A stretch of 64,000 nt of DNA from Amycolatopsis mongoliensis. Its GTDB lineage: Bacteria > Actinomycetota > Actinomycetes > Mycobacteriales > Pseudonocardiaceae. The translations under genes were made by a program, and so were the position numbers. Within the stretch, counting starts at the first letter, position 1, and the number at the start of each line of letters is the position of its first letter. Shown piece after piece: positions 1-64,000 of the stretch. The stretch lies in NCBI RefSeq assembly GCF_030285665.1, contig NZ_CP127295.1, forward strand, positions 1,736,001 through 1,800,000, read 5' to 3'. Under the pieces are notes generated by a model. It saw only the letters and a program-made list of their open reading frames with translations. It made no database searches and was not told where the DNA came from.

Positions 1-1495
1 GCCCTACCTGAAGAGCCTCGGGGTGGACGCCCTCTGGTTCACGCCCTGGTACTCCTCACCGCTGGCCGACGGCGGTTACGACGTCGCCGACTACCGCGCG
101 ATCGACCCGGCGTTCGGGACCCTCGCGGAGGCCGAAGAGCTGATCGCCGACGCGGCCGGGCTGGGCATCAGGACCATTGTGGACATCGTCCCCAACCACG
201 TCTCGGACCGGCACGAGTGGTTCCGGGACGCGCTCGCCGCCGGGCCGGGATCGCCGGAGCGCCGACGGTTCTGGTTCCGCCCGGGCCGCGGCGAGCACGG
301 CGAGCTGCCGCCGACGGACTGGGAGTCCAGCTTCTCCGGCGGCACCTGGACGCGCGTCACCGAACCGGACGGCACGCCCGGCGAGTGGTACCTGCACCTG
401 TTCGCGCCCGAGCAGCCGGACCTCAACTGGAACCACCCGGACGTCCGCGCCGAGCACGAGCGCGTGCTGCGCTTCTGGTTCGACCGGGGTGTCGCGGGCA
501 TCCGCATCGACTCCGCGACCATGCCGGTCAAGGACCCGTCGCTGCCCAACGAGGTGACGCCGGACGCGCACCCGTTCGTCGACCGCGACGAGATCCACGA
601 CATCTACCGGAGCTGGCGGGCCGTCGCCGACTCCTACGCGGAGCCGCGCGTGCTGGTCGGTGAGGTCTGGCTGGCCGATCCGCGCCGCTTCGCGCGCTAC
701 CTGCGGCCGGACGAGATGCACACGGCGTTCAACTTCGACTTCATGATGCGCCCGTGGGACGCCGGCGAACTCCGCACCGCCATCGTGTCCACTTTGGACG
801 CCCACGGCTCGGTCGGCGCGCCGCCGACGTGGGTGCTGTCCAACCACGACGTCACCCGCGCGGCGACCCGCTACGGCCGTGAGGACAGTTCGTTCGGCTT
901 CGTCGCCCGCGCCTTCGGCATCCCCACGGACCTCGTGAAGGCGCAGCGGCGGGCGCGCGCGGCCGCGCTGCTGTCGGCCGCTTTGCCCGGCTCGCTGTAC
1001 GTCTACCAGGGCGACGAGCTGGGTCTGCCCGAGGTCGAGGACCTCCCGCTCGGCGTCCTGCAGGACCCGATGCACTTCCGCTCGGGTGGCACCGACCCCG
1101 GCCGCGACGGTTGCCGCGTCCCGCTGCCCTGGACGTCCGACGCGGACAGCGCGTTCGGCTTCGGCGCCGGAACCCCTTGGCTGCCCCAGCCCGCGAACTG
1201 GGGTGACTACTCGGTCGAGCGGCAGGACGGCGATCCCCGGTCGATGCTGACGCTCTACCGCACCATGATCGCGCTGCGCCGGTCCGAGCCCGCGCTGCGT
1301 GGCGAGGAGTTCGCCTGGGCGGCCGACGGCGGCGCCGACGTCCTCGCCTTCCGCCGCGGTGACGACCTGCTCTGCCTGGTCAACTTCGGCGAAACCCCGC
1401 TCGACCTGCCCGTCCACCTCGAAGTCCTGCTCGCCAGCGAAGAGCTGACGGACGCCCAGTTGCCCACCGACACAGCCGTCTGGCTGCGAGTCTGA
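1..1495 (+). CDS. GH13 alpha-glucosidase, 5' end missing
   Basis: Alpha-amylase-superfamily glycosidase, probably an intracellular alpha-glucosidase or oligo-1,6-glucosidase acting on imported glucan fragments. The frame is already open at base 2 and reads PYLKSLGVDALWFTPWYSS, so the true N-terminus is upstream; 497 codons are visible. The GH13 regions are present: DIVPNHV (region I), GIRIDSA with the nucleophile Asp codon at 509-511, GEVW with the acid/base Glu at 662-664, and SNHD with the third Asp at 848-850. There is no sign of secretion in the visible part. It sits 19 bp upstream of the sugar-binding lipoprotein gene and shares its operon. The exact specificity (maltose, isomaltose, nigerose) cannot be read from sequence; the GH87 enzyme downstream makes an alpha-1,3-oligosaccharide substrate plausible. 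Confidence 0.92.
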   Translation, partial: PYLKSLGVDALWFTPWYSSPLADGGYDVADYRAIDPAFGTLAEAEELIADAAGLGIRTIVDIVPNHVSDRHEWFRDALAAGPGSPERRRFWFRPGRGEHGELPPTDWESSFSGGTWTRVTEPDGTPGEWYLHLFAPEQPDLNWNHPDVRAEHERVLRFWFDRGVAGIRIDSATMPVKDPSLPNEVTPDAHPFVDRDEIHDIYRSWRAVADSYAEPRVLVGEVWLADPRRFARYLRPDEMHTAFNFDFMMRPWDAGELRTAIVSTLDAHGSVGAPPTWVLSNHDVTRAATRYGREDSSFGFVARAFGIPTDLVKAQRRARAAALLSAALPGSLYVYQGDELGLPEVEDLPLGVLQDPMHFRSGGTDPGRDGCRVPLPWTSDADSAFGFGAGTPWLPQPANWGDYSVERQDGDPRSMLTLYRTMIALRRSEPALRGEEFAWAADGGADVLAFRRGDDLLCLVNFGETPLDLPVHLEVLLASEELTDAQLPTDTAVWLRV

Positions 1496-1514
1496 AACCC
1501 CGCCAGGAGTGACG

Positions 1515-2870
1515 ATGAAGTCCTCGAAGATCGCCGCGGTGTGCCTGTGCGCCGCCGCCGCGCTGACCGCCTGTTCCGGCGCCGGCGACACCACCACCGC
1601 CGACGGCAAGACCGTCGTCAAGGTGTCCATCGAACCGGGCCTGGACCAAGGCGCGGTCGCCGCGTTCAACGCCCGGGTGACGCAGTTCGAAGCCGCGAAC
1701 CCGAAGATCGACCTGGTCCCGCAGGAGTTCAAGTGGGACGCGACGACGTTCACCGCGCAACTGGCGGGCGGCACCCTCCCGGACGTCCTGACCATGCCGT
1801 TCACCGACGGCCGCGGCCTGATCGAACGCCGTCAGCTCGCCGACATCAGCGGCCTGGTCGACCAATTGCCGTATGCGAAGAAGTTCAACCCCGAGGTCGC
1901 GAAGGCCGGTTCGGCCGCCGACGGGAAGATGTGGGCCGTCCCGATCGCCGCCCACGGCCAGGCCCTGCACTACAACCGCACGCTCTTCAAGCAGGCCGGT
2001 CTCGACCCGGACAAGCCACCGTCCACTTGGGACGAAATCCGCGCGGACGCGAAGCAGATCGCGCAGAAGACCGGCCAGGCCGGGTACGCCCAGCTGACCA
2101 CCGACAACACCGGCGGCTGGATCCTCACCACGCTCGACTACGACTTCGGCGGCCGCACCGAACAGCTGGCCGGCGACAAGGCGACGGCGACGCTGAACAC
2201 CCCGCAGATGGCCCGTGCGCTGCAGACCATCCACACCATGCGGTGGGACGACAACAGCATGGGCGCGAACTTCCTCTACGACTGGAACGGCATCAACCAG
2301 GACTTCGCCGCCGGCCGGATCGGGATGTACGTCTCCGGCGGCGGCAACTACGGCTCACTGAAGGCGCAGAACGCGATCAAGGCGGACGACTACGGCGTCA
2401 CGGCCCTCCCCCTCGACGGCCCGGACGCCGGTGTCCTCGGCGGCGGCACGCTCGCCGGCGTCAACGCCAAGGCGAACGACGCCGTCAAGGCCGCGGCCGT
2501 GAAGTGGATCGACTTCTACTACCTGAGCAAGCAGGCCGACCAGGCCGCGGCGGTCGCCGACGCGAAGACGACCGCGGACTCGGGCGAGGCGGTCGGCTCG
2601 CCCGAGCTGCCGGTGTTCGACAAGGCGACCTACGACCAGCGGATGGGCTGGATCGCGCAGTACGTCAACGTGCCGGTGAAGCAGATGACGCCGTACACGG
2701 ACAAGATGTTCGGCCAGCCGCTGATCCCGGAACCGACGCGGTCCACCCAGCAGGTCTACGGCCTGCTCGACCCGGTGGCGCAGAAGGTCCTGACCGACCG
2801 CGGCGCGGACATCCCCGCGCTGCTCGCCGACGCGCAGACGCAGGCCCAGGCGTTGCTGGACAAGCCGTGA
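1515..2870 (+). CDS. ABC sugar-binding lipoprotein
   Basis: Extracellular solute-binding protein of the family-1 carbohydrate type, 451 aa. The N-terminus has a lysine-containing n-region, a hydrophobic stretch and the lipobox LTAC at about residue 19, so it should be a membrane-anchored lipoprotein. I chose ATG at 1515 because AGGAG (1505-1509) lies 5 nt before it; an in-frame GTG at 1509 is inside that ribosome site. The body has typical features of maltose- or oligosaccharide-binding proteins (TLPDVLTMPF, ALHYNRTLF, TWDEI). It feeds the two permeases that follow with overlapping starts. The substrate is inferred from the flanking glycosidases to be an alpha-gluco-oligosaccharide. Confidence 0.92.
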   Translation: MKSSKIAAVCLCAAAALTACSGAGDTTTADGKTVVKVSIEPGLDQGAVAAFNARVTQFEAANPKIDLVPQEFKWDATTFTAQLAGGTLPDVLTMPFTDGRGLIERRQLADISGLVDQLPYAKKFNPEVAKAGSAADGKMWAVPIAAHGQALHYNRTLFKQAGLDPDKPPSTWDEIRADAKQIAQKTGQAGYAQLTTDNTGGWILTTLDYDFGGRTEQLAGDKATATLNTPQMARALQTIHTMRWDDNSMGANFLYDWNGINQDFAAGRIGMYVSGGGNYGSLKAQNAIKADDYGVTALPLDGPDAGVLGGGTLAGVNAKANDAVKAAAVKWIDFYYLSKQADQAAAVADAKTTADSGEAVGSPELPVFDKATYDQRMGWIAQYVNVPVKQMTPYTDKMFGQPLIPEPTRSTQQVYGLLDPVAQKVLTDRGADIPALLADAQTQAQALLDKP

Positions 2871-3826
2871 CGCTCACGGCGGCCCGGCCGGCGACGGCGA
2901 CCTCGCGCCGCCCGGCCCGGGCCCGCCGCCGGCGCACCCCCCTGACGTGGGTGCGCGGCGGCGGCCTCGGCACCGTGCTGTTCCTGCTGCCGATGCTGGC
3001 GGTGTTCGGGCTGTTCTCGTGGCGGCCGATCGGCCAGGCCGTCGTGATGAGCTTCCAGCAGACCAACCTCGTCTCGGCCCCGGTGTTCGTCGGACTGGAC
3101 AACTACAAGGCCGTGCTCGGCGACCCGCAGCTGTGGAACGCCGCGGGCAACACGCTGTGGTTCGCCGTGCTGGCGCTGCTGCTCGGTTACCCGATCCCGC
3201 TCATCGCCGCGGTGCTGATGAGCGAGGTCCGGCGGGCGAAGGGGCTCTACAGCGCGCTGGCCTACCTGCCGGTGGTGATCCCGCCGGTGGTGGCCGTGCT
3301 GCTGTGGAAGTTCTTCTACGACGCGAGCCCGAACGGCGTGTTCAACACCGTGCTGGGCGCCGTCGGAATCAGCCCGGCGCCGTGGCTGCAGTCGGCGTCG
3401 ACGGCGATGTTCTCGCTGGTCGCGGAGGCGACGTGGGCGGCGGCCGGTGCCACGATCATCATCTACCTCGCCGCGCTGACCAGCGTCCCGCCCGAGCAGT
3501 ACGAGGCGGCCGAGATCGACGGCGCGTCGGTCTGGGGCAAGGTCTGGCACGTCACGCTGCCGCACCTGCGCGGGGTCCTGCTGATCACGTTCATCCTGCA
3601 GATCGTCGGCACGGCGCAGGTATTCCTCGAGCCGTTCCTGTTCACCGGTGGCGGCCCGGCGCGCTCGACGACCACGATCCTGCTGCTCGTCTACAACTAC
3701 GCCTTCGCGGACAGCCTCGGCGGCGACTACGGCGCGGCGACCGCGTTGAGCGTCCTGCTCGCCCTGGTCCTGGGCCTGTTCTCCGCCGTGTACTTCCGCC
3801 TCACCCGCTCCTGGAGCAAGTCATGA
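2867..3826 (+). CDS. ABC sugar transporter permease (MalF type)
   Basis: Inner-membrane subunit of a carbohydrate ABC importer, 319 aa. GTG at 2867 overlaps the stop of the binding protein by 4 nt. A basic N-terminal tail (residues 1-25) precedes about six membrane segments, the first around FLLPMLAVFGLF. The permease EAA loop that contacts the ATPase is visible as EQYEAAEIDGASVWGKVW. The frame stays open upstream through the binding-protein gene, but that part is an antiphase shadow. No ATPase gene follows, so a shared ATPase such as the MsiK type in streptomycetes probably energises it; that is family knowledge and not seen in this window. Confidence 0.92.
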   Translation: MTLTAARPATATSRRPARARRRRTPLTWVRGGGLGTVLFLLPMLAVFGLFSWRPIGQAVVMSFQQTNLVSAPVFVGLDNYKAVLGDPQLWNAAGNTLWFAVLALLLGYPIPLIAAVLMSEVRRAKGLYSALAYLPVVIPPVVAVLLWKFFYDASPNGVFNTVLGAVGISPAPWLQSASTAMFSLVAEATWAAAGATIIIYLAALTSVPPEQYEAAEIDGASVWGKVWHVTLPHLRGVLLITFILQIVGTAQVFLEPFLFTGGGPARSTTTILLLVYNYAFADSLGGDYGAATALSVLLALVLGLFSAVYFRLTRSWSKS

Positions 3827-4683
3827 CGCGCGCCCTGCTCTCGCCGTCGGACTGGCGGCGTCCAGTGGTCCGGCGCACCACCCGCACGCTGCACGCACTG
3901 CTGCTCGCGGCGTTGTTCCTGGCCGGGCTGGGGCCGATGCTGTGGCTGGCGAAGGCGGCCGTCACCCCGACGCAGGACACGCTGCGCGACCCACTCGCGC
4001 TGTGGCCGCACGGGATCGACTTCGCCAACCTCTCGACGGCGTGGACGCGCGTCCAGATCGACAAGTACTTCCTCAGCACCGTGTGGGTCGCCGCCGGGTC
4101 GTGGCTGGTGCAGCTGATCGTCGCGACGACGGCCGGGTTCGCGCTGTCGGTGCTGCGGCCGCGCTACCGTCGCGTGCTCACCGGGGTCGTCCTGACGACG
4201 TTGTTCGTCCCGGCGGTCGTGCTGCTGGTGCCGCTGTACCTGTCCATGGTGGACTTCTCACTGATCAACTCGTTCTGGGCGGTCTGGCTTCCGTCGGGTG
4301 CCAGCGCGTTCAACATCCTGCTGGTGCAACGGTTCTTCGACAACCTCCCGCGTGAGGTGTTCGAAGCCGCTCGCGTTGACGGCGCGGGGCCGCTACGGCT
4401 GTTCTGGTCGGTCGTGCTGCCGATGTCCCGGCCGATCCTCGGAGTCGTCTCGGTGTTCGCGATCGTGGCGGCCTGGAAGGACTTCCTCTGGCCGATGCTG
4501 GTGCTGCCCGACCCGGCAGTCCAGCCGCTCTCGGTCCGGCTGCCGGCGTTGCAGAAGTTCGTCGAGCTGGACGTCTTCCTCGCCGCTCTGGCTATTTCGA
4601 CGGTGATTCCCGTCGTGCTGTTCCTCGTGTTCCAGCGGATGTTCCTGCGCGGCAACGCGCTGGGCGGAGCCGTCAAGGGCTGA
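3823..4683 (+). CDS. ABC sugar transporter permease (MalG type)
   Basis: Second integral-membrane subunit of the carbohydrate importer, 286 aa. ATG at 3823 overlaps the preceding stop in the arrangement ATGA, which implies translational coupling. About six transmembrane helices are visible, starting with LLLAALFLAGLGPMLWLAK. The EAA loop reads REVFEAARVDGAGPLRLFW, followed by the usual LPMSRP turn. It ends 22 bp before the GH87 gene. Pairing with the 2867-3826 permease is certain from position and length; the sugar is inferred. Confidence 0.92.
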   Translation: MTRALLSPSDWRRPVVRRTTRTLHALLLAALFLAGLGPMLWLAKAAVTPTQDTLRDPLALWPHGIDFANLSTAWTRVQIDKYFLSTVWVAAGSWLVQLIVATTAGFALSVLRPRYRRVLTGVVLTTLFVPAVVLLVPLYLSMVDFSLINSFWAVWLPSGASAFNILLVQRFFDNLPREVFEAARVDGAGPLRLFWSVVLPMSRPILGVVSVFAIVAAWKDFLWPMLVLPDPAVQPLSVRLPALQKFVELDVFLAALAISTVIPVVLFLVFQRMFLRGNALGGAVKG

Positions 4684-4705
4684 CTCTCTGGTTGGGAGAA
4701 AACAG

Positions 4706-7561
4706 ATGCGCAGATCCCCTGTCCTGGCCGTCGCGGTGCTCACTTTCACCGCGGTGGTGTCCACGGTCCCGGCGCACGCCGCGACCACCCGTCTGGAAGC
4801 CGAATCCGCTGCTCTTTCCGGCGGCGCTGTGGTCGAAACCGACCATCCCGGCTACAGCGGTTCCGGCTTCGTCGGCGGTTTCACCGACGGCCATCTTGGC
4901 ACCGCGCGGACGACCTTCGCTGTCTCCGCCGCTTCGGCGGGTTCGTACACCCTCGCGCTCGGCTACGCGAACGGCACCGGCTCTTCCCGGACCCTCACCC
5001 TGACCGTGGACTCCACGGCACAGCAGATTTCTTTGCCCGCAACAGCTTCCTGGGACAGCTGGGGCTCGGCGAGCGTGGCCGTCCCGCTCGGCGCGGGCGC
5101 GCACAGCGTGTCCTACACCTTCGGCTCGGGGGACAGCGGAAACGTCAACCTCGACCGCCTCGACGTGACGCCGTCCGCGGCCGGGCAAGTGGGTCCGCTG
5201 TTCGAGGCCGAGAACGCGACGCTCTCGGGCGGCGCGGTCGTCGCGACCGACCACCCCGGCTACAGCGGGAGCGGCTTCGTCGGCGGGTACACCGACGGCA
5301 ACAAGGGGGCCGCGCGGACGTCGTTCGCCGTCAACGTGACGACTGCAGGAACGCAGTCGCTCGCCCTCCGGTACGCGAACGGCACGGGTGTGGCCATGAC
5401 GCTTTCGCTCTATGTCGACAGCGTCCGGCAAGGTCAGGTGTCGCTGCCTGCGTCGGCGAACTGGGACACCTGGACGTCGGCGACCGAGTCCGTGACGCTG
5501 GCCGCGGGCGACCACACGGTGGCATACGCCTTCGACAGCACCGATTCCGGCAACGTGAACCTGGACAGCCTGACCGTGACAGTTTCGGTGCCTGCTGGTC
5601 CTGGCGAAGCCGAAGCCGCGTTCCTCTCCGGCGGCGCGACCGTCGGTGCCACGACCGCGGGGTACACCGGACCTGGCTATGTGACGGGCTTAGCGACGCC
5701 GGGCGCGCGTCTGGTGCGCACCTTCGCGATGGCGTCGGCGGGAACGGCGACCGCGACGATTCGCTTCGCCAACGCGGGCACCCTCACGGTGTCGGCGAAC
5801 GGCCGTGACGCCGGATCCGCGACCTTGCCGTCCGGCAGCGGCTGGCGGACGGCCACGGTCTCGGTGCCGGTCCGCGCGGGCGTCAACACGCTGCAGCTGG
5901 CCGGGACCGGCAGCGACGTCCTGGTCGACAGCGTGGTCGTCGCGAACGAGACGGCGCCGGCCGCCCGGGGCGCGACGACGCCGTACACCGAGTACGAGGC
6001 CGAAGCCGGGTCGACGACCGGGACCGTGCTCGCCGCGGACCGGACGTTCCACACGGTCCAGGCCGAGTCGAGCGGGCGCCGCGCGGTGCGGCTGGGCGCG
6101 ACCGGGCAGTCGGTGAGCTTCACGCTGACGCAGCCCGCGAACGCCGTCACCGTGCGGTTCTCGATCCCGGACAGCGCGGACGGCGCCGGGCAGACCGCGC
6201 CGCTGGCGTTGTACGCGAACGGGACGAAGGTCCGCGACCTGACGCTGACGTCGACCTACAGCTGGGTCTACGGCGCTTATCCGTACACGAACGTGCCGTC
6301 GCAGGGCAGCCCGCACCGGTTCTACGACGAGACGCGCGCGCTGATCGGCGACTGGCCCGCGGGCACCGTGCTGAAGCTGCAGAAGGACGCGTCCAGCACG
6401 GCCGCGTACTACGACGTCGACCTGCTGGACGCCGAGCAGGCACCCAGTGCGGCGACCGCCCCGGCGGGTGCGCTGTCCATCACGTCGTACGGCGCGGTGC
6501 CGGACAACGGCTCGGACGCGACGTCGGCGATCAACGCCGCGATCGCGGCGGGCGCGTCGCAGAACAAGCCGGTGTGGATCCCGGCCGGGACGTTCCGGAT
6601 CACGTCGAAGATCACTGTCGCGAACGTGCGCGTTTACGGAGCGGGTCCCTGGTACTCGGTGATCCAGGGCACGGGCCCTCGCGGTGGCTTCTTCGGCACG
6701 GGCAGCAACGTGACGCTGGCCGACTTCGCGATCTTCGGTGACGTCCGGATCCGCGACGACAACGGCTCGGACGGCGCCCTCGACGGCAACTTCGGCACCG
6801 GGTCGCTCGTCCAGAACCTGTGGATCGAGCACACCAAGGTCGGGCTGTGGGCCGACTCGGGCACGAATGGCCTGTACGTGGTCGGCACGCGGATCCGCGA
6901 CACGTTCGCGGACGGCGTCAACATCCACGCCAAGGACGCCGGGACGAGCAACGTGCGGGTGGACCAGTCGATGGTCCGCAACACGGGCGACGACGGGCTG
7001 GCGATGTTCTCCGAAGGCGACACGGTGGCCGGGAGCGCGTACACGTTCAACACGGTCCAGTCGCCGGCGCTGGCGAACGGCATCGGCGTCTTCGGCGGGG
7101 CGGGCAACCGCGTCGAGGACAACGTCGTGTCGGACAACGTCGAGGCGGGCTCGGGCATCACGGCCGGCACCCGGTTCAACCCGGTGCCGCTGTCCGGCAC
7201 GACGTCGATCCGGCGCAACACGCTGCTGCGGACGGGCAGCTTCGAGCACAACTGGAACTCGGCGCTCGGCGGGCTCTGGATCTACGCGGACTCGGCGGAC
7301 ATCGCGGCGCCGGTCGTCGTCGAGGACCTGACGGTGACCGACAGCACGTACCAGGGTGTGCTGCTGAGCTTCCAGAAGTCGATCACGCAGCTGAGCTTCG
7401 ACCGCGTGACGATCGCCGGAGCGGGCACGTACGGCATCGAGACGAACGCGACGGGCAGCGCTTCGATCGCGCACACGTCGGTGACCGGAGCGGCGTCCGG
7501 CGGCCTGCTGAACGACGGCGGGTACACCTTGGTGAGGGGTCCCGGGAACTCGGGTTTCTAG
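4706..7561 (+). CDS. Secreted GH87 alpha-1,3-glucanase / mycodextranase with CBMs
   Basis: Predicted extracellular glucanase of 951 aa. A signal peptide (residues 1-26, ending AHA-A) precedes two clearly homologous CBM35/CBM6-like modules (about 28-155 and 167-290; both contain DHPGYSGSGFVGG) and a third, more divergent beta-sandwich (about 295-410). Then come a GH87-type sandwich (about 425-575) and a right-handed beta-helix (about 590-945) starting ITSYGAVPDNGSDATSAI. Asp736 in DGVN and the pair Asp762-Asp763 in GDDG fit the positions of the catalytic aspartates known for GH87. The start at 4706 follows GGGAGAA. GH87 enzymes cleave alpha-1,3 links in mycodextran or alpha-1,3-glucan, so this protein probably supplies the ABC importer encoded just upstream. 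Confidence 0.85.
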   Translation: MRRSPVLAVAVLTFTAVVSTVPAHAATTRLEAESAALSGGAVVETDHPGYSGSGFVGGFTDGHLGTARTTFAVSAASAGSYTLALGYANGTGSSRTLTLTVDSTAQQISLPATASWDSWGSASVAVPLGAGAHSVSYTFGSGDSGNVNLDRLDVTPSAAGQVGPLFEAENATLSGGAVVATDHPGYSGSGFVGGYTDGNKGAARTSFAVNVTTAGTQSLALRYANGTGVAMTLSLYVDSVRQGQVSLPASANWDTWTSATESVTLAAGDHTVAYAFDSTDSGNVNLDSLTVTVSVPAGPGEAEAAFLSGGATVGATTAGYTGPGYVTGLATPGARLVRTFAMASAGTATATIRFANAGTLTVSANGRDAGSATLPSGSGWRTATVSVPVRAGVNTLQLAGTGSDVLVDSVVVANETAPAARGATTPYTEYEAEAGSTTGTVLAADRTFHTVQAESSGRRAVRLGATGQSVSFTLTQPANAVTVRFSIPDSADGAGQTAPLALYANGTKVRDLTLTSTYSWVYGAYPYTNVPSQGSPHRFYDETRALIGDWPAGTVLKLQKDASSTAAYYDVDLLDAEQAPSAATAPAGALSITSYGAVPDNGSDATSAINAAIAAGASQNKPVWIPAGTFRITSKITVANVRVYGAGPWYSVIQGTGPRGGFFGTGSNVTLADFAIFGDVRIRDDNGSDGALDGNFGTGSLVQNLWIEHTKVGLWADSGTNGLYVVGTRIRDTFADGVNIHAKDAGTSNVRVDQSMVRNTGDDGLAMFSEGDTVAGSAYTFNTVQSPALANGIGVFGGAGNRVEDNVVSDNVEAGSGITAGTRFNPVPLSGTTSIRRNTLLRTGSFEHNWNSALGGLWIYADSADIAAPVVVEDLTVTDSTYQGVLLSFQKSITQLSFDRVTIAGAGTYGIETNATGSASIAHTSVTGAASGGLLNDGGYTLVRGPGNSGF

Positions 7562-7569
7562 CCGACGAA

Positions 7570-7604
7570 AGAAGCCCGGTGACCTCGTCGGTCACCGGGC
7601 TTCT
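7570..7604. terminator. Bidirectional hairpin terminator
   Basis: A perfect 14-bp stem (7570-7583 with 7591-7604) with a 7-nt loop lies directly after the GH87 stop codon. It can end the glucan operon on the plus strand and the tRNA transcript on the minus strand. There is no clear T tract, as is common in actinomycetes. Confidence 0.8.
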
Positions 7605-7611
7605 CCGTGGG

Positions 7612-7694
7612 TGGCGGGTGAGGGATTCGAACCCCCGTAGGCGTAAGCCAACTGGTTTACAGCCAGTCCCCTTTGGCCACTCGGGTAACCCGCC
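7612..7694 (-). tRNA. tRNA-Tyr (anticodon GTA)
   Basis: On the minus strand the acceptor arms GGCGGGT (7694-7688) and ACCCGCC (7619-7613) pair perfectly, followed by discriminator A at 7612. The anticodon loop reads CTGTAAA, giving GTA for tyrosine. A long variable arm makes this a class II tRNA, as expected for bacterial tRNA-Tyr, and the T loop is GTTCGAATC. CCA is not encoded. It lies close to the integrative element, but its 3' end is not duplicated there, so it is not the attachment site. Confidence 0.97.
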
Positions 7695-7823
7695 ATGGCC
7701 GGTCGAACCGGCCGGGGAGAAGCTTACCCAACGGGTCGGAGCGGGGGTCAACCGGGATGCCCGCCCCCCGGTGGGGGCTAGGCTGGGTGGCCCCTGACAA
7801 GCGAGTACGAGGTGTGAGGACAC

Positions 7824-8315
7824 GTGGCGGATCCCTCTTTCGACGTCGTGAGCAAGGTCGACCGCCAGGAGGTGGACAACGCGCTGAACCAGGCGAGCAA
7901 GGAGCTGGGCACCCGGTTCGACTTCCGCGGCACGGGCACGACGATCAACTGGTCCGGCGAGGAGGCGATCACGATCGAGTCCGAGACGGAGGAGCGTGCG
8001 CTGGCCGCGGTCGAGGTGTTCAAGGAGAAGCTGATCAAGCGCAGCATCTCGTTGAAGGCGTTCGAAGCGGACGAGCCGGCCCTGTCGGGCAAGATCTACA
8101 AGATCGGCGGCAAGATCCTCCAGGGCATTGCGTCGGACAAGGCGAAGCAGATCGCCAAGTTCATCCGGGATGAGGGGCCGAAGGGTGTGCAGGCCCAGAT
8201 CCAGGGTGATCAGCTGCGGGTTTCGGGCAAGAAGAAGGACCAGCTGCAGGACGTGATCGCCTTGCTGAAGGGCAAGGACTTCGAGATCGCGTTGCAGTTC
8301 ACGAATTACCGGTGA
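7824..8315 (+). CDS. yajQ: YajQ-family nucleotide-binding protein
   Basis: Cytoplasmic YajQ-family protein, 163 aa, the full usual length. It begins [12 protein letters not shown] and contains the family signature [13 protein letters not shown]; family members elsewhere bind cyclic di-GMP or nucleotides. GTG at 7824 is preceded by GAGGA (7816-7820). The oddity is at the 3' end: the last 18 coding bases (8294-8311) are repeated at 14672-14689, so an integrative element has inserted into the end of this gene. The element supplies the final base of the last Arg codon and the stop (CGG TGA against CGC TGA at the far end), so the protein is unchanged. Confidence 0.95.
8294..8311. other. attL core (18-bp direct repeat, left copy)
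   Basis: The sequence gcagttcacgaattaccg at the 3' end of yajQ is identical to 14672-14689. Flanking bases before it differ (gtt against gac). After it only one base differs (g against c) before a shared tga, so the homology can be read as 22 bp with one mismatch. Confidence 0.85.
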
Positions 8316-8346
8316 CGCACCCTCGTTGACCTGCGGGTATCTGGTT

Positions 8347-9549
8347 TCAGGTGCCCGTGGGTACAACGTCGGTACAACCGAGCGCGGAGTCGACGAGCGT
8401 CCGCGTCTGGTCCACCGCGTCCGGCCAGTAGCCGACGTAGGTGTTGAGCGTCACCGCGGGCGTGGTGTGGCCCATGGCGAGCTGGACGGTCTTGACGTTC
8501 GCTCCGCCGAAGATCAGCACCGTGGCGAAGTAGTGCCGCAGGTCACGCAGGCCGAAGCCTTCCGGCAGCCCAGCGGCCTTCACGGCCGGACGCCAGATGT
8601 ACGACCAGTCGGCCCGGTGGATCGGACGGCCGTCGCCCCGGGTGAACACGAGGTTGGCGGGCCGCCGGATCGGCCGGCGGGGGTCGGTCTCGTCGTCGAT
8701 CTCCTCCGGCAGAGACCGGAAGGTCTCCAGGTGGCCGCGCAGGGAGTTCGCGACCAGCGTCGGCAGCTCGTTCGCCCGGCGGCTGGTTTTGGTCTTCGGC
8801 GGGGCCAGGTACGGCGTGCGGCCGGACACCACGGTGAGCTGATGCCGGACCTCGACCTCCATCGCGTCGAAGTCGATCGCGTCCCGCTCCAGGCCGAAGA
8901 TCTCGCCACCACGCCAGCCGCAGCCAGCCGCCAGGTAGACGATGGGCCGGTACCGCTCCGGCAGCGCGTCGTGGAGCGCGTGGACCTCTTCGGGACGCGC
9001 GATGTAGTACTGGGCGTCCTCGATCTCCGGCAGCCGGATGCCGACGCACGGGGACGTCCCGATGCGCTTGTCGGCGACGGCCGCGTTGAACAGCGGGACG
9101 AGGGTCCCGAAGTAGACGACCGTGAGCGTGCTCGGAGCGAGCTTCGCGACTCGATCCTTTACCCAGCCCCGAATGTGGGAGCTACGGATCTGTGCGATGG
9201 GCAGCTCACCGAGCACGGGCACCAGGTGCCGCCGGATCACGCGCTCGGTGCGTTCGGCCGTGCTCGGGCGGTGCAGCAGCGTCTGCCGCCACTGGTCCGC
9301 GTAGTCCTTGAACGTCAGCCGTCCGGCGCGTGGGTCGACGTACTGGCCGCGCGAGATGTCGGCGTGCATGTTCGCGTCGTGCCGGTCGGCGTCGGCGCGG
9401 CGCTCGAACAGCTCGGTACGGGCTTGTCCGGTGTCCGGGTCCACCCAGCGCACGCGCCAGCGCTTACCGCGTCCGTGGCGCTTCGAACGCAGCCGTTCGC
9501 CGGTGACGGAGTCGCGTTTCCGCAGGTACCAAAGGTCGTCAACGGCCAT
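8347..9549 (-). CDS. int: Tyrosine site-specific integrase
   Basis: Integrase of the tyrosine recombinase family, 400 aa, expected to recombine the yajQ 3'-end att sites. An N-terminal arm-binding-like region (about 1-75) precedes a SAM-like core-binding domain and the catalytic domain. Catalytic residues visible are Arg213 (GCGWRGGE), Arg338 in LRDLRHYF (Arg rather than His at the first box-II position), the MGHTTP box and the nucleophile Tyr371 in TLNTYVGY. I chose ATG at 9549, preceded by GGGGGA, over a longer frame. Its start overlaps the rep stop by 11 nt, so it is probably translated from the rep message. The gene points to attL, 36 bp away. Confidence 0.93.
   Translation of the reverse strand: MAVDDLWYLRKRDSVTGERLRSKRHGRGKRWRVRWVDPDTGQARTELFERRADADRHDANMHADISRGQYVDPRAGRLTFKDYADQWRQTLLHRPSTAERTERVIRRHLVPVLGELPIAQIRSSHIRGWVKDRVAKLAPSTLTVVYFGTLVPLFNAAVADKRIGTSPCVGIRLPEIEDAQYYIARPEEVHALHDALPERYRPIVYLAAGCGWRGGEIFGLERDAIDFDAMEVEVRHQLTVVSGRTPYLAPPKTKTSRRANELPTLVANSLRGHLETFRSLPEEIDDETDPRRPIRRPANLVFTRGDGRPIHRADWSYIWRPAVKAAGLPEGFGLRDLRHYFATVLIFGGANVKTVQLAMGHTTPAVTLNTYVGYWPDAVDQTRTLVDSALGCTDVVPTGT
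8360..8376. repeat. Direct repeat near attL (possible integrase arm site)
   Basis: The sequence ggtacaacgtcggtaca here and ggtacaaatccggtaca at 14562-14578 share 14 of 17 positions; the three central bases differ. Both contain two ggtaca units 10 bp apart, and both lie just inside the element (about 50 and 95 bp from the att cores). This is the layout of arm-type integrase sites. This copy lies within the 3' end of the integrase gene. Confidence 0.4.
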
Positions 9550-10942
9550 GTGGTCCCCCACCGTCGTCGTCCTGGCCGTCGAGCTTGCGCCGGGCGAGGT
9601 GCAGTTCGGCGAACACGGCGGCAAGCCGTCGTTCCGCGTCGTTGTGGTAGCCGATGCCGGTCATGGACCAGTCGTTGACGACGGTCAGGACCTCGGTGTC
9701 GGCGATGCCCAGGGCCTCACGCTGCTCATCGAGGCGGTACTCCGCCCGGGTACGGCGGATCTGCCCGAACGTCGTCGAGTAGCGGCGGGACTTGGTCAGG
9801 AAGTGGCCCCGGAACCCGAGCATGTGCGCCCACTTCCGGAGGTTCAGCTCCCGGTACTCGGGCAGGCCACCGAGCCGCCACGCAGTGCGCATGAGCTGCT
9901 TGTGGTGCTCGGTGATCGGAAGCTGTTCGATGTGCTCGGCCGAGCGGATGCGGTAGTCGGAGCCCTCGGTGAGGCGGGTGCCCTTGGTGGCGTACTTGGC
10001 GACGTAGCCCGCGACGCGCCGGTCGTGCCAACCACCGTCCGAGTCCTCCGAGGCGCCTTCCGAGGCCGCGATGGGCTCCACGTCGACCTGCTCACCCCAG
10101 GTCAGCTCGACCACGCCGACCGCCGGGGACTCGGGGGCGCGTACGACGACGGAGGCCGCCGCGTCCTCGATCACGGCGGTCAGGAGGTCGCCGGTCACTT
10201 CGGCCGGCGGGGGCGGTCCGTCCGGTCCCTCGGGGCCATCGACGCGCACGACGGCGTGGAAGTGGATGAGGCCGCGCCGCTGGTACTCCGCGACCTTGGC
10301 GTAGGACAGGCGCATGACCTCGCGCAGCTCAGCCGGACGCAGCCCGAGGGCCCGAGCGAGCTTGCGCCCCACGGCGATGGTGAAGCGGCGCCACAGCTCC
10401 CCGGCGTGGGCTTGCCACAGCACCGACCCGACGTAGTCGTAGGCCTCCGGGTCGAGGGGCGTACCGAGGACGTCGTCGTACTGGGAGTGCAGCTCACCGC
10501 AGGAGCAGCGGCGCACGTGTCCATTGCGGAACGGTCGCGAGTGGACTTTCCCGAACGACGGCGCGGTCAGCGTCGCCAGCACGCGCAGGTGACCGGTGAC
10601 GGTCTCGGGGACACCCTTGCCCCCGGCCATGCCAGCGCGGATGAGGTGGAACGTGTCGTGCGCGTAGTGGGCGGAGCAGGACTCGCACACCGACGCGCGC
10701 CGGTTCTTGCAGGGGACGAACACGCTGCCGGACAGCTCGGCGACAACCTTGCCGGAGGAGTCGACCACAGTGGATCCCCCGGCCATCCGGACCGGCTTCG
10801 CGCAACCCCGAGCGGCCTTGACCTTCCCGGCCCAGGTGTCGAAGTTCGCGCGGGCGAGGACGTGCGACAGCGCCGGGTCCAGCGTGCCGGACTCCGAGAA
10901 CGCGGCCACCACCTCACCGAAGCCAGCCGGAGCAGCCACCAT
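9539..10942 (-). CDS. RepSA-like replication initiator (HUH type)
   Basis: Replication initiator protein, 467 aa, of the family found on pSAM2-type actinomycete integrative elements, which replicate by rolling circle when excised. Cysteine pairs in the N-terminal third (CKNRRASVCESC, CSCGELH) resemble zinc knuckles. The HUH metal-binding motif is IHFHAVV (His227, His229), and the likely catalytic tyrosines lie in GYVAKYATKG (Tyr313, Tyr317). ATG at 10942 overlaps the stop of the upstream gene as TGATG, so translation is coupled; an upstream in-frame extension is unlikely for that reason. The double-strand origin is unknown but may lie in the 13.2-13.7 kb non-coding region. Confidence 0.88.
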   Translation of the reverse strand: MVAAPAGFGEVVAAFSESGTLDPALSHVLARANFDTWAGKVKAARGCAKPVRMAGGSTVVDSSGKVVAELSGSVFVPCKNRRASVCESCSAHYAHDTFHLIRAGMAGGKGVPETVTGHLRVLATLTAPSFGKVHSRPFRNGHVRRCSCGELHSQYDDVLGTPLDPEAYDYVGSVLWQAHAGELWRRFTIAVGRKLARALGLRPAELREVMRLSYAKVAEYQRRGLIHFHAVVRVDGPEGPDGPPPPAEVTGDLLTAVIEDAAASVVVRAPESPAVGVVELTWGEQVDVEPIAASEGASEDSDGGWHDRRVAGYVAKYATKGTRLTEGSDYRIRSAEHIEQLPITEHHKQLMRTAWRLGGLPEYRELNLRKWAHMLGFRGHFLTKSRRYSTTFGQIRRTRAEYRLDEQREALGIADTEVLTVVNDWSMTGIGYHNDAERRLAAVFAELHLARRKLDGQDDDGGGPHGR

Positions 10943-11454
10943 CAGGCAGCCACCCCCGCCCGAGCGGCGCCCGGCCAACCGGTCCGGGTCGAGCGGCGGT
11001 CACCCCACACAACGGGACGGGACACCGAGTGCACGCCGTCCAGGCAGGGCACTTCGAGGACTTCCCCTCGCTCCACGAGGGCGTTCCAGCGCTCCAGCGA
11101 GACGCCCATGTTCAGGACCAGGTCCTGGACCAGCTCGGGGAGGTCAGCGAACCGCAGGTCGCAGAACCGGCGGCCCGTCTCCGAGTCCACATCGGACAGG
11201 CGGAACCGCTCGCCAGGCAGGCGACGGACCTGCGCGCAGTGGCGTTCCTGCCGGGCCACGACCATCTCCGAGTAGGAGCCGAACCGGCCCTCGCCCCGGC
11301 AGGTGCGGCAGGCGACGCCGGACCCGGGCGTGAGCGTGCCCATGCCCGAGCACGACCAGCACGGCGTCCACGCGATCACGGGAGCCTGGATGTGCGGCTG
11401 CCCGCAGCGGGAGCAGTCGAAGGTGAGCACGTCACCGAGCTGCATGGCGGTCAT
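10942..11454 (-). CDS. Zinc-ribbon-like small protein of the element
   Basis: A 170-aa protein I cannot name. The N-terminal 60 residues carry three cysteine pairs: CSRC (about 14-17), CWSCSGMG (about 32-39) and CRTCRGEG (about 49-56). The CxxCxGxG spacing is like the DnaJ zinc-binding centre. The remainder is acidic and mixed and ends in a basic, Arg-rich tail. It is immediately upstream of rep with overlapping stop and start codons, and 4 nt downstream of another Cys-containing gene, so all belong to one operon. A role in replication control or folding of Rep is only a guess from position. Confidence 0.72.
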   Translation of the reverse strand: MTAMQLGDVLTFDCSRCGQPHIQAPVIAWTPCWSCSGMGTLTPGSGVACRTCRGEGRFGSYSEMVVARQERHCAQVRRLPGERFRLSDVDSETGRRFCDLRFADLPELVQDLVLNMGVSLERWNALVERGEVLEVPCLDGVHSVSRPVVWGDRRSTRTGWPGAARAGVAA

Positions 11455-11457
11455 GGC

Positions 11458-11856
11458 TCAGACCCCCGCGCAGAAGCAGACGTAGGCCGTGCCGACGGTC
11501 CCGGTCACGGAGCCGTCCCGATCGCAGGCCGCGAGGGTGCCCCAGCAGTCCGGGCACCAGCCAGCGGGGCCAGCACGGTGCACGCGATCGGGGAACGTGC
11601 GGAACAGCGGGGCCAGGGAGTAGTACTGGAACGGCCCGACGACGGTGTAGGTCTCCCCCGCGTCCACGAGCGCTTCCCACTTCGCTTCGGTCAGCCCGAC
11701 GACGTCCGTGATCACGTCCTCGACGTACGGCGGCAGGTCACCGAACTTGTTGCGGCCGAACGGTTCCAGCGTCAGCGGGTTCTCGTCGGAGAACCGGAAC
11801 CGCTCCGGGATCACCGTCACGTACCGCTCGTCATCCAGCAGTGCAAGAGCGCCCAT
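11458..11856 (-). CDS. Small hypothetical protein, first gene of the rep-int operon
   Basis: A 132-aa protein with no family I recognise. Start ATG 11856 is well supported by GGAGG with 5-nt spacing. The first two thirds are acidic and aromatic-rich (VTVIPERFRFSDENP, FGDLPPYVEDVI). The C-terminal 35 residues hold four cysteines (WCPDCWGTLAAC, CFCAG), suggesting a metal-binding ribbon. The middle resembles a segment of the 170-aa downstream protein (RFRLSDVDSETG / DLPELVQDLV), so the two may be diverged duplicates with shuffled ribbon position. It is transcribed from the operator-containing divergent promoter. Confidence 0.7.
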   Translation of the reverse strand: MGALALLDDERYVTVIPERFRFSDENPLTLEPFGRNKFGDLPPYVEDVITDVVGLTEAKWEALVDAGETYTVVGPFQYYSLAPLFRTFPDRVHRAGPAGWCPDCWGTLAACDRDGSVTGTVGTAYVCFCAGV

Positions 11857-11887
11857 GTTCGCCTCCGTCGTCGCGCCGACCCGGTCA

Positions 11888-11967
11888 ACCTCCCTAGGGA
11901 GGTATTCTCAGATTGCACCTCCCTAGGGAGGTTGTCAAGCGAGGTGTGGAGGTCTCACTAGGGAGGC
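11888..11967. promoter_or_regulatory. Divergent promoter with GntR-type palindromic operators
   Basis: Two identical perfect 16-bp palindromes, acctccctagggaggt, lie at 11888-11903 and 11917-11932, 29 bp apart centre to centre. A degenerate third copy with an intact right half (ctagggagg) lies at 11952-11967. On the minus strand a TTGACA hexamer (complement of 11933-11938) abuts the second palindrome, so the operator would sit between -35 and -10 of the rep-int promoter. The third copy lies 35 bp upstream of the GntR start and could give autoregulation. The cognate regulator is inferred to be the adjacent GntR protein. Confidence 0.75.
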
Positions 11968-12002
11968 CGTACGCTGGACGTTGACGCAGCGAAGGAGACC
12001 CC

Positions 12003-12770
12003 GTGTCGGAACGGCTACCGCTCAGCAGACGGATCGCGGCCGACTTACGCGCCGCGATCATGCAGGGCGAACTCGCTCCGGGGGCCGTGCTTCCGTCCGA
12101 GCGACAGCTCATCGCTCAGTACGGCACGACGAAGGCGACGGCCGGCAAGGCGATTGCCTACCTGGTCTCCGAGGGCCTGGTGACGACCGAGTTCGGACGC
12201 GGCACCTTCGTCCGACGCCGCCCACCCCTCCGTCGCGTCTCGGCAGCACGACGCCACGCGGCCCACCGGGACACCGGGAAGCCCGTCTTCGACGTCGGAG
12301 CCATCGAGCAGGGCCGGGTTCCGTCGCGCCGGATCCTCTTCGTCGGGCGCGCTCCCCTTCCCGCGAACGCAGCTCATTGGCTACGCGCCTCACCCGGCGA
12401 CGAGGCAGTGGTACGCCGTCGTTTGCAGTTCCTCGACGAAGAGCCGGTCGTGGTCTCCGCGAGCTACTACCCGCTGTGGCTCGCAGCGGACACCCGGCTC
12501 GAATCACCCGACGCGCTCCCGGAGGGGCCCGACGAGCTGATCGAGTCGCTGGGGCACACGTTCTTCCGAGGGGTCGAGGTGTTCAGCGCGCTCATGCCGA
12601 CCCCGGAGGAGACGGAGCTGCTCAACCTCCACGCGGGGGTGCCGGTGATGCATATGTGGGACGTCGACTACGACAAGGACGGCAGGCCGTTGCAGGCCGC
12701 TCACGACGTCTACGCAGGCGACAAGCACGAGTTCATCTACGAATGGAACGAAGGCGACATTCAGCCATGA
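12003..12770 (+). CDS. GntR-family (HutC/UTRA) repressor of the element
   Basis: DNA-binding regulator, 255 aa. The N-terminal winged helix (about 5-70) has the GntR pattern (PLSRRIAADLRAAI, LPSERQLIAQYG, GLVTTEFGRGTFV); a UTRA-like effector domain follows (about 95-250). GTG 12003 is preceded by GAAGGAG at 11991-11997. By position and family it matches KorSA-type repressors that hold pSAM2-like elements quiescent by blocking the replication/integration promoter. It probably binds the acctccctagggaggt palindromes just upstream. Its stop overlaps the start of the HIT gene. The ligand, if any, is unknown. Confidence 0.88.
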   Translation: MSERLPLSRRIAADLRAAIMQGELAPGAVLPSERQLIAQYGTTKATAGKAIAYLVSEGLVTTEFGRGTFVRRRPPLRRVSAARRHAAHRDTGKPVFDVGAIEQGRVPSRRILFVGRAPLPANAAHWLRASPGDEAVVRRRLQFLDEEPVVVSASYYPLWLAADTRLESPDALPEGPDELIESLGHTFFRGVEVFSALMPTPEETELLNLHAGVPVMHMWDVDYDKDGRPLQAAHDVYAGDKHEFIYEWNEGDIQP

Positions 12771-13240
12771 CGAGCGAGTGGCCCGGCAACTGGGCTGACC
12801 GGATCAGCGGCGAAGCCTGTGAGATGTGCCAGTCGAGGCGCTTGGACGAGGACACCTACGGCATCCGGATCTTCGAGACGGCCGATGTGGACGCCGTGCT
12901 CCAGCGGGCCGATATCCAGCGCGGGTACACGCTCGTGATCTGGCGCGGACGTCACGTCGTCGAGCCGTTCGAGCTGACGGACTCGGAGGCGCAGGCGTAC
13001 TGGAAGGCGACGTTGACCGTGGCGAAGGCGCTGGCCACGTTCTATCGGCCACTCAAGATGAACTACGAGACGCTGGGGAACACCGTCCCGCATCTCCACA
13101 CGCACCTACTGCCGCGCTTCGTCGAGGACCCTGCTCCGGGGAGGCCGTTCCCGCTGCTGCCTCAGAGTGGCGACGAATCCAAGATCGATCCTGCGAAACT
13201 CGCCAGCGACGCTGCAGCGCTTCGGACTCTTCTCGGTTGA
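12767..13240 (+). CDS. HIT-family hydrolase of the element
   Basis: Histidine-triad protein, 157 aa, with the family motif HLHTHLLPR (about 108-116). HIT proteins hydrolyse or transfer nucleotide phosphates. An early CEMCQSRR segment resembles the Cys pair at the start of many HIT proteins. ATG 12767 overlaps the GntR stop by 4 nt, so the two are coupled; a longer open frame upstream lies inside the GntR gene and is a shadow. pSAM2 carries an unrelated nucleotide-hydrolase-like (Nudix) protein, Pif, that blocks redundant transfer; whether this HIT protein has a similar role is speculation. Confidence 0.85.
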   Translation: MTSEWPGNWADRISGEACEMCQSRRLDEDTYGIRIFETADVDAVLQRADIQRGYTLVIWRGRHVVEPFELTDSEAQAYWKATLTVAKALATFYRPLKMNYETLGNTVPHLHTHLLPRFVEDPAPGRPFPLLPQSGDESKIDPAKLASDAAALRTLLG

Positions 13241-13341
13241 GCCGCTGCCCGTGAGGCGGAGGCTTGGTGAGAACTTTCTCTACAGGATCAAGGCGGCCCC
13301 TGCGGGGCCACTCGGCCCCAGCTCTTTGCTCCGGCCAAGCC

Positions 13342-13381
13342 CTCGCGGGGGCGTGCGGCCTGGCGGCCGGTCCCCCGCGAG
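13342..13381. repeat. GC-rich stem-loop
   Basis: The arms ctcgcggggg (13342-13351) and cccccgcgag (13372-13381) pair perfectly, with a further ggcc/ggcc pairing possible inside the 20-nt loop. It may be a terminator for GntR-HIT or part of a replication origin. Confidence 0.55.
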
Positions 13382-13535
13382 TCGGCCGGGGCGAGTGGGC
13401 CGAAGGGTTCGGGTGAGCCGTGGATCCGAGAAGAGTTGTCCTCGCCGGACGGGCAGGTCTCCGAGATGGCCGGCGGGGCTCGCATGTTGCGTCCGTGGTT
13501 GGCCAGACGGCATCTCGTCAACCTCCCGGAGGGCT

Positions 13536-13610
13536 ATCACGCCGCGTCAAGGGGGCGGTTTCGGAGCTCAGTCACGGTCAGCGGAAGGTGCCCCCTTGAC
13601 GCGGCGTGAT
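13536..13610. repeat. Perfect 21-bp inverted repeat
   Basis: The arms 13536-13556 and 13590-13610 are exact reverse complements (core gccgcgtcaaggggg), separated by 33 nt. No transposase lies inside or beside it, so it is not an insertion sequence. It may be a terminator between the convergent HIT and nuclease-like genes, or an origin or transfer signal. Confidence 0.7.
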
Positions 13611-13659
13611 CGGGCTACGCCAGGTCGACGAGATACCGAGAGGCCATCCACTCTGTTGA

Positions 13660-14514
13660 TCAAGCCCCTCGCACCCGCATATTGAGCCGGTCAGTCACAC
13701 CATCAACGTGATCTAACCATTTTTCCAGGTGCACAAATGGGACCACGTCAAAAATACTTCGCCGATGCCTGCTAGCCTCCATCCACGACGCTCGATTCTC
13801 GTGCACAACTGCGACAAAATCGCGGTCTTGCAGCACCACTTCATCTACGCCGACAGGATCGACAACCTTTAAGTCTCCACCGGTGACACATGCCGGAAAA
13901 ATCGCACCGTCTCTCCCCGATTTTGTCTCCCCACCCAACATTGTGCGCCTGAGATCAAACGCGGCCTTAATAGGTGGATATCCAATCTCCGGCAGGACAT
14001 TCCTTGCCTTAAACCCTTTACCCTCTCTCTCGATTCTAACGATCTGCACCGCTTTTTCAATGTTGTTCAAGCGGAAGACTTCCCAGTCGTCGCCCAAGCC
14101 GAGCGTCTCCCAAGCGCGCTTGACTTGGTACGACTGGCCAGGCACAGGGTTAACAGGTCGATGCTTCTCAGCTTCCGAATTATCAACCTTGGAGAGCCTC
14201 AGCTCAAATGGCGGATTCCCTCGTTCATACGGCGTCCACGGCCTCGTAAAGGCGACGTGAGTCTGAGGACTACTCTTACACTCAATTACAACAATCTGCG
14301 CAATTGGATGCTCAGCTTGCTCGTCGGTGGCAATATACTTCAAGCCGATTACGTCGATCTCTCTCGGCTTTCCCTCGTCAGGATCCACATACGACCCCGC
14401 GATACGAGTAGAGTAACCGCGACACTCAAGCACCAACGCGACCCTCTGCTCAAGAAGAAATCCTGAGGCTAACAATGCCTCTGCAGTCTCGGCGTCAGTC
14501 GGCTTTTCACCCAT
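13660..14514 (-). CDS. PD-(D/E)XK nuclease-like cargo protein
   Basis: A 284-aa protein of unknown role with a restriction-endonuclease-like core in its N-terminal third: Glu22 in FLLEQRVALVLE, Asp54 in REIDVIG and Glu78-Cys-Lys80 in VVIECKSS, the E...D...ExK pattern of PD-(D/E)XK nucleases, as in Mrr-like or Holliday-junction-type enzymes. The remaining 200 residues match nothing I know. I chose ATG 14514; the frame continues upstream but only a weak GGGG ribosome site supports either start. The gene is visibly richer in A and T than its surroundings, which suggests recent acquisition. No methylase or partner gene adjoins it, so it could be a stand-alone anti-phage protein or a DNA-repair enzyme. 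Confidence 0.7.
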   Translation of the reverse strand: MGEKPTDAETAEALLASGFLLEQRVALVLECRGYSTRIAGSYVDPDEGKPREIDVIGLKYIATDEQAEHPIAQIVVIECKSSPQTHVAFTRPWTPYERGNPPFELRLSKVDNSEAEKHRPVNPVPGQSYQVKRAWETLGLGDDWEVFRLNNIEKAVQIVRIEREGKGFKARNVLPEIGYPPIKAAFDLRRTMLGGETKSGRDGAIFPACVTGGDLKVVDPVGVDEVVLQDRDFVAVVHENRASWMEASRHRRSIFDVVPFVHLEKWLDHVDGVTDRLNMRVRGA

Positions 14515-14561
14515 TGCCCCAGAGTACGTCGCCAGACGTCCGCAACCGACTCGCCGCGCCG

Positions 14562-14578
14562 GGTACAAATCCGGTACA
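14562..14578. repeat. Direct repeat near attR (possible integrase arm site)
   Basis: The sequence ggtacaaatccggtaca matches 8360-8376 except for the three central bases. It lies 94 bp inside attR, between it and the nuclease-like gene. Confidence 0.4.
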
Positions 14579-14671
14579 GATGGCACCAACTAGCGACGAC
14601 CGACGACGACCATCAACGGGCACAAACCCGCAGCTCAGAGCCCCGCGCCACAGCATTACCCCAGGCCGGAC

Positions 14672-14689
14672 GCAGTTCACGAATTACCG
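14672..14689. other. attR core (18-bp direct repeat, right copy)
   Basis: Identical to 8294-8311. With the following ctga it still spells the C-terminal residues QFTNYR and a stop in frame, so it is the displaced original end of yajQ. The hairpin that follows at 14703-14729 would have been the native yajQ terminator. Confidence 0.85.
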
Positions 14690-14702
14690 CTGATCCCCTC
14701 GG

Positions 14703-14729
14703 CCCGCGGGCGCCGTAGACGCCCGCGGG
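14703..14729. terminator. Hairpin terminator, originally of yajQ
   Basis: The arms cccgcgggcg (14703-14712) and cgcccgcggg (14720-14729) with a 7-nt loop lie between attR and the stop codon of the convergent lipoprotein gene. It now lies 6.4 kb from yajQ and can serve the lipoprotein gene on the minus strand. Confidence 0.7.
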
Positions 14730-15398
14730 TCAGGACGGTGTCACCGTCCAGCTCGCTTCGTACCCGTCCACCCGCAGGTAAGCCGGCCCACGGACCTCAC
14801 GGTCCACGTCCACATCGCCGATCTCGTTGACCAGCAGGTCGCGGTCCTCCTCCGAGTGGACCCACAGGCCGATGTTGCCCTTGGTCTTCGCCGTGAACTT
14901 CACGTGCGTGATCCCCGCCGGCACGCGCAACACCGCGTCGCCCTTGCCCGATGTCGGTGCGCCCGCGGCTACCGCCGGCAAGCTCCGGTAGTCCGCGATC
15001 GTTGCCGTCCAGGCCGCGTTCGCGAGGACCGTCACCTTTCTCGTCGGGCGGTCCGGGTCCGTGTTCAGCCACGTCGTGCCCTGGTACTTGCCGATCGCGT
15101 TGACCAGGCCGAACTCGCCGCCGTCGGTGCTGATGATCACGTTCGACCCGCACTTCGGGCAGTCGAACGTGAAGAAGCCCAGCTGGTCCGCCGGCCACGT
15201 CACCGCGAACTCGCCCTCACCCTTGCCTGTGTGCGTCTCGGTCGCCACGTCGCGCGGCGCCGGGGCTGCCGAAGTAGTTGGCGTCGGCACCTCAGTCGAA
15301 GACGACGTCGGCGCCCCGACGATCGTGCCGAACCCCGTCGCGGGTGCGCACGCGGACACCAGGACCACCGCCAGCAGGCAGGACAGCCGGAGTTTCAT
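14730..15398 (-). CDS. Putative lipoprotein
   Basis: A 222-aa exported protein of unknown function. The first 17 residues form a lipoprotein signal with lipobox VSAC; a Ser/Thr/Pro/Ala-rich linker (about 25-55) follows and then a compact beta-rich domain. That domain has a CPKC pair (about 80-83) in FFTFDCPKCG and short GxW/T strands that suggest a sandwich. ATG 15398 is the only sensible start. It is transcribed towards the integrative element and is not part of it, as it lies outside attR. No neighbour hints at its role. Confidence 0.8.
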   Translation of the reverse strand: MKLRLSCLLAVVLVSACAPATGFGTIVGAPTSSSTEVPTPTTSAAPAPRDVATETHTGKGEGEFAVTWPADQLGFFTFDCPKCGSNVIISTDGGEFGLVNAIGKYQGTTWLNTDPDRPTRKVTVLANAAWTATIADYRSLPAVAAGAPTSGKGDAVLRVPAGITHVKFTAKTKGNIGLWVHSEEDRDLLVNEIGDVDVDREVRGPAYLRVDGYEASWTVTPS

Positions 15399-15596
15399 CG
15401 TTCCCCCTCGGGGCCACCACCGGCCCCCAGGTGATCTTTCGGCGTCCTTTGCCGGAGCGTTACCGTCGCTGTGCGTGAGCGATCACCCGGACGGGCACAG
15501 CGGAGCCCTCGAACGCGCGAATGCCCCGTGTGACTGTCCACGAAGGACCCGGCCGGCGTGCTGTAATCGCGCGGTCACCGCGTGGAGAGGGTCGGA

Positions 15597-16736
15597 ATGC
15601 GCCGCTTGCTCGCCTTCGTGCTGTCACTCACCGTGATCGGCGCGACACTGACCCCCGCGAGTGCCGCCGAGCGCAAGCAGCTCCTGCCCGGCCTGGGCTC
15701 CTACGCCCGCCTGGTCCGGCTCGACTACTCGATCTTCGGCCGCGGGCACATCATCGCGGCGCTGACCAGCGAAGACGCCGGTGGCAAGTTCACGCCCGTC
15801 ATGGAGAGCACCGACGAGGGCGAGACGTTCCACCAGATCGGTGCCATCCACGACCCCGACGGCCGGTACGGCATGTGCTGCGGCACCCTCTACGAGCTGC
15901 CGCAGCGGGTCGGCCGGCTCCGCGCGGGCACCCTGCTCTGGGCAGCCTCCTACCGGCAGGACGCCGGGGCGCAGCGGCGCGTCGGGATCAAGGTGTGGGC
16001 CAGCAAGGACGGCGGCCGCTCGTGGGGCTTCCTGTCCGAGGCCGCCCGCTCGCACAACATCGACGGCATCTGGGAGCCCGAGTTCACCGTCGACGCCGGC
16101 GGCACGCTCTGGCTCCACTTCGCCGACGAGACGCAGGCACCGAAGTACGCGCAGGTCCTCAACCGCGTCGCCTCGACCGACGGCGTGAACTGGGGCACCA
16201 AGCAGCTCACCATGGCCATCCCGCCGGACCGGGTCCGGCCCGGCATGCCGATCATCCGCAGGCTGCCCGACGGCCGCTACTACTTCGCCTACGAGATCTG
16301 CAACTTCCGCGACCGCTACTGCGACCCGTACTTCAAGATCTCCCCCGACGGCGCCAACTGGGGCAGCCCCACCGACCCCGGCACGCGCGTCGACACCGCG
16401 AACGGCAACTACTTCCAGCACGCGCAGACGATCACGCTCTTCCCCGGCGGCCCGAACGGCGTGCGGATCGTCATGGTCGGGCAGATCTACACCAACGCGA
16501 AGGGCCAGCCGCAGCCGCAGAACGGCCAGGTGCTGCTGGCGAACGACAACTTCGGCAGCGGCCACTGGTACGAGCTGCCCGCCCCGGTGCACATCACCGG
16601 CATCTACAACAACTTCTGCCCCAACTACTCCTCGACGCTGCTGCCGGTCGACGACGGCAGGAACGTGCTCGAGATCGCCACCGAGTGGCTCAACGGCCAC
16701 TGCGCCGCGTACTTCGGCAAGGGACCGGCCTTCTGA
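15597..16736 (+). CDS. Secreted sialidase-like (BNR/Asp-box) propeller protein
   Basis: Exported protein, 379 aa, with a signal peptide ending ASA-AE at about residue 24. At least three Asp-box motifs are visible, [16 protein letters not shown] and SPDGANW, which mark six-bladed sialidase-type propellers. It may be a glycosidase (exo-sialidase or similar) or a non-catalytic glycan binder; I cannot place a full catalytic set. ATG 15597 follows GGAGAGGG; a GTG at 15582 is an alternative that would add five residues. It lies upstream of rmlA on the same strand, but the 56-bp gap makes co-transcription uncertain. Confidence 0.85.
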
Positions 16737-16792
16737 CGGCGGGCCCTGCCCGTAGGGTGGCGGGGTCGTGGCCGCGGAGAGGGAGGCAGTTC

Positions 16793-17674
16793 ATGAAGGG
16801 CATCGTGCTGGCCGGAGGCAGCGGGACACGCCTGCACCCGATCACCCAGGCGGTGTCGAAGCAGCTGCTGCCGGTCTACGACAAACCGATGGTCTACTAC
16901 CCGATCTCGGTGCTGATGCTGGCCGGGATCCGCGAGATCCTCGTCATCTCCACCCCCGCCGACCTGCCGATGTTCCGCAAGCTGCTCGGCAACGGCGACC
17001 AGTTCGGCGTCTCGTTCTCCTACGCCGAGCAGCCCAGCCCGAACGGCCTGGCCGAGGCCTTCGTCATCGGCGCGGACTTCATCGGCGACGACGACGTGGC
17101 GCTCGTGCTCGGCGACAACATCTTCTACGGCCAGGGCTTCTCCGGCCGCCTGCAGCAGGCCGTGCGCAACCTCGACGGCTGCGTCCTGTTCGGCTACCCG
17201 GTGAAGGACCCCGAGCGCTACGGCGTCGGCGAGGTCGACGCCGACGGCAAGCTGGTGTCCATCGAAGAGAAGCCGGCCAAGCCGCGCTCGAACAAGGCGA
17301 TCACCGGGCTATACATCTACGACAACCAGGTCGTCGAGATCGCCCGCGCGCTGACGCCTTCGGCGCGCGGTGAGCTCGAGATCACCGACGTCAACCTCGC
17401 GTACGTGCGCCAGGACCGGGCGTCGCTGGTCGACCTCGGCCGCGGCTTCGCCTGGCTCGACACCGGCACGCACGACTCGCTGCTCGAAGCCGGCCAGTTC
17501 GTGCAGGTGCTGGAGCACCGCACCGGCGTGCGCATCGCGTGCCTCGAGGAGATCGCGCTGCGGATGGGCTTCATCGACGCCGACGAGTGCTACGCGCTGG
17601 GCGAGAAGCTGGCGAAGTCCGGCTACGGCGACTACGTGAAGGCAGTCGCCGTAGCGGCGGGAGCTTCGACCTAG
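16793..17674 (+). CDS. rmlA: Glucose-1-phosphate thymidylyltransferase
   Basis: Cytoplasmic enzyme making dTDP-glucose from dTTP and glucose-1-phosphate, the first step of dTDP-L-rhamnose and dTDP-deoxysugar synthesis. It has 293 aa, the standard RmlA length. The nucleotide-binding motif GGSGTRLHP is at residues 8-16, with [22 protein letters not shown] and the WLDTGTH motif following in order. ATG 16793 is preceded by GGGAGG with 6-nt spacing. No other rml gene adjoins it. The distant RmlC-like gene at 35876 may use its pathway. Confidence 0.97.
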
Positions 17675-17676
17675 CG

Positions 17677-18195
17677 TTACGGGTAGACCCGCAGCGCCGA
17701 GGTCTTGTCGTTCATGCTGCCGAGCCCGTAGCACGTGTAGCAGGTGATGCTGGCACCGCCGGGGCCGGGCAGGTCGTAGAGGATGCCGTGACTACAGGTC
17801 CCGACCGCCTCCCAGGACGACAGGACGTTGTTCTGGACGATGGTGCTCCACGTCCAGACCCGGCCGCCCGAACAGCCGGGGCTCGCCACGTCGAACCACC
17901 AGCAGGTGCCTTCGAAGTTGCTGTCCCGGCACCCGTAGCCGACGTGCACGTTGGCGGCCACCGAGTCCGGTGCCGCCAGGGCAGCCGGCCCGCACAGGGT
18001 GCGTGCCGCCGTGACGACGTTGGTGTTCCCCTTCTGTTCGAACGCCGTGGCCTGGATCGTGCAGGCCTGCCGGGCGGAAGCGGCTGCCCCCGGGCTCGCG
18101 GTGGTCGTCGCGGACGCGGGAACCACCAGCCCCACCGCCAGCAGCAACCCAGCGGCCAAGCTCAGGAGCACAGCGATCGGCCGACTTTTCACCAT
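17677..18195 (-). CDS. Secreted cysteine-rich protein, possibly crystallin-like
   Basis: A 172-aa exported protein with a signal peptide (about 1-30, ending ASA-T). The mature part has about eight cysteines, so disulfides are likely. Two segments, CRDSNFEGTCWWF and NNVLSSWEAV, recall the F-x-G and N-x-x-S-S-W/V elements of microbial beta/gamma-crystallin folds and of I36-type inhibitors; this is a weak pattern match only. It is convergent with rmlA, 2 bp from its stop, and no operon partner is seen. Confidence 0.72.
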   Translation of the reverse strand: MVKSRPIAVLLSLAAGLLLAVGLVVPASATTTASPGAAASARQACTIQATAFEQKGNTNVVTAARTLCGPAALAAPDSVAANVHVGYGCRDSNFEGTCWWFDVASPGCSGGRVWTWSTIVQNNVLSSWEAVGTCSHGILYDLPGPGGASITCYTCYGLGSMNDKTSALRVYP

Positions 18196-18296
18196 GGACT
18201 TCTCCCCATCGTCGAGGTGTCGTAACCGGACGGCTCGATCCTCGCTCTATTCCTGGTTTCCACCACACCTTTCGACCAGGTTCGAAATCTCCGCGA

Positions 18297-19319
18297 TCAC
18301 CATTGCCCCACCGGGGTCGGGCGGCCGTTCAGCAAAGCGACACCCATGGCCGTGAGGTGGTGCACCACCGAAGCACCGTCACGGTTGCTGGTGATGAGGC
18401 CGGCATCTCGCAGGATTTTCGTGTGATAGCTGATCGTCTGGGCCGAAATCCGCAATTTACCGGCGATGGCGCCGGTGGCGAGCGCATCATTCCCGGCGAG
18501 TTCGAGAATCCTGGCTCTGGTGTCTCCGAGCAGATCACCGAGCGTTTCGCCGCCTGCCGCGCACCGGCCGCTCCCGGACAGCCACCGGGGATCGCGCCGG
18601 ACCGGCAGGACCAGCACCGGCGAGAGTTCGCGGTCGAACAGCGTGACCGGGTGGCGGACGCAGTAGAAGGACGGGATGAGCAGCAGTCCCCGTCCGCCGA
18701 GGTACAGGTCGCGGTCGAAGGGGTACCGGGTCAGCAGCAGAGGTGGCTGCCAGTCGTAACCGGGCCCCAGCGATCGCAGCAGCGCTTCACTGCCCCTGCC
18801 GGCCGCGATGTGGGCGTACTCGTGGCGCACCTCCGCCAGCCGCAGGTCGATCAGCTGCCGGAACGGGGCGATCGCGGCGTCGTAATAGGTCCGCAACGTC
18901 CGGCAGACGTGCGCGACCTCGTCCTTATCGCCGATGGCGAGCAATCGCACCCGCGGCGGCAGTGCCCGTGTGCGGGCCAATTCGGCGAGCTGGACCGAAA
19001 ACTGAACTCTGGGCGTGCACCGCACCGCGTTGATACCATCGGCGACATCGCCCGTTTCGGTCGCCGGGGTGAGGAAGTCCGGAAAGTAGCTGGCCTTGGG
19101 ATCGATGACCTTCAGAAAATCCACGGCCGCTTTCAGCTCGGGTGACAGAGATACGGCCAGCCGCCGTCGCCAGGGGTCGAACACCGGATCCGGTTCCCCC
19201 GGCTGCAGCAGATGCAGGCTCAGCACCACTTCCCACATCCAGTCCGTGGAGGTGGCCAGCCGCACCCTGCCCTGGTCCTCGGACGTGAAATGAATTCGCA
19301 GCAACCCCTCGGTGTTCAC
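18297..19319 (-). CDS. ArsR-like winged-helix transcriptional regulator
   Basis: A 340-aa protein whose C-terminal 70 residues form a winged helix of the ArsR kind (LGDLLGDTRARILELAG, RISAQTISYHTKILRDAGLI). The long N-terminal part has no known domain that I can name; it may sense a ligand. GTG 19319 is chosen because AGGGGGA lies just before it. The frame is open further upstream through the monooxygenase gene, but that is an antiphase shadow. It is co-directional with the two flavin monooxygenase genes 98 bp upstream and may regulate them. Confidence 0.8.
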   Translation of the reverse strand: MNTEGLLRIHFTSEDQGRVRLATSTDWMWEVVLSLHLLQPGEPDPVFDPWRRRLAVSLSPELKAAVDFLKVIDPKASYFPDFLTPATETGDVADGINAVRCTPRVQFSVQLAELARTRALPPRVRLLAIGDKDEVAHVCRTLRTYYDAAIAPFRQLIDLRLAEVRHEYAHIAAGRGSEALLRSLGPGYDWQPPLLLTRYPFDRDLYLGGRGLLLIPSFYCVRHPVTLFDRELSPVLVLPVRRDPRWLSGSGRCAAGGETLGDLLGDTRARILELAGNDALATGAIAGKLRISAQTISYHTKILRDAGLITSNRDGASVVHHLTAMGVALLNGRPTPVGQW

Positions 19320-19417
19320 CGGCTCCCCCTGAGCGATCCCGGCGCGACCCCCGTCGGCGCCTCGGCGTGAAGTGCACCGTCCAGTGGTGGCATCGCATAC
19401 GGGTGCCGAAGTGCTAC

Positions 19418-20737
19418 TCAGCGCACTCGAAACAGCTGCTCGCGCAGCGTCGGCCCGGCGTACCCGGTCCGGAACACCCCGCGTTCCTGCAGGTGCGGGA
19501 CGACTTTTTCGACGAACTCGTCGAGGCCCGTCGGGGTCAGGTGCGGCACGAGGACGAACCCGTCGGCCGCGTCGGACCGGACGTGTTCGTCGATCGTCTC
19601 CGCCACGGTCGCCGGTGAGCCCACGAACTGCTGGCGCGCGGTGACCTCGATCACCAGCTCGCGGATCGACAGCTTCTTCTCCTCCGCGAGCGCCCGCCAC
19701 TTGCGTGCGAGCGCGAGCTGGTCCTTCTCGTGCCGGACGCGGCCCCAGGTCAGCGGCTCGGCGTCCGGGTCGGGGTCGACCTCCGGCAACGGGCCGTCGA
19801 CGTCGTAGCCCGACAGGTCGCGGCTCCACACCTGCTCGAGGAACTGGATCGCGGTCGCCGGCCGCACCTGCTGGAGCCGGATCTCGCGCGCGTGCTCCTC
19901 GGCTTCGGCGTCGGTGTCGCCGAGGACGAACGTCGCGGCCGGCATGATCAGCAGCTCGCCGTGTTCGCGGCCGTAGGTGGCCAGCCGCCGTTTGACGTCG
20001 TGGAAGAACGTCTGCCCGTCCTCGAGGGTGCCGTGCCGGCTGAAGATGACATCGGCGGCCTTCGCGGCGAACTCGCGGCCTTCGTCGGAGTCGCCGGCCT
20101 GGATGACGATCGGCTGCCCCTGCGGGGTCCGCGGCAGCGTGAACTCGCCGTGGATGTCGAACTGCGGTCCACTGTGGACGAACTTGCCGGGGTCGCGCGC
20201 GAAGACGCCGTTCTCCTTGTCCCCCACCAGGGTTCCGGGCTGCCAGCTGTCCCACAGCTCGCGCACGGTGGCCAGGAACTCCTCGGCGCGCGCGTAGCGG
20301 TCCTCGCGCTTGAGGAAACCGCCGCGGCGGAAGTTCTGGCCGGTCCAGGCGTCCGGCGACGTCACGACGTTCCACGCCGCGCGCCCGCCGGAGAGGTGGT
20401 CGATGCTCGCGACCTGGCGGGCGACCTCGTAGGGCTCGTTGAACGTCGAGGACAGCGTCCCGGCCAGGCCGAGGTGCGTGGTGACTCCCGCCAGCGCGGC
20501 CAGCACGGTGGTCGTGTTGGGCCGGCCCACGACGTCGGAGTCGAGGATCTTGCCCGCGTGCTCGCGCAGCCGCAGGCCTTCGGCGAGGAAGAGGAAGTCG
20601 AACTTGCCGCGTTCGGCGGTGCGGGCGAAGTGCTCGAAGGAGGCGAAGTCGATCTGGCTGCCCGACGCGGGATCGCTCCACACCGTCGTGTTGTTGACGC
20701 CGGGGAAGTGCGCCGCGAGCTTGATCTGCTTGGTCAT
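19418..20737 (-). CDS. FMN-dependent monooxygenase, NtaA/SnaA/DszA family
   Basis: Bacterial-luciferase-like flavin monooxygenase, 439 aa, the typical length of the nitrilotriacetate monooxygenase component A group. Features include the N-terminal strand IKLAAHFPGVN, FDFLFLAEGLR, the NVVTSPDAWTGQNF segment characteristic of this family and DSDEGREFAAK. Such enzymes use reduced FMN from a separate reductase to oxidise amines, sulfones or sulfonates; no reductase is in the window. ATG 20737 lies 1 nt after the stop of the LLM gene upstream, so they are one operon. The substrate is unknown. Confidence 0.92.
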   Translation of the reverse strand: MTKQIKLAAHFPGVNNTTVWSDPASGSQIDFASFEHFARTAERGKFDFLFLAEGLRLREHAGKILDSDVVGRPNTTTVLAALAGVTTHLGLAGTLSSTFNEPYEVARQVASIDHLSGGRAAWNVVTSPDAWTGQNFRRGGFLKREDRYARAEEFLATVRELWDSWQPGTLVGDKENGVFARDPGKFVHSGPQFDIHGEFTLPRTPQGQPIVIQAGDSDEGREFAAKAADVIFSRHGTLEDGQTFFHDVKRRLATYGREHGELLIMPAATFVLGDTDAEAEEHAREIRLQQVRPATAIQFLEQVWSRDLSGYDVDGPLPEVDPDPDAEPLTWGRVRHEKDQLALARKWRALAEEKKLSIRELVIEVTARQQFVGSPATVAETIDEHVRSDAADGFVLVPHLTPTGLDEFVEKVVPHLQERGVFRTGYAGPTLREQLFRVR

Positions 20738-20738
20738 C

Positions 20739-21833
20739 TCAGGCTCCCGGGGTGACGGCGTAGGCGTTGACGGCCCGGCCGAGGCCGAGGTGGTCGCGCA
20801 GGGTCGTGCCGCGGTAGCCGGTCCGGAACGCGCCGGCCGCGCGCAGCGCCGGGACGACCTCGCCGGCGAGCAGGTCGAGGTCGTCGGGCAGGACGGCGGG
20901 CCGCAGGTGGAAGCCGGCGACGCCGGTCTCGGCCGCCCAGCGGGGCAGTTCGGCGGCCAGCTGCGCGGGGGTGCCGACGAACGCCAGGCCGGCCGGCTCG
21001 AACGGCACCAGGGCGTCCAGCTGGTGCAGCCGGTCGCGGGCGCCCTGCTCGGTCTCGGCCAGCACGATCGAGACCGTGGCCAGGACCTTGGCGCCGGGGA
21101 ACCGGGCGACCGCGGCGCGCACGGCGTCGAGGTGGTCCGCGCGGGTCACGACCAGGTCGGCGCCGACCGCGTGCGGCGAGTCGCCGTAGACCGCGGTCAC
21201 CGGGTGGCCCTGCGGCGGCCGCGGGGTGATCGACGGGCCCTTCACGCTGAAGAAGCGGCCGTCGAAGTCGACGTGGTGCAGCTTCCCGCGGTCGACGAAC
21301 CGGCCGGAAGCGGCGTCGCGGATGATCGCGTCGTCCTCCCAGCTGTCCCACAGCCGGGTGATGACGTCGAGGACCTCGGCGGTCTCGGCCTCCCCGTCCT
21401 GTGGTGCAGGAGCCGGGCGGCGGCCGAAGTGCGCGGCCTCGGCGTCCGTCAGGGACGGCACCGCGAGCACCCCGGCGCGGCCGCGGCTCGCGTAGTCCAG
21501 GGTCGCCACGGACGTCGAGACGTGGAACGGCTCGGTGTGGGTGGTGGTGACCGTCGGGACCAGGCCGATCCGGCTGGTCGCCGGCGCGATGGCCGACAGC
21601 GTGAGCAGCGCGTCGAGGCGCCCGCGCACGACCTCCTCGCCGCCGGACTGCAGCGCCAGCGAGTCGTCGAGGGTGACGAAGTCGAGCGAAGCGGCTTCGG
21701 CCAGCCTCGCGTACTTCAGGTAGTGGCCGGAGGTGAACAGCGCGGCGGGCTCGGCCGCGGACACCCGCCAGGCGGCCGGGTGGTAGCCGGCCCCGTCGAT
21801 GGCGACGCCCAGGTGCAGCTCTGCGGAGACCAT
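20739..21833 (-). CDS. LLM-class FMN-dependent oxidoreductase
   Basis: Second luciferase-like monooxygenase of the pair, 364 aa. The start MVSAELHLGVAIDGAG is at ATG 21833; the open frame upstream overlaps htpX and is a shadow. The family pattern is visible: ARLAEAASLDFVTLDDS, TSRIGLVPTVTTTHTEPF, RLWDSWEDDAI and PPQGHPV, the last two shared with the NtaA-type neighbour. The gene ends 1 nt before its partner starts. The pair is likely to act on related substrates, perhaps in scavenging sulfur or carbon from organosulfur compounds; this is inference from family. Confidence 0.9.
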   Translation of the reverse strand: MVSAELHLGVAIDGAGYHPAAWRVSAAEPAALFTSGHYLKYARLAEAASLDFVTLDDSLALQSGGEEVVRGRLDALLTLSAIAPATSRIGLVPTVTTTHTEPFHVSTSVATLDYASRGRAGVLAVPSLTDAEAAHFGRRPAPAPQDGEAETAEVLDVITRLWDSWEDDAIIRDAASGRFVDRGKLHHVDFDGRFFSVKGPSITPRPPQGHPVTAVYGDSPHAVGADLVVTRADHLDAVRAAVARFPGAKVLATVSIVLAETEQGARDRLHQLDALVPFEPAGLAFVGTPAQLAAELPRWAAETGVAGFHLRPAVLPDDLDLLAGEVVPALRAAGAFRTGYRGTTLRDHLGLGRAVNAYAVTPGA

Positions 21834-21886
21834 GCCGGGGAAAACTCCGTGGGCGAAAGCCGGATTCCCGCTCCCACCAGCTGGGA

Positions 21887-22738
21887 TCAGAAGGTGCGGC
21901 GGGCCATCTCTTCGAGCCGCGCGATGCGGTCGGCGATCGGCGGGTGCGTCGAGAACAGCTTGCTCAGGCCCTCGCCGGGACGGAACGGGTTGGCGATCAT
22001 CAGGTGCGACTGCGACACCAGCTGCGGCTCGGCGACCAGCGGCCGCGCCCGCGTCCCGGCCTCCAGCTTCCGCAGCGCCGACGCCAGGCCGAGCGGGTCG
22101 CCGGTGAGCTCCGCGCCGGACGCGTCGGCCTGGTACTCCCGCGACCGGCTGACACCCATCCGGATGACCGCGGCCGCGATCGGGCCGACCAAGATCAGCA
22201 TCAGGCTGACCAGCGGGCTGCCGTCGCGGTTGTTGCCGCCGAAGAACAGCGCGATGTTCGCGAGCACGCTGATCACGCTGGCCAGCGCGCCGGCGACGCA
22301 CGAGATGAGGATGTCGCGGTTGTAGACGTGGGACAGCTCGTGGCCGAGCACGGCCCGCAGCTCCCGCTCGTCCAGCAGGTCGAGGATGCCGGTGGTGCAG
22401 CAGACGGCCGCGTGGCGCGGGCTGCGGCCGGTCGCGAACGCGTTCGGCGCGACGGTCGGGCTGAGGTAGAGCTGCGGCATCGGCTGGCGGGCGACGTGCG
22501 CGAGCTCGCGCACGATCCGGTACATCGCGGGCTGCTCGACCTCGGACACCGGCCGGGCGCGCATCGCGCGCAGCGCCAGCTTGTCCGAGTTGAAGTAAGC
22601 GTACGCGTTCATCCCCAGCGCGATGATCAAGCCGATGACCAGCGCGCCCCGGCCGAACAGGCCGCTGATCGCGATGATGATCGCCGACAGCAGACCGAGC
22701 AGCATCGCCGTCTTCAGTCCGTTCTGGTGCCCGTGCAC
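21887..22738 (-). CDS. htpX: Zinc metalloprotease HtpX
   Basis: Membrane-embedded M48 protease that degrades misfolded membrane proteins, 283 aa. Two N-terminal membrane helices (about 12-55) precede the zinc site HELSH at about residue 136, with further helices after it and the third ligand Glu in SREYQAD. The actinobacterial form is recognised by [23 protein letters not shown] prefer GTG 22738 because GGAGG lies about 8 nt upstream; ATG 22762 in the same frame is an alternative that would place that GGAGG inside the gene. It is a single gene, 53 bp upstream of the monooxygenase pair. Confidence 0.95.
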
Positions 22739-22873
22739 GCGCGCTCGCCTCCGTCCGCTCATTCCCCGTGGTTACCCAGTGGAAACAACGCGATCGGGGG
22801 ACGCGAAGTTCCTTCACGTGATGATCGCGCGGGTTAGGCTCGGCAGGCGAGTTGATCAAGAGCGGAGGCGCCG

Positions 22874-23842
22874 ATGCGAGGTCGCCCGATAGGCCGAAGG
22901 ACCCTGTTCGCCCTGGTCACGGCCGGTGCCGGGGCCCTGGTCCTGCCGGGGTCCGCGCGGGCCGAAGACGTCCGCTCGATCGAGCTCGGCGGGGCGCCCA
23001 CCGCGGTCGCGGTGAACCCCGTCACCGGGTTGGCGTACGTCACGGATCCCGACGCCGGGACGGTCACGGTCCTCGACCAGCGCACCGCCGCGGCCGGCGC
23101 GGTGATCAGCGTCGGCGGCGCCCCCGGTGCGGTCGCGGTCGACGCGAAGGCCAACCGGATCTACGTCGCGAACCCGCCGGCCGGCACCGTCGTGGTGCTG
23201 GACGGCCGCACCCACGACCTGGTGAGCGTGATCGGCGCCGGTGCCGGCGCGTCCGCGCTGGCCGTGGACGAGCAGGCCAACCGCGTCTACGCAGCCAGCG
23301 GCGACACCGGCACGCTGGCCGTGCTCGACGGCGTCAGCTGCACGCTCGCCGCGCTCGTGCCGGGCCCGAAACCGAGTCTCGGCGGGGTGGCGGTCGACGC
23401 CGGCCGCAAGCTGGCCTACTGCGCCAGCACCGGCACGGACTCGCTCGAGGTGTTCTCGATCGACAGCGGGAAGTTCGTCGCCAGCGTGAAGGTCGGCGCG
23501 CGGCCGACCGCCGTCGCGGTGCACGCCGAAAGCGGTTCCGTGTACGTGGCCAACTCCGGCATCCACCACATGTCCATTGTGGACGCGGCGACCCGCGTCG
23601 AGCGCAAGACCGTGTTGCTGCGCAGCGAATCGTCCGCGCTGGCGGTGCACCAGGGAACGAACACCGTGTACACCAACGGCGGCCAGAACGGGCTGAGCCG
23701 GATCGACGGCGGGACCGGGACGCTGACCGGCGAGCTGTCGCTGGGCGTCAACCCGGGCGACGTCGCGGTCGACCAGCGCACGCGCACGGTGTTCGTCACG
23801 GATCCCTTGCACGGCAGGGTTTCCCTCGTGCGCGATTTCTGA
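22874..23842 (+). CDS. Exported YVTN/YncE-like beta-propeller protein
   Basis: A 322-aa exported protein with a twin-Arg-containing N-terminus (GRRTLFALVTAGAG, cleavage near ARA-E at residue 30), possibly Tat-dependent. The mature part is a seven-blade-type propeller built of repeats with the pattern AVAV...N.VYVAN...GTVVVLD; about seven can be counted. Such proteins bind partners or surfaces rather than catalyse. ATG 22874 has GCGGAGG upstream. Divergent from htpX; the 135-bp gap holds both promoters. Confidence 0.85.
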   Translation: MRGRPIGRRTLFALVTAGAGALVLPGSARAEDVRSIELGGAPTAVAVNPVTGLAYVTDPDAGTVTVLDQRTAAAGAVISVGGAPGAVAVDAKANRIYVANPPAGTVVVLDGRTHDLVSVIGAGAGASALAVDEQANRVYAASGDTGTLAVLDGVSCTLAALVPGPKPSLGGVAVDAGRKLAYCASTGTDSLEVFSIDSGKFVASVKVGARPTAVAVHAESGSVYVANSGIHHMSIVDAATRVERKTVLLRSESSALAVHQGTNTVYTNGGQNGLSRIDGGTGTLTGELSLGVNPGDVAVDQRTRTVFVTDPLHGRVSLVRDF

Positions 23843-23882
23843 GTACGCAGCTGGGGTAACTCCAGGTATACGGTCGGAGACT

Positions 23883-24755
23883 ATGAAACTCGGACTGCAG
23901 ATCCCCGACTTCACCTGGCCGAACGGGGCGTCCGCGCTGGGCGCCGACCTGGCCGCCGTCGTCCGCACCGCCGACAACGCGGGCTTCGACTCCATCGCCG
24001 TGATGGACCACTTCTTCCAGATCGGCGGGGTCGGCCCCGTCGAAAACGACATGCTCGAGGCGTACACCACCCTCGGCTTCATCGCCGCGCACACCGAGCG
24101 CGCCAAGCTGCTGACCGTGGTCACCGGTGTCCTCTACCGGCACCCGGGCCTGCTGGCCAAGGCGATCACGACGCTGGACGTGCTCTCCGGCGGCCGCGCG
24201 ATCCTCGGCATCGGCGCGGGCTGGAACGAGGACGAGTCCCGCGGGCTCGGCTTCCCCTTCCCGCCGGTCGCGGAGCGCTTCGAGCTGCTGGAGGAGAACC
24301 TGCAGTACGTGCTGCAGATGTGGGCCGACGGCGACGAGCCGTTCAAGAGCAAGCACTTCGACGCCTCGCGGCTGCTGAACGTGCCGCAGGCGCTGTCGGA
24401 CCCGCGCCCGCCGATCATGATCGGCGGCGGTGGCGAGAAGAAGACGCTGCGGCTGGTCGCCAAGTACGCCGACCAGTGCAACCTCTTCAACAGCCCCGAG
24501 CTGGAGCACAAGCTCGACGTCCTCAAGCAGCACTGCGAGAACGAGGGCCGCGACTACGACTCGATCACCAAGACCGTCTACCACATCCTCGACATCGGCG
24601 AGAACGGTGAGAAGTCCGGCGAGCTGCTGCAGGAGCTGGAGCGGCTGCACGGGCTGGGCATCGACGTCGCACTGGGCATGGTCCCGCACGTCCACAAGCC
24701 GGCGGTGCTGGAGAAGTTCGGCACCGACGTCATCCCGGCCGCCGAGAAGATCTGA
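23883..24755 (+). CDS. LLM-class F420-dependent oxidoreductase
   Basis: Luciferase-like oxidoreductase of the actinobacterial F420-using group, 290 aa. The N-terminus MKLGLQIPDFTW, DSIAVMDHFFQ, VTGVLYRHPGLLAK, GIGAGWNEDES and PPIMIGGGGEKKTLRLVAKYAD are hallmark segments. The cofactor assignment to F420 rests on these and is not proven. GGAG lies 4 nt before ATG 23883. It stands alone and is closed by the hairpin at 24764-24805. Confidence 0.93.
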   Translation: MKLGLQIPDFTWPNGASALGADLAAVVRTADNAGFDSIAVMDHFFQIGGVGPVENDMLEAYTTLGFIAAHTERAKLLTVVTGVLYRHPGLLAKAITTLDVLSGGRAILGIGAGWNEDESRGLGFPFPPVAERFELLEENLQYVLQMWADGDEPFKSKHFDASRLLNVPQALSDPRPPIMIGGGGEKKTLRLVAKYADQCNLFNSPELEHKLDVLKQHCENEGRDYDSITKTVYHILDIGENGEKSGELLQELERLHGLGIDVALGMVPHVHKPAVLEKFGTDVIPAAEKI

Positions 24756-24763
24756 GCCACGGG

Positions 24764-24805
24764 CTCGCTGAGGCCTCCGCGTTGCGGCGCGGGAGCCTCA
24801 GCGAG
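24764..24805. terminator. Bidirectional hairpin terminator
   Basis: The arms ctcgctgaggc (24764-24774) and gcctcagcgag (24795-24805) pair perfectly, with a 20-nt loop that can pair further. It lies between the F420 oxidoreductase and the convergent immunity gene and may serve both. Confidence 0.75.
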
Positions 24806-24812
24806 TTCTGGT

Positions 24813-25112
24813 TCAGAACCGGATCAGCTTGGCGAGCGCGTCTCGTGCCTGTCCACGAAGCAGCTCAGCCGCCTTCGCTCGCTCCTCCGGACTTTCGTCG
24901 GGATCGTCGAAGTATTCGTCCACGTCACCGAAAAGCCATTGGAGGACGTCGTAGGCGGCTTGGTCCCGAATCGCTTCATCCGCCTTGGCGAGCGCCAGAT
25001 AACGCGTCTCGAACTCGGGAGCGCCGATGGCACCGGAAACGAAGAGGTCGATCAGCTCGACGTACTGCCGCAGATCGGTCCGGACCTTCGCCGGATCCAC
25101 GTGCTCCGCCAT
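24813..25112 (-). CDS. Colicin-D-type immunity protein
   Basis: A 99-aa acidic, all-helical protein matching the colicin-immunity pattern: YVELIDLFVSGAIGAPEFETRYLAL, then VLQWLFGDVDEYFDDPD and a closing helix. Its role would be to bind and block the nuclease domain of the toxin encoded immediately upstream, protecting the producer and its kin. Start ATG 25112 abuts the toxin stop at 25113 with no spacer, so the two are translated in series. The assignment combines sequence pattern with gene order. Confidence 0.83.
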   Translation of the reverse strand: MAEHVDPAKVRTDLRQYVELIDLFVSGAIGAPEFETRYLALAKADEAIRDQAAYDVLQWLFGDVDEYFDDPDESPEERAKAAELLRGQARDALAKLIRF

Positions 25113-26459
25113 TCAGAGCGACCCCCGTTCCACGACGTTCTTCAACTGCTGCGGGTTCAGCTTCCAGCCGGTCCAATACGTGCCGTCGGGCCGCAGGACT
25201 TCGCACACCCGCGAAAACTGGTTGTAGATCAGAATAGCGGGATCGCCGCGGTAGGTGCCGGCGAGGTTCACCTCGTTCGCGGGATCTTCGGCGAACCGCC
25301 GGAGCGCCTGCTCGTACTCGTTGGCGGCCGCGCGGCTCCAATTGGAGTCCACGCCGAAGTCCTTCGCGTGCTTGAAATGGCTCTGCAGTTGCTTCTCGGG
25401 GTACTTCGGCTCCGGCAGTCGCGCGGTCTGGTCTCCGAGCTCGTCACCGAGCTTCGCGGTGTCCGCCTGCTCGATGTTCGGCTCCGGGGTCCGCTCGACC
25501 GCCATCGCCATGGCCGTCACGCCGCCGGCGACGGCTCCGATCACTTCCGCCCCTTCGAGCGTCGCCACCGCTCCGGCCGAGATCTCCGCCACCGGGCCGG
25601 CCAACAGGCCGATGACGTCGATCCCCAGCAACTCGGCAGCACCCGCGAGGACCTCGAAGAAGCCGTCGGTGAAGATGGTGGCGATCCCCGCGATCGCCAG
25701 GCCGAGTCCAGCCCCGTCGACGACGTCGCGCACCGAGTCTTCGATCCGCTCGCGGGTGTCGACGACCCAGACCCGGAAGTCGGCGAAAGCCGTCGACAGC
25801 TTCTGGAGGAACTGCGGGAGCACGAAGAAGATCGCCGAGTCGTGACCGCCTGCCAGCCGGTCCCAAAAGTCGTTCAGAGCGTCGACGTCGGCGGCATCGT
25901 TGTTCTCCACCAACGCGAACATCCGGTTCTTGAGGTCGGCGGCCAGCGCCTGCACCGCGTCGCCGGCCTGCTCGAACGCCATCTGGATGTTCGTCAGCCT
26001 GCCCGTGTCGGCGTTCGGCACGTACCGGGCTATCTCGTGGGGCAGCCACCACTCCTCCGGCCCCAGCAGGCCCGGCCACGCCGGACTGCCCGCGGCCTTC
26101 GCGGGTATCAACGGCGTCCACGGCGCCGGACCCGGTTGCGGACGGGACGCGTTGTCGGCGTTCCAGTGGTTCAGACCAGCCTGGTCGATCCCCGCGGCGA
26201 CCGAGCCGAGCACGTCGTAGGCGCGGAAGAACGCCGCTACCGCGGTGTGCATCGCTTCCTGGTAGGCACGTTCGAAAGCGTCGGCACCATCGCCCGCACC
26301 GGCCGCGCCGGCATTGCCGTCCAGCGCGGTGAACAGCTTCAGCCGGATCTGGTGCAGCCGCTCCTGGCCATCGGCCAACCCCAGAGCGACGGCGTGGAAG
26401 TCCTCCGGGGTGACGTCGATGACCCCCTGAGGTGCACCGCCCTCATCGATCCGCGCCAC
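25113..26459 (-). CDS. WXG100-associated polymorphic toxin with colicin-D-like C-terminus
   Basis: A 448-aa toxin. Residues about 1-340 are a helical pre-toxin region with a hydrophobic segment (AGLGLAIAGIATIFTDGFFEVLAG). The last 104 residues match the colicin D catalytic domain: KQLQSHFKHAKDFGV, NLAGTYRGDPAILIYN, DGTYWTGWKL and LKNVVERGSL. Colicin D cleaves tRNA-Arg in the anticodon loop. GTG 26459 is chosen since the frame upstream lies inside the WXG100 gene, which it overlaps by 17 nt. Absence of a signal peptide and the WXG100 partner point to type VII (ESX) export. The target tRNA is inferred by family. Confidence 0.85.
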   Translation of the reverse strand: MARIDEGGAPQGVIDVTPEDFHAVALGLADGQERLHQIRLKLFTALDGNAGAAGAGDGADAFERAYQEAMHTAVAAFFRAYDVLGSVAAGIDQAGLNHWNADNASRPQPGPAPWTPLIPAKAAGSPAWPGLLGPEEWWLPHEIARYVPNADTGRLTNIQMAFEQAGDAVQALAADLKNRMFALVENNDAADVDALNDFWDRLAGGHDSAIFFVLPQFLQKLSTAFADFRVWVVDTRERIEDSVRDVVDGAGLGLAIAGIATIFTDGFFEVLAGAAELLGIDVIGLLAGPVAEISAGAVATLEGAEVIGAVAGGVTAMAMAVERTPEPNIEQADTAKLGDELGDQTARLPEPKYPEKQLQSHFKHAKDFGVDSNWSRAAANEYEQALRRFAEDPANEVNLAGTYRGDPAILIYNQFSRVCEVLRPDGTYWTGWKLNPQQLKNVVERGSL

Positions 26460-26742
26460 GCCAGATATCCAGGTTCGCCGACAACGCCGCGCCGTGGTTG
26501 TCGTGTGCCGCCAGCACGACGTCCCGGATCCGAGGCAGGTCGGCGTGCAGTTCGCGGGCAGCGGTGACCCATTCGGCATAGCGTCGCGCGAACGCCGATT
26601 GCCCGTCGCCGAGCCAGTCGCCCAACGCCTCCGCCAACTCCTCTTCGAGCCGCGTGAGCAGTTCTTCGGCCTCGTCGAAGGCAGTTTTGAGGTCTTGCGC
26701 GCGCGTTCGCAGCGCCGCGAAATCGACCCTCAGCGTACCCAA
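26443..26742 (-). CDS. WXG100-like (EsxB-type) protein
   Basis: A 99-aa helical-hairpin protein of WXG100 size, with two amphipathic helices flanking a turn at DWLGDGQSAF. TTG 26742 is preferred: GGGGAGGG lies 4-5 nt upstream and it gives the typical 100-residue length starting GTLRVDFAALR. GTG 26760 is an alternative, and the frame is open still further. As the first gene of a WXG100-toxin-immunity operon it is probably the secretion partner or chaperone of the toxin. No ESX core genes are present in the window, so the secretion machine must be encoded elsewhere. Confidence 0.8.
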   Translation of the reverse strand: MGTLRVDFAALRTRAQDLKTAFDEAEELLTRLEEELAEALGDWLGDGQSAFARRYAEWVTAARELHADLPRIRDVVLAAHDNHGAALSANLDIWRGADR

Positions 26743-26816
26743 TTCACCCTCCCCGGTGACCGAACGCTTCCGGTCTGTCACGCTAGCCGCCCAGGGATGG
26801 GTAATCGAGCGGTAAG

Positions 26817-27185
26817 TCAGCCGTCCCTGGCAAAACGCCTGGTCAGCGCCGCGACGCCGATGCCGACGACCGCCAGCACGATTCCCCACACCACCCAGCC
26901 GACCAGCACGAGCACGACCCCGGTGGCCGCGAACAGGGCGAACTCCACCAGGAACCGGGCCGGTTCCGGCAGCCGGCGGCGGGCCCGCGGGGCGACGAAC
27001 AGGCCCCAGACCGCGGCCGCGGCGAGCGGCAGCAGGACCGCGTCGACGATCGCCAGCGCCACCCCGCTGCCGAGCTGGGTGCCGGCCAGCGCCAGGCCGC
27101 CCAGCAGGGCCAGCTCGGTGAGGAAGCGGACCGTCAGCACCACGCCCGCGACCCCGCTCAGGCGGGGACCCGTTCCCGAAGTCAT
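26817..27185 (-). CDS. DUF2568 (YrdB-like) membrane protein
   Basis: A 122-aa protein with four hydrophobic segments: VRFLTELALLGGLALAG, VDAVLLPLAAAAVWGLFVAP, FALFAATGVVLVLVG and a last one. The FLTELALLGG start and WGLFVAPRARRRLPEPARF match the DUF2568/YrdB family of small integral membrane proteins of unknown function. It is separated from the WXG100 operon by 74 bp and is not obviously part of it. ATG 27185. Confidence 0.82.
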   Translation of the reverse strand: MTSGTGPRLSGVAGVVLTVRFLTELALLGGLALAGTQLGSGVALAIVDAVLLPLAAAAVWGLFVAPRARRRLPEPARFLVEFALFAATGVVLVLVGWVVWGIVLAVVGIGVAALTRRFARDG

Positions 27186-27384
27186 CGGGCCAGCCTAGGG
27201 CCCCGATCCACTGTGGACGTTACGGGTACAGCTGAGCACAGTTCGTGATCTCGGCCACAGTTCGGCCGATCAGGTTGCGGTTCCGAATCGGTCCACGACG
27301 CCGCCACGCGTCGCTGTAACGACGATCCACCCCTGCTCGACGTGTTAAGCGCACATCGCGACCGCGAGCCAAGGAGCCTGGTAG

Positions 27385-28617
27385 ATGACCACATGTCGAC
27401 TCTGCGGTTCGACAAACATGGCCAGCGTGGTGGACCTCGGGGCCACTCCCCCGTGTGAGCGATTCTTGACCGCCGAGCAGCTCGACGAGCCGGAAGCCAC
27501 CTTCCCGCTCCACCTCAAGGTGTGCACCGAGTGCTGGCTCGCCCAGATCCCGCCGCTGATCGACCCCGACGACACCTTCACCGAGTACGCCTACTTCTCG
27601 TCCTTCTCGACGTCGTGGGTGGAGCACGCGAAGCGGTACGTCGACGGCGCGGTCGAGCGGCTGGGGCTCGGCGAGAAGTCGTTCGTCGTCGAGGTCGCCA
27701 GCAACGACGGCTACCTGCTCAAGCACGTCGTCGGGCACGGCATCCGGTGTCTGGGCGTCGAACCTTCGGTGAACGTCGGGCAGGCGGCGCGCGACGCCGG
27801 CGTGCCCACCCTGACGGCCTTCCTCTCCGAGGAAACCGGCAGGCAGGTGCGTGAGGAGCACGGGCCGGCCGACCTGGTCGCCGCGAACAACGTCTACGCG
27901 CACATCCCCGACGTCCTCGGCTTCACGAAGGGCCTGCGCGCCCTGGTCGCCGACGACGGCTGGGTCTCGATCGAGGTCCAGCACCTGCTCACGCTGATCG
28001 AGAAGAACCAGTACGACACGATCTACCACGAGCACTTCCAGTACTACACGGTCGAATCCGCGCGCCGGGCCCTCGCGACCGGCGGCCTGACCGTGGTCGA
28101 CGTCGAGCTGGTGCCGACGCACGGCGGGTCGATCCGGCTGTGGGCGCGCCCGGCCGAGGTGGCCGGCGAGCCCAGCGAGCGGATGACCGACGTGCTGGAG
28201 CGCGAGAAGGCCGCCGGGCTGCACGAGCTGTCCGGGTACACCGAGTTCGCCGAACGTGTCACCCGCGTGCGGCTGGACCTGCTGAAGTTCCTCATCGAGG
28301 CGCGCAACGACGGGAAGACCGTCGTCGGCTACGGCGCCCCGGGCAAGGGCAACACCCTGCTCAACCACTGCGGGATCCGCACGGACCTGCTGCCGTACAC
28401 GGTCGATCGCAACCCGTACAAGCACGGCCGGTTCACCCCGGGCACGCGCATCCCGGTGCTGCCCCCGGAGCGGATCGAAGCCGACCGGCCCGACTACGTG
28501 CTCGTCCTCCCGTGGAACCTCCGGGAGGAACTGACCGAACAGCTGTCGTTCGTGGGTGCCTGGGGCGGAAAGCTCGTGTTCCCCATCCCCCGCCTGGAAA
28601 TCGTCGAGGTGTCTTGA
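27385..28617 (+). CDS. Sugar C-methyltransferase (NovU/TylC3-like)
   Basis: SAM-dependent C-methyltransferase, 410 aa, of the type that branches nucleotide deoxysugars at C-3 or C-5. The domains are an N-terminal zinc-binding region (CRLCGS at 4-9, CTECWLAQIPP), a central methyltransferase (VVEVASNDGYLLKHV, VAANNVYAHIPD, HEHFQYYTVES) and the family's C-terminal domain (VVGYGAPGKGNTLLNHCGI). ATG 27385 follows AAGGAG. It opens the plus-strand polysaccharide operon; the 199-bp upstream region holds the promoter. The exact sugar is unknown. Confidence 0.92.
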   Translation: MTTCRLCGSTNMASVVDLGATPPCERFLTAEQLDEPEATFPLHLKVCTECWLAQIPPLIDPDDTFTEYAYFSSFSTSWVEHAKRYVDGAVERLGLGEKSFVVEVASNDGYLLKHVVGHGIRCLGVEPSVNVGQAARDAGVPTLTAFLSEETGRQVREEHGPADLVAANNVYAHIPDVLGFTKGLRALVADDGWVSIEVQHLLTLIEKNQYDTIYHEHFQYYTVESARRALATGGLTVVDVELVPTHGGSIRLWARPAEVAGEPSERMTDVLEREKAAGLHELSGYTEFAERVTRVRLDLLKFLIEARNDGKTVVGYGAPGKGNTLLNHCGIRTDLLPYTVDRNPYKHGRFTPGTRIPVLPPERIEADRPDYVLVLPWNLREELTEQLSFVGAWGGKLVFPIPRLEIVEVS

Positions 28618-28618
28618 A

Positions 28619-29410
28619 GTGAAGGTCGTTCTCTTCTGCGGTGGCTACGGGATGCGGATGCGCAACGGCGCGGCCGACGACGTCCCGAAGCCGATGGCGA
28701 TGGTCGGACCGAGACCGCTCATCTGGCACGTCATGCGCTACTACGCGCATTTCGGCCACACGGAGTTCATCCTGTGCCTCGGCTACGGCGCGGCGCACAT
28801 CAAGAACTTCTTCCTGAACTACCAGGAAACCATTTCCAACGACTTCATCCTGCGCAACGGGCAGGCGGAACTGCTGTCGACCGACATCGCCGACTGGACG
28901 ATCACCTTCGTGCAGACCGGCATCGAGTCGCCGATCGGTGAGCGCCTGCGCCGCGTGCGCGACTACCTCGACGGCGACGAGATGTTCCTCGCGAACTACG
29001 CCGACGTCCTGTCCGACGCGCCGCTGCCGGACATGATCGAGCGGTTCTCGAACACCGACGCGGGCGCGTCGATGATGGTCGTGCCGCCGCAGTCGTCGTT
29101 CCACTGCGTGGAGATGAACGAAGGCGGCATGGTCGGCGCGATCACCGCGGTCAGCGAAATGCCGCTGTGGGAGAACGGCGGGTACTTCGTGCTCCGCCAG
29201 GAGGTCTTCGACCACATCCCGGAGAACGGTGACCTGGTCGCCGACGGCTGCGGCGAGCTGGCCAAGCGCGGCCGGCTGCTGGCCTACCCGTACCGCGGGT
29301 TCTGGAAGCCGACCGACACGGTCAAGGAGCGCGCGGCGCTCGACGACGCGTACACCCGCGGCCAGAAGCCCTGGGCGCTCTGGGAGCAGCCCGCCGAGAG
29401 CATCGCGTGA
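28619..29410 (+). CDS. Sugar-1-phosphate nucleotidyltransferase (RfbF-like)
   Basis: A 263-aa nucleotidyltransferase most like glucose-1-phosphate cytidylyltransferases: KVVLFCGGYGMRMR at the N-terminus, DDVPKPMAMVGPRPLIWHVMRYY, FILCLGYGAAHIKNFF and VFDHIPENGDLV. It would make an NDP-hexose (perhaps CDP-glucose) for the genes around it. GTG 28619 starts 1 nt after the preceding stop, with GAGGTG upstream; the frame extends further back but only as a shadow. Nucleotide specificity is not certain. Confidence 0.9.
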   Translation: MKVVLFCGGYGMRMRNGAADDVPKPMAMVGPRPLIWHVMRYYAHFGHTEFILCLGYGAAHIKNFFLNYQETISNDFILRNGQAELLSTDIADWTITFVQTGIESPIGERLRRVRDYLDGDEMFLANYADVLSDAPLPDMIERFSNTDAGASMMVVPPQSSFHCVEMNEGGMVGAITAVSEMPLWENGGYFVLRQEVFDHIPENGDLVADGCGELAKRGRLLAYPYRGFWKPTDTVKERAALDDAYTRGQKPWALWEQPAESIA

Positions 29411-30054
29411 TCGGGCTGCGACCGGGACGGCTCGAGAGCGTCGTCGCCCTCGGCGCGCACTGCGACGACATCGCGATCGGCGCCGGCGGCACGCTGCTGA
29501 CGCTGTGCGCGTCGCGGCCGGGCCTGCGGGTCGACGCGCTGGTCCTCTCCGGCGGCGGCACGCCCCGCGAGGACGAGGAGCGGGCCGCGCTGGCGGCGTT
29601 CTGCCCGGGCGCGCAGCTCGACGTCACGGTGCTGAAACTGCCGGACGGGCGCTTCCCGGCACACTGGGAAGAGGCCAAGAACGCGCTGGAGGAGCTGCGG
29701 CGGCGGACCGATCCGGACGTCATCCTGGCGCCGCGGACCGACGACGCGCACCAGGACCACCGCGGGCTCGCGAAGCTGGTGCCGACGGCGTTCCGCGACC
29801 ACCTGGCGCTGGGCTACGAGATCGTCAAGTGGGACGGCGACCTCGGGGCACCTTCGGTCTACCAGCCCCTCGACGACGACGTCGCCGAGGAGAAGGTCCG
29901 GCTGCTGCAAACTCACTACGCGTCGCAGCGGCACCGCGGCTGGTACGACCGCGAGGCCTTCCTCGGGCTGGCCCGGATCCGCGGGATCGAAGCGGCCGCG
30001 AAGTACGCCGAAGCGTTTTTCGTCAAGAAACTCACTCTCGATCTGAAGGGCTGA
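29407..30054 (+). CDS. PIG-L/LmbE-family deacetylase
   Basis: A 215-aa zinc-dependent N-deacetylase of the LmbE/PIG-L type, with the metal motif [15 protein letters not shown] (His18, Asp20 and Asp21 region) and the second ligand region DAHQDHR. Such enzymes remove acetyl groups from N-acetyl sugars; here the substrate is probably the operon's sugar nucleotide or polymer. GTG 29407 overlaps the preceding stop by 4 nt. It has no signal peptide, so it acts in the cytoplasm. Confidence 0.92.
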
Positions 30055-30058
30055 TCCG

Positions 30059-31078
30059 ATGCGGGTGTTGCTGACCGGGCACAAGGGCTACCTGGGGACG
30101 GTGATGGCCCCGGTGCTCGCCGCCGCCGGTCACGAGGTCGTCGGCCTCGACTCGGGACTGTTCGAGGACTGCCTGCTCGGGCCCACCCCGGCCGACCCGG
30201 CCGGGCAGGTCGTCGACCTGCGCGACGTCACCGCGGAGCACGTCACCGGGTTCGACGCGGTCATCCACCTGGCCGCGCTGTCGAACGACCCGCTCGGCTC
30301 GCTCGCGCCGGAGCTGACCTACGACATCAACCACCACGCGTCGGTGAAGCTCGCGAAGCTGGCGAAGGAGGCCGGCGTCGGGCGGTACCTCTACGCGTCG
30401 ACCTGCTCGGTGTACGGCGCGGGCGGCGACAAGCTGGTCGACGAGGACGCCCCGCTGAAGCCGGTGACGCCGTACGCGGAGTCGAAGGTGCGCGTCGAGG
30501 CCGACGTCCACGAGCTCGCCGACGACGACTTCACCCCGGTCTACATGCGCAACGCGACCGCGTTCGGCTACTCGCCCCGGCTGCGCGGCGACATCGTGCT
30601 GAACAACCTGACCGCGCACGCACACCTGTCCGGCGAGGTGCTGGTGCTCTCCGACGGCACGCCGTGGCGGCCGCTGGTGCACGCCCAGGACATCGCGCGC
30701 GCGTTCACCGCCGCGCTCACGGCGCCGAAGGAGGCCGTGCACAACAAGGCGTTCAACATCGGCACCGAGGACAACAACGTCACCGTCGCCGAGATCGCCC
30801 AGGAGGTCGTCGAGGCCGTGCCGGGCTCGACGCTGAACATCACCGGCGAGGCCGGCGCCGACCCGCGGTCGTACCGGGTCGACTTCTCGCGCTTCCGCGA
30901 GGCCATCCCGGGCTTCGCCTGCGAGTGGTCGGTCAAGGACGGCGCCGTCGAGCTCATCGAGGCCTACCGCCGGTTCGGGCTGACCCGGGAGTCGTTCGAG
31001 AAGCTGTTCACCAGGCTCGCCTGGCTGCGCAGCGAGGGCGAAGCCGGCCGCGTCGACGCCACCCTGCGGCGGAAGTAG
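30059..31078 (+). CDS. NAD-dependent sugar epimerase/dehydratase
   Basis: Short-chain extended-type (SDR) nucleotide-sugar enzyme, 339 aa. The Rossmann motif TGHKGYLG (residues 6-13), HLAALSNDP, the catalytic Ser in STCSVYG and YAESK with the catalytic Tyr and Lys are all present. It could be a 4-epimerase, 4,6-dehydratase or reductase; [10 protein letters not shown] resembles a group of uncharacterised surface-polysaccharide enzymes. ATG 30059 lies 4 nt after the deacetylase stop. Confidence 0.93.
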
Positions 31079-32358
31079 TGGCGGGCCCGCAGCTGCGGAC
31101 CGGGGCGGAGCTGCACGCCCTGGTCGAGCGGCTGTACCCGATCTGCCGCAGCATCACCGGCGACGGCGTGCGGCAGACCCTGGACATCATCGGCGAGCAC
31201 ATCGAGCTGGAACGGCACGAGGTTCCGACGGGCACGGCCGTGCTGGACTGGACGATCCCGCAGGAGTGGAACATCCGGGACGCGTACGTCGCGTCTCCTG
31301 ACGGCTCGCGCGTCATCGACTTCCGGGAGTCGAACCTGCACGTCGTCGGGTACAGCGTCCCGGTGAACGAGCGGATGCCGCTGAGCGAGCTGCGGGAGCA
31401 CCTGCACACGCTGCCGGACCAGCCGTCGTGGGTGCCCTACCGGACCAGCTACTACGCCCCGGCCTGGGGCTTCTGCCTCGCGCAGGAGAAGCTCGACGCG
31501 CTGCCCGACGGCGAGTACGACGTCGTCATCGACTCGACCCTGGCCGACGGTTCGCTGACGTACGGCGAGCACGTCGTCCCGGGGCGCGTCACCGACGAGG
31601 TCATCGTGTCGTGCCACGTCTGCCACCCGTCGCTGGCCAACGACAACCTGGCCGGCATCGCGGTGGCGGTCTCGCTGGCCCAGCAGCTGGCGCTCACCCA
31701 GCCGCACTACACGTACCGGTTCCTGTTCATGCCGGGGACGATCGGCTCGATCACGTGGCTGGCCCGCAACTCTTCGCGGATCGAAAAGATCAAGCACGGG
31801 CTGGTGCTGGCCTGCGCGGGCGACCCGGGATCGCTGACGTACAAGAAGTCCCGCCGCGGCGACGCCGAGATCGACCGCGTCGTGCAGCACGTGCTGCACT
31901 CGCGCGAGCACCGCGTCGTCGACTTCTCGCCGTACGGCTACGACGAGCGCCAGTTCTGCTCGCCGGGCTTCAACCTCGGCGTCGGCTCGCTGACGCGGAC
32001 GCCGTACGCGGGCTACCCCGAGTACCACACCTCGGCGGACAACCCGAACTTCGTATCGCCGGCGGCCATGGAGGACACCCTCGGCGCTCTCCGCGACGCG
32101 TTCGGCGTCCTGGACCGCAACCGCCGGTACGTCAACCTCAGCCCGTACGGCGAGCCGCAGCTCGGCAAGCGCGGGCTGTACGACTCGCTCGGCGGCCGCA
32201 GCGACGCCAAGGAAGCCCAGATGGCGATGCTGTGGGTGCTCAACCTCTCCGACGGCGAGCACTCGCTCCTCGACATCGCCGACCGGGCCGGGTTGTCCTT
32301 CGACATCGTGGACGTCGCGGCGCGTGCCCTGCACGACGCCGGTCTGGTCAAGGAGTGA
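31078..32358 (+). CDS. DUF4910 aminopeptidase-like protein
   Basis: A 426-aa protein of the DUF4910/DUF2172 family: an M28-peptidase-like zinc fold plus a C-terminal winged-helix-like domain (LWVLNLSDGEHSLLDIADRAGL). Likely metal ligands are in VSCHVCHPSLANDNLAG and the His of YPEYHTSADN. The family is known mainly from surface-sugar and antibiotic clusters, where it may hydrolyse an amide. GTG 31078 shares one base with the preceding TAG stop. No transmembrane or signal sequence is seen. Confidence 0.88.
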   Translation: MAGPQLRTGAELHALVERLYPICRSITGDGVRQTLDIIGEHIELERHEVPTGTAVLDWTIPQEWNIRDAYVASPDGSRVIDFRESNLHVVGYSVPVNERMPLSELREHLHTLPDQPSWVPYRTSYYAPAWGFCLAQEKLDALPDGEYDVVIDSTLADGSLTYGEHVVPGRVTDEVIVSCHVCHPSLANDNLAGIAVAVSLAQQLALTQPHYTYRFLFMPGTIGSITWLARNSSRIEKIKHGLVLACAGDPGSLTYKKSRRGDAEIDRVVQHVLHSREHRVVDFSPYGYDERQFCSPGFNLGVGSLTRTPYAGYPEYHTSADNPNFVSPAAMEDTLGALRDAFGVLDRNRRYVNLSPYGEPQLGKRGLYDSLGGRSDAKEAQMAMLWVLNLSDGEHSLLDIADRAGLSFDIVDVAARALHDAGLVKE

Positions 32359-33746
32359 GCGACGTGGCCAACCATCGCCGGGCCCCTCGCTCGCTGCTCC
32401 GGAACGGCGCCGTGCGCGCCATGGCCGGACGGCTGAGCTGGGGCCTCGGCGACCAGGCGGTGTCGAGCCTGACGAACTTCGCCGTCGGGCTGTACGTGGC
32501 CCGCTCGCTCGGCACGTTCGCGTTCGGCATCTTCAGCCTCGCCTGGGTCACCTACGGCGTGGTGCTCAACGTCTCGCGCGGCCTGGCCACCGACCCGCTG
32601 ATGGTGCGGTTCAGCGCGGTGCCGGAGGCGCGCTGGCGCCTGGGGGTCGCCAGCGCCTCCGGCACCGCGATCGGCGTCGGCTGCGCGACCGGGCTGGTCA
32701 GCCTGGTCGCCGGGCTGGCCGCGGGCGGCCCGCTCGGCAACGCGTTCGTCGCGCTCGCCGTCGTCCTGCCGGGCCTGCTGCTGCAGGACGCCTGGCGCTT
32801 CGCCTTCTTCGCGAAGGGCGAGGGCAAGAAGGCGTTCATCAACGACTGCGTCTGGGGCGTGGCCCTGCTGCCGGCGCTGTTCATCGCCGCCCAGATCCAC
32901 ACCGTGGTCGCGTTCGTGCTGGCCTGGGGCCTTTCGGGCGCGGTCGCGGCCCTGTTCGGCTGGTTCCAGACCAGCATCCTCCCCCACCCCCGGGAAGCGC
33001 TGGGCTGGTTCCGGCGGCAGCGCGACCTGAGCGTCCGCTACCTCGTCGAGAACGTCAGCAACAGCGGCGCGTCCCAGCTGCGCGCGTACGGTCTCGGCGC
33101 GATCGCCGGCATCACGGCCGTCGGCGCGGTCCGCGGCGCCGAACAGCTGCTCGGCCCCTTCCTGGCCCTGCTCATGGGGCTGTCCTTGGTCACTGTCGCA
33201 GAAGGCGCGCGGGTGCTCCAGCGGGCACCGCACCGGCTGAAGCACTTCTGCGTGATCCTCGGCGGCGGCCAGGCCGCCGCCGCGCTGTGCTGGGGCCTCG
33301 GGCTGCTGCTCCTGGTCCCCGACTCCGCCGGCCGCTGGGTGATGGGTTCGGTGTGGGACTCGTCGTCCCCGCTGATCCTGCCGGTCACCCTCGCCGTGGT
33401 CGGCGCGAGCTTCGCCACCGGCGCCGCGGCCGGTCTCCGAGCACTCGGCGCCGCTCCGCGGAGCCTGCGGTCGCAGCTGATCGCCTCCCTGTTCTACGTC
33501 ACGTTCGGCATCACCGGAGCCTTCCTGGATGGCGCGGCCGGGTCCGCGTGGGGTGTCGCGACCGCGACGCTCACCGGGTCCGCCGTCTGGTGGTGGCAGC
33601 TGCGGCTCGGGCTGCGCGAGTACGTGCCGCGAGCAGCGGACGACGCCGGGGCCAACGAGACCACCATCGTCTTCGCGCCACTCAGAGAAACGATCAACGA
33701 AACCACCGTGGTCTTCGAGCCGATCAAAGAGCCGATCAAGGAATGA
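32355..33746 (+). CDS. Polysaccharide flippase-like membrane protein
   Basis: A 463-aa integral-membrane protein with about 12 predicted helices, of the Wzx/MurJ (MOP) type: FAVGLYVARSLGTFAFGIFSL near the start and a long hydrophobic series after it. It would flip lipid-linked repeat units across the membrane. GTG 32355 overlaps the DUF4910 stop by 4 nt. An odd C-terminal tail (about 430-463) holds repeated acidic segments, ETTIVFAPLRETI, ETTVVFEPIKEPIKE, unlike usual flippases; such a cytoplasmic tail may bind a partner. Confidence 0.85.
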   Translation: MSDVANHRRAPRSLLRNGAVRAMAGRLSWGLGDQAVSSLTNFAVGLYVARSLGTFAFGIFSLAWVTYGVVLNVSRGLATDPLMVRFSAVPEARWRLGVASASGTAIGVGCATGLVSLVAGLAAGGPLGNAFVALAVVLPGLLLQDAWRFAFFAKGEGKKAFINDCVWGVALLPALFIAAQIHTVVAFVLAWGLSGAVAALFGWFQTSILPHPREALGWFRRQRDLSVRYLVENVSNSGASQLRAYGLGAIAGITAVGAVRGAEQLLGPFLALLMGLSLVTVAEGARVLQRAPHRLKHFCVILGGGQAAAALCWGLGLLLLVPDSAGRWVMGSVWDSSSPLILPVTLAVVGASFATGAAAGLRALGAAPRSLRSQLIASLFYVTFGITGAFLDGAAGSAWGVATATLTGSAVWWWQLRLGLREYVPRAADDAGANETTIVFAPLRETINETTVVFEPIKEPIKE

Positions 33747-33753
33747 GGACTCC

Positions 33754-34698
33754 ATGACCACCGTCCCGCGGCTGAGCCTCGGCCTCCCGGTGTACAACGG
33801 CGAGGAGTACCTCGCCGAGTCGCTGGACGCCCTGCTCGGCCAGACCTACGAAGACTTCGAGCTGATCATCTCGGACAACGCCTCCACCGACGGCACCGAC
33901 GAGATCTGCCGCCGCTACGCCGAGAAGGACTCCCGGATCCGCTACGTCCGGCAGCCGAAGAACATCGGGGCGACCCCGAACCACAACTACGTGTTCGACG
34001 TGTCCCGCACCGAGCTCTTCAAGTGGGTCTCCCACGACGACCTCTACGCCCGCGACCTGCTCAAGCGGTGCATCGAGGCCCTCGACGAGCGCCCCGACGT
34101 CATCCTCGCCCACTGCGACCAGGCGATCATCGACGGCGACGGCCGCATCGTCCAGCCGCTCGAGTACACGCTGGACACCGCGTCCCCGCACGCCCCGGAC
34201 CGCTTCCGCAGCATCCTGTTCGAGCCCGGCGGCGACGACTTCTACGGCGTCATCCGCGCCGACGTCCTCCGCCGCGTCAAGCCGCTCGACAGCTACCACC
34301 ACGCCGACCGGACGTACTCCGCCGAGATGGCCCTCCACGGTCCCTTCCACCAGGTGCCCGAGCTGCTCTACTTCCGCCGCGACCACCCGGGCCGCGCGGA
34401 ACGGGCCAACCCGACCATCCGGAGCCGGTGCGCGAATCTGGACCCGCGGCGCGCGAACCGGCTCCGGAACCCCACCGTCCGCCTGCTCGGCGAGTACGTC
34501 TACGGGTTCGCGGACCTGATCCGCCGCGCGCCGATCTCGGCCGCCGACAAGCGCGAGTGCTTCGCGCACCTCGGCAGCTGGCTGACCAACCGGGCGCGCT
34601 CCGGCCACGGCGAGCGCGTCGAGGACCGCGCGCCGACCGCCTCCGACGTCGCCACGGTCAACACGATCGTGGCCGGCCGCGAAGGCAGGCTCGCGTGA
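33754..34698 (+). CDS. Family 2 glycosyltransferase
   Basis: A 314-aa GT-A fold glycosyltransferase, cytoplasmic face. LSLGLPVYNGEEYLAESLDALLGQTYEDFELIISDNAS is the classical start (cut here in mind at residues 8-45), with the metal-binding region VSHDDLY in place of DxD. It probably adds one residue to the lipid-linked unit. ATG 33754 is preceded by GAGGA 4 nt upstream. Its stop overlaps the pyruvyl transferase start. Confidence 0.93.
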   Translation: MTTVPRLSLGLPVYNGEEYLAESLDALLGQTYEDFELIISDNASTDGTDEICRRYAEKDSRIRYVRQPKNIGATPNHNYVFDVSRTELFKWVSHDDLYARDLLKRCIEALDERPDVILAHCDQAIIDGDGRIVQPLEYTLDTASPHAPDRFRSILFEPGGDDFYGVIRADVLRRVKPLDSYHHADRTYSAEMALHGPFHQVPELLYFRRDHPGRAERANPTIRSRCANLDPRRANRLRNPTVRLLGEYVYGFADLIRRAPISAADKRECFAHLGSWLTNRARSGHGERVEDRAPTASDVATVNTIVAGREGRLA

Positions 34699-35879
34699 AG
34701 CGTGCCCCGCGCGTCGGCGTCTTCGGCCTCCTCGGCTCGGGGAACCTCGGCAACGACGGTTCCCTCGAAGCCGTGCTCGGCTACCTGCGCGCCGAGCACC
34801 CGGACGCCGTCCTGACCGGCCTGGTGGGCGGCCCGGACGTCGTCCGCGAGCGGTACGGCGTCGACACCACGCCCCTGCACTGGAACCAGGCCGAGTACGA
34901 GACGGCGTCCGGCCTCCGGTCCATCGTGCTCAAGGGACTCGGCAAGCTGGTGGACATCGGCCGCACGGCCGCCTGGGTCCGCAAGCAGGACGTCGTCATC
35001 GTGCCCGGCATGGGCGTGCTCGAAGCGACACTTCCGTTGCGTCCGTGGGGTTTTCCGTATTCGCTGTTCCTCCTCTCCGCCACGGGGCGGCTTTTCGGCA
35101 CGAAGGTCGCCCTGGTCAGCGTCGGCGCCAACGAGATCAGCGCGCGGGCCACGCGGACACTCGTCCGCTGGTCGGGCCGGCTCGCCGCGTACCGCTCCTA
35201 CCGCGACGACATCTCCCGCGACGCCATGCGCGCCATGGGTGTCGACACCCGCCACGACGAGGTCTACCCGGACCTCGCGTTCTCCCTCCCCACTCCGGAC
35301 GCCGGCGGTGCGCCGGGCACCGTCGGCATCGGCGTGATGGCCTACTACGGCGGCAACGACGACCGCGCCGACGGCGACCGCATCTACCGCCACTACGTGG
35401 ACACGATGAACCGGTTCGTCGCGTGGCTCGTCGACCAGGGCAGACCCGTCCGGCTGTTCATCGGTGACCGGATCGACCGGCAGGTCGTCGACGAGATCAT
35501 CGAGAAGACCGCTTCCCCGCTGGTGACGGCGGCTTCGGCGGAGACCCTGGACGGGCTGATGCACGAGATGGCGGCGGTGGACAGCGTGGTGGCCACGCGC
35601 TACCACAACGTGCTCTGCGCCCTGAAGGTCGCGAAACCGACCGTCGCGATCGGGTACGCGCCGAAGAACGACGTGCTGATGACGGAGATGGGCCTCGGCG
35701 CCTTCACCCAGCGCGCGAAGGACGTCGACTTCGACCGGCTCGTCGAGCAGTTCACCGACCTGGAAAACCGCTCGGCGGAACTGCACCAGACGCTCCTGGA
35801 ACGGAACCAGATGAACGCGCAACGGCTCAAGGACCAGTTCGCCGCCCTTTCGGCGGCCCTCTTCGGGGGTGGGCGATGA
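34695..35879 (+). CDS. Polysaccharide pyruvyl transferase family protein
   Basis: A 394-aa protein of the CsaB/WcaK type, which adds pyruvate ketals to surface glycans from phosphoenolpyruvate. The N-terminal GLLGSGNLGNDGSLEAV, VIVPGMGVLE, DLAFSLP and VATRYHNVLCALKVAKPTVAIGYAPKN are characteristic. GTG 34695 overlaps the GT2 stop. Pyruvylation would give the polymer a negative charge and may anchor surface proteins. Members of this family sometimes have other roles, so the exact reaction is inferred. Confidence 0.92.
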   Translation: MKRAPRVGVFGLLGSGNLGNDGSLEAVLGYLRAEHPDAVLTGLVGGPDVVRERYGVDTTPLHWNQAEYETASGLRSIVLKGLGKLVDIGRTAAWVRKQDVVIVPGMGVLEATLPLRPWGFPYSLFLLSATGRLFGTKVALVSVGANEISARATRTLVRWSGRLAAYRSYRDDISRDAMRAMGVDTRHDEVYPDLAFSLPTPDAGGAPGTVGIGVMAYYGGNDDRADGDRIYRHYVDTMNRFVAWLVDQGRPVRLFIGDRIDRQVVDEIIEKTASPLVTAASAETLDGLMHEMAAVDSVVATRYHNVLCALKVAKPTVAIGYAPKNDVLMTEMGLGAFTQRAKDVDFDRLVEQFTDLENRSAELHQTLLERNQMNAQRLKDQFAALSAALFGGGR

Positions 35880-36424
35880 AGGCCATTCCGGTGCCCGAAA
35901 TCCACGGCGCGTACCTCTTCGAACCGACCCCGCACTCCGACGAGCGCGGCTTCTTCAGCCGCACCTTCGACCGCGAGGTCGTCGCGTCGGTCGGGATCGA
36001 CCCGGACGGCTTCGCCCAGGACAGTCTTTCCCGCTCCCGCAAGGGGGTCGTCCGCGGGATGCACCTGCGGGGCGGCGCCGGCGAGGCGAAGCTGGTGCGG
36101 TGCTCGCACGGCGCGATCTTCGACGTCGTCGTGGATCTCCGACCGGATTCGCCCACGTTCCGGAACATCAAAACATTCGAACTTTCCGGTGAGACGCAGG
36201 TTTCCGTGTACATCCCCGCGGGGTGCGCCCACGGATTCCAGTCACTCACGGATCCCTCGGATGTCGCGTACCGTATCGATCGCGCACACGATCCGTCCGA
36301 AGACATCACAATTTCGTACAAAGACCCTGAATTGGACATTTCGTGGCCACTGTCGGTCACAATGGTCAGTGACCGGGATGAGCGCGCGCCGTCTCTCGGA
36401 GAGGCGTTGAAACCAACGAGGTGA
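35876..36424 (+). CDS. dTDP-sugar 3,5-epimerase-like protein (RmlC family)
   Basis: A 182-aa cupin of the RmlC family: DERGFFSRTFDRE, SRSRKGVVRGMHLR with the catalytic His, VVVDLRPDSPTF and VYIPAGCAHGFQSLTD. It epimerises a 4-keto-6-deoxy nucleotide sugar at C-3 and/or C-5. ATG 35876 overlaps the preceding stop as ATGA. The local base composition drops in its last third (36160-36320), which is mild and may not mean much. Confidence 0.92.
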   Translation: MKAIPVPEIHGAYLFEPTPHSDERGFFSRTFDREVVASVGIDPDGFAQDSLSRSRKGVVRGMHLRGGAGEAKLVRCSHGAIFDVVVDLRPDSPTFRNIKTFELSGETQVSVYIPAGCAHGFQSLTDPSDVAYRIDRAHDPSEDITISYKDPELDISWPLSVTMVSDRDERAPSLGEALKPTR

Positions 36425-36429
36425 CCCCC

Positions 36430-37746
36430 ATGGGAACGAACTTGCCCCGCTCCGCGGAGGCGAACGAGCGGCTGCACCGGGTCATCCCGGGTGGTGCGCA
36501 CACCTACGCCAAGGGCTCGGACCAGTATCCCGAAGGGATGGCTCCGGTCATCTCGCACGGTCTCGGCGGCCACGTCTGGGACGTCGACGGCAACGAGTAC
36601 GTCGAGTACGGCGCCGGCCTGAGAGCGGTCAGTCTCGGCCACGCCCACCCGCGGGTCCTCGAGGCGGTCCGGGCCGAGCTCGGCAAGGGCAGCAACTTCA
36701 TCCGCCCGTCGATCATCGAGGCCGAGGCCGCCGAGCGGTTCCTCGAGAACGTGCCGACGGCCGACATGGTGAAGTTCACCAAGAACGGCTCCGACGCCAC
36801 GACCGCCGCGGTCCGGCTGGCCCGCGCCGCCACCGGCCGCAAGCTGGTCGCCAAGTGCGCCGACCACGCCTTCTTCTCGACCGACGACTGGTTCATCGGC
36901 ACCACGGCGATGAACGCGGGCATCCCGGACGAGACGACGGAAGCGACGGTGTCCTTCCCGTACGGCGACCTGCAGGCCGCGGAGGAGCTGCTGCAACGCC
37001 ACGAGGGCGAGATCGCGTGCATGATCCTGGAGCCGGCCGCCGCGGTCGGCCCGCCGCCGGGGTACCTGCAGGGCCTGCGGGAGCTCGCCACGCGCCACGG
37101 CGTCGTGCTGATCTTCGACGAGATGATCACCGGTTTCCGCTGGTCCGCCCACGGCGCGCAGGGCCTCTACGGCGTGACGCCGGACCTCTCGACGTTCGGC
37201 AAGGCCCTCGGCAACGGCTTCGCCGTGTCCGCGCTCGCGGGCAAGCGGGAGCTGATGGAGCTCGGCGGGCTGCACACCGACCGGGAACGGGTGTTCCTGC
37301 TCTCGACCACGCACGGCGCCGAGACCCACTCCCTCGCCGCCGCGATCGCGGTGATGGACGTCTACCGCGACGAGGACGTCATCACCCGGCTGCACACCCT
37401 CGGCGACCGGCTCGCCGCCGGCGTCCGCGACGTGGCGGCCGGGATCGGCGTCGGGGACCACGTGGTCGTCCGCGGACGCTCCAGCAACCTGGTCTTCGGC
37501 ACCCTCGACGAGCAGCTCAAGCCGTCCCAGCCGTACCGGACGCTGTTCCTGCGCGAGCTGGTGGGCGGCGGGGTGCTCGGACCGTCCTTCGTGGTCAGTG
37601 CCGCGCTCACCGAGGCCGACATCGACAAGACGATCGACGTGGTCGCCCAGGCCTGCATGGTCTACCGCAAGGCCCTCGACGCCAACGACCCGACGCCGTG
37701 GATGGGCGGGCGCCCGGTGCAGCCCGTGTTCCGCAAGTACGCCTGA
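36430..37746 (+). CDS. Class-III aminotransferase (GSA-aminomutase-like)
   Basis: A 438-aa PLP enzyme of the glutamate-1-semialdehyde aminomutase group: RVIPGGAHTYAKGSDQYPEGM, IFDEMITGFRW and the PLP lysine in STFGKALGNGFAV. In a sugar operon such homologues act as sugar or side-chain aminotransferases rather than in haem synthesis. ATG 36430 is favoured by GAGG 8 nt upstream; GTG 36421, which overlaps the RmlC stop, is the alternative. It is the last gene of the tightly packed operon and is followed by a short GC hairpin. Confidence 0.9.
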   Translation: MGTNLPRSAEANERLHRVIPGGAHTYAKGSDQYPEGMAPVISHGLGGHVWDVDGNEYVEYGAGLRAVSLGHAHPRVLEAVRAELGKGSNFIRPSIIEAEAAERFLENVPTADMVKFTKNGSDATTAAVRLARAATGRKLVAKCADHAFFSTDDWFIGTTAMNAGIPDETTEATVSFPYGDLQAAEELLQRHEGEIACMILEPAAAVGPPPGYLQGLRELATRHGVVLIFDEMITGFRWSAHGAQGLYGVTPDLSTFGKALGNGFAVSALAGKRELMELGGLHTDRERVFLLSTTHGAETHSLAAAIAVMDVYRDEDVITRLHTLGDRLAAGVRDVAAGIGVGDHVVVRGRSSNLVFGTLDEQLKPSQPYRTLFLRELVGGGVLGPSFVVSAALTEADIDKTIDVVAQACMVYRKALDANDPTPWMGGRPVQPVFRKYA

Positions 37747-37761
37747 CCGGACACGGGCACG

Positions 37762-37791
37762 GGCCGGCCGGGAAACCCGCGCCGGCCGGCC
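37762..37791 (+). terminator. Possible terminator of the plus-arm operon
   Basis: The arms ggccggccg (37762-37770) and cggccggcc (37783-37791) form a 9-bp stem 15 bp after the aminotransferase stop. Confidence 0.5.
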
Positions 37792-37899
37792 TTCGCCGCA
37801 CGCCGCCCGCTCGACGGACGGGCCGGATTCACCCCTTGGGTCCGATGAGGACACGTGAGGGGGACTGTTTTCCGGCTCGCACGTGCGTAACTTCCTGCC

Positions 37900-39381
37900 A
37901 TGGGCAGATCTCGTCCGGTTCTCGTCGCTGCTTGCTCGCTCCTGATCGCCGTGGCCTGCCCGGCGATCGCGCGGGCCGCCGACGGGCCCGGGCCGGTGTG
38001 CGACCACCAGCCCGCGGAGCACGAGGAAGCGCCTCCCGGGGCCGTCCCCGTCGATCCGGGCGTCGACGGGGACCTCTCGGCCAAGACGGCGGCGAACCCG
38101 CCCGGCACGACGTTCTGGCTCCGCCCCGGCACCCACACGCTCGGCACCGACCAGTACGGCCAGGTCGCCCCGAAGGACGGCGACGTGTACCTCGGCGCGC
38201 CGGGCGCGGTCGTCGACGGCCGCGGCGTCAACCACGCGGCGTTCACCCAGCGGGCCCGTGACGTCGAACTCCACGGGCTCACGATCCGCGGGTTCGCCGC
38301 GCTCCAGGACCAGGGCGTGGTGAACCACGACTCCGGCGACGGCTGGCTCATCGAGAACACGACCATCGAGGACAACGCCGGCGCGGGGCTGATGGCCGGC
38401 GCGCGCCAGGTCGTCCGGCACAGCTGCCTGCGGAACAACGGCCAGTACGGGCTCAACGCGTACCAGCCCGGTGACGGCATCACCGGGCTCGTGCTGGACG
38501 GCAACGAGATCACCGGCAACAACACCGGTGACTGGGAGGCCAAGGTGCCGGGCTGCGGGTGCAGCGGCGGCGCCAAGTTCTGGGCCGTGAACGGCGCCGA
38601 CATCACCGGCAACTGGGTCCACGGCAACCACGGCGCCGGCCTGTGGGCCGACACGAACAACAACGACTTCCTCGTCGAGGGCAACCTGTTCGAAGCCAAC
38701 GACGCCGAGGCGCTGTTCTACGAGACCAGCTACAACCTCGTGCTGCGCGCCAACACGTTCCGCGGCAACACCCTGGTGCAGGGCCGTGCGTTCGCGTCGC
38801 GCGGCGACAACTTCCCGGCAGCGACGGTGTACCTGTCGGAGTCGGGCGGCGAGGCGCGTGTGCCGGCGCGCACGGCGGCCGTCGACATCAGCGGGAACAC
38901 GTTCGAGGACAACTGGGCCGGGATCACGTTGTGGGAGAACGCCGACCGCTTCTGCACCAGCCCGGCGAACACGTCTTCGGGCTACTGCACCAAGGTGGCC
39001 TCGACGTCTTCGTGCGCGGCCGGCACGATCGCGACTCCCCCGGCGTACGACGACTGCCGCTGGAAGACCCAGCGCGTGGAGATCCACGGGAACACCTTCC
39101 GGTTCGATCCCGGGCGGGTCGGCTGCACGAGCCTCTGCGGGCGGATGGCACTCCTGTCGAACTACGGGACCTTCCCGGACTGGTCCCCTTACAAGGGAAC
39201 CGTCGTGGAGGAGGCGATCACCTTCCGGCAGGGCAACCGGTGGCACGACAACTCCTACTCCGGGCCGTGGGCCTTCGTCGTGCATGACACCTCCAGGACG
39301 GTCGACGCTGCGGGTTGGCGGGCTGCGCCCTACTCGCAGGACGAGTGTTCTTCGTTCGACGGTGGCACCGCCGGCTGCTGA
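37900..39381 (+). CDS. Secreted right-handed beta-helix protein
   Basis: A 493-aa exported protein with a signal peptide (1-27, ending ARA-A). The body shows repeated beta-helix turns (VVDGRGVNHAAF, IENTTIEDNAGAGLMAGA, DITGNWVHGNHGAGLWADTNNNDFL) and several Cys pairs such as CGCSGG. It is a clear paralogue of the lipoprotein at 44092-45615; the two share DSGDGW, AGLMAGARQ, NNTGDWEAKV, LWADTNNNDFL and LLSN.G..PDWSPYKG. Such folds are used by polysaccharide lyases, epimerases and hydrolases, so it probably acts on the polymer made here. ATG 37900 has its own 153-bp upstream region. Confidence 0.88.
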   Translation: MGRSRPVLVAACSLLIAVACPAIARAADGPGPVCDHQPAEHEEAPPGAVPVDPGVDGDLSAKTAANPPGTTFWLRPGTHTLGTDQYGQVAPKDGDVYLGAPGAVVDGRGVNHAAFTQRARDVELHGLTIRGFAALQDQGVVNHDSGDGWLIENTTIEDNAGAGLMAGARQVVRHSCLRNNGQYGLNAYQPGDGITGLVLDGNEITGNNTGDWEAKVPGCGCSGGAKFWAVNGADITGNWVHGNHGAGLWADTNNNDFLVEGNLFEANDAEALFYETSYNLVLRANTFRGNTLVQGRAFASRGDNFPAATVYLSESGGEARVPARTAAVDISGNTFEDNWAGITLWENADRFCTSPANTSSGYCTKVASTSSCAAGTIATPPAYDDCRWKTQRVEIHGNTFRFDPGRVGCTSLCGRMALLSNYGTFPDWSPYKGTVVEEAITFRQGNRWHDNSYSGPWAFVVHDTSRTVDAAGWRAAPYSQDECSSFDGGTAGC

Positions 39382-39546
39382 TCGGGAGCTTGCCGAGGGG
39401 GTCCGACACTTTTCGGCGCAACCTCTGTCTTCGATCGCGGATTTCCTTGCTGCCCAAGGGAAAAGTCGCGAACGGAAGATTTCGGACCGTGCACTTCACC
39501 CGTTTCAGCGATGGCGTTCGCACAAGTGTTCGGTACCGTCGGAGAC

Positions 39547-40161
39547 ATGTCCGCCATCCCCGCACCCCTCGACCGCGACGCGATCGACGTCGTCCTGTTC
39601 GACGCGATGGGCGTCCTCTACTCCTCCGCCGATGATGTCGGCGACCTGCTCGTGCCCTATCTCCGCACCCACGGCTGCGTGCTGCGCAGGGAGGAAATCG
39701 CCCAGCTGCACCAGGAATGCAGCCTCGGCAAGATGTCCTCCGCGGACTTCTGGGCGACGGCCGGCGCGGCCGGCGCATCGGACGAGGAGTACTGCCGGAA
39801 CCACCGCCTGACCGAAGGCGTGGTCGCGGTCCTCGCCGAACTCGACACCACCGGCGTGCGGCTCGGTTGCCTGAGCAACGACGTCAGCGAGTGGTCGAAG
39901 CTCCTGCGCGAACGCTTCGGCCTCGGCGAGTACCTGACGGACTGGTTCGTCAGCGGCGACCTCGGAGTGCGCAAGCCGGCTCCCGAAGCGTTCACGATCC
40001 TGAGCCGGCGCCTCGACGTGGCACCGAACCGGATCCTGCTCATCGACGACCGTGCGGAAAACGTCTCGGCCGCGCGCGCCGCCGGACTGCAGGCACTGCA
40101 GTACGGCACGGCCCGACTGTCCACAATGGACGCCTTGCGGAAGGAGCTCAGACCGTGGTGA
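39547..40161 (+). CDS. HAD-superfamily hydrolase
   Basis: A 204-aa haloacid-dehalogenase-like phosphatase: motif I FDAMGVLYS with the nucleophile Asp (the usual second Asp is Met, as in some subfamily I members), motif II LSND, motif III Lys in VRKPAPEAF and motif IV LLIDDRAENV. The start is uncertain: ATG 39547 (preceded closely by GGAG) or ATG 39511, twelve codons earlier. Its 3' end overlaps the convergent DinB gene by 14 bp. Substrate unknown; it may dephosphorylate a sugar phosphate. Confidence 0.88.
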   Translation: MSAIPAPLDRDAIDVVLFDAMGVLYSSADDVGDLLVPYLRTHGCVLRREEIAQLHQECSLGKMSSADFWATAGAAGASDEEYCRNHRLTEGVVAVLAELDTTGVRLGCLSNDVSEWSKLLRERFGLGEYLTDWFVSGDLGVRKPAPEAFTILSRRLDVAPNRILLIDDRAENVSAARAAGLQALQYGTARLSTMDALRKELRPW

Positions 40162-40762
40162 AGCGCGCGCTCGGCTCTCCCCGAAGACGTCCCGCCGGCA
40201 GACACCGGTTGCAGAGAACCAGCAGCAGGTCCTGGGCCAGGCCGGTGAGCGGAGTCCCGGTGCCGTACGACCAGTCGAGGTCGTCGGCACGCAGGCAGAC
40301 GCCGGTCAGGTCGGTGCCGAAGTACTTCACCTGCTTCGGCTTGACCCCACCGAGAACCACTTCCAGCCGTTCCGGGGGCACGCGGCGATCCAGCCCGAGC
40401 GCGGTCGTGATGTCGAGGCCGTGGATCACGTCGTGGCTCAGCGCCCCCTCCGGTCCACCACCGGGCGGCTGCCACGGGTGGTCGGCGTTGTCGCGCAGCG
40501 AGGCGATCAAGGCCTCCCGGGAGAGCTCGGCGCCTTCCTGGCGAGCCACCCGATCGGCCATCCGGTTGAAGCGGCCCGCGGACTTCACCAGCTCGCGCAC
40601 GAACCGCCCGGTAGAGAACCGGAAGGGCATCGTCATATGGGCCACCACCTCGGGTACCCGCCAACCGGCACACAAGGTCGGCGACTCCCAGGCAGCCGGT
40701 GCCAGCTCATCGAGCACGGCGGCCAGCTCCCGCCGTTCGGCGGCGATCAGGTCTTGGATCAT
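40148..40762 (-). CDS. Mycothiol-dependent maleylpyruvate isomerase/DinB-family protein
   Basis: A 204-aa four-helix-bundle protein. IQDLIAAERRELAAVLDELAPAAWESPTLCAGWRVPEVVAHM is the classic start of the actinobacterial mycothiol-dependent DinB group, with a further metal ligand in DVIHGLDI. Members are mycothiol-S-transferases or isomerases, usually in detoxification. Convergent and overlapping with the HAD gene. It marks the junction between the two polysaccharide arms and is probably unrelated to them. Confidence 0.88.
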   Translation of the reverse strand: MIQDLIAAERRELAAVLDELAPAAWESPTLCAGWRVPEVVAHMTMPFRFSTGRFVRELVKSAGRFNRMADRVARQEGAELSREALIASLRDNADHPWQPPGGGPEGALSHDVIHGLDITTALGLDRRVPPERLEVVLGGVKPKQVKYFGTDLTGVCLRADDLDWSYGTGTPLTGLAQDLLLVLCNRCLPAGRLRGEPSARFTTV

Positions 40763-41020
40763 CGGCCTCTCCTTCGCAGGTAGTCACCCCACCGACGAAC
40801 GCGAGCCGTCCGGACCGACACCGAGACCACGCGACGAAATGCAACCCGCCGAACTCCCGAGGCCGGGCTGAGCGAGGCCGGGACAGCACCGCCGGGATTC
40901 CCGCACCGGCCGCGAAGGCCGTGCGACCGACAGCACCGGCGGAGATCCGTCAGCCAACCGAACCCGCTTCACCGCCCACCAAACCTGCTGTCGCGACAAG
41001 CGGCAGCCGCTGTCCCGGCA
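40763..41020. other. Intergenic region between DinB and PAP2 genes
   Basis: About 260 bp. The open frames here are short and lack start signals. I see no repeat, tRNA or terminator I can support. Confidence 0.5.
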
Positions 41021-41668
41021 TCACAACCGCGCGGCCACGCGATCCACCAGCCATGCCGTTGCCGGGACCACAGCCAGCGCGGCACAGAACCCACCCACAG
41101 CGTCCGTCGGGTAGTGCGCACCCAGGGCCACCTCGGCCCATCCCATCGCCACCCCGGCCACCAGAGCCAGTCCCAGGACCACGACCACCGCGGCCGCCCG
41201 GCCGAGACCCAGCCGGTCGGCCAGCACCAGCGCGATCACCAACGCCAGCGCGGTGGCCATAGCCGTATGACCACTCGGATAAGAAAGGAACTCGCCATGG
41301 ATGGTGCGGCCGACGATCGGCTTCAGCACCGTCGTCACCGCCACCGTGACCACCACGCCGAGCACCGTCACCACGGCCGCGCGGATGCGGTGGACCAGGA
41401 AGCACACCGCCGCGATCACCGCGACCAGGATCGTCGACCCCAGCGGCTCGCCGCCGAAGTCGAAGACCAGGGCCACGTAGCGCCACGGCGGCCGGACCCC
41501 GTCGATCGACGGGAGCACCGCCGCGTCGAGCCCCGTCAACCCCGAGTCGTGGAAGTGCAAGATGCCCAGCGCGACCAGCACCGCCGTCGCCAGGGCGGCC
41601 ATCATGGCCAGGGGGGCGCGCAACACGGCCGGGAGGGCCGCGGGTGCCGTCCGGACCTGCTGCCTCAC
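41021..41668 (-). CDS. PAP2-family phosphatase
   Basis: A 215-aa membrane phosphatase with about six helices. The acid-phosphatase signature is complete: KPIVGRTIHGE (motif 1), YPSGHTA (motif 2) and GAHYPTDAVGG (motif 3, with the catalytic His). It faces the outside and would dephosphorylate undecaprenyl pyrophosphate to recycle the carrier used for polymer export. GTG 41668 overlaps the GT4 stop by 4 nt; it is the last gene of the minus arm. Confidence 0.92.
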   Translation of the reverse strand: MRQQVRTAPAALPAVLRAPLAMMAALATAVLVALGILHFHDSGLTGLDAAVLPSIDGVRPPWRYVALVFDFGGEPLGSTILVAVIAAVCFLVHRIRAAVVTVLGVVVTVAVTTVLKPIVGRTIHGEFLSYPSGHTAMATALALVIALVLADRLGLGRAAAVVVVLGLALVAGVAMGWAEVALGAHYPTDAVGGFCAALAVVPATAWLVDRVAARL

Positions 41669-42840
41669 CCGCGCGCCTCGATCGCCGCCTCGTATCCGGC
41701 GATCAACCGGTCGAGCCCGACCTCCGGCGTGAAGTCCTTCTCGTACCGGACTCGAGCCGCGTCGCCCATCTCGCGGTTGCAGTCGCCGGCCACCGCCCGC
41801 AGCCGGTCCGCGAGCGAAGCCGGGTCGTTCGGCTGGTGCAGGAAGCCGGTGACGCCGTCTTCCACCAGCTCCGGGAAGGCGCCGTGCGACGCCGCCACCG
41901 TCGGCACCCCGGCGGCCATCGCCTCGACGACCACCAGGCCGAACGCCTCCAGCCACGTCGACGGCGCCACCACTGCCACCGCGTCGGCCGTCAGCGCCCG
42001 GCACTCCGCCTTGTTCTGCAGGCCGACGTACGAGACGTCAGCGCGGCCGGCCGCCCAGGTCGCGACCTCGTCCTGCATCGGACCCGTACCGGCGATGACC
42101 AGCGGGACACCCAGGTCGCCGCCGAGGAGGTCCCACGCCCGCATCAGCAGGCCGACCCCCTTTTCCTCGGTGACGCGGCCGAGGAACAGCACGTGCTTGC
42201 CGTCGCCGGTGCGGCGGACGCCGGGGTCGGTGACGAAGTTGTGCTTCACCGCCATCCGCTCGCCGGGCATCCCGGCCGACACCAGGAGGTCACGTTGAGC
42301 CGCCGAAATGCAGAAGAACCGCGCGACGCCCGTCCACCACCGGCGCCGGTTCGCGGCCGTGCTCGCCGCCATCGGGAGCGTCGCCACGCGCGAATCGCGG
42401 TAGCAGCCGTGCTTCACCGCCGGCAGGGGTGAGCCGCCGACGCACTCGGTGCAGATGTGGCCGTCGCGGTGGAGCGTGCCGGGTGGGCAGACCATCCCGT
42501 AGTTGTGCAGCGTCGCGACCGCGGGCACCCCCGCGTCCGCGCACGCCGCGACCACCGACGGCGACAGCAGCGGGAACGTGTTGTGGATGTGCACGACGTC
42601 CGGGCGGGACACGCGCAGCCGGGCGGCGAGCTCCCTCCGCACCGCCGGGTTCCACGGCACCGCCAGCGGCACCGCGGCCTTGCGAGGGAGCGGCATGGAC
42701 GCGATGTCATCACTGCGGCGTTCGAACAGCGACACCTGGTGCCCGCCCTCGGCGAGCAGCGTCACTTCGGCGTCGACGACGTTGTTCTCGCCGCTCGGCT
42801 GCTCGGACCGGTACCGGTTGTGCACCACGAGCACCTTCAC
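41665..42840 (-). CDS. Family 4 glycosyltransferase
   Basis: A 391-aa GT-B glycosyltransferase: VKVLVVHNRYRSEQPSGENNVVDAE at the start, FLGRVTEEKGVGLLMRAW in the nucleotide-sugar domain and the EAFGLVVVEAMAAGVPTVA motif with the catalytic Glu pair. A CPPGTLHRDGHICTECVGG segment (about 117-135) has three cysteines, as in some members of this group that bind a structural metal. GTG 42840 overlaps the polymerase stop by 4 nt; the very long frame through it is an artefact. Confidence 0.92.
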   Translation of the reverse strand: MKVLVVHNRYRSEQPSGENNVVDAEVTLLAEGGHQVSLFERRSDDIASMPLPRKAAVPLAVPWNPAVRRELAARLRVSRPDVVHIHNTFPLLSPSVVAACADAGVPAVATLHNYGMVCPPGTLHRDGHICTECVGGSPLPAVKHGCYRDSRVATLPMAASTAANRRRWWTGVARFFCISAAQRDLLVSAGMPGERMAVKHNFVTDPGVRRTGDGKHVLFLGRVTEEKGVGLLMRAWDLLGGDLGVPLVIAGTGPMQDEVATWAAGRADVSYVGLQNKAECRALTADAVAVVAPSTWLEAFGLVVVEAMAAGVPTVAASHGAFPELVEDGVTGFLHQPNDPASLADRLRAVAGDCNREMGDAARVRYEKDFTPEVGLDRLIAGYEAAIEARG

Positions 42841-44090
42841 GTGCCTGTCCCCTTCGCCGGGATGAATGCTTGTTCGTCGGACTGCGGCACCCCGCGGACC
42901 AGCAGCGATGCGGCCAGGGCCAGGTGCAGCAGGTACGGCGACGCGTCGCCGAGGCCGGCTTCGGTGTAGGAGGCCGAAATGCAGTAGGTGATCAGGAAGA
43001 TCGCGCACGCGCGAGCCAGCGACGGCGGCCGCAGCACGGCCACCACGACCAACGTGAGGAGGAACCCCGCCACCAGCCCGATCCCGACGAAGCCCTGCTC
43101 GTGGTAGATCGCGAGCCAGCTGTTGTCGATCGGCAGGCCGTCGTACGACTTGTCCGTCAGCCCGACCCCGAAGATATACTCCGCCGTCGTCCGCGGGGCC
43201 TCCAGCAGCGCGTCCCACACCTTCGCGCGGCCGGTCAGGCTGGAGAAGTTGTCCGCGCTCTGCCCGCGGAGGAACCACGCCTGCAGCGCGCCCGCCAGCA
43301 CCACGCCGGCGACCCCGCCGATGCCGACCGTCCACGCGAACACCTTCCGGGCGCGGGCGCTGGTCAGCAGCATCGACAGGAAGGCCACCGCGAGCCCGGC
43401 GACGAGGCCGAGCGTCGCCGTGCGGGTGTGCGTGAGCACCAGCAGGCCCAGCACCGGCACCACGATGACCATCGCGTTGCGCCACGTCGTGCGGCGCCCG
43501 AACCAGAGCAGGAGCGTGAGCCCGGCGATGACCGCCGCGTACTGGCCGATCTGCGGCGGTGTGAGCGGCCAGATCGCGCCCGAGAGCCGGCCGCCGTACT
43601 CCTCCGGCATCGCGTTGCCGGGCGAGATCACGAGGCCGATCGCCACCGACGCGAGCACGACGGTGTACGTGCGGATGTGGGAGCGGACGAACGAGAACCC
43701 GCCGTCCCACCAGCGGGTCAGCAACCAGAGCGTGGAGATGAACACCGTGAGCCGGAAGCACCGGAACAGCGCGCCGGCGCCCTCCTGCAGGTCGGCGCTG
43801 GACAGGATGCTCGACACCAGCAGCAGCGTCAGCAGCAGCAGGTACGCGCTCGGCCGGATCCGCAGGTGCTTGTTCAGCACCAGCGCGATCACGAACGCCG
43901 TCATCAGCGCGCCCATGGTGACCAGCTGGCTGACCGACCGCGGCAGCGGGATGACCGTCTTCGCGCCGGTCGAGCCGAGCGTGTTGATGATCAGCAGCGC
44001 CCACGCCAGGCCCGCCCACTTCGGCGTCGCCGACGCGGGCTCGGCCGCGGCGTCGCCGCGGATGCCCGCGATGCCGGTGTGCACCGCCAT
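42837..44090 (-). CDS. O-antigen ligase/polymerase-like membrane protein (Wzy)
   Basis: A 417-aa protein with about 11-12 hydrophobic segments and a large outside loop (about 270-340, containing SSLTGRAKVWDALLEAP and YIFGVGLTDKSYDG), the pattern of the Wzy_C/O-antigen-ligase family. It would join repeat units on the outer face of the membrane. ATG 44090 is 1 nt after the stop of the beta-helix lipoprotein gene. Confidence 0.88.
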   Translation of the reverse strand: MAVHTGIAGIRGDAAAEPASATPKWAGLAWALLIINTLGSTGAKTVIPLPRSVSQLVTMGALMTAFVIALVLNKHLRIRPSAYLLLLTLLLVSSILSSADLQEGAGALFRCFRLTVFISTLWLLTRWWDGGFSFVRSHIRTYTVVLASVAIGLVISPGNAMPEEYGGRLSGAIWPLTPPQIGQYAAVIAGLTLLLWFGRRTTWRNAMVIVVPVLGLLVLTHTRTATLGLVAGLAVAFLSMLLTSARARKVFAWTVGIGGVAGVVLAGALQAWFLRGQSADNFSSLTGRAKVWDALLEAPRTTAEYIFGVGLTDKSYDGLPIDNSWLAIYHEQGFVGIGLVAGFLLTLVVVAVLRPPSLARACAIFLITYCISASYTEAGLGDASPYLLHLALAASLLVRGVPQSDEQAFIPAKGTGT

Positions 44091-44091
44091 G

Positions 44092-45615
44092 TCAGCCCCC
44101 GGCCTGTGCGGTGTACGTGCTGCCGGTGTCCTGCGAGTACGGCGAGCCTTCCCACTCGCCGACCTCGAGGATGCGGTCGGTCGTGTACGCGATGAAGGTC
44201 CACGGCCCGGCGTAGCTGTTGTCGTGCCAGCGGTTGTCCTGCTTGTACGTGATCGCCTCCTGGACCACGTCACCCTTGTACGGCGACCAGTCCGGGTAGC
44301 TGCCGAAGTTCGAGAGCAGGCCCATCCGGCCGCACGACGCCTGGCAGCCGACGACGGCCGGGTCCAGCACGAACTTGTTGTCGTGGATGTCGACGTGCTG
44401 GGTCTTCCAGCGGCAGTCGCTCAGCAGCGGCCCGCTCGCGATGGCCGGGTCCGCGCACGTCTTGACGTTCGGCACCAGCCGGGTGCAGTCCCCGGACGAG
44501 GTGTTGGCCGGGCTGTTGCAGTACCGGTCGGCGTTCTCCCACAACGTGATCCCGGACCAGTTGTTCTCCAGGTAGTTGCGGGAGATCTCGATCTTCGCCG
44601 TCCGCGCCTTGATCCGCGGCTCGCCACCGGACTCGGAGATGTAGATCGCCGGGGTCGGGAAGTTGTCGCCCTTGTCGGCGTACCTGCGGCCGTCGACCCA
44701 GTTGTTCTTGCGGATCGTGTTGTCGCGGATGATCGCGTTGTAGCTGATCTCGTAGATCAGCGCAGCGCTGTCGTTGTCCTCGATGAGGTTGCCCTCGATG
44801 AGGAAGTCGTTGTTGTTCGTGTCGGCCCACAGCCCGGTGCCGTGATTGTCGTGCACCCAGTTGCCGCGCACGTCGGCGCCGTTGACGTCCCAGAACTTGA
44901 CGCCGCCGGTGCAGCCGCAGCCGTCGACCTTCGCTTCCCAGTCGCCGGTGTTGTTGCCGGCGATCTCGTTGCCCTCGACGACCAGCGCGGTGATCGGGGT
45001 GGCCCCGGAGAAGGCGTTGATCCCGTACTGGCCGTTGCGGCGCAGGCAGTTGCCGCGCACCTGCTGGCGCGCGCCCGCCATCAGGCCGGCGCCGTCGTTG
45101 TCCTGGATGGTCGAGTGCTCGATCACCCAGCCGTCGCCGGAGTCGTGGTTGACCACGCCTTCGTCGCGGGGCGCGGCGAAGCCCTGCACTGTCAGGTAGG
45201 TGAGCTTCACGTTCGCCCCGTGGCCGGTGAACGCGTACTGGTTGATCTTCCGGCCGTCGACGACCGCGCCGGGGGCACCGATGTAGGCGTCGCCGTCCTT
45301 GGGCGAGACCTGGTCGTACTTGTCGTCGCCGAGGATGTGCTTGCCCGGCTTGAGCCAGAAGGTCGTGCCGGGGCCGGCCGAGCGCGTCTTCGCAGCGAGG
45401 TCGCCCGGCACCGCCGGGTCGACGACGACCGCGCCCGCCGGGGCCGTCGCCGGGCCGGCCGGTTCCTTGTCGCAGACCGCCGCGACCGACCCGCTGGGCG
45501 CCGGGGTCGCCTGGGCCGGGCCGGTGGTGTCCGGGCCACTGGAGCACGCCGCGACCGTGAGGAGGACGCCGAGCAGCGGGGCGGCACGGCGGAGTCGGGA
45601 GCGGCGGGCTGTCAC
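44092..45615 (-). CDS. Beta-helix lipoprotein, paralogue of the 37.9-kb gene
   Basis: A 507-aa lipoprotein: signal LLGVLLTVAACSS with lipobox VAAC at about residue 24, a short Pro/Ala/Thr linker, then a right-handed parallel beta-helix with Cys pairs. It resembles the secreted protein at 37900-39381 along its whole length but is anchored rather than free. A role as polysaccharide lyase, epimerase or chain-releasing enzyme on the nascent polymer is inferred from fold and place, directly upstream of the polymerase gene and 9 nt after the heparinase-like gene. Confidence 0.88.
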   Translation of the reverse strand: MTARRSRLRRAAPLLGVLLTVAACSSGPDTTGPAQATPAPSGSVAAVCDKEPAGPATAPAGAVVVDPAVPGDLAAKTRSAGPGTTFWLKPGKHILGDDKYDQVSPKDGDAYIGAPGAVVDGRKINQYAFTGHGANVKLTYLTVQGFAAPRDEGVVNHDSGDGWVIEHSTIQDNDGAGLMAGARQQVRGNCLRRNGQYGINAFSGATPITALVVEGNEIAGNNTGDWEAKVDGCGCTGGVKFWDVNGADVRGNWVHDNHGTGLWADTNNNDFLIEGNLIEDNDSAALIYEISYNAIIRDNTIRKNNWVDGRRYADKGDNFPTPAIYISESGGEPRIKARTAKIEISRNYLENNWSGITLWENADRYCNSPANTSSGDCTRLVPNVKTCADPAIASGPLLSDCRWKTQHVDIHDNKFVLDPAVVGCQASCGRMGLLSNFGSYPDWSPYKGDVVQEAITYKQDNRWHDNSYAGPWTFIAYTTDRILEVGEWEGSPYSQDTGSTYTAQAGG

Positions 45616-45624
45616 GGGCGGGTC

Positions 45625-47571
45625 CTAACTGAAGCGGAGCAGGGTGGCGAGGAGTCCGGCGGGGCCGGAGCCGACGAGGGTGGTCGAGGGCTCCTTGCGG
45701 CCGAAGCCCGCGGAGTACCAGCCGAGGGGCGGGTCGATCTCACCGCGGTGGGCCGTCCACGACAACTCGGGCGGCAGTTCCACGACGGCGGTGTGCACCG
45801 GGGCCACGGAGCCGGTGGAGGTGCCCGGCCAGCTCAGGTGCGCGACGTTCCCCTCGAGCCGGACGGTGACCGCCGGGCCGAGGTGGAATGCCAGGCGCGC
45901 GGCCGGGCCGGTGTCGCCGAGCACTTCGTCGACGATCTTGAGCACGTCTCCGTCGAGCTCGACCGTGCGGCGGTGGACCGCGGGCGCGTACCCGTCGTGG
46001 GCCGCCGTCCAGCGGGAGGGGCCTTCGTCGGGCGTGCGCACGTCGAGCACCTTCGTGACCGCGTGCCGCGTCCACAGGAACGGGCCGCCGGACACCGACT
46101 GGTCGGTCCCGCCCAGCTCGAGGGTGTTGTGGCCGAGCGTCGACCGGAAGTACGACCGCCACCGCGGCTCGCCGTGGTAGCAGAAGGTGCCCGGATCGGC
46201 CAGGATGTCGACACCGTCGTGGCGGACCTCCACCGACAGCGCGTCCGCGTGGGCGTGCGCGGCGATCGACAGGAAGCCGTGCGGCCCGCCGTCGCAGCGG
46301 GCCCAGATCCGGCCCGACCGCAGGATCGTCATGCCCGCGTCCCGCAGGTGCGCGGGACGGCGGCCGGGGCGGACACCAGAGGCCCGCGGGGTGCGCGAAG
46401 CGAGGGAAGCCAACAGCGGCGTGCGAACGTCCTCGGCCGGGATCGGCGGCCACCAGTCGAGGCGCCCGAACAGCGCTTCGCCGGTCGCCAGCAGCGACGC
46501 CCAGCGGTCGGTCTCGAGACCGTCGACGATCAGGCCGAAGCCGTCGTCGGCGTCGCCCTGCCTCGGCGGCCGGAGCCGGTTGTCCACAATGGACGCCAGC
46601 GCGTCGGTCATCCGGAGCAAGACGTCCCACGTCGAATCCGGTACCGGCGTGCCCGCCGCGTCGGCCTCGACCGCCGCGGCCAGCCCCAGCTCCAGCACCA
46701 GGCCGTGGTACTCGGACGCCAGTTCGGCGTTCAGCCCCGAGTCGAAGGTGTTGCGGCCGAGCTGGATGTCCAGCGACCGCATGGCCTCGGTCCGCCAGCG
46801 CGGCGACTCCGGGAACCAGCCGAACGCGCACGCCGCGGCCAGCAGCCCGGCGTCCTCGGCGATGACGTGGTTGTTCGCCGACGAGCCGTGGCTGCGCAGG
46901 GTCGAAAGCCAGTTCTGGTGGTGCCACAGCTGGAGCTGGAAGTCCGGGTTGTCCTCGAACAACTCCGCGGCACCGGCCCAGCCGTCGAGCAGGCGGCGCG
47001 TCCAGACCCACGACAGCAGGCGGATGCCCAGCTCGATGCCACTCACCCAGTGCGGCCCCCGCAGCGGCGGGTTCTCCGCCCACCACGAACGGAGGTGCGC
47101 GGCCACGCGCGAGGCGTAGTCCGAATTCCCGGTCAAGGCGTACGCCGCGGCCAGCACGGTCAGGTGCTGGTGGCGCGACGGCTCCCAGATCTGCTTGATG
47201 TCGCCGACCGTGTCCTCCGACCGGTACGGCACGTCGAAGGCGTACACGTCCGAAGGCGCGCGGCGGCCGGTCTTCGGGTCGAGGAACCAGTCCGGCGACT
47301 CGAGGTCCGAGCGGACCACGCCGAAGTACTCGGCGCGGCCGGCCATCAGCTCGTCGGCGGTGGCCAGCAGCCGCTTGACGGCCTCACCGGACACCTTGCC
47401 CAGCACGCCTTCCGGCAGCGCGGCCGTGAAGCGCGGGTGCGACGGCCAGTCGGGCGGGGTGGGCAGCGCGCTCCGCCACTGCCGCTGGACGACGGCGTGC
47501 CGTGCACGGCCGACGACCTCCGCCGGCCCCATCCGGGACAGCCGGCGCAGGTACCAGCCGGGTCCCATCAT
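45625..47571 (-). CDS. Heparinase II/III-family protein (putative polysaccharide lyase)
   Basis: A 648-aa protein with the two-domain layout of the family: an alpha-toroid (about 95-380; SSANNHVIAEDAGLL, ASEYHGLVLEL) and a C-terminal beta-sandwich (about 400-640) with AAHAHADALSVEVRHDG, ILADPGTFCYHG and STLGHNTL. Lyases of this fold cleave uronic-acid polymers. There is no signal peptide, so it may act inside or by another route. ATG 47571 is chosen for AGGAG 7 nt upstream; ATG 47568 follows at once. The start region overlaps a tandem repeat. Confidence 0.9.
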   Translation of the reverse strand: MMGPGWYLRRLSRMGPAEVVGRARHAVVQRQWRSALPTPPDWPSHPRFTAALPEGVLGKVSGEAVKRLLATADELMAGRAEYFGVVRSDLESPDWFLDPKTGRRAPSDVYAFDVPYRSEDTVGDIKQIWEPSRHQHLTVLAAAYALTGNSDYASRVAAHLRSWWAENPPLRGPHWVSGIELGIRLLSWVWTRRLLDGWAGAAELFEDNPDFQLQLWHHQNWLSTLRSHGSSANNHVIAEDAGLLAAACAFGWFPESPRWRTEAMRSLDIQLGRNTFDSGLNAELASEYHGLVLELGLAAAVEADAAGTPVPDSTWDVLLRMTDALASIVDNRLRPPRQGDADDGFGLIVDGLETDRWASLLATGEALFGRLDWWPPIPAEDVRTPLLASLASRTPRASGVRPGRRPAHLRDAGMTILRSGRIWARCDGGPHGFLSIAAHAHADALSVEVRHDGVDILADPGTFCYHGEPRWRSYFRSTLGHNTLELGGTDQSVSGGPFLWTRHAVTKVLDVRTPDEGPSRWTAAHDGYAPAVHRRTVELDGDVLKIVDEVLGDTGPAARLAFHLGPAVTVRLEGNVAHLSWPGTSTGSVAPVHTAVVELPPELSWTAHRGEIDPPLGWYSAGFGRKEPSTTLVGSGPAGLLATLLRFS

Positions 47572-47723
47572 GTCCGGGCTCCTGCCTCTCGCGGCAGCTC
47601 CAGCCGGACCACCCTCACACGCGTCATGGCCGGGCACCCGCCTCTCTCGGCAGCTCCGGCGCGACCGACACCCGCACTCGTCATGCCGGGGCACCCGCCT
47701 TGCTCGGCAGCTCGATGCGGACC
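47569..47723. repeat. Three imperfect tandem repeats at a gene junction
   Basis: Three copies of a roughly 43-bp unit containing cggcagctc, each beginning tcatg, lie at 47569-47610, 47624-47666 and 47681-47723 with a 55-57 bp period. The third is the 3' end of the dehydrogenase gene (ELPSKAGAPA and stop); the first overlaps the ribosome site and start of the heparinase-like gene. It looks like serial duplication of the dehydrogenase tail, each copy ending in a potential stop. Confidence 0.8.
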
Positions 47724-49858
47724 GGCGCCGCGTTCGAGACGCTCGCCTGCGCGGCGAGCGTGGCCAGCGTCGTCGCGGCCAGCGACGCCACCGGGATCGG
47801 CATCGGGCCACCCGTCCGCACCGCGGACAGGAACGCGTCCACCTCGGCGGCCTGCCCCTTGTCGCGGCCCTTCGGGATCCGCGAGCTGGCCCACTTCTTG
47901 CGCGAGTACACCGCCGCGCGCACGAAGTCGTCGAACTTGAGCACCTTGCCGTCGGCGGTGAGGTCCAGCGTCTCCTTCGGGAAGCCGGACGAGCCGGTCT
48001 CGGCGTAGGTGATGACGGCCGTCGAGCCGTCCGGGTAGCCGAGGGTCACCTGGAGATCCCCGGTCGCGTACACCGACACCGGGTCGGCGTCGAGCAGCCA
48101 GCTCACGGTGTCGATGAAGTGCCCGCCCTCACCGGCGAAGCGGGAGCCCTCGGTGGCGGTCTGGTTGTACCAGCTGCCGTGGTCGAGGCGGCCGGCGTTG
48201 ACCAGGTACCGGACGGTCGCCGGGCCGACGCGCGGCCCGAACTGGCTGCGGGCCTCGTGCAGCAGCGGCGCGAACCGGCGGTTGAAGCCGACCTGGAGGC
48301 GGTCGTTGCCGGACTCCTCGATCGCGTCGAGGACCTTCTGCAGCTCCTCCGGGGACAGCGCCAGCGGCTTCTCGACGAACACCGACTTGCCCGCCAGCAA
48401 CGCCTGGCGGGTCAGCTCGGCGTGCGAGCTGTGCCGCGTCACGACGAAGACGGCGTCGATGGCCGAGTCGCCGAGGACGTTGTCGATGTCGGTGGACGCG
48501 TCGGCGAAGCCGAACTTGCGCCGTGCGTTGGCGCCGGAGAGCGCCGACGTCGTCGCGACGTGCTTGAGCTGGACGTCGTCGCGCTCGACGAGGTGCGGCA
48601 GCAGCATCGACGACGCGTAGTTGCCCGCGCCGATGAAGCCGAGCCGCACGGGCTGCCCAGCCGGGAGAGGCGCGGCCTTGTGCTCGACCAGCCCGACCCG
48701 CGCGGACGTGACCACGGGCTCCGTCCGAGCTACCGCGTCCGGGTACCGGAACAGCACGGCGACGGCCTTGAGCTCGCCCTCGTTCAGCGCCTTGTACGTC
48801 GAAACCGCTTCGGAGAAGTCCGAGACGTGCGTGATCAGCGGCTCGACGTCGAGGCGGTCGCGCGCGATCAGGTCGAGGACGCACTCGAGGTTGCGGCGCT
48901 CGGTCCAGCGGACCTGGCCGATCGGGTAGTCGCGGCCCTCGAGCTCGTACGACGGGTCGTAGCGGCCCGGGCCGTACGAGCGGGAGAACCGGACGTCCAG
49001 TTCCTTCTCGTAGTAGGCGTTCCACGGCAGGTCGAGCTTGCACTTGCCGATGTCGATCACCCGGCCGCGGTCGCGCGACAGCTTCGCGGCCAGCTCCACC
49101 GGGTCGTTCGTGTTTCCGCCGGCGGCGAGGTAGGTCTGGTCGACGCCCGCGCCGTGGGTCAGCTCGTCCACGGCGGTGTCGACGATGCCCGACGCCGGGT
49201 GCGCGCAGGTCAGCGCGCCGAGGCTCTCGGCGAGCTTGCAGCGCTCCGGGTCGGGGTCGACGCCGACGACGCGCACGCCGGAGGACGCCAGCAGCTGCAC
49301 GACGAGCTGCCCGATCAGGCCGAGCCCGATGACCAAGGCGACGTCGCCGATCTGCGGCTCGCCGCGGCGCACGCCCTGCATGGCGATCGACCCGACGGTG
49401 CCGAACGCCGCGTGCCGCGGGTCGACCCCGGCGGGCACGCGCGAGTAGAGGTTCTTGGGCACCCAGTTCAGCTCGGAGTGCAGCGCGTGCTCGTTGCCCG
49501 CGCAGGCCACGAGGTCGCCGACCGCGACGTCGGTGATGCCGTCGCCGACCTGCTCGACGATGCCGCAGAGCGAGTAGCCGAGCGGGGTGTAGGAGTCCAG
49601 TTTGGACGTCACCTTGCGGTAGGTCGCCGAGAGGCCGTTGGTGGCGACGCTCTGCATCACCTTCGCGACCTGGTCCGGGCGGGCCTTCGCCTTGCCCACC
49701 AGGGACATGCTGGCCTCGGACACCTTCATCATCTCGGTACCGGTCGAGATCAGCGAGTACACCGTCCGCACCAGCACGCCACCCGGCTTGCACGCGGGCT
49801 CCGGTACCTCCAGCAGTGCCAGCTCACCGCTCTTGTAGTTCTGGACTACCTGCTTCAC
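47681..49858 (-). CDS. Two-domain oxidoreductase (zinc ADH-like + Gfo/Idh/MocA)
   Basis: A 725-aa fusion. Residues about 1-370 are a medium-chain dehydrogenase (YSLISTGTEMM, ALVIGLGLIGQLVVQLL, the NAD-binding VVGVDPDPERC). Residues about 390-720 are a Gfo/Idh/MocA sugar dehydrogenase (VRLGFIGAGNYASSMLLPHL, SVFVEKPLAL, GEGGHFIDTV). The fusion is a known family in polysaccharide loci, often beside asparagine synthase and heparinase genes as here. GTG 49858 has GGGAG upstream and overlaps the asparagine synthase stop by 4 nt. The substrate is unknown. Confidence 0.92.
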   Translation of the reverse strand: MKQVVQNYKSGELALLEVPEPACKPGGVLVRTVYSLISTGTEMMKVSEASMSLVGKAKARPDQVAKVMQSVATNGLSATYRKVTSKLDSYTPLGYSLCGIVEQVGDGITDVAVGDLVACAGNEHALHSELNWVPKNLYSRVPAGVDPRHAAFGTVGSIAMQGVRRGEPQIGDVALVIGLGLIGQLVVQLLASSGVRVVGVDPDPERCKLAESLGALTCAHPASGIVDTAVDELTHGAGVDQTYLAAGGNTNDPVELAAKLSRDRGRVIDIGKCKLDLPWNAYYEKELDVRFSRSYGPGRYDPSYELEGRDYPIGQVRWTERRNLECVLDLIARDRLDVEPLITHVSDFSEAVSTYKALNEGELKAVAVLFRYPDAVARTEPVVTSARVGLVEHKAAPLPAGQPVRLGFIGAGNYASSMLLPHLVERDDVQLKHVATTSALSGANARRKFGFADASTDIDNVLGDSAIDAVFVVTRHSSHAELTRQALLAGKSVFVEKPLALSPEELQKVLDAIEESGNDRLQVGFNRRFAPLLHEARSQFGPRVGPATVRYLVNAGRLDHGSWYNQTATEGSRFAGEGGHFIDTVSWLLDADPVSVYATGDLQVTLGYPDGSTAVITYAETGSSGFPKETLDLTADGKVLKFDDFVRAAVYSRKKWASSRIPKGRDKGQAAEVDAFLSAVRTGGPMPIPVASLAATTLATLAAQASVSNAAPVRIELPSKAGAPA

Positions 49859-51759
49859 TTCGCTCCCGCCAATGCGTTCCGGTACCAGTATTCGAGGGTC
49901 AAGACGTGCCACAGGTGCTTGCCGCGGTCCTCTTGGCCGGCGGCGTCCTCGGCGACCATGCGCTGCAGCGCTTCACGCCGGAGGAACCCGGACTCCACGA
50001 GCACGCCTTCGTTGACGACTTCGCGCACCAGCGGCGCCAGGTCGCGGCTCATCCACGCCCGCAGCGGCGCGCTGAACAGGCCCTTGGGCCGGTGCACGAT
50101 CTCGCTCGGCAGGATGTTCAGGGCCGCGTTCTTCAGCGCCACCTTGCCCGCGCGGCCGACGATCTTCTTGTTCCCCGGGATCTTGAACGCCGCGCGCACC
50201 ACCTCGACGTCGACGAACGGCGTCCGCACCTCGGTGGACGCGGCCATCGTCGAACGGTCGGTGTAGGTCAGGTTCAGCCCCGGCAGGAACATCCGCGAGT
50301 CGGCCAGGCACATGCGGTTGACGAAGTCGTCGAGCGCCTGGTCGTGGTACGTGTCGGCGTGCTCGGTCAGGACGGAGTCGACGTCGGCCGCGAGGTCCGG
50401 GTTCACCAGGTCGATCAGCTCGGTCCGGTCGTACATCGTGTAGCTGCGCCGGAACGCCGTCTCTTCGGGCAGTCCCGCGAAGGACAGGAACCGCTTCGCG
50501 AACCGCACCGACCGGTACCCGCGCTTGGCCGACGCCACCGGCAGCCGGTCCACCAGGGACTCCATCGGGCGGCGGACCGCGCCCGGCACCTTGTGGTAGC
50601 GCAGGGCGATCAGGTTCGCGAGGTGCTTGCGGTACCCGGCGAACAGCTCGTCGGCGCCCATCCCGGACAGCATCACCTTGACGCCGGCGTCGCGCGCGGC
50701 CGAGCAGATCAGGAACGAGTTGATCGCCGCCGGGTCGCCGATCGGCTCGTCGAGGTGGTAGGTCATCTTCGGCAGCAGGTCGAGCACCTGCGGCGCGATC
50801 TCGATCTCGTGCAGGTCGACGCCGAACTGCTGCGCCACGATCCGGGCGTACTTGAGGTCGTCCGGCATGGCCTCGAACTTGGCGTCCTCGGCGCGGAACC
50901 CGATGGTGTACGCGGAGATCCCCGGCTGCGACCGCGCGGCCAGGGCCGTCAGGTAGCTGGAGTCCAGGCCGCCCGACAGGAACGTCGCGACCGGGACGTC
51001 GGAGATCAGGTGCTTGGCGGTCGACTCGGCGATCACCTCGTGCAGGTCGACCTCGCCGTCGAAGGCCGCGCCCTCCTCGGCGACCTCGCGCAGCGACCAG
51101 AACCGGCCGCGGTCGACCTGGCCGTCCGGGCGGCAGCGCAGCCACGTGCCCGGCTGCAGCTTCTCCGCGCCCTGGTAGGCGCAGCGGCTGTCGGGCACCC
51201 AGTAGTAGAGCAGCGACGCGATCAGCGCGGCGTTGTCGACCTGCAGCGACCCGCCGAGCTCACCGGCCAGCGCCTTCAGTTCGGAGGCGAAGGCGACCCC
51301 GCCGTTGCGCCGCACGAAGAACAACGGCTTGATGCCCAGCTGGTCGCGGACCAGGAACAGCTCGCCGGTGCCCTCCTCGAACAGCGCGAAGGCGAACATC
51401 CCGCGGAGCTTGGGAAGGCAGTCCGTGCCCCAGCGCCGCCACGCCTGCAGCAGCACCTCGGTGTCGGACGTGCCGCGGAAGCGCACGCCGGCGGCTGCCA
51501 GCTCGGTCCGCAGCTCGGGCGCGTTGTACAGCTCGCCGTTGTAGCTCAGGGCGAGGCCGTCGAGGACCATCGGCTGGGCGCCGGTCTCGGTCAGGTCGAC
51601 GATCGAGAGCCGCCGGTGGCCCAGGTGGACCTCGCCGGTGCCGGCACGGTGCTCGTAGCGGCCGGAGCCGTCCGGCCCGCGGTGGGCCAGCGTCTTGGTC
51701 AGCCGGTCGGTGAGCGGCCCGCCGTCCGGCCAGAGGTAGGTGCCTGCGATGCCGCACAT
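49855..51759 (-). CDS. asnB: Asparagine synthase (glutamine-hydrolysing)
   Basis: A 634-aa AsnB-type amidotransferase. Cys2 (MCGIAG) is the glutaminase nucleophile, LSYNGELYN belongs to the same domain, and the synthetase PP-loop is FLSGGLDSSYL at about 255. In polysaccharide clusters such homologues probably amidate a sugar carboxylate (a uronic acid) rather than aspartate; that fits the AlgD-like dehydrogenase upstream but is inference. ATG 51759; 36-bp gap to the Wzz gene upstream. Confidence 0.93.
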   Translation of the reverse strand: MCGIAGTYLWPDGGPLTDRLTKTLAHRGPDGSGRYEHRAGTGEVHLGHRRLSIVDLTETGAQPMVLDGLALSYNGELYNAPELRTELAAAGVRFRGTSDTEVLLQAWRRWGTDCLPKLRGMFAFALFEEGTGELFLVRDQLGIKPLFFVRRNGGVAFASELKALAGELGGSLQVDNAALIASLLYYWVPDSRCAYQGAEKLQPGTWLRCRPDGQVDRGRFWSLREVAEEGAAFDGEVDLHEVIAESTAKHLISDVPVATFLSGGLDSSYLTALAARSQPGISAYTIGFRAEDAKFEAMPDDLKYARIVAQQFGVDLHEIEIAPQVLDLLPKMTYHLDEPIGDPAAINSFLICSAARDAGVKVMLSGMGADELFAGYRKHLANLIALRYHKVPGAVRRPMESLVDRLPVASAKRGYRSVRFAKRFLSFAGLPEETAFRRSYTMYDRTELIDLVNPDLAADVDSVLTEHADTYHDQALDDFVNRMCLADSRMFLPGLNLTYTDRSTMAASTEVRTPFVDVEVVRAAFKIPGNKKIVGRAGKVALKNAALNILPSEIVHRPKGLFSAPLRAWMSRDLAPLVREVVNEGVLVESGFLRREALQRMVAEDAAGQEDRGKHLWHVLTLEYWYRNALAGAK

Positions 51760-51795
51760 CTCGAGAAGGTCCCCTTCGGTAGCGGCGCGCAGAGG

Positions 51796-53553
51796 TCAGG
51801 AGACCTCCGCGCTCGTTTCTGGCTCGAGCTCGGCGTTCAGTTCGCCTTTGTGCGCCGGTTCGCCGTGGTCGCGCTTGAACGGCGTCGGCCGCTTCGGCGG
51901 CTTGACCGGGGCGAACTTCTTCGTCGGCGCGTCCAGGTGGTCTCCGACGCTCACCTTGCCCGGCTCCGGCAGCGGCGCAGGGGGCTTGGCCGGCGGCGGG
52001 ACGACCGGCCGGACCGGCGCGATCCGCCGCGTCGGCGGCTCCGCGACCGCGACGCGCTCGGCGATGCGGGCGGCCAGTTCGTCGATGCGGTCGTCGTGCT
52101 CGACGACCGGAACGCGGTGCGGGGCGGGGGCCGCCTTCGCGCGGCCGCGCAGGGCCGTGTGCAGGCCGTCCCACAGCGTGCCGTCGGACTTGTCGCGCGG
52201 GTCCGGGTCGACCAGCACCACCCCGACGATCGGAATCTGCTGGTCGGCGAGCTGCCGCGCGACGGTGTGCAGCCACAGCGTGTTCGCGTGCCCGGCCTTG
52301 ACGACCAGCACGGTCTCCTTGCCGAGGTGCTCCAGATCCGTCCACGCCGTGCCCGGCGAGACCGTGCCGACACCGACCCGGCGCTCGTCCGGTCCGGCGT
52401 CCGGGTCGCCGGCACCGACGACGGTGATCTCGCTGTGCGTTTCGGTGGCGAGCTTGCGGACGTCCTCGCCCGGCAGGTCGTCGAGGACGCTCGCCTTGCC
52501 GTCGGCGGCGAGCTCCCCGGCGATGTCGAGGGCGAGCGCGGCGGCGATCTTCGGGGCGCCGAGCTCCAGCAGCGAAACCCCGTGCTCGTCCTTCTTGATC
52601 GCGCGCACCAGCGTCGTCGCGACGCGCTGGCGTTCGGACACCGCCCGCGAGCGCTGCCACAGCCGGGCGGGGCCCCGGCGCTTCGACGGCAGCTGGGCGA
52701 GCACGGACGCACCGAGGTGCGTGGAGATCTCGCGGCGCAGCACCGGCCGGTCGCGCGACACCGCGCCGACGGCGGCGATCGCGAGGCCCAGTGCCAGGCC
52801 GAGGGCGAGGCCGATGCCACCGTTGGTCGCGGTGGTCTTGAGGAACGCCTTCGGCAGCGCGCGGGGCGCGTCGACGATCTGGGTGCCCGCGGCGACCTGC
52901 GGGCTGCCGATGCCGGCCTGCTGGGCGCGGGAGTCGAAGTCGGAAATCTGCGACGCGAGCGCCGCGCGGCGGCCGTAGAGGCCCTCGAGGGTGCTGGCGT
53001 TGGCGTTGCGGCCCTTGCCGGTCTCGTCGGAGATCTGCTGGTCGACCTTGGCCAGCTCGTCCTGGGCGTTCTTCCGCTGGTCGAGGATGGCCTTGGACTG
53101 CGCGGCCGCGGCGGCCTGGCTGCGCTGGACGTGGTCGGCGATGAACGTGTCGGCCAGCGCCTTCGCCTGCGCCACGGCCTCTTCGTTGCTCTTCGCCTTG
53201 ACGGTGATCTGCATGACGTTGTTCGTCAGGCCCAGCCCGGCGTAGTTCTTCATGAACTCTTCGGGCGACTCGGTGCTGTTGATCTTCTTCAGCGCGCCTT
53301 CGGCGATCTGGGTCGTCGACAGCACGGCGACGTCGGTGCGCATCAGCGTGCCGCTGTCGGTCGGCGAGTCGTCCTGGTGGACCACGATCACCTTGGTGAC
53401 CGCGGTCGGCGGCGCGGGCAGCAGGATCGCCACCAGCGCCCCGGCGATCAGGCCGAGCAGCGCCGTGGCCAGCCAGAGCCGCCGGCGACGGCGGATCGCG
53501 ACGAACAGGCGCTGCAGGTCGATGAGGGGGGCGGTTTCCGTGGGTGTGGTCAC
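51796..53553 (-). CDS. Wzz-type chain-length protein with degenerate kinase domain
   Basis: A 585-aa polysaccharide co-polymerase-like protein. A short cytoplasmic start, first helix LWLATALLGLIAGALVAILL (about 24-43), a periplasmic-type helical part with coiled-coil (about 100-210) and a second helix (GIGLALGLALGLAIAAV). The C-terminal half aligns with BY-kinase folds (VLVVKAGHANTLWLHTVARQLAD, IVGVVLVDPDPRD), but where Walker A should be the sequence reads LLELGAPKIAAALALDIA, with no GKT/S, so ATP hydrolysis is doubtful. A Pro-rich tail ends the protein. GTG 53553 overlaps the neighbour's stop. Confidence 0.85.
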   Translation of the reverse strand: MTTPTETAPLIDLQRLFVAIRRRRRLWLATALLGLIAGALVAILLPAPPTAVTKVIVVHQDDSPTDSGTLMRTDVAVLSTTQIAEGALKKINSTESPEEFMKNYAGLGLTNNVMQITVKAKSNEEAVAQAKALADTFIADHVQRSQAAAAAQSKAILDQRKNAQDELAKVDQQISDETGKGRNANASTLEGLYGRRAALASQISDFDSRAQQAGIGSPQVAAGTQIVDAPRALPKAFLKTTATNGGIGLALGLALGLAIAAVGAVSRDRPVLRREISTHLGASVLAQLPSKRRGPARLWQRSRAVSERQRVATTLVRAIKKDEHGVSLLELGAPKIAAALALDIAGELAADGKASVLDDLPGEDVRKLATETHSEITVVGAGDPDAGPDERRVGVGTVSPGTAWTDLEHLGKETVLVVKAGHANTLWLHTVARQLADQQIPIVGVVLVDPDPRDKSDGTLWDGLHTALRGRAKAAPAPHRVPVVEHDDRIDELAARIAERVAVAEPPTRRIAPVRPVVPPPAKPPAPLPEPGKVSVGDHLDAPTKKFAPVKPPKRPTPFKRDHGEPAHKGELNAELEPETSAEVS

Positions 53554-54905
53554 GCCGAACCTGCCAGGGCTTTCTCGGGGGCTTCCGCCACGGGTTCGGC
53601 CTCCGGCCCGGACGGCCGGACGGGATGGGTGAGGACCGCGCCGACGACCTCCTGGCCCGCGTCGGCACAGGCTTCGGCGAGCCGGACGAGCTCCCACGCG
53701 GTGCGGGAGCCGGCGCTGAGCACCACCAGGACGCCGGAGCCGGGGCCGGCGTCGGGCACCGTCGGCCGTCCGGCCACGAACTCGAAGGTCCGCAGCGGCA
53801 CGGACAGCCGGTCGGCCAGCTGCGCGAGCTGCCCGGCGGCCAGCTTGCCGGTCTCGTCGTCTTCGGCCACGAGCACCAGCACGTCGGCAGGGCCGGTGGC
53901 CAGCCGGGCCAGCACCCGGCGGTAGCGGATGCCGCGGTTGACCTCGTCGGCCGAGGTCTCTATCGGCGGCAGCACCCACGGCCGGTCACCGCCGAGCAGC
54001 CGCCGCACCTTCCCGTAGAAGCCGGTCGCCGGGAGGCGGTCGCCCTGCGGCGTCGTGACGTCGACACCGGCCAGGATCGGCGAGCCGAGCGCCGAAGCGA
54101 TCTCCGGCTCGCCCCGCAGCCGCCGGTCGGAGCGCGCGGCGAACAGGTGCCCGAACACGCCGGCGAGGAAGAACAGGACCGCGCCGCCGGCGACGAGCTG
54201 GAGCATCGTCGGGGCGGCTGGCCCGGTCGGACGCTCGGACGGCCCCAGCACCACGGTGTTGCCGATGCCCGTGGCGAGGTCGGCCTGGTTGAGGTCGTTG
54301 ATCGCCTGCTCCAGCGACGTCCGCAGGCCTTCGAGCTGCGTACGGACCTGGACGCTCTCGACCGTGAGGTCCCCGCCGACGGACTTGGCCAGGTCACTGA
54401 TCTTCTGCGTGGTCAGCTGGACCTGCTGGCGCAACGACTCGCGCTGCTCCTGGGCCAGCTGCACCGACGCGTCCGCGGAGTTGCTGGCCAGCTGGCCGGA
54501 GTACTTGACGAACTGCTGCGCGACCTGGTCGGCGAGCTGCTGGGCGTGCTCGGCGGTGTCGGCCGAGACGGTGATCGTCACGACGTTGCCGTTCGCCACC
54601 GACGCGGTGACCTGCTTCTTCAGGTCGGCGCCGCTCGGGTGCCACGGCAGCACGGCGGCGGCGCGGTCGAGGACGACCGAGCTGGTCGCGACCTCGGCCT
54701 GGGTGAGCAGCTCGTCCGCCTGGCGCGGTCCTTGGAGTAGCACGCTCGACGAGGTCTGGTAGCCGGGCGAGAAGAGCACCGACGCGCCGGCGCCGACCGC
54801 CGCGCCCAGGACGGCGAGGGCGATCAGCAGCCGCCAGCGCCGTCTGAGGACCTGCCCGATCAGGGCCAGGCGCACCGTGTCGTCAGTCAACGGCGGTATC
54901 TCCAT
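53550..54905 (-). CDS. Second Wzz-type chain-length protein
   Basis: A 451-aa paralogue-like co-polymerase. Helix 1 LLIALAVLGAAVGAGASVLF (about 26-45), long helical region with Gln/Leu-rich coiled-coil (about 150-215), helix 2 LQLVAGGAVLFFLAGVFGHLF. The cytoplasmic C-terminus again resembles a P-loop domain without the loop: VLVLVAEDDETGKLAAGQLAQLAD. ATG 54905 starts the Wzz-AsnB operon; 108 bp upstream lie before the GT4 stop. Two such proteins side by side may form a hetero-oligomer that sets chain length. Confidence 0.85.
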   Translation of the reverse strand: MEIPPLTDDTVRLALIGQVLRRRWRLLIALAVLGAAVGAGASVLFSPGYQTSSSVLLQGPRQADELLTQAEVATSSVVLDRAAAVLPWHPSGADLKKQVTASVANGNVVTITVSADTAEHAQQLADQVAQQFVKYSGQLASNSADASVQLAQEQRESLRQQVQLTTQKISDLAKSVGGDLTVESVQVRTQLEGLRTSLEQAINDLNQADLATGIGNTVVLGPSERPTGPAAPTMLQLVAGGAVLFFLAGVFGHLFAARSDRRLRGEPEIASALGSPILAGVDVTTPQGDRLPATGFYGKVRRLLGGDRPWVLPPIETSADEVNRGIRYRRVLARLATGPADVLVLVAEDDETGKLAAGQLAQLADRLSVPLRTFEFVAGRPTVPDAGPGSGVLVVLSAGSRTAWELVRLAEACADAGQEVVGAVLTHPVRPSGPEAEPVAEAPEKALAGSA

Positions 54906-55013
54906 TCCTGAGCGGGTACGCCGAACGGATTCACATGATCGGCCGGTTACCCGATCCGTCGTCGAGCCGCGAGCTTTGGTTACAGGTCTGGTGAGTTCTT
55001 GACCTAACGGCGA

Positions 55014-56184
55014 TCAGGACTTCACGGCGTGCTCATACGCGGCGAGCAGGTTCTTCGCCGAGTTCTCCCACGAGAGCGCGCCGGCCACCCTGGCCTGCCC
55101 GAGCTTGCCCATCCGGACCCGCTCCTCCGGGTCGTCCAGCAGCTGCGAAACGAGCTTCGCGAACGCCGACTCGTCGTTCGCCGGGGCGTAGACCGCCGCG
55201 TCGCCCGCCGAAACGCGCGCTTCGCGCAGTTCGAACGAGACGATCGGCTTGCTCATCGCCATGTACTCCATGACCTTGTTCATCGTGGAGACGTCGTTGA
55301 GCGGGTTGAGCGGGTCCGGCGACAGGCAGACGTCGGCGGTGGAGAGATAGCGGACCAGGTCCTCGTCGGGGATCCGGCCGGTGAACTCGACCTGGTTGGC
55401 CAGCCCGAGCTTCGCCGAGAGCGCCACCATGTCGTCGAAGGCGTCGCCGGAGCCGACGAACACCGCGTGCCAGTCGGTGCGCCCGATCTCGTCCCGCAGC
55501 TTCGCGAGGGCGCGCAGGGCGTAGTCGACGCCGTCCTGCGGGCCCATCACGCCGAGGTAGGCCAGCAGGTACGGCTTGCCCTTCTTCAGCTCGGGCTCGG
55601 CCGGCACCTCCTTGAACCGCTCGACGACCGGGGCGCTGCGCACCACGAAGACGTCCTCGGGCTTCTTGCCGCCACGGATCCGGGCGACCTGCTTGTAGCT
55701 CTCGTTCGTCGAGATCACGACGTCGGCGGCGCGGTAGGTGGCGCGTTCGAGCGCGCAGACCCCGCGGTAGAGCAGGTCCTGCCCGCGGTCGAAGCGCGAG
55801 AGGTACAGCTCCGGGCAGAGGTCGTGCTGGTCGAAGACGAACCGCGCGCCCCGGCGCTTCAGCACCTTCGCGACCAGGTACAGCAGGTCCGGCGGGTTGC
55901 AGGCGTGCACGACGTCGACCGGGCCGACCTTCCGCGCCAGCCGCAGCGTGTGCCACAGCGCGCTGCCGTACTCCTGCAGGTAGCCGGCGGGGCCGCCGGT
56001 GGCCGCTTTCAGCGGGTACCGGTGGATGTGGACACCGTCGACGAGGGCTTCGGCCTCGGTGTCGCGTTTCGTGCCCTGCGGGCAGATCACGTGGACTTCC
56101 CACCCGGCGTCGCGCAGGGTCGTGGACTCCTGCCACACCCGCCGGTCGAAGGGAACGGAGAGATTTTCGACGAGGATGAGCGCT

Positions 56185-56195
<11 letters not shown>
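55014..56195 (-). CDS. Family 4 glycosyltransferase
   Basis: A 393-aa GT-B enzyme with ALILVENLSVPFDRRVWQES at its start, FVFDQHDLCPELY, AYLGVMGPQDGVDYALRAL and the donor-site region MEYMAMSKPIVSFE. This subgroup is typical of exopolysaccharide loci. The start is uncertain: TTG 56195 gives the expected N-terminus but its GAGGG is 12 nt away; TTG 56216 is the alternative. Either overlaps the dehydrogenase gene. The frame further upstream is a shadow. Confidence 0.9.
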
Positions 56196-57501
<1,306 letters not shown>

Positions 57502-57684
57502 GCCAAACCTCCGCTATTCCGCGCGACCCTCAAGTTGGTCGGCGAGACCCCCTGGATCGTTACCGCCGGGGCGGCGAACGGGGTAAAGCGTGAGACGGCC
57601 GTTAGGCGTAACGGTTTTCGCGTAAAAATCGGGTCTCGAATTGCATCTTGCAGTGGGTGGGCAACGCGGTCGGCGCGGTTCCGG

Positions 57685-57948
57685 TCAGCGGGTCCCGAGA
57701 AGGCGTTTCCGTTCCGGGGTGTAGGTCCACCACGGCCGGGGCGGCGCGCCGTCGGCTTGGTCGACCGCGGACATGAAGGTGTCGAGCACACAGGGGTCGT
57801 GCCGGACGCCGTCGGTCTCGCAAAGGCGTTCGTACAGCTCGACCGGATCACGCCCGGCGAGCTGCGCGGGCTCGGTGATCCCGAGCCGGGTGAGGTCGCG
57901 GACCATCGCCGGGCCAATGTTCGCCAGTTTCAGCAGTTCCTTGCTCAT
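57685..57948 (-). CDS. Helix-hairpin-helix (Cdd1-like) protein
   Basis: An 87-aa protein with an HhH motif in LLKLANIGPAMVRDLTRLGI, then VELYERLCETDGVRHDPCVLDTFMSAV and WWTYTPERK. This matches the small Cdd1 family, sometimes labelled mitomycin-resistance or pathogenicity-locus protein. It may bind nucleic acid. Start ATG 57948 is just past the GH75 terminator. There is no clear operon partner. Confidence 0.83.
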   Translation of the reverse strand: MSKELLKLANIGPAMVRDLTRLGITEPAQLAGRDPVELYERLCETDGVRHDPCVLDTFMSAVDQADGAPPRPWWTYTPERKRLLGTR

Positions 57949-57961
57949 GCTCCCAGCACAG

Positions 57962-58001
57962 CAGCCGGGGCCGATCCGGTCTTGAACGGATCGGCCCCGG
58001 C
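57962..58001 (-). terminator. Terminator of the chitosanase gene
   Basis: A perfect 16-bp stem (57962-57977 with 57986-58001, core ggggccgatccg) and 8-nt loop, 7 bp beyond the GH75 stop codon on the minus strand. Confidence 0.8.
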
Positions 58002-58008
58002 TCGTGCG

Positions 58009-58704
58009 TCAGTTGTTGTTCACGAAGGTGGTGGCGAGGCTCTGCCCCTTGCTCACCGCGTTGCCGTGGTTCTCGATCGGCGAGACCGTCGAGTTCTTGA
58101 AGCAGATGTACGTCACGCCGGAGTCGGTGCCGCCGTTGGACGGGTCGGGGTTGATGCCGAGGTCCTTCGCGGTCGCGTAGGACGCTTCCCCGATGATCTG
58201 CGTCGGCCCGGTGTCGCCGATGACCGCGTACTCGACCTTGCCGTTGTAGATCACGGCGCAGGAGCCGCCGCCCTTCAGCTGCGACGACGAGTACTTCCAG
58301 ATGCTGCTCGAGCTCGGCACGACGATGTAGGGCAGCTTCGCGGCGTTGAGCGGCTTGCCGTCGGACTGGTGGAACGCCGTGTCGTCCTGGTAGCAGCAGT
58401 CGGTGTTCTCGTTGCACTGCGTGGAGCGCTGGCCGTCGCAGTCGATGTCCATGTCGGCCTTCCAGAAGACCGCGCCGTTGGCGTCGCAGACGGCGACCGT
58501 CTTGGCCGAGACGTCCTCGTCGGTCTTGTACTTGCCGTTGGAGATCTGCTTGCAGCTGTTCGTCTTGGCGAGCAGCTGGGCCGCGGTCGGGGCGGCCGCG
58601 GTGGTGGCGGGCTGCGCGGTCGGGGCCTGCGCCGCGGACGCGAGGGCCGAGGGCATCACGGCCGCGGCGAGCGCCATGGTCGCGAGCAGGATCAGTTTCC
58701 GCAT
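58009..58704 (-). CDS. Secreted GH75 chitosanase
   Basis: A 231-aa exported enzyme with a signal peptide (1-25) and an Ala/Thr/Pro-rich linker to about 45. The catalytic domain holds GAVFWKADMDIDCDG with the putative catalytic Asp, LPYIVVPSS, and VIGDTGPTQIIGEAS with the Glu, all typical of family 75 endo-chitosanases. The paired cysteines (CNENTDCCY) suggest a disulfide. Its substrate would be fungal chitosan. ATG 58704 has GGGAG 8 nt upstream, and a palindrome just beyond that probably controls it. Confidence 0.83.
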   Translation of the reverse strand: MRKLILLATMALAAAVMPSALASAAQAPTAQPATTAAAPTAAQLLAKTNSCKQISNGKYKTDEDVSAKTVAVCDANGAVFWKADMDIDCDGQRSTQCNENTDCCYQDDTAFHQSDGKPLNAAKLPYIVVPSSSSIWKYSSSQLKGGGSCAVIYNGKVEYAVIGDTGPTQIIGEASYATAKDLGINPDPSNGGTDSGVTYICFKNSTVSPIENHGNAVSKGQSLATTFVNNN

Positions 58705-58721
58705 TCCTGGTGCTCCCTTTA

Positions 58722-58740
58722 GTTAGGAAACTTTCCTTAC
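58722..58740. promoter_or_regulatory. Palindromic operator-like site upstream of the chitosanase
   Basis: aggaaactttcct (58725-58737) is a perfect 13-bp palindrome about central c, within a longer near-palindrome, just upstream of the ribosome site. A similar palindrome is, as I recall, the CsnR (ROK-family) operator of streptomycete chitosanase genes. No regulator gene is adjacent. Confidence 0.6.
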
Positions 58741-58913
58741 GGCGGCGAGGCGATCAGGATGCACCCCAGCGGGAGCCGGTACAAGACCTGAACCTGCGGG
58801 AATTTCCCATCATGCGGCCGGTCTTGGCGAAAACGCTGCTCACCCGGACACCGGGGGACGCGGCCGGTTCACGCGATGTCCCGCTGTGCGGCACAGCCCC
58901 CGGCCCGCCATCA

Positions 58914-58965
58914 CCGGTCGTGAGTGGTTAGGGCGGTTAGAACCGCCCTAACCACTCACGACCGG
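58914..58965. terminator. 25-bp perfect hairpin at the end of the deacetylase gene
   Basis: Arms 58914-58938 and 58941-58965 are exact reverse complements with a 2-nt loop (core gtgagtggttagggcggtt). The right arm includes the deacetylase stop codon. It is much longer than a normal terminator and may be a dispersed repeat. Confidence 0.75.
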
Positions 58966-59603
58966 CGGCGGAACAGCCGGGCCAGCCGGCGCCCGGCCCT
59001 GCGTTGCCCCGCGACGAGTACCTCGTCCAGCCAGTCGTCGTCGAGATCGTGGCGGAGCTCGGTCCGCGCCTGGAGCCACCCGTCCCGGCTCGCCGCGCCG
59101 CCGTCGCTCGTGTACACCCGCGTCGCGCCCGCCTGCCGCAGCCGGCTCAGCACCCGCCGGTCGTACGCGCCGAACGGCAGCGAAAACCGCCGCACCGGAC
59201 GGCCGCACAGGTCGCCGAGGAGCTTCGGTGCGTCCGCCAGCTCGCGGCGGGCGTGACGGTCGTCGAGGCGGCGCCAGTCGCGCGGCTCCCAGCCGTGCGA
59301 GCCGATCTCCATCCCCGCCCGCACGAGCTCGCGCAGGCCGTCGCGGTCGAGGTAGCCGCGCTGGCCGAGGCGGCCGGCGAGCGGGAAGAACTCCGCCGTC
59401 AGCCCGCGGTCGACCAGCCGGGGCAGGGCGAGTTCGACGTCGGACTCGTTGCCGTCGTCGAACGTGAGGTGGACGTCGTCGCGTTCGGCGACGGCGTCCA
59501 GCAGGTGCTCGAACTGCTCGACCGTCACCCAGCGCTCGTCTTCGCCGGGGTCGAGCTGACGAGCCGGCCGCCCGATCCCGTGCAGGGCGAGGTTGACCGC
59601 CAC
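58956..59603 (-). CDS. Polysaccharide deacetylase (CE4) family protein
   Basis: A 215-aa NodB-fold protein: VHLTFDDGNESD gives the catalytic Asp and metal Asp, EIGSHGWEPRDW the His ligand and RRFSLPFGAYDRR the later groove motif. The usual SHTxxH second His is replaced, so metal binding may differ. I chose GTG 59603 for the GGTGGA before it; the frame is open to TTG 59663. No signal peptide is seen with the short start. It could act on peptidoglycan or on the local polysaccharide. Confidence 0.82.
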   Translation of the reverse strand: MAVNLALHGIGRPARQLDPGEDERWVTVEQFEHLLDAVAERDDVHLTFDDGNESDVELALPRLVDRGLTAEFFPLAGRLGQRGYLDRDGLRELVRAGMEIGSHGWEPRDWRRLDDRHARRELADAPKLLGDLCGRPVRRFSLPFGAYDRRVLSRLRQAGATRVYTSDGGAASRDGWLQARTELRHDLDDDWLDEVLVAGQRRAGRRLARLFRRRS

Positions 59604-59690
59604 CGTTCCACCGCCTGCCACCGCGAGTAGTCGATTTGTTACCTCGATTAATCGCGGTGGCAAACGGGTGAGTTACAGGTTTTGCCGAAA

Positions 59691-60518
59691 TCAACCCTTC
59701 CGGATTTCCAGGGTGCAGCACTTCGGGCCGCCGCCGGCTTTCCGCAGCTCGGAGATGTCGACGTAGACCGGCTCGTACCCCCGATCGGCGAGGAGTTCAC
59801 CCAGCCGGGTGGCCTCGACCGGCAGGACGACGTTGCGGCCATCGGAAACGCCGTTGAGGCCGAAGCATTCGGCGTCTTCCTTGGTCGCGAGAACGGCGTC
59901 CGGGAACAGCCGCTCCAGCACGCGGCGCGAGCCGGCCGAGAACGCCTCCGGGTAGTAGACGATCTGCGCGCGCGTCGTGTCGGTCGTCTCGGCGAGCACG
60001 AACAACGCCGTGTCGAGGTGGTAGAAGCGCGGGTCGACCAGGTGCAGCGAGACGACCGGGACGCCGAGGACCTCCTGGGCCTCGGCGTGCGCGGCCGGGT
60101 CGGTGCGGAAACCGGTGCCGGCCAGCAGCAGGCTGCCGGTCCAGGCGAAGTCGCCCTCGGCCTCGTTGACCTTCTCCGGCATGGTGATGTCGCGGTAGCC
60201 GTGCTCGACGAACCAGCGGCGGAAGTGCTCGGCCTCGGCGGCGCGCTGCGGTGCGCGGAACCGCGAGCCGAGCACGCGGCCGTCGACGACCGTGCCGGAG
60301 TTCGCGGCGAAGACCATGTCGGGCAGGCCGGGCTGGGCGTCGATCTCCTCGACGGTGTGGCCGAGGCGGCGGTACGTGTCGCGCAGCTCGGTCCACTGCG
60401 CGACGGCGACGTCGGCGCTGACCGGCTGGGTCGGGTCCATCCAGGGGTTGATCACGTAGTCCACCGCGAAGTGACGCGGGGGGCACATCAGGTATCGACG
60501 GGTGGTCGGTACGCGCAT
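59691..60518 (-). CDS. Dimethylargininase / amidinotransferase-family hydrolase
   Basis: A 275-aa pentein-fold enzyme: YLMCPPRHFAVDYVINPWM, DMVFAANSGTVV, EAEGDFAWTG (substrate-binding and catalytic acids), DPRFYHLDTALFVL with the catalytic His, and the nucleophile Cys near the end in GGPKCCTLE. Actinobacterial members hydrolyse dimethylarginine or arginine. ATG 60518 gives the standard N-terminus; ATG 60536 and a longer frame exist. The divergent Lrp regulator 83 bp away probably controls it. Confidence 0.9.
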   Translation of the reverse strand: MRVPTTRRYLMCPPRHFAVDYVINPWMDPTQPVSADVAVAQWTELRDTYRRLGHTVEEIDAQPGLPDMVFAANSGTVVDGRVLGSRFRAPQRAAEAEHFRRWFVEHGYRDITMPEKVNEAEGDFAWTGSLLLAGTGFRTDPAAHAEAQEVLGVPVVSLHLVDPRFYHLDTALFVLAETTDTTRAQIVYYPEAFSAGSRRVLERLFPDAVLATKEDAECFGLNGVSDGRNVVLPVEATRLGELLADRGYEPVYVDISELRKAGGGPKCCTLEIRKG

Positions 60519-60601
60519 TGGCGATGATCCCTGCATGATTGCAGGGTAAGGTGCGGCCAAACTCGCAATCAATCGCTGTTCGCTGCGCATATCTGTGCTA
60601 A

Positions 60602-61057
60602 GTGTTGCGTGTGAACACCATCGACCAGCGAATCGTTTCGTGTCTCGTGGCGAACGCCCGATCGAGCTACGCGGAGATCGGCAAGGTGGTCGGCCTGTCC
60701 GCCCCGGCGGTGAAGCGGCGGGTCGACCGGCTCCTCGAAACGGGCATCCTCCGCGGGTTCACCGCGGTGGTCGACCCGGAGGCGCTGGGCTGGGGCACCG
60801 AGGCGTTCGTCGAGGTCACGTGCCAGGGCAACATCACGCCGGCCCGCATCCGCGCGCGGCTGGAGCCACTGCCGGAGGTGGTGGCGGCGTACACGGTCTC
60901 GGGGGCGGCGGACGCGATCGTCCACCTGCGGGCGGCGGACATCCACCACCTCGAGACCGCGCTGGAGCGGCTGCGCGGACTGGAGATCGTGGACCGGACG
61001 GTGTCGACGGTCGTGCTGTCCCGGCTGCTGGAGCGCCCGCCGACACCGGAGGGGTGA
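60602..61057 (+). CDS. Lrp/AsnC-family regulator
   Basis: A 151-aa feast/famine regulator: helix-turn-helix in IDQRIVSCLVANARSSYAEIGKVVGLSAPAVKRRVDRL (about 6-43) and a RAM ligand domain (GFTAVVDPEALGWGTEAFVEV, VVAAYTVSGAADAIVHLRA). It likely senses an amino acid and controls the divergent dimethylargininase gene. GTG 60602 or GTG 60611 may be the start; no clear ribosome site precedes either. Confidence 0.92.
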   Translation: MLRVNTIDQRIVSCLVANARSSYAEIGKVVGLSAPAVKRRVDRLLETGILRGFTAVVDPEALGWGTEAFVEVTCQGNITPARIRARLEPLPEVVAAYTVSGAADAIVHLRAADIHHLETALERLRGLEIVDRTVSTVVLSRLLERPPTPEG

Positions 61058-61073
61058 GGCCGCCGGCCCAGCC

Positions 61074-61463
61074 TCAGCCCGCGAGTGCCCGCAGCACCGG
61101 CGGCGCCTCGTCCGGGTGCAGCCGCAGCTCCGTCCGGCCGCCCGCCGCGTGGAAGGTCACCGCCTGCCGGTCCACCGCCTGCATGGTCAGCTCGCCCGGG
61201 TCGAACGCCACCGGTTCGCCGCCGGCCGGGAGCCACCGCACCGGGCCGGCGCCCACCTCCAGCCTTCCGCGGCGCTCGCGTCCCGCGGTCAGTTCCTCGT
61301 CGCGCAGCACGCACGGGATCGTCACCCGCTCACCCCGCTCCAGAGCCGCCTGGCGCGCCGCCCGGCGGCGGCCACCGAACAGCTCGGGCAGGTCGAGCAC
61401 CACCAGCACGTTGCCCACCAGCACGACGATTCCCCTGAGCAGCACTCCGGCCAGTTCCCCCAT
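61074..61463 (-). CDS. Small membrane-anchored hypothetical protein
   Basis: A 129-aa protein with one N-terminal hydrophobic helix (VLLRGIVVLVGNVLVVLDLP, about 7-26), an Arg-rich stretch (GGRRRAARQAALERGER) and a cytoplasmic beta-rich domain (GRLEVGAGPVRWLPAGG, ELRLHPDEAPPVL). The layout recalls small actinobacterial DUF proteins such as DUF2550, but I cannot confirm a family. ATG 61463 is 23 bp from the divergent enoyl-CoA hydratase gene. Confidence 0.72.
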   Translation of the reverse strand: MGELAGVLLRGIVVLVGNVLVVLDLPELFGGRRRAARQAALERGERVTIPCVLRDEELTAGRERRGRLEVGAGPVRWLPAGGEPVAFDPGELTMQAVDRQAVTFHAAGGRTELRLHPDEAPPVLRALAG

Positions 61464-61486
61464 GTGACCACTAATACCCTGACCCG

Positions 61487-62242
61487 ATGACCGACAGCAT
61501 CGTCAGCGAGCACACCGGCGGCGTCGCGCTGCTGACCGTCGACGCGCCCGGCAGCCGCAACGCGCTCACCCTCGACCTCTCCGCCCAGCTCGCGGCCGCC
61601 GTCGAAGCCGCGGAGCGGGACGAGTCCGTGCACGCCGTCGTCGTCACCGGGACGCCACCCGCGTTCTGCGCCGGTGCCGACCTCTCCGCGCTGGGCAGCG
61701 CCGACGAGGCCGGCCTGCGTGCCATCTACGAGGGCTTCCTCGCCGTCGCGCGGTGCACGCTGCCGACCATCGCCGCGGTCGGCGGTGCCGCCGTCGGCGC
61801 CGGCCTGAACCTGGCGCTGGCCGCCGACGTCCGCCTCGCCGGGCCGCGGGCGAAGTTCGTCGCCCGGTTCCTCGAGCTCGGGCTGCACCCCGGCGGCGGG
61901 ATGACCTGGATGACGCAGCGGCTGGCCGGCCCGCAGCAGGCCGCCGCGATGACGTTGTTCGGGCAGCCGCTCGACGCCGAAGCGGCCGTGCGCGCCGGGC
62001 TGGCGCTGCGGGTGGTCGAGGGCGACCTCGTCGCCGCGGCCCGGGAGCTCGCCGCGCCCGCGGTCGCCGCGCCGCGCGAGGCGCTGCTGGCCACCAAGCG
62101 CAGCCTCCGGGCGACCGCCTCGCTGGCCGCGCACGCCGACGCGGTCGACGTCGAGATCGGGCCGCAGCTCGCGTCGCTCGCCTCGCCGGAGTTCGCCGAG
62201 CGGCTCGAGGCCATGCGGGCGCGGATCCGGTCCCACTCTTGA
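61487..62242 (+). CDS. Enoyl-CoA hydratase/isomerase family protein
   Basis: A 251-aa crotonase-fold protein: [32 protein letters not shown] (oxyanion hole), [24 protein letters not shown] and [18 protein letters not shown]. It acts on CoA thioesters, most likely in fatty-acid breakdown; catalytic Glu positions vary in this family and the second appears to be replaced, so it may be an isomerase. ATG 61487. Confidence 0.9.
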
Positions 62243-62504
62243 TCCCACCAGGTGGACGCCCCTACGCGAGACACGAGTCACAACGAGAACTGGGGTTTAC
62301 CCGTTACCATCGGTAACACATATTTGTCGGACCAGCACAGAAGAACCATCAGCGCAGTAATGAGGTCGTTCCGGACGCCGGGAGTCTAGGAACATCGTGG
62401 TCGAGCGCGAGCTAACCTCGTGGTAGGGCCTGGTGATCCGCCTGTCACGACACCGGGCAGGTGACCGATGGCCACAACGTCGGGAGAGAGGGAATCCCTG
62501 ACCC

Positions 62505-64000
<1,496 letters not shown>

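Follow-up and report, generated by a model that had tools for sequence, protein, structure and literature searches.

A small RepSA-type integrative element in the last codons of yajQ in Amycolatopsis mongoliensis

The window analyzed here, a 64,000-nucleotide stretch of the Amycolatopsis mongoliensis genome, carries a 6.4-kb element that, by comparison with related genomes, is flanked by two copies of a 17-bp core, lies in the final codons of yajQ and keeps this gene whole. By the same comparison, some species have the element, others have a decayed form and still others lack it; its excision and transfer are inferred. The explanation that best fits the whole (probability of about 0.85) is a mobile, small, cargo-bearing RepSA element of the pSAM2 type, without a conjugation gene of its own and putatively moved by helpers. 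It encodes a tyrosine integrase, RepSA, two small ORFs, a GntR-UTRA regulator, a HIT protein and one low-GC cargo gene, arranged as follows.

7824..8315, + strand: yajQ, YajQ-family cyclic-di-GMP-binding protein, the target gene (NCBIfam PRK05412.1, 3.6e-59)
8294..8311, + strand: attL core repeat, 17-bp common core at 8295-8311 (repeat search, attL comparison, genome-wide pattern count)
8324..8368, + strand: terminator-like hairpin, putatively from the element, directly 3' of the yajQ stop (fold)
8347..9549, - strand: tyrosine integrase (PF00589, 2.6e-15; PF14659, 7.4e-10)
8360..8378, + strand: left arm-type repeats, putative arm sites of the integrase, GGTACAAC twice, 11 bp apart
9539..10978, - strand: RepSA-type replication initiator of the pSAM2 type (PF20199, 1.6e-147); the true start may be downstream
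10942..11454, - strand: small ORF, with homologs in G037, G029 and, in part, G042
11458..11856, - strand: small ORF, conserved in relatives
11886..11934, no strand: candidate GntR operators, two copies of the palindrome CCTCCCTAGGGAGG within the divergent promoter region
12003..12770, + strand: GntR-UTRA regulator (PF00392, 4.8e-18; PF07702, 8e-22)
12767..13240, + strand: HIT-domain protein (PF01230, 1.9e-13)
13241..13652, no strand: conserved non-coding block holding the giant hairpin (sequence comparison)
13506..13641, no strand: giant imperfect hairpin (-103.6 kcal/mol for 13481-13660)
13660..14511, - strand: low-GC cargo gene, putatively PD-(D/E)XK nuclease-like (8 homologs, invariant REID and ECK)
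14562..14580, + strand: right arm-type repeats GGTACAAA and GGTACAGA, 11 bp apart
14672..14689, + strand: attR core repeat; the displaced yajQ codon, its stop and the host hairpin come next

Borders and genes of the element

The original prediction had placed an 18-bp perfect direct repeat around a 6.4-kb block. This repeat, GCAGTTCACGAATTACCG, was confirmed at 8294-8311 and 14672-14689, with 6,378 bp between the two starts, and the profile matches agree with the identities first given to yajQ, the integrase, RepSA and GntR (PRK05412, PF00589, PF20199 and PF00392/PF07702, respectively). In a wider comparison over 22 nt, the two copies were identical at 21/22 bases. Both core copies were found in 5/5 complete Amycolatopsis elements and in 2/3 gene-bearing remnants, and the core common to all 7 loci with both repeats was 17 bp, CAGTTCACSAAYTACCG, shorter than 18 bp. 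When searched with 2 free positions and at most 1 mismatch, this core occurred in the whole 10.8-Mb genome at these two sites only, and the reversed control pattern had zero occurrences. The tRNA-Tyr gene, said at the outset to lie about 600 bp away and to be unused, is untouched at 7608-7695, 599 bp upstream of the repeat. yajQ is single copy in 60/60 genomes. The comparison of attL, attR and empty sites suggests that the last codon of yajQ, its stop and the hairpin behind it are element-derived, and that yajQ stays whole because the element supplies them. The 70 nt from 8313 fold at -37.4 kcal/mol, and the left end of the element is conserved in relatives. A GGTACANN pair was present near the left core in 8/8 small yajQ elements (one copy in G332) and in 3/3 nadD elements.

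RepSA matched NF041486 at 5.2e-132, yet under the curated cut-off of this model. The Pfam and NCBIfam scans gave zero family matches above cut-off for the small ORF at 10942..11454, zero for that at 11458..11856, and no excisionase (Xis) among the listed ORFs of the element, where a very small ORF might escape. The CCTCCCTAGGGAGG palindromes were present in 4/5 complete Amycolatopsis elements; the G042 element has a different regulator and lacks them. The cargo gene had zero Pfam or PADLOC matches, and a PDB search with its AF2 model (mean pLDDT of 84) gave nothing significant (best E of 0.052). These weak PDB matches, which we take to be PD-(D/E)XK folds, and the invariant motif are the reasons for reading the cargo as a nuclease. 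Cargo varies among species (SIR2, RmrA-like or nuclease-like) and looks defense-like in some relatives, two of which matched SIR2/PDC-S25 (2.8e-129) and RmrA (2.7e-60). The HIT gene, the low-GC cargo gene, the arm-type repeats, the very large hairpin and the absence of a translocase go beyond the original prediction.

The families assigned to the scanned ORFs of the element with Pfam included no FtsK/SpoIIIE-like translocase (TraSA/TraB). Two translocase queries (E of 1e-3) had zero matches in 8/8 small yajQ elements (this one and seven related), while they do match in the nadD elements G363 and G358 and in G655. ORFs of at least 200 aa in the same 8 elements contained no Walker-A-like string. 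In the whole host genome, none of the 13 of 17 translocase matches listed fell inside the element; among the matches listed, four of the FtsK family lay 2.5 to 4.5 kb from other integrases, and these loci are possible helpers.

Occupied, decayed and empty yajQ sites

The yajQ site of 60 same-genus genomes held a complete element in 5, a gene-bearing remnant in 3 and a left-end scar in 3, with 45/60 showing no trace and 4/60 being ambiguous. In 32 of the 45 traceless genomes, the lipoprotein gene found 3' of the element here ends 41 to 73 nt past yajQ, and the empty sites inspected have a hairpin between the two genes. Empty sites, which the original prediction had proposed to look for, thus exist in 32/60 genomes, so that the condition said to refute it, a gene order universal in the genus with no empty site, does not hold. 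Together with the close integrases and the core copies at yajQ in other genera, they bear out the claim that an integrative element has inserted site-specifically at the 3' end of this gene.

The int, repSA, gntR and hit genes of G029 share 92.7 to 96.2% DNA identity with those of the element, above the identity of the flanks (84.8% for rfbA and 82.1% for sial). By rfbA and sial, the nearest of nine genomes compared was G059, which lacks the element. For G037 and G025, the same four genes (92.6 to 95.6%) were not clearly closer than the flanks (87.7 to 93.9%), and the G042 element (78.0 to 86.5%) was no closer than its flanks (83.4 to 88.6%), so that G029 alone shows recent transfer. orfB was 86.6% identical in G037 and had no match in G025. 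One layout without tra genes recurs across 5 Amycolatopsis elements and those of Saccharomonospora, G332 and Thermocrispum (the last three of about 5.8 to 7.2 kb), with open int and rep frames and both cores.

Giant hairpin and integrase relatives

The non-coding block at 13241..13652 was 88 to 94% identical over 387 to 413 nt in G029, G025, G042 and G030; G037 has its first 231 nt only. We consider its giant hairpin a candidate cis-acting locus, such as a single-strand replication origin. Six pairs changed on both sides among the aligned relatives, and the covariation term was slightly unfavorable (+2.04). A model (R1) of the 7 aligned hairpins, made with all of them but that of G042, had matches in 32/60 genomes and none in G037. 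The hairpin also occurs in a tRNA-Pro element of the host genome having RepSA, a translocase and GntR, and in a tRNA-Ile element with an 89.7% RepSA. We hand-picked 20 further loci among better-scoring R1 places outside the host genome and yajQ, omitting one place in G030 and one in G058 (each close to another), two in G001 and the lower-scoring rest; RepSA was found in 10/20 of them, 8 of these 10 also having a translocase, in contrast to RepSA in 0/52 yajQ regions. No known RNA family matched at gathering score in 8200-14800 (Rfam), with three weak matches elsewhere.

Close integrases also adjoin yajQ in Saccharomonospora, Thermocrispum and Actinokineospora, as the original prediction had proposed to check. 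Its idea of a separate site-specific family found no support in the form proposed: a single clade of yajQ-adjoining integrases was rejected (AU test, P = 1.5e-6), and a single nadD clade weakly so (P = 0.02), in a test counting both L153 and L065, the same A. bartoniae genome and integrase at yajQ. The yajQ integrases form a main clade, plus G309/G292 and G718, and related ones have nadD, thiD or RNase P RNA genes as their targets. A repeat of the target-gene 3' end was clear in 12/21 loci, weak in 1 (G646) and not found in 8 (G273, G192, G226, G301, G292, G261, G474 and G051), some of them on short contigs. No close plasmid or phage relative of the integrase emerged, the best identities among the matches listed being 33.7% (plasmid) and 35.5% (phage).

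Origin, movement and significance

The hallmarks of pSAM2-type AICEs are an integrase with att repeats, a RepSA-like initiator, an FtsK/SpoIIIE-like translocase, a GntR regulator and Xis (in part after PMC3218068 and PMC11706625). The element shares with them the integrase beside its att site, RepSA, GntR and 3'-end integration leaving the gene whole. It differs in targeting yajQ instead of a tRNA gene and in lacking the translocase, because of which it is not a full AICE. Next to GntR, the AICEs described in PMC11706625 have a Nudix gene, this element HIT and the Thermocrispum element GNAT. SLP1 of Streptomyces coelicolor can excise precisely, restoring its target, and has a restriction-type nuclease near attR, as reported in PMC3009677; the putative excision and nuclease-like cargo would be similar here. 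Unlike this element, with its 17 to 18 bp of repeat and untouched tRNA-Tyr, SLP1 is conjugative, is 17.1 kb long and has tRNA-Tyr as its target, with a repeat of 112 bp (PMC3009677). AICE03 of Streptomyces RLB3-6 is likewise AICE-type and inserted in a protein-coding gene, its repeat being short (11 nt), but its target is rlmN, its integrase is another and its family is defined by the TraB protein (PMC9513070). SGI1 and the dusA islands are, as far as described in the sources used, also integrative and mobilizable with a conserved site in a protein-coding gene, but they are gammaproteobacterial and mobilized by IncA/IncC plasmids. Of the insertion sites tallied in a survey of Streptomyces, 36 were in tRNA genes, 14 in protein-coding genes and 1 was intergenic (PMC9513070). 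The original view of a protein-coding attB as unusual therefore overstated the rarity. The pSLS integrase subfamily is given as the non-tRNA exception in PMC3218068. AICEs in protein-coding genes are already published; yajQ as their insertion site was not found in the literature searched.

In the mechanism that we favor, the integrase would bind the core together with the GGTACA arm sites, which are paired at either end, and the GntR protein would repress the divergent int-rep genes via the CCTCCCTAGGGAGG palindromes. Derepression would lead to excision and to RepSA-driven rolling-circle replication, the giant hairpin serving as cis-acting origin. A tra-bearing AICE in the same cell, or else a phage, would help the element move between cells, and the cargo, exchangeable and located between the hairpin and the right end, may partly explain why the element is kept.

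A conjugative pSAM2-type ancestor might instead have lost its transfer genes and left a stuck element, the relatives being independent decays. The translocase of the nadD-site relatives G363 and G358, absent here, the common remnants and scars at yajQ and the AICE decay documented in PMC9513070 fit such a course. We find it improbable, given the identical layout without tra genes, the open int and rep and the two cores across genera; since the distant host G029 has a near-identical element body, the element seems to spread as a unit lacking tra. A loss-of-transfer origin is compatible with the helper-moved element, which may stem from such a loss. Carriage in phage particles, as a phage satellite rather than via conjugation helpers, would agree with the small size, the integrase and replication gene and the exchangeable defense-like cargo. 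Integrases of the wider group do occur in prophage-like elements, at yajQ in G309 (where a very long ORF was read as a tape measure, with no tape-measure Pfam match) and at the RNase P gene in G717 (prohead protease PF04586, 6.2e-15). This is less probable still, as RepSA and GntR are AICE genes, the scanned ORFs of the small yajQ elements included no phage structural or packaging families, and no integrase relatives were found in viral contigs. Ordinary chromosomal genes beside a chance repeat, for which nothing spoke, are already refuted by the empty sites, and the core occurring only twice in the genome and lying at this position in other genera too also speaks against them.

More tentatively, the helper-moved element could belong to a lineage of RepSA elements without tra that exploit resident conjugative AICEs, in which the shared hairpin gives access to common replication and transfer machinery, one defense gene is exchangeable and the integrase group has repeatedly moved among 3' ends (yajQ, nadD, thiD and RNase P RNA). 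If true, actinobacteria would have in this lineage their own equivalent of conjugation parasites and phage satellites. The target switching of the integrase group among conserved genes offers a case for how tyrosine integrases change site. yajQ is a natural gene-preserving integration site that might serve for vectors in Amycolatopsis and its relatives, with the core, arms and host range of the integrase outlined by comparison. With the shared hairpin and the absent transfer gene, this element offers a concrete example on which mobilization in trans between actinomycete elements can be tested.

The yajQ site and its occupants

The element at the 3' end of yajQ in the analysed Amycolatopsis-type genome (G000; 10.8 Mb, one contig) is real, mobile-looking and gene-preserving. 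The 18-bp direct repeat of the original prediction was confirmed as two exact copies, and the 17-bp core (up to one mismatch) occurs at only two places in the genome, which are both ends of the element. Its parts, from the left, are:

8294-8311: left core repeat (attL)
minus strand: integrase (int)
minus strand: RepSA
minus strand: two small ORFs
plus strand: GntR-UTRA protein
plus strand: HIT protein
13241-13652: conserved non-coding block with a giant hairpin (13506-13641)
minus strand: low-GC cargo gene
14672-14689: right core repeat (attR)

The core spans the QFTNYR codons at the C-terminal end of YajQ. The gene ends in CGG TGA to the left of the element, versus CGC TGA for the displaced end to the right, so the new last codon and stop are supplied by the element. 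A terminator-like hairpin follows the yajQ stop at the left end (−37.4 kcal/mol, 70 nt folded), and the hairpin of the host itself is found past attR (−39.2 kcal/mol, 60 nt folded). Left and right cores were identical within each genome at all seven same-genus loci with two cores (five complete elements and two remnants), with three core versions between genomes; the second-core search pattern left only three positions free, and agreement there is the informative part. The base next to the core differed on the right side at four of the seven loci and on the left at one (G029). The within-genome agreement fits strict matching of attP and attB cores, or conversion after strand exchange.

Among 60 genomes of the genus, all with a single yajQ, five carried a complete element downstream of it (G000, G037, G029, G025, and G042), three had remnants with element genes (G051, G030, and G056), and three had left-end sequence only (G050, G026, and G048; scores of 79, 46, and 37, where 1,180 shuffles reached 22 at most). 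Four were classed as unclear (G054, G039, G052, and G001; left-end scores of 24 to 28). No trace of the element was found downstream of yajQ in the remaining 45. Empty sites are present: the lipoprotein gene that follows the element in G000 ends 41 to 73 nt past yajQ in 32 of these 45 genomes. The spacers of the remaining 13 are longer or of another kind and show no more than that this element is missing there. Full-length integrase matches of at least 91% were confined to the same five of the 60, always at a distance of 38 nt from the final yajQ codon. The left-end motif is repeated beyond attR in G025 and G030, which suggests accretion. In the Amycolatopsis eburnea remnant, the last 22 yajQ codons are present as a second copy.

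The DNA identity between G000 and G029 was 94.4% for int, 95.3% for repSA, 92.7% for gntR, 96.2% for hit, and 90.5% for orfB, versus 84.8% for rfbA, 82.1% for sial, and 89.0% for yajQ outside the element. G059, the nearest of nine genomes compared (rfbA, 96.4%; sial, 93.2%), does not carry the element. The element genes of G037 and G025 (92.6 to 95.6%, with orfB at 86.6% in G037) were not clearly closer than the flanks (87.7 to 93.9%), and those of G042 were no closer (78.0 to 86.5% versus 83.4 to 88.6%). Recent horizontal transfer is therefore indicated for G029 alone.

Integrases, arm sites, and target genes

A family scan (E ≤ 1e−60) gave integrase matches in 41 of 390 genomes. The 30 loci listed comprised 11 beside yajQ, 6 at nadD, 2 about 0.3 kb from the RNase P RNA gene, and 11 other or unclear; no tRNA gene was found at any of the 19 listed non-yajQ loci (flanks up to 1.5 kb). 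Nine further loci came from a class scan (394 genomes, E ≤ 1e−70): one at yajQ, four at RNase P RNA, one at thiD, and three others. Outside Amycolatopsis, yajQ integrases occur in Saccharomonospora sp. NB11 and Thermocrispum municipale, with a remnant at yajQ in Actinokineospora bangkokensis; A. bartoniae has a 55% relative at yajQ. The target gene's 3' end was clearly repeated at the far end in 12 of 21 loci, weakly in 1, and not found in 8.

L155, L156, L161, L162, L163, L164: members of the wider integrase group, with a complete RNase P RNA gene nearby (RF00010)
L136, L137, L138, L139, L141, L148: related integrases at the nadD 3' end (NCBIfam)

RNase P integrases formed one clade in the tree (99/97). 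A single clade of yajQ-using integrases was rejected (P = 1.5e−6) and one of nadD integrases weakly so (P = 0.02). Repeats of 28 to 33 bp of the RNase P RNA gene 3' end bound the elements in G717 and G725, the former containing a prohead protease gene, and three nadD loci have repeats of 27 to 69 bp. At yajQ in G309 lies a 17.8-kb element (L172) with a very long ORF, which we read as a tape-measure gene; this element looks like a prophage at the same site.

Arm-type repeats were examined in 15 elements. In G000, the inner side of the left end has two copies of GGTACAAC, 11 bp apart, and that of the right end has GGTACAAA and GGTACAGA, also 11 bp apart. GGTACA pairs were found at both ends of all eight small yajQ elements (five from Amycolatopsis plus Saccharomonospora, G332, and Thermocrispum), with a single GGTACA copy only at the right end in G025 and the left end in G332, and one left copy reading GGTACATC in Saccharomonospora and Thermocrispum. 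Among the nadD elements, those of G363 and G358 have such pairs at both ends, whereas G255 has them just on the left; none occur close to the ends in G718, G309, G655, and G717. Integrase arm sites would be expected to be arranged in this way, and the repeats are putative arm sites.

According to PMC3218068, most tyrosine-integrase AICEs (actinomycete integrative and conjugative elements) insert at tRNA 3' ends, with the pSLS subfamily as the exception; the paper also names three AICEs with a serine integrase that sit in protein genes. The authors of PMC9513070 count 36 insertion sites at tRNA genes, 14 in protein-coding genes, and 1 intergenic, place rlmN among the protein-gene targets, and describe accretion, decay, and empty sites. 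Our literature search returned no paper joining yajQ, integrase, and attB; yajQ is absent from the main text of PMC3218068, PMC12424338, and PMC12884075, and supplementary tables may list it.

Translocase, cargo, and giant hairpin

No translocase family was detected among the scanned ORFs of the G000 element, and none of the 13 listed of 17 whole-genome PF01580 matches lay in it. Since this search also missed the real G718 translocase (Pfam scan, 3.2e−6), direct queries were made with two translocases, one from the tRNA-Pro element of G000 and one from G718 (E cut-off, 1e−3). Neither matched any of the eight small yajQ elements or the nadD element of G255; matches were obtained in G718, the nadD elements of G363 and G358 (44 to 46%), and the thiD element of G655. 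Among the matches listed, FtsK-family proteins (E = 5e−8 to 7e−9, above Pfam's cut-off) lie 2.5 to 4.5 kb from G000 integrases at 563981, 3890479, 4086381, and 8217579, and these loci are possible helpers.

Between the hairpin and the right end, the elements carry differing, mostly low-GC genes: SIR2 in G037 (PF13289, 7e−23; PDC-S25, 2.8e−129), an XRE protein with an ImmA/IrrE-type peptidase (RmrA, 2.7e−60) plus a gene without assigned family in G029, DUF4145 in G338, and proteins without assigned family in G025, G332, and G381. G042 instead has an HTH protein and one that is PP2C-like, neither reaching Pfam's cut-offs. PADLOC matched 3 of 10 proteins (HIT being among the 10), one weakly (PD-T7-4, 3.7e−5). 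The G000 cargo has eight homologues with invariant REID and ECK motifs. A PDB search with its structure model (mean pLDDT, 84) gave nothing significant (best E, 0.052); the top ranks included AF1548, Hjc, NotI, and R2 chains, which we take to be PD-(D/E)XK folds. This cargo is putatively nuclease-like.

The block at 13241-13652 is 88 to 94% identical over 387 to 413 nt in G029, G025, G042, and G030, and about 71 to 75% over 227 to 403 nt in Thermocrispum and Saccharomonospora. Positions 13481-13660 fold at −103.6 kcal/mol; G037 and G332 have a different sequence there, yet it also folds into large hairpins. Across seven sequences, 6 of 57 pairs changed on both sides, with a slightly unfavourable covariation term (+2.04). 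A model built from six of the seven matched 32 of the 60 genomes of the genus (G047 has nine matching places) and did not match G037; no Rfam family matched the hairpin. In G000, the hairpin is found again in the tRNA-Pro element, which also carries GntR, a translocase, and RepSA (52%), and in a tRNA-Ile element (RepSA, 89.7%). Besides 13506-13641, the hairpin coordinates in G000 are:

C1:8223160: hairpin copy
2357838: hairpin copy

In 20 further, hand-picked loci (20-kb stretches), RepSA was present in 10, once as a 63-residue piece only, and translocase in 8 of these 10; 8 of the 10 stretches lacking RepSA had a tRNA gene, a count without a control set. RepSA was found in none of 52 control yajQ regions (7 to 12.5 kb, complete elements left out). 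We regard the giant hairpin as a candidate single-strand origin. Away from yajQ, a scrap of this element's integrase (L240, G045:C7:51237-51463; residues 372 to 401, 97%) directly adjoins a hairpin copy and has a tRNA-Pro gene about 1.6 kb away.

The yajQ element is a variation on an already known type, and a protein-gene insertion site by itself has precedent. More interesting are the tra-less layout with its exchangeable cargo slot, the hairpin common to this element and tra-bearing ones, and an integrase group spanning the yajQ, nadD, thiD, and RNase P RNA genes.
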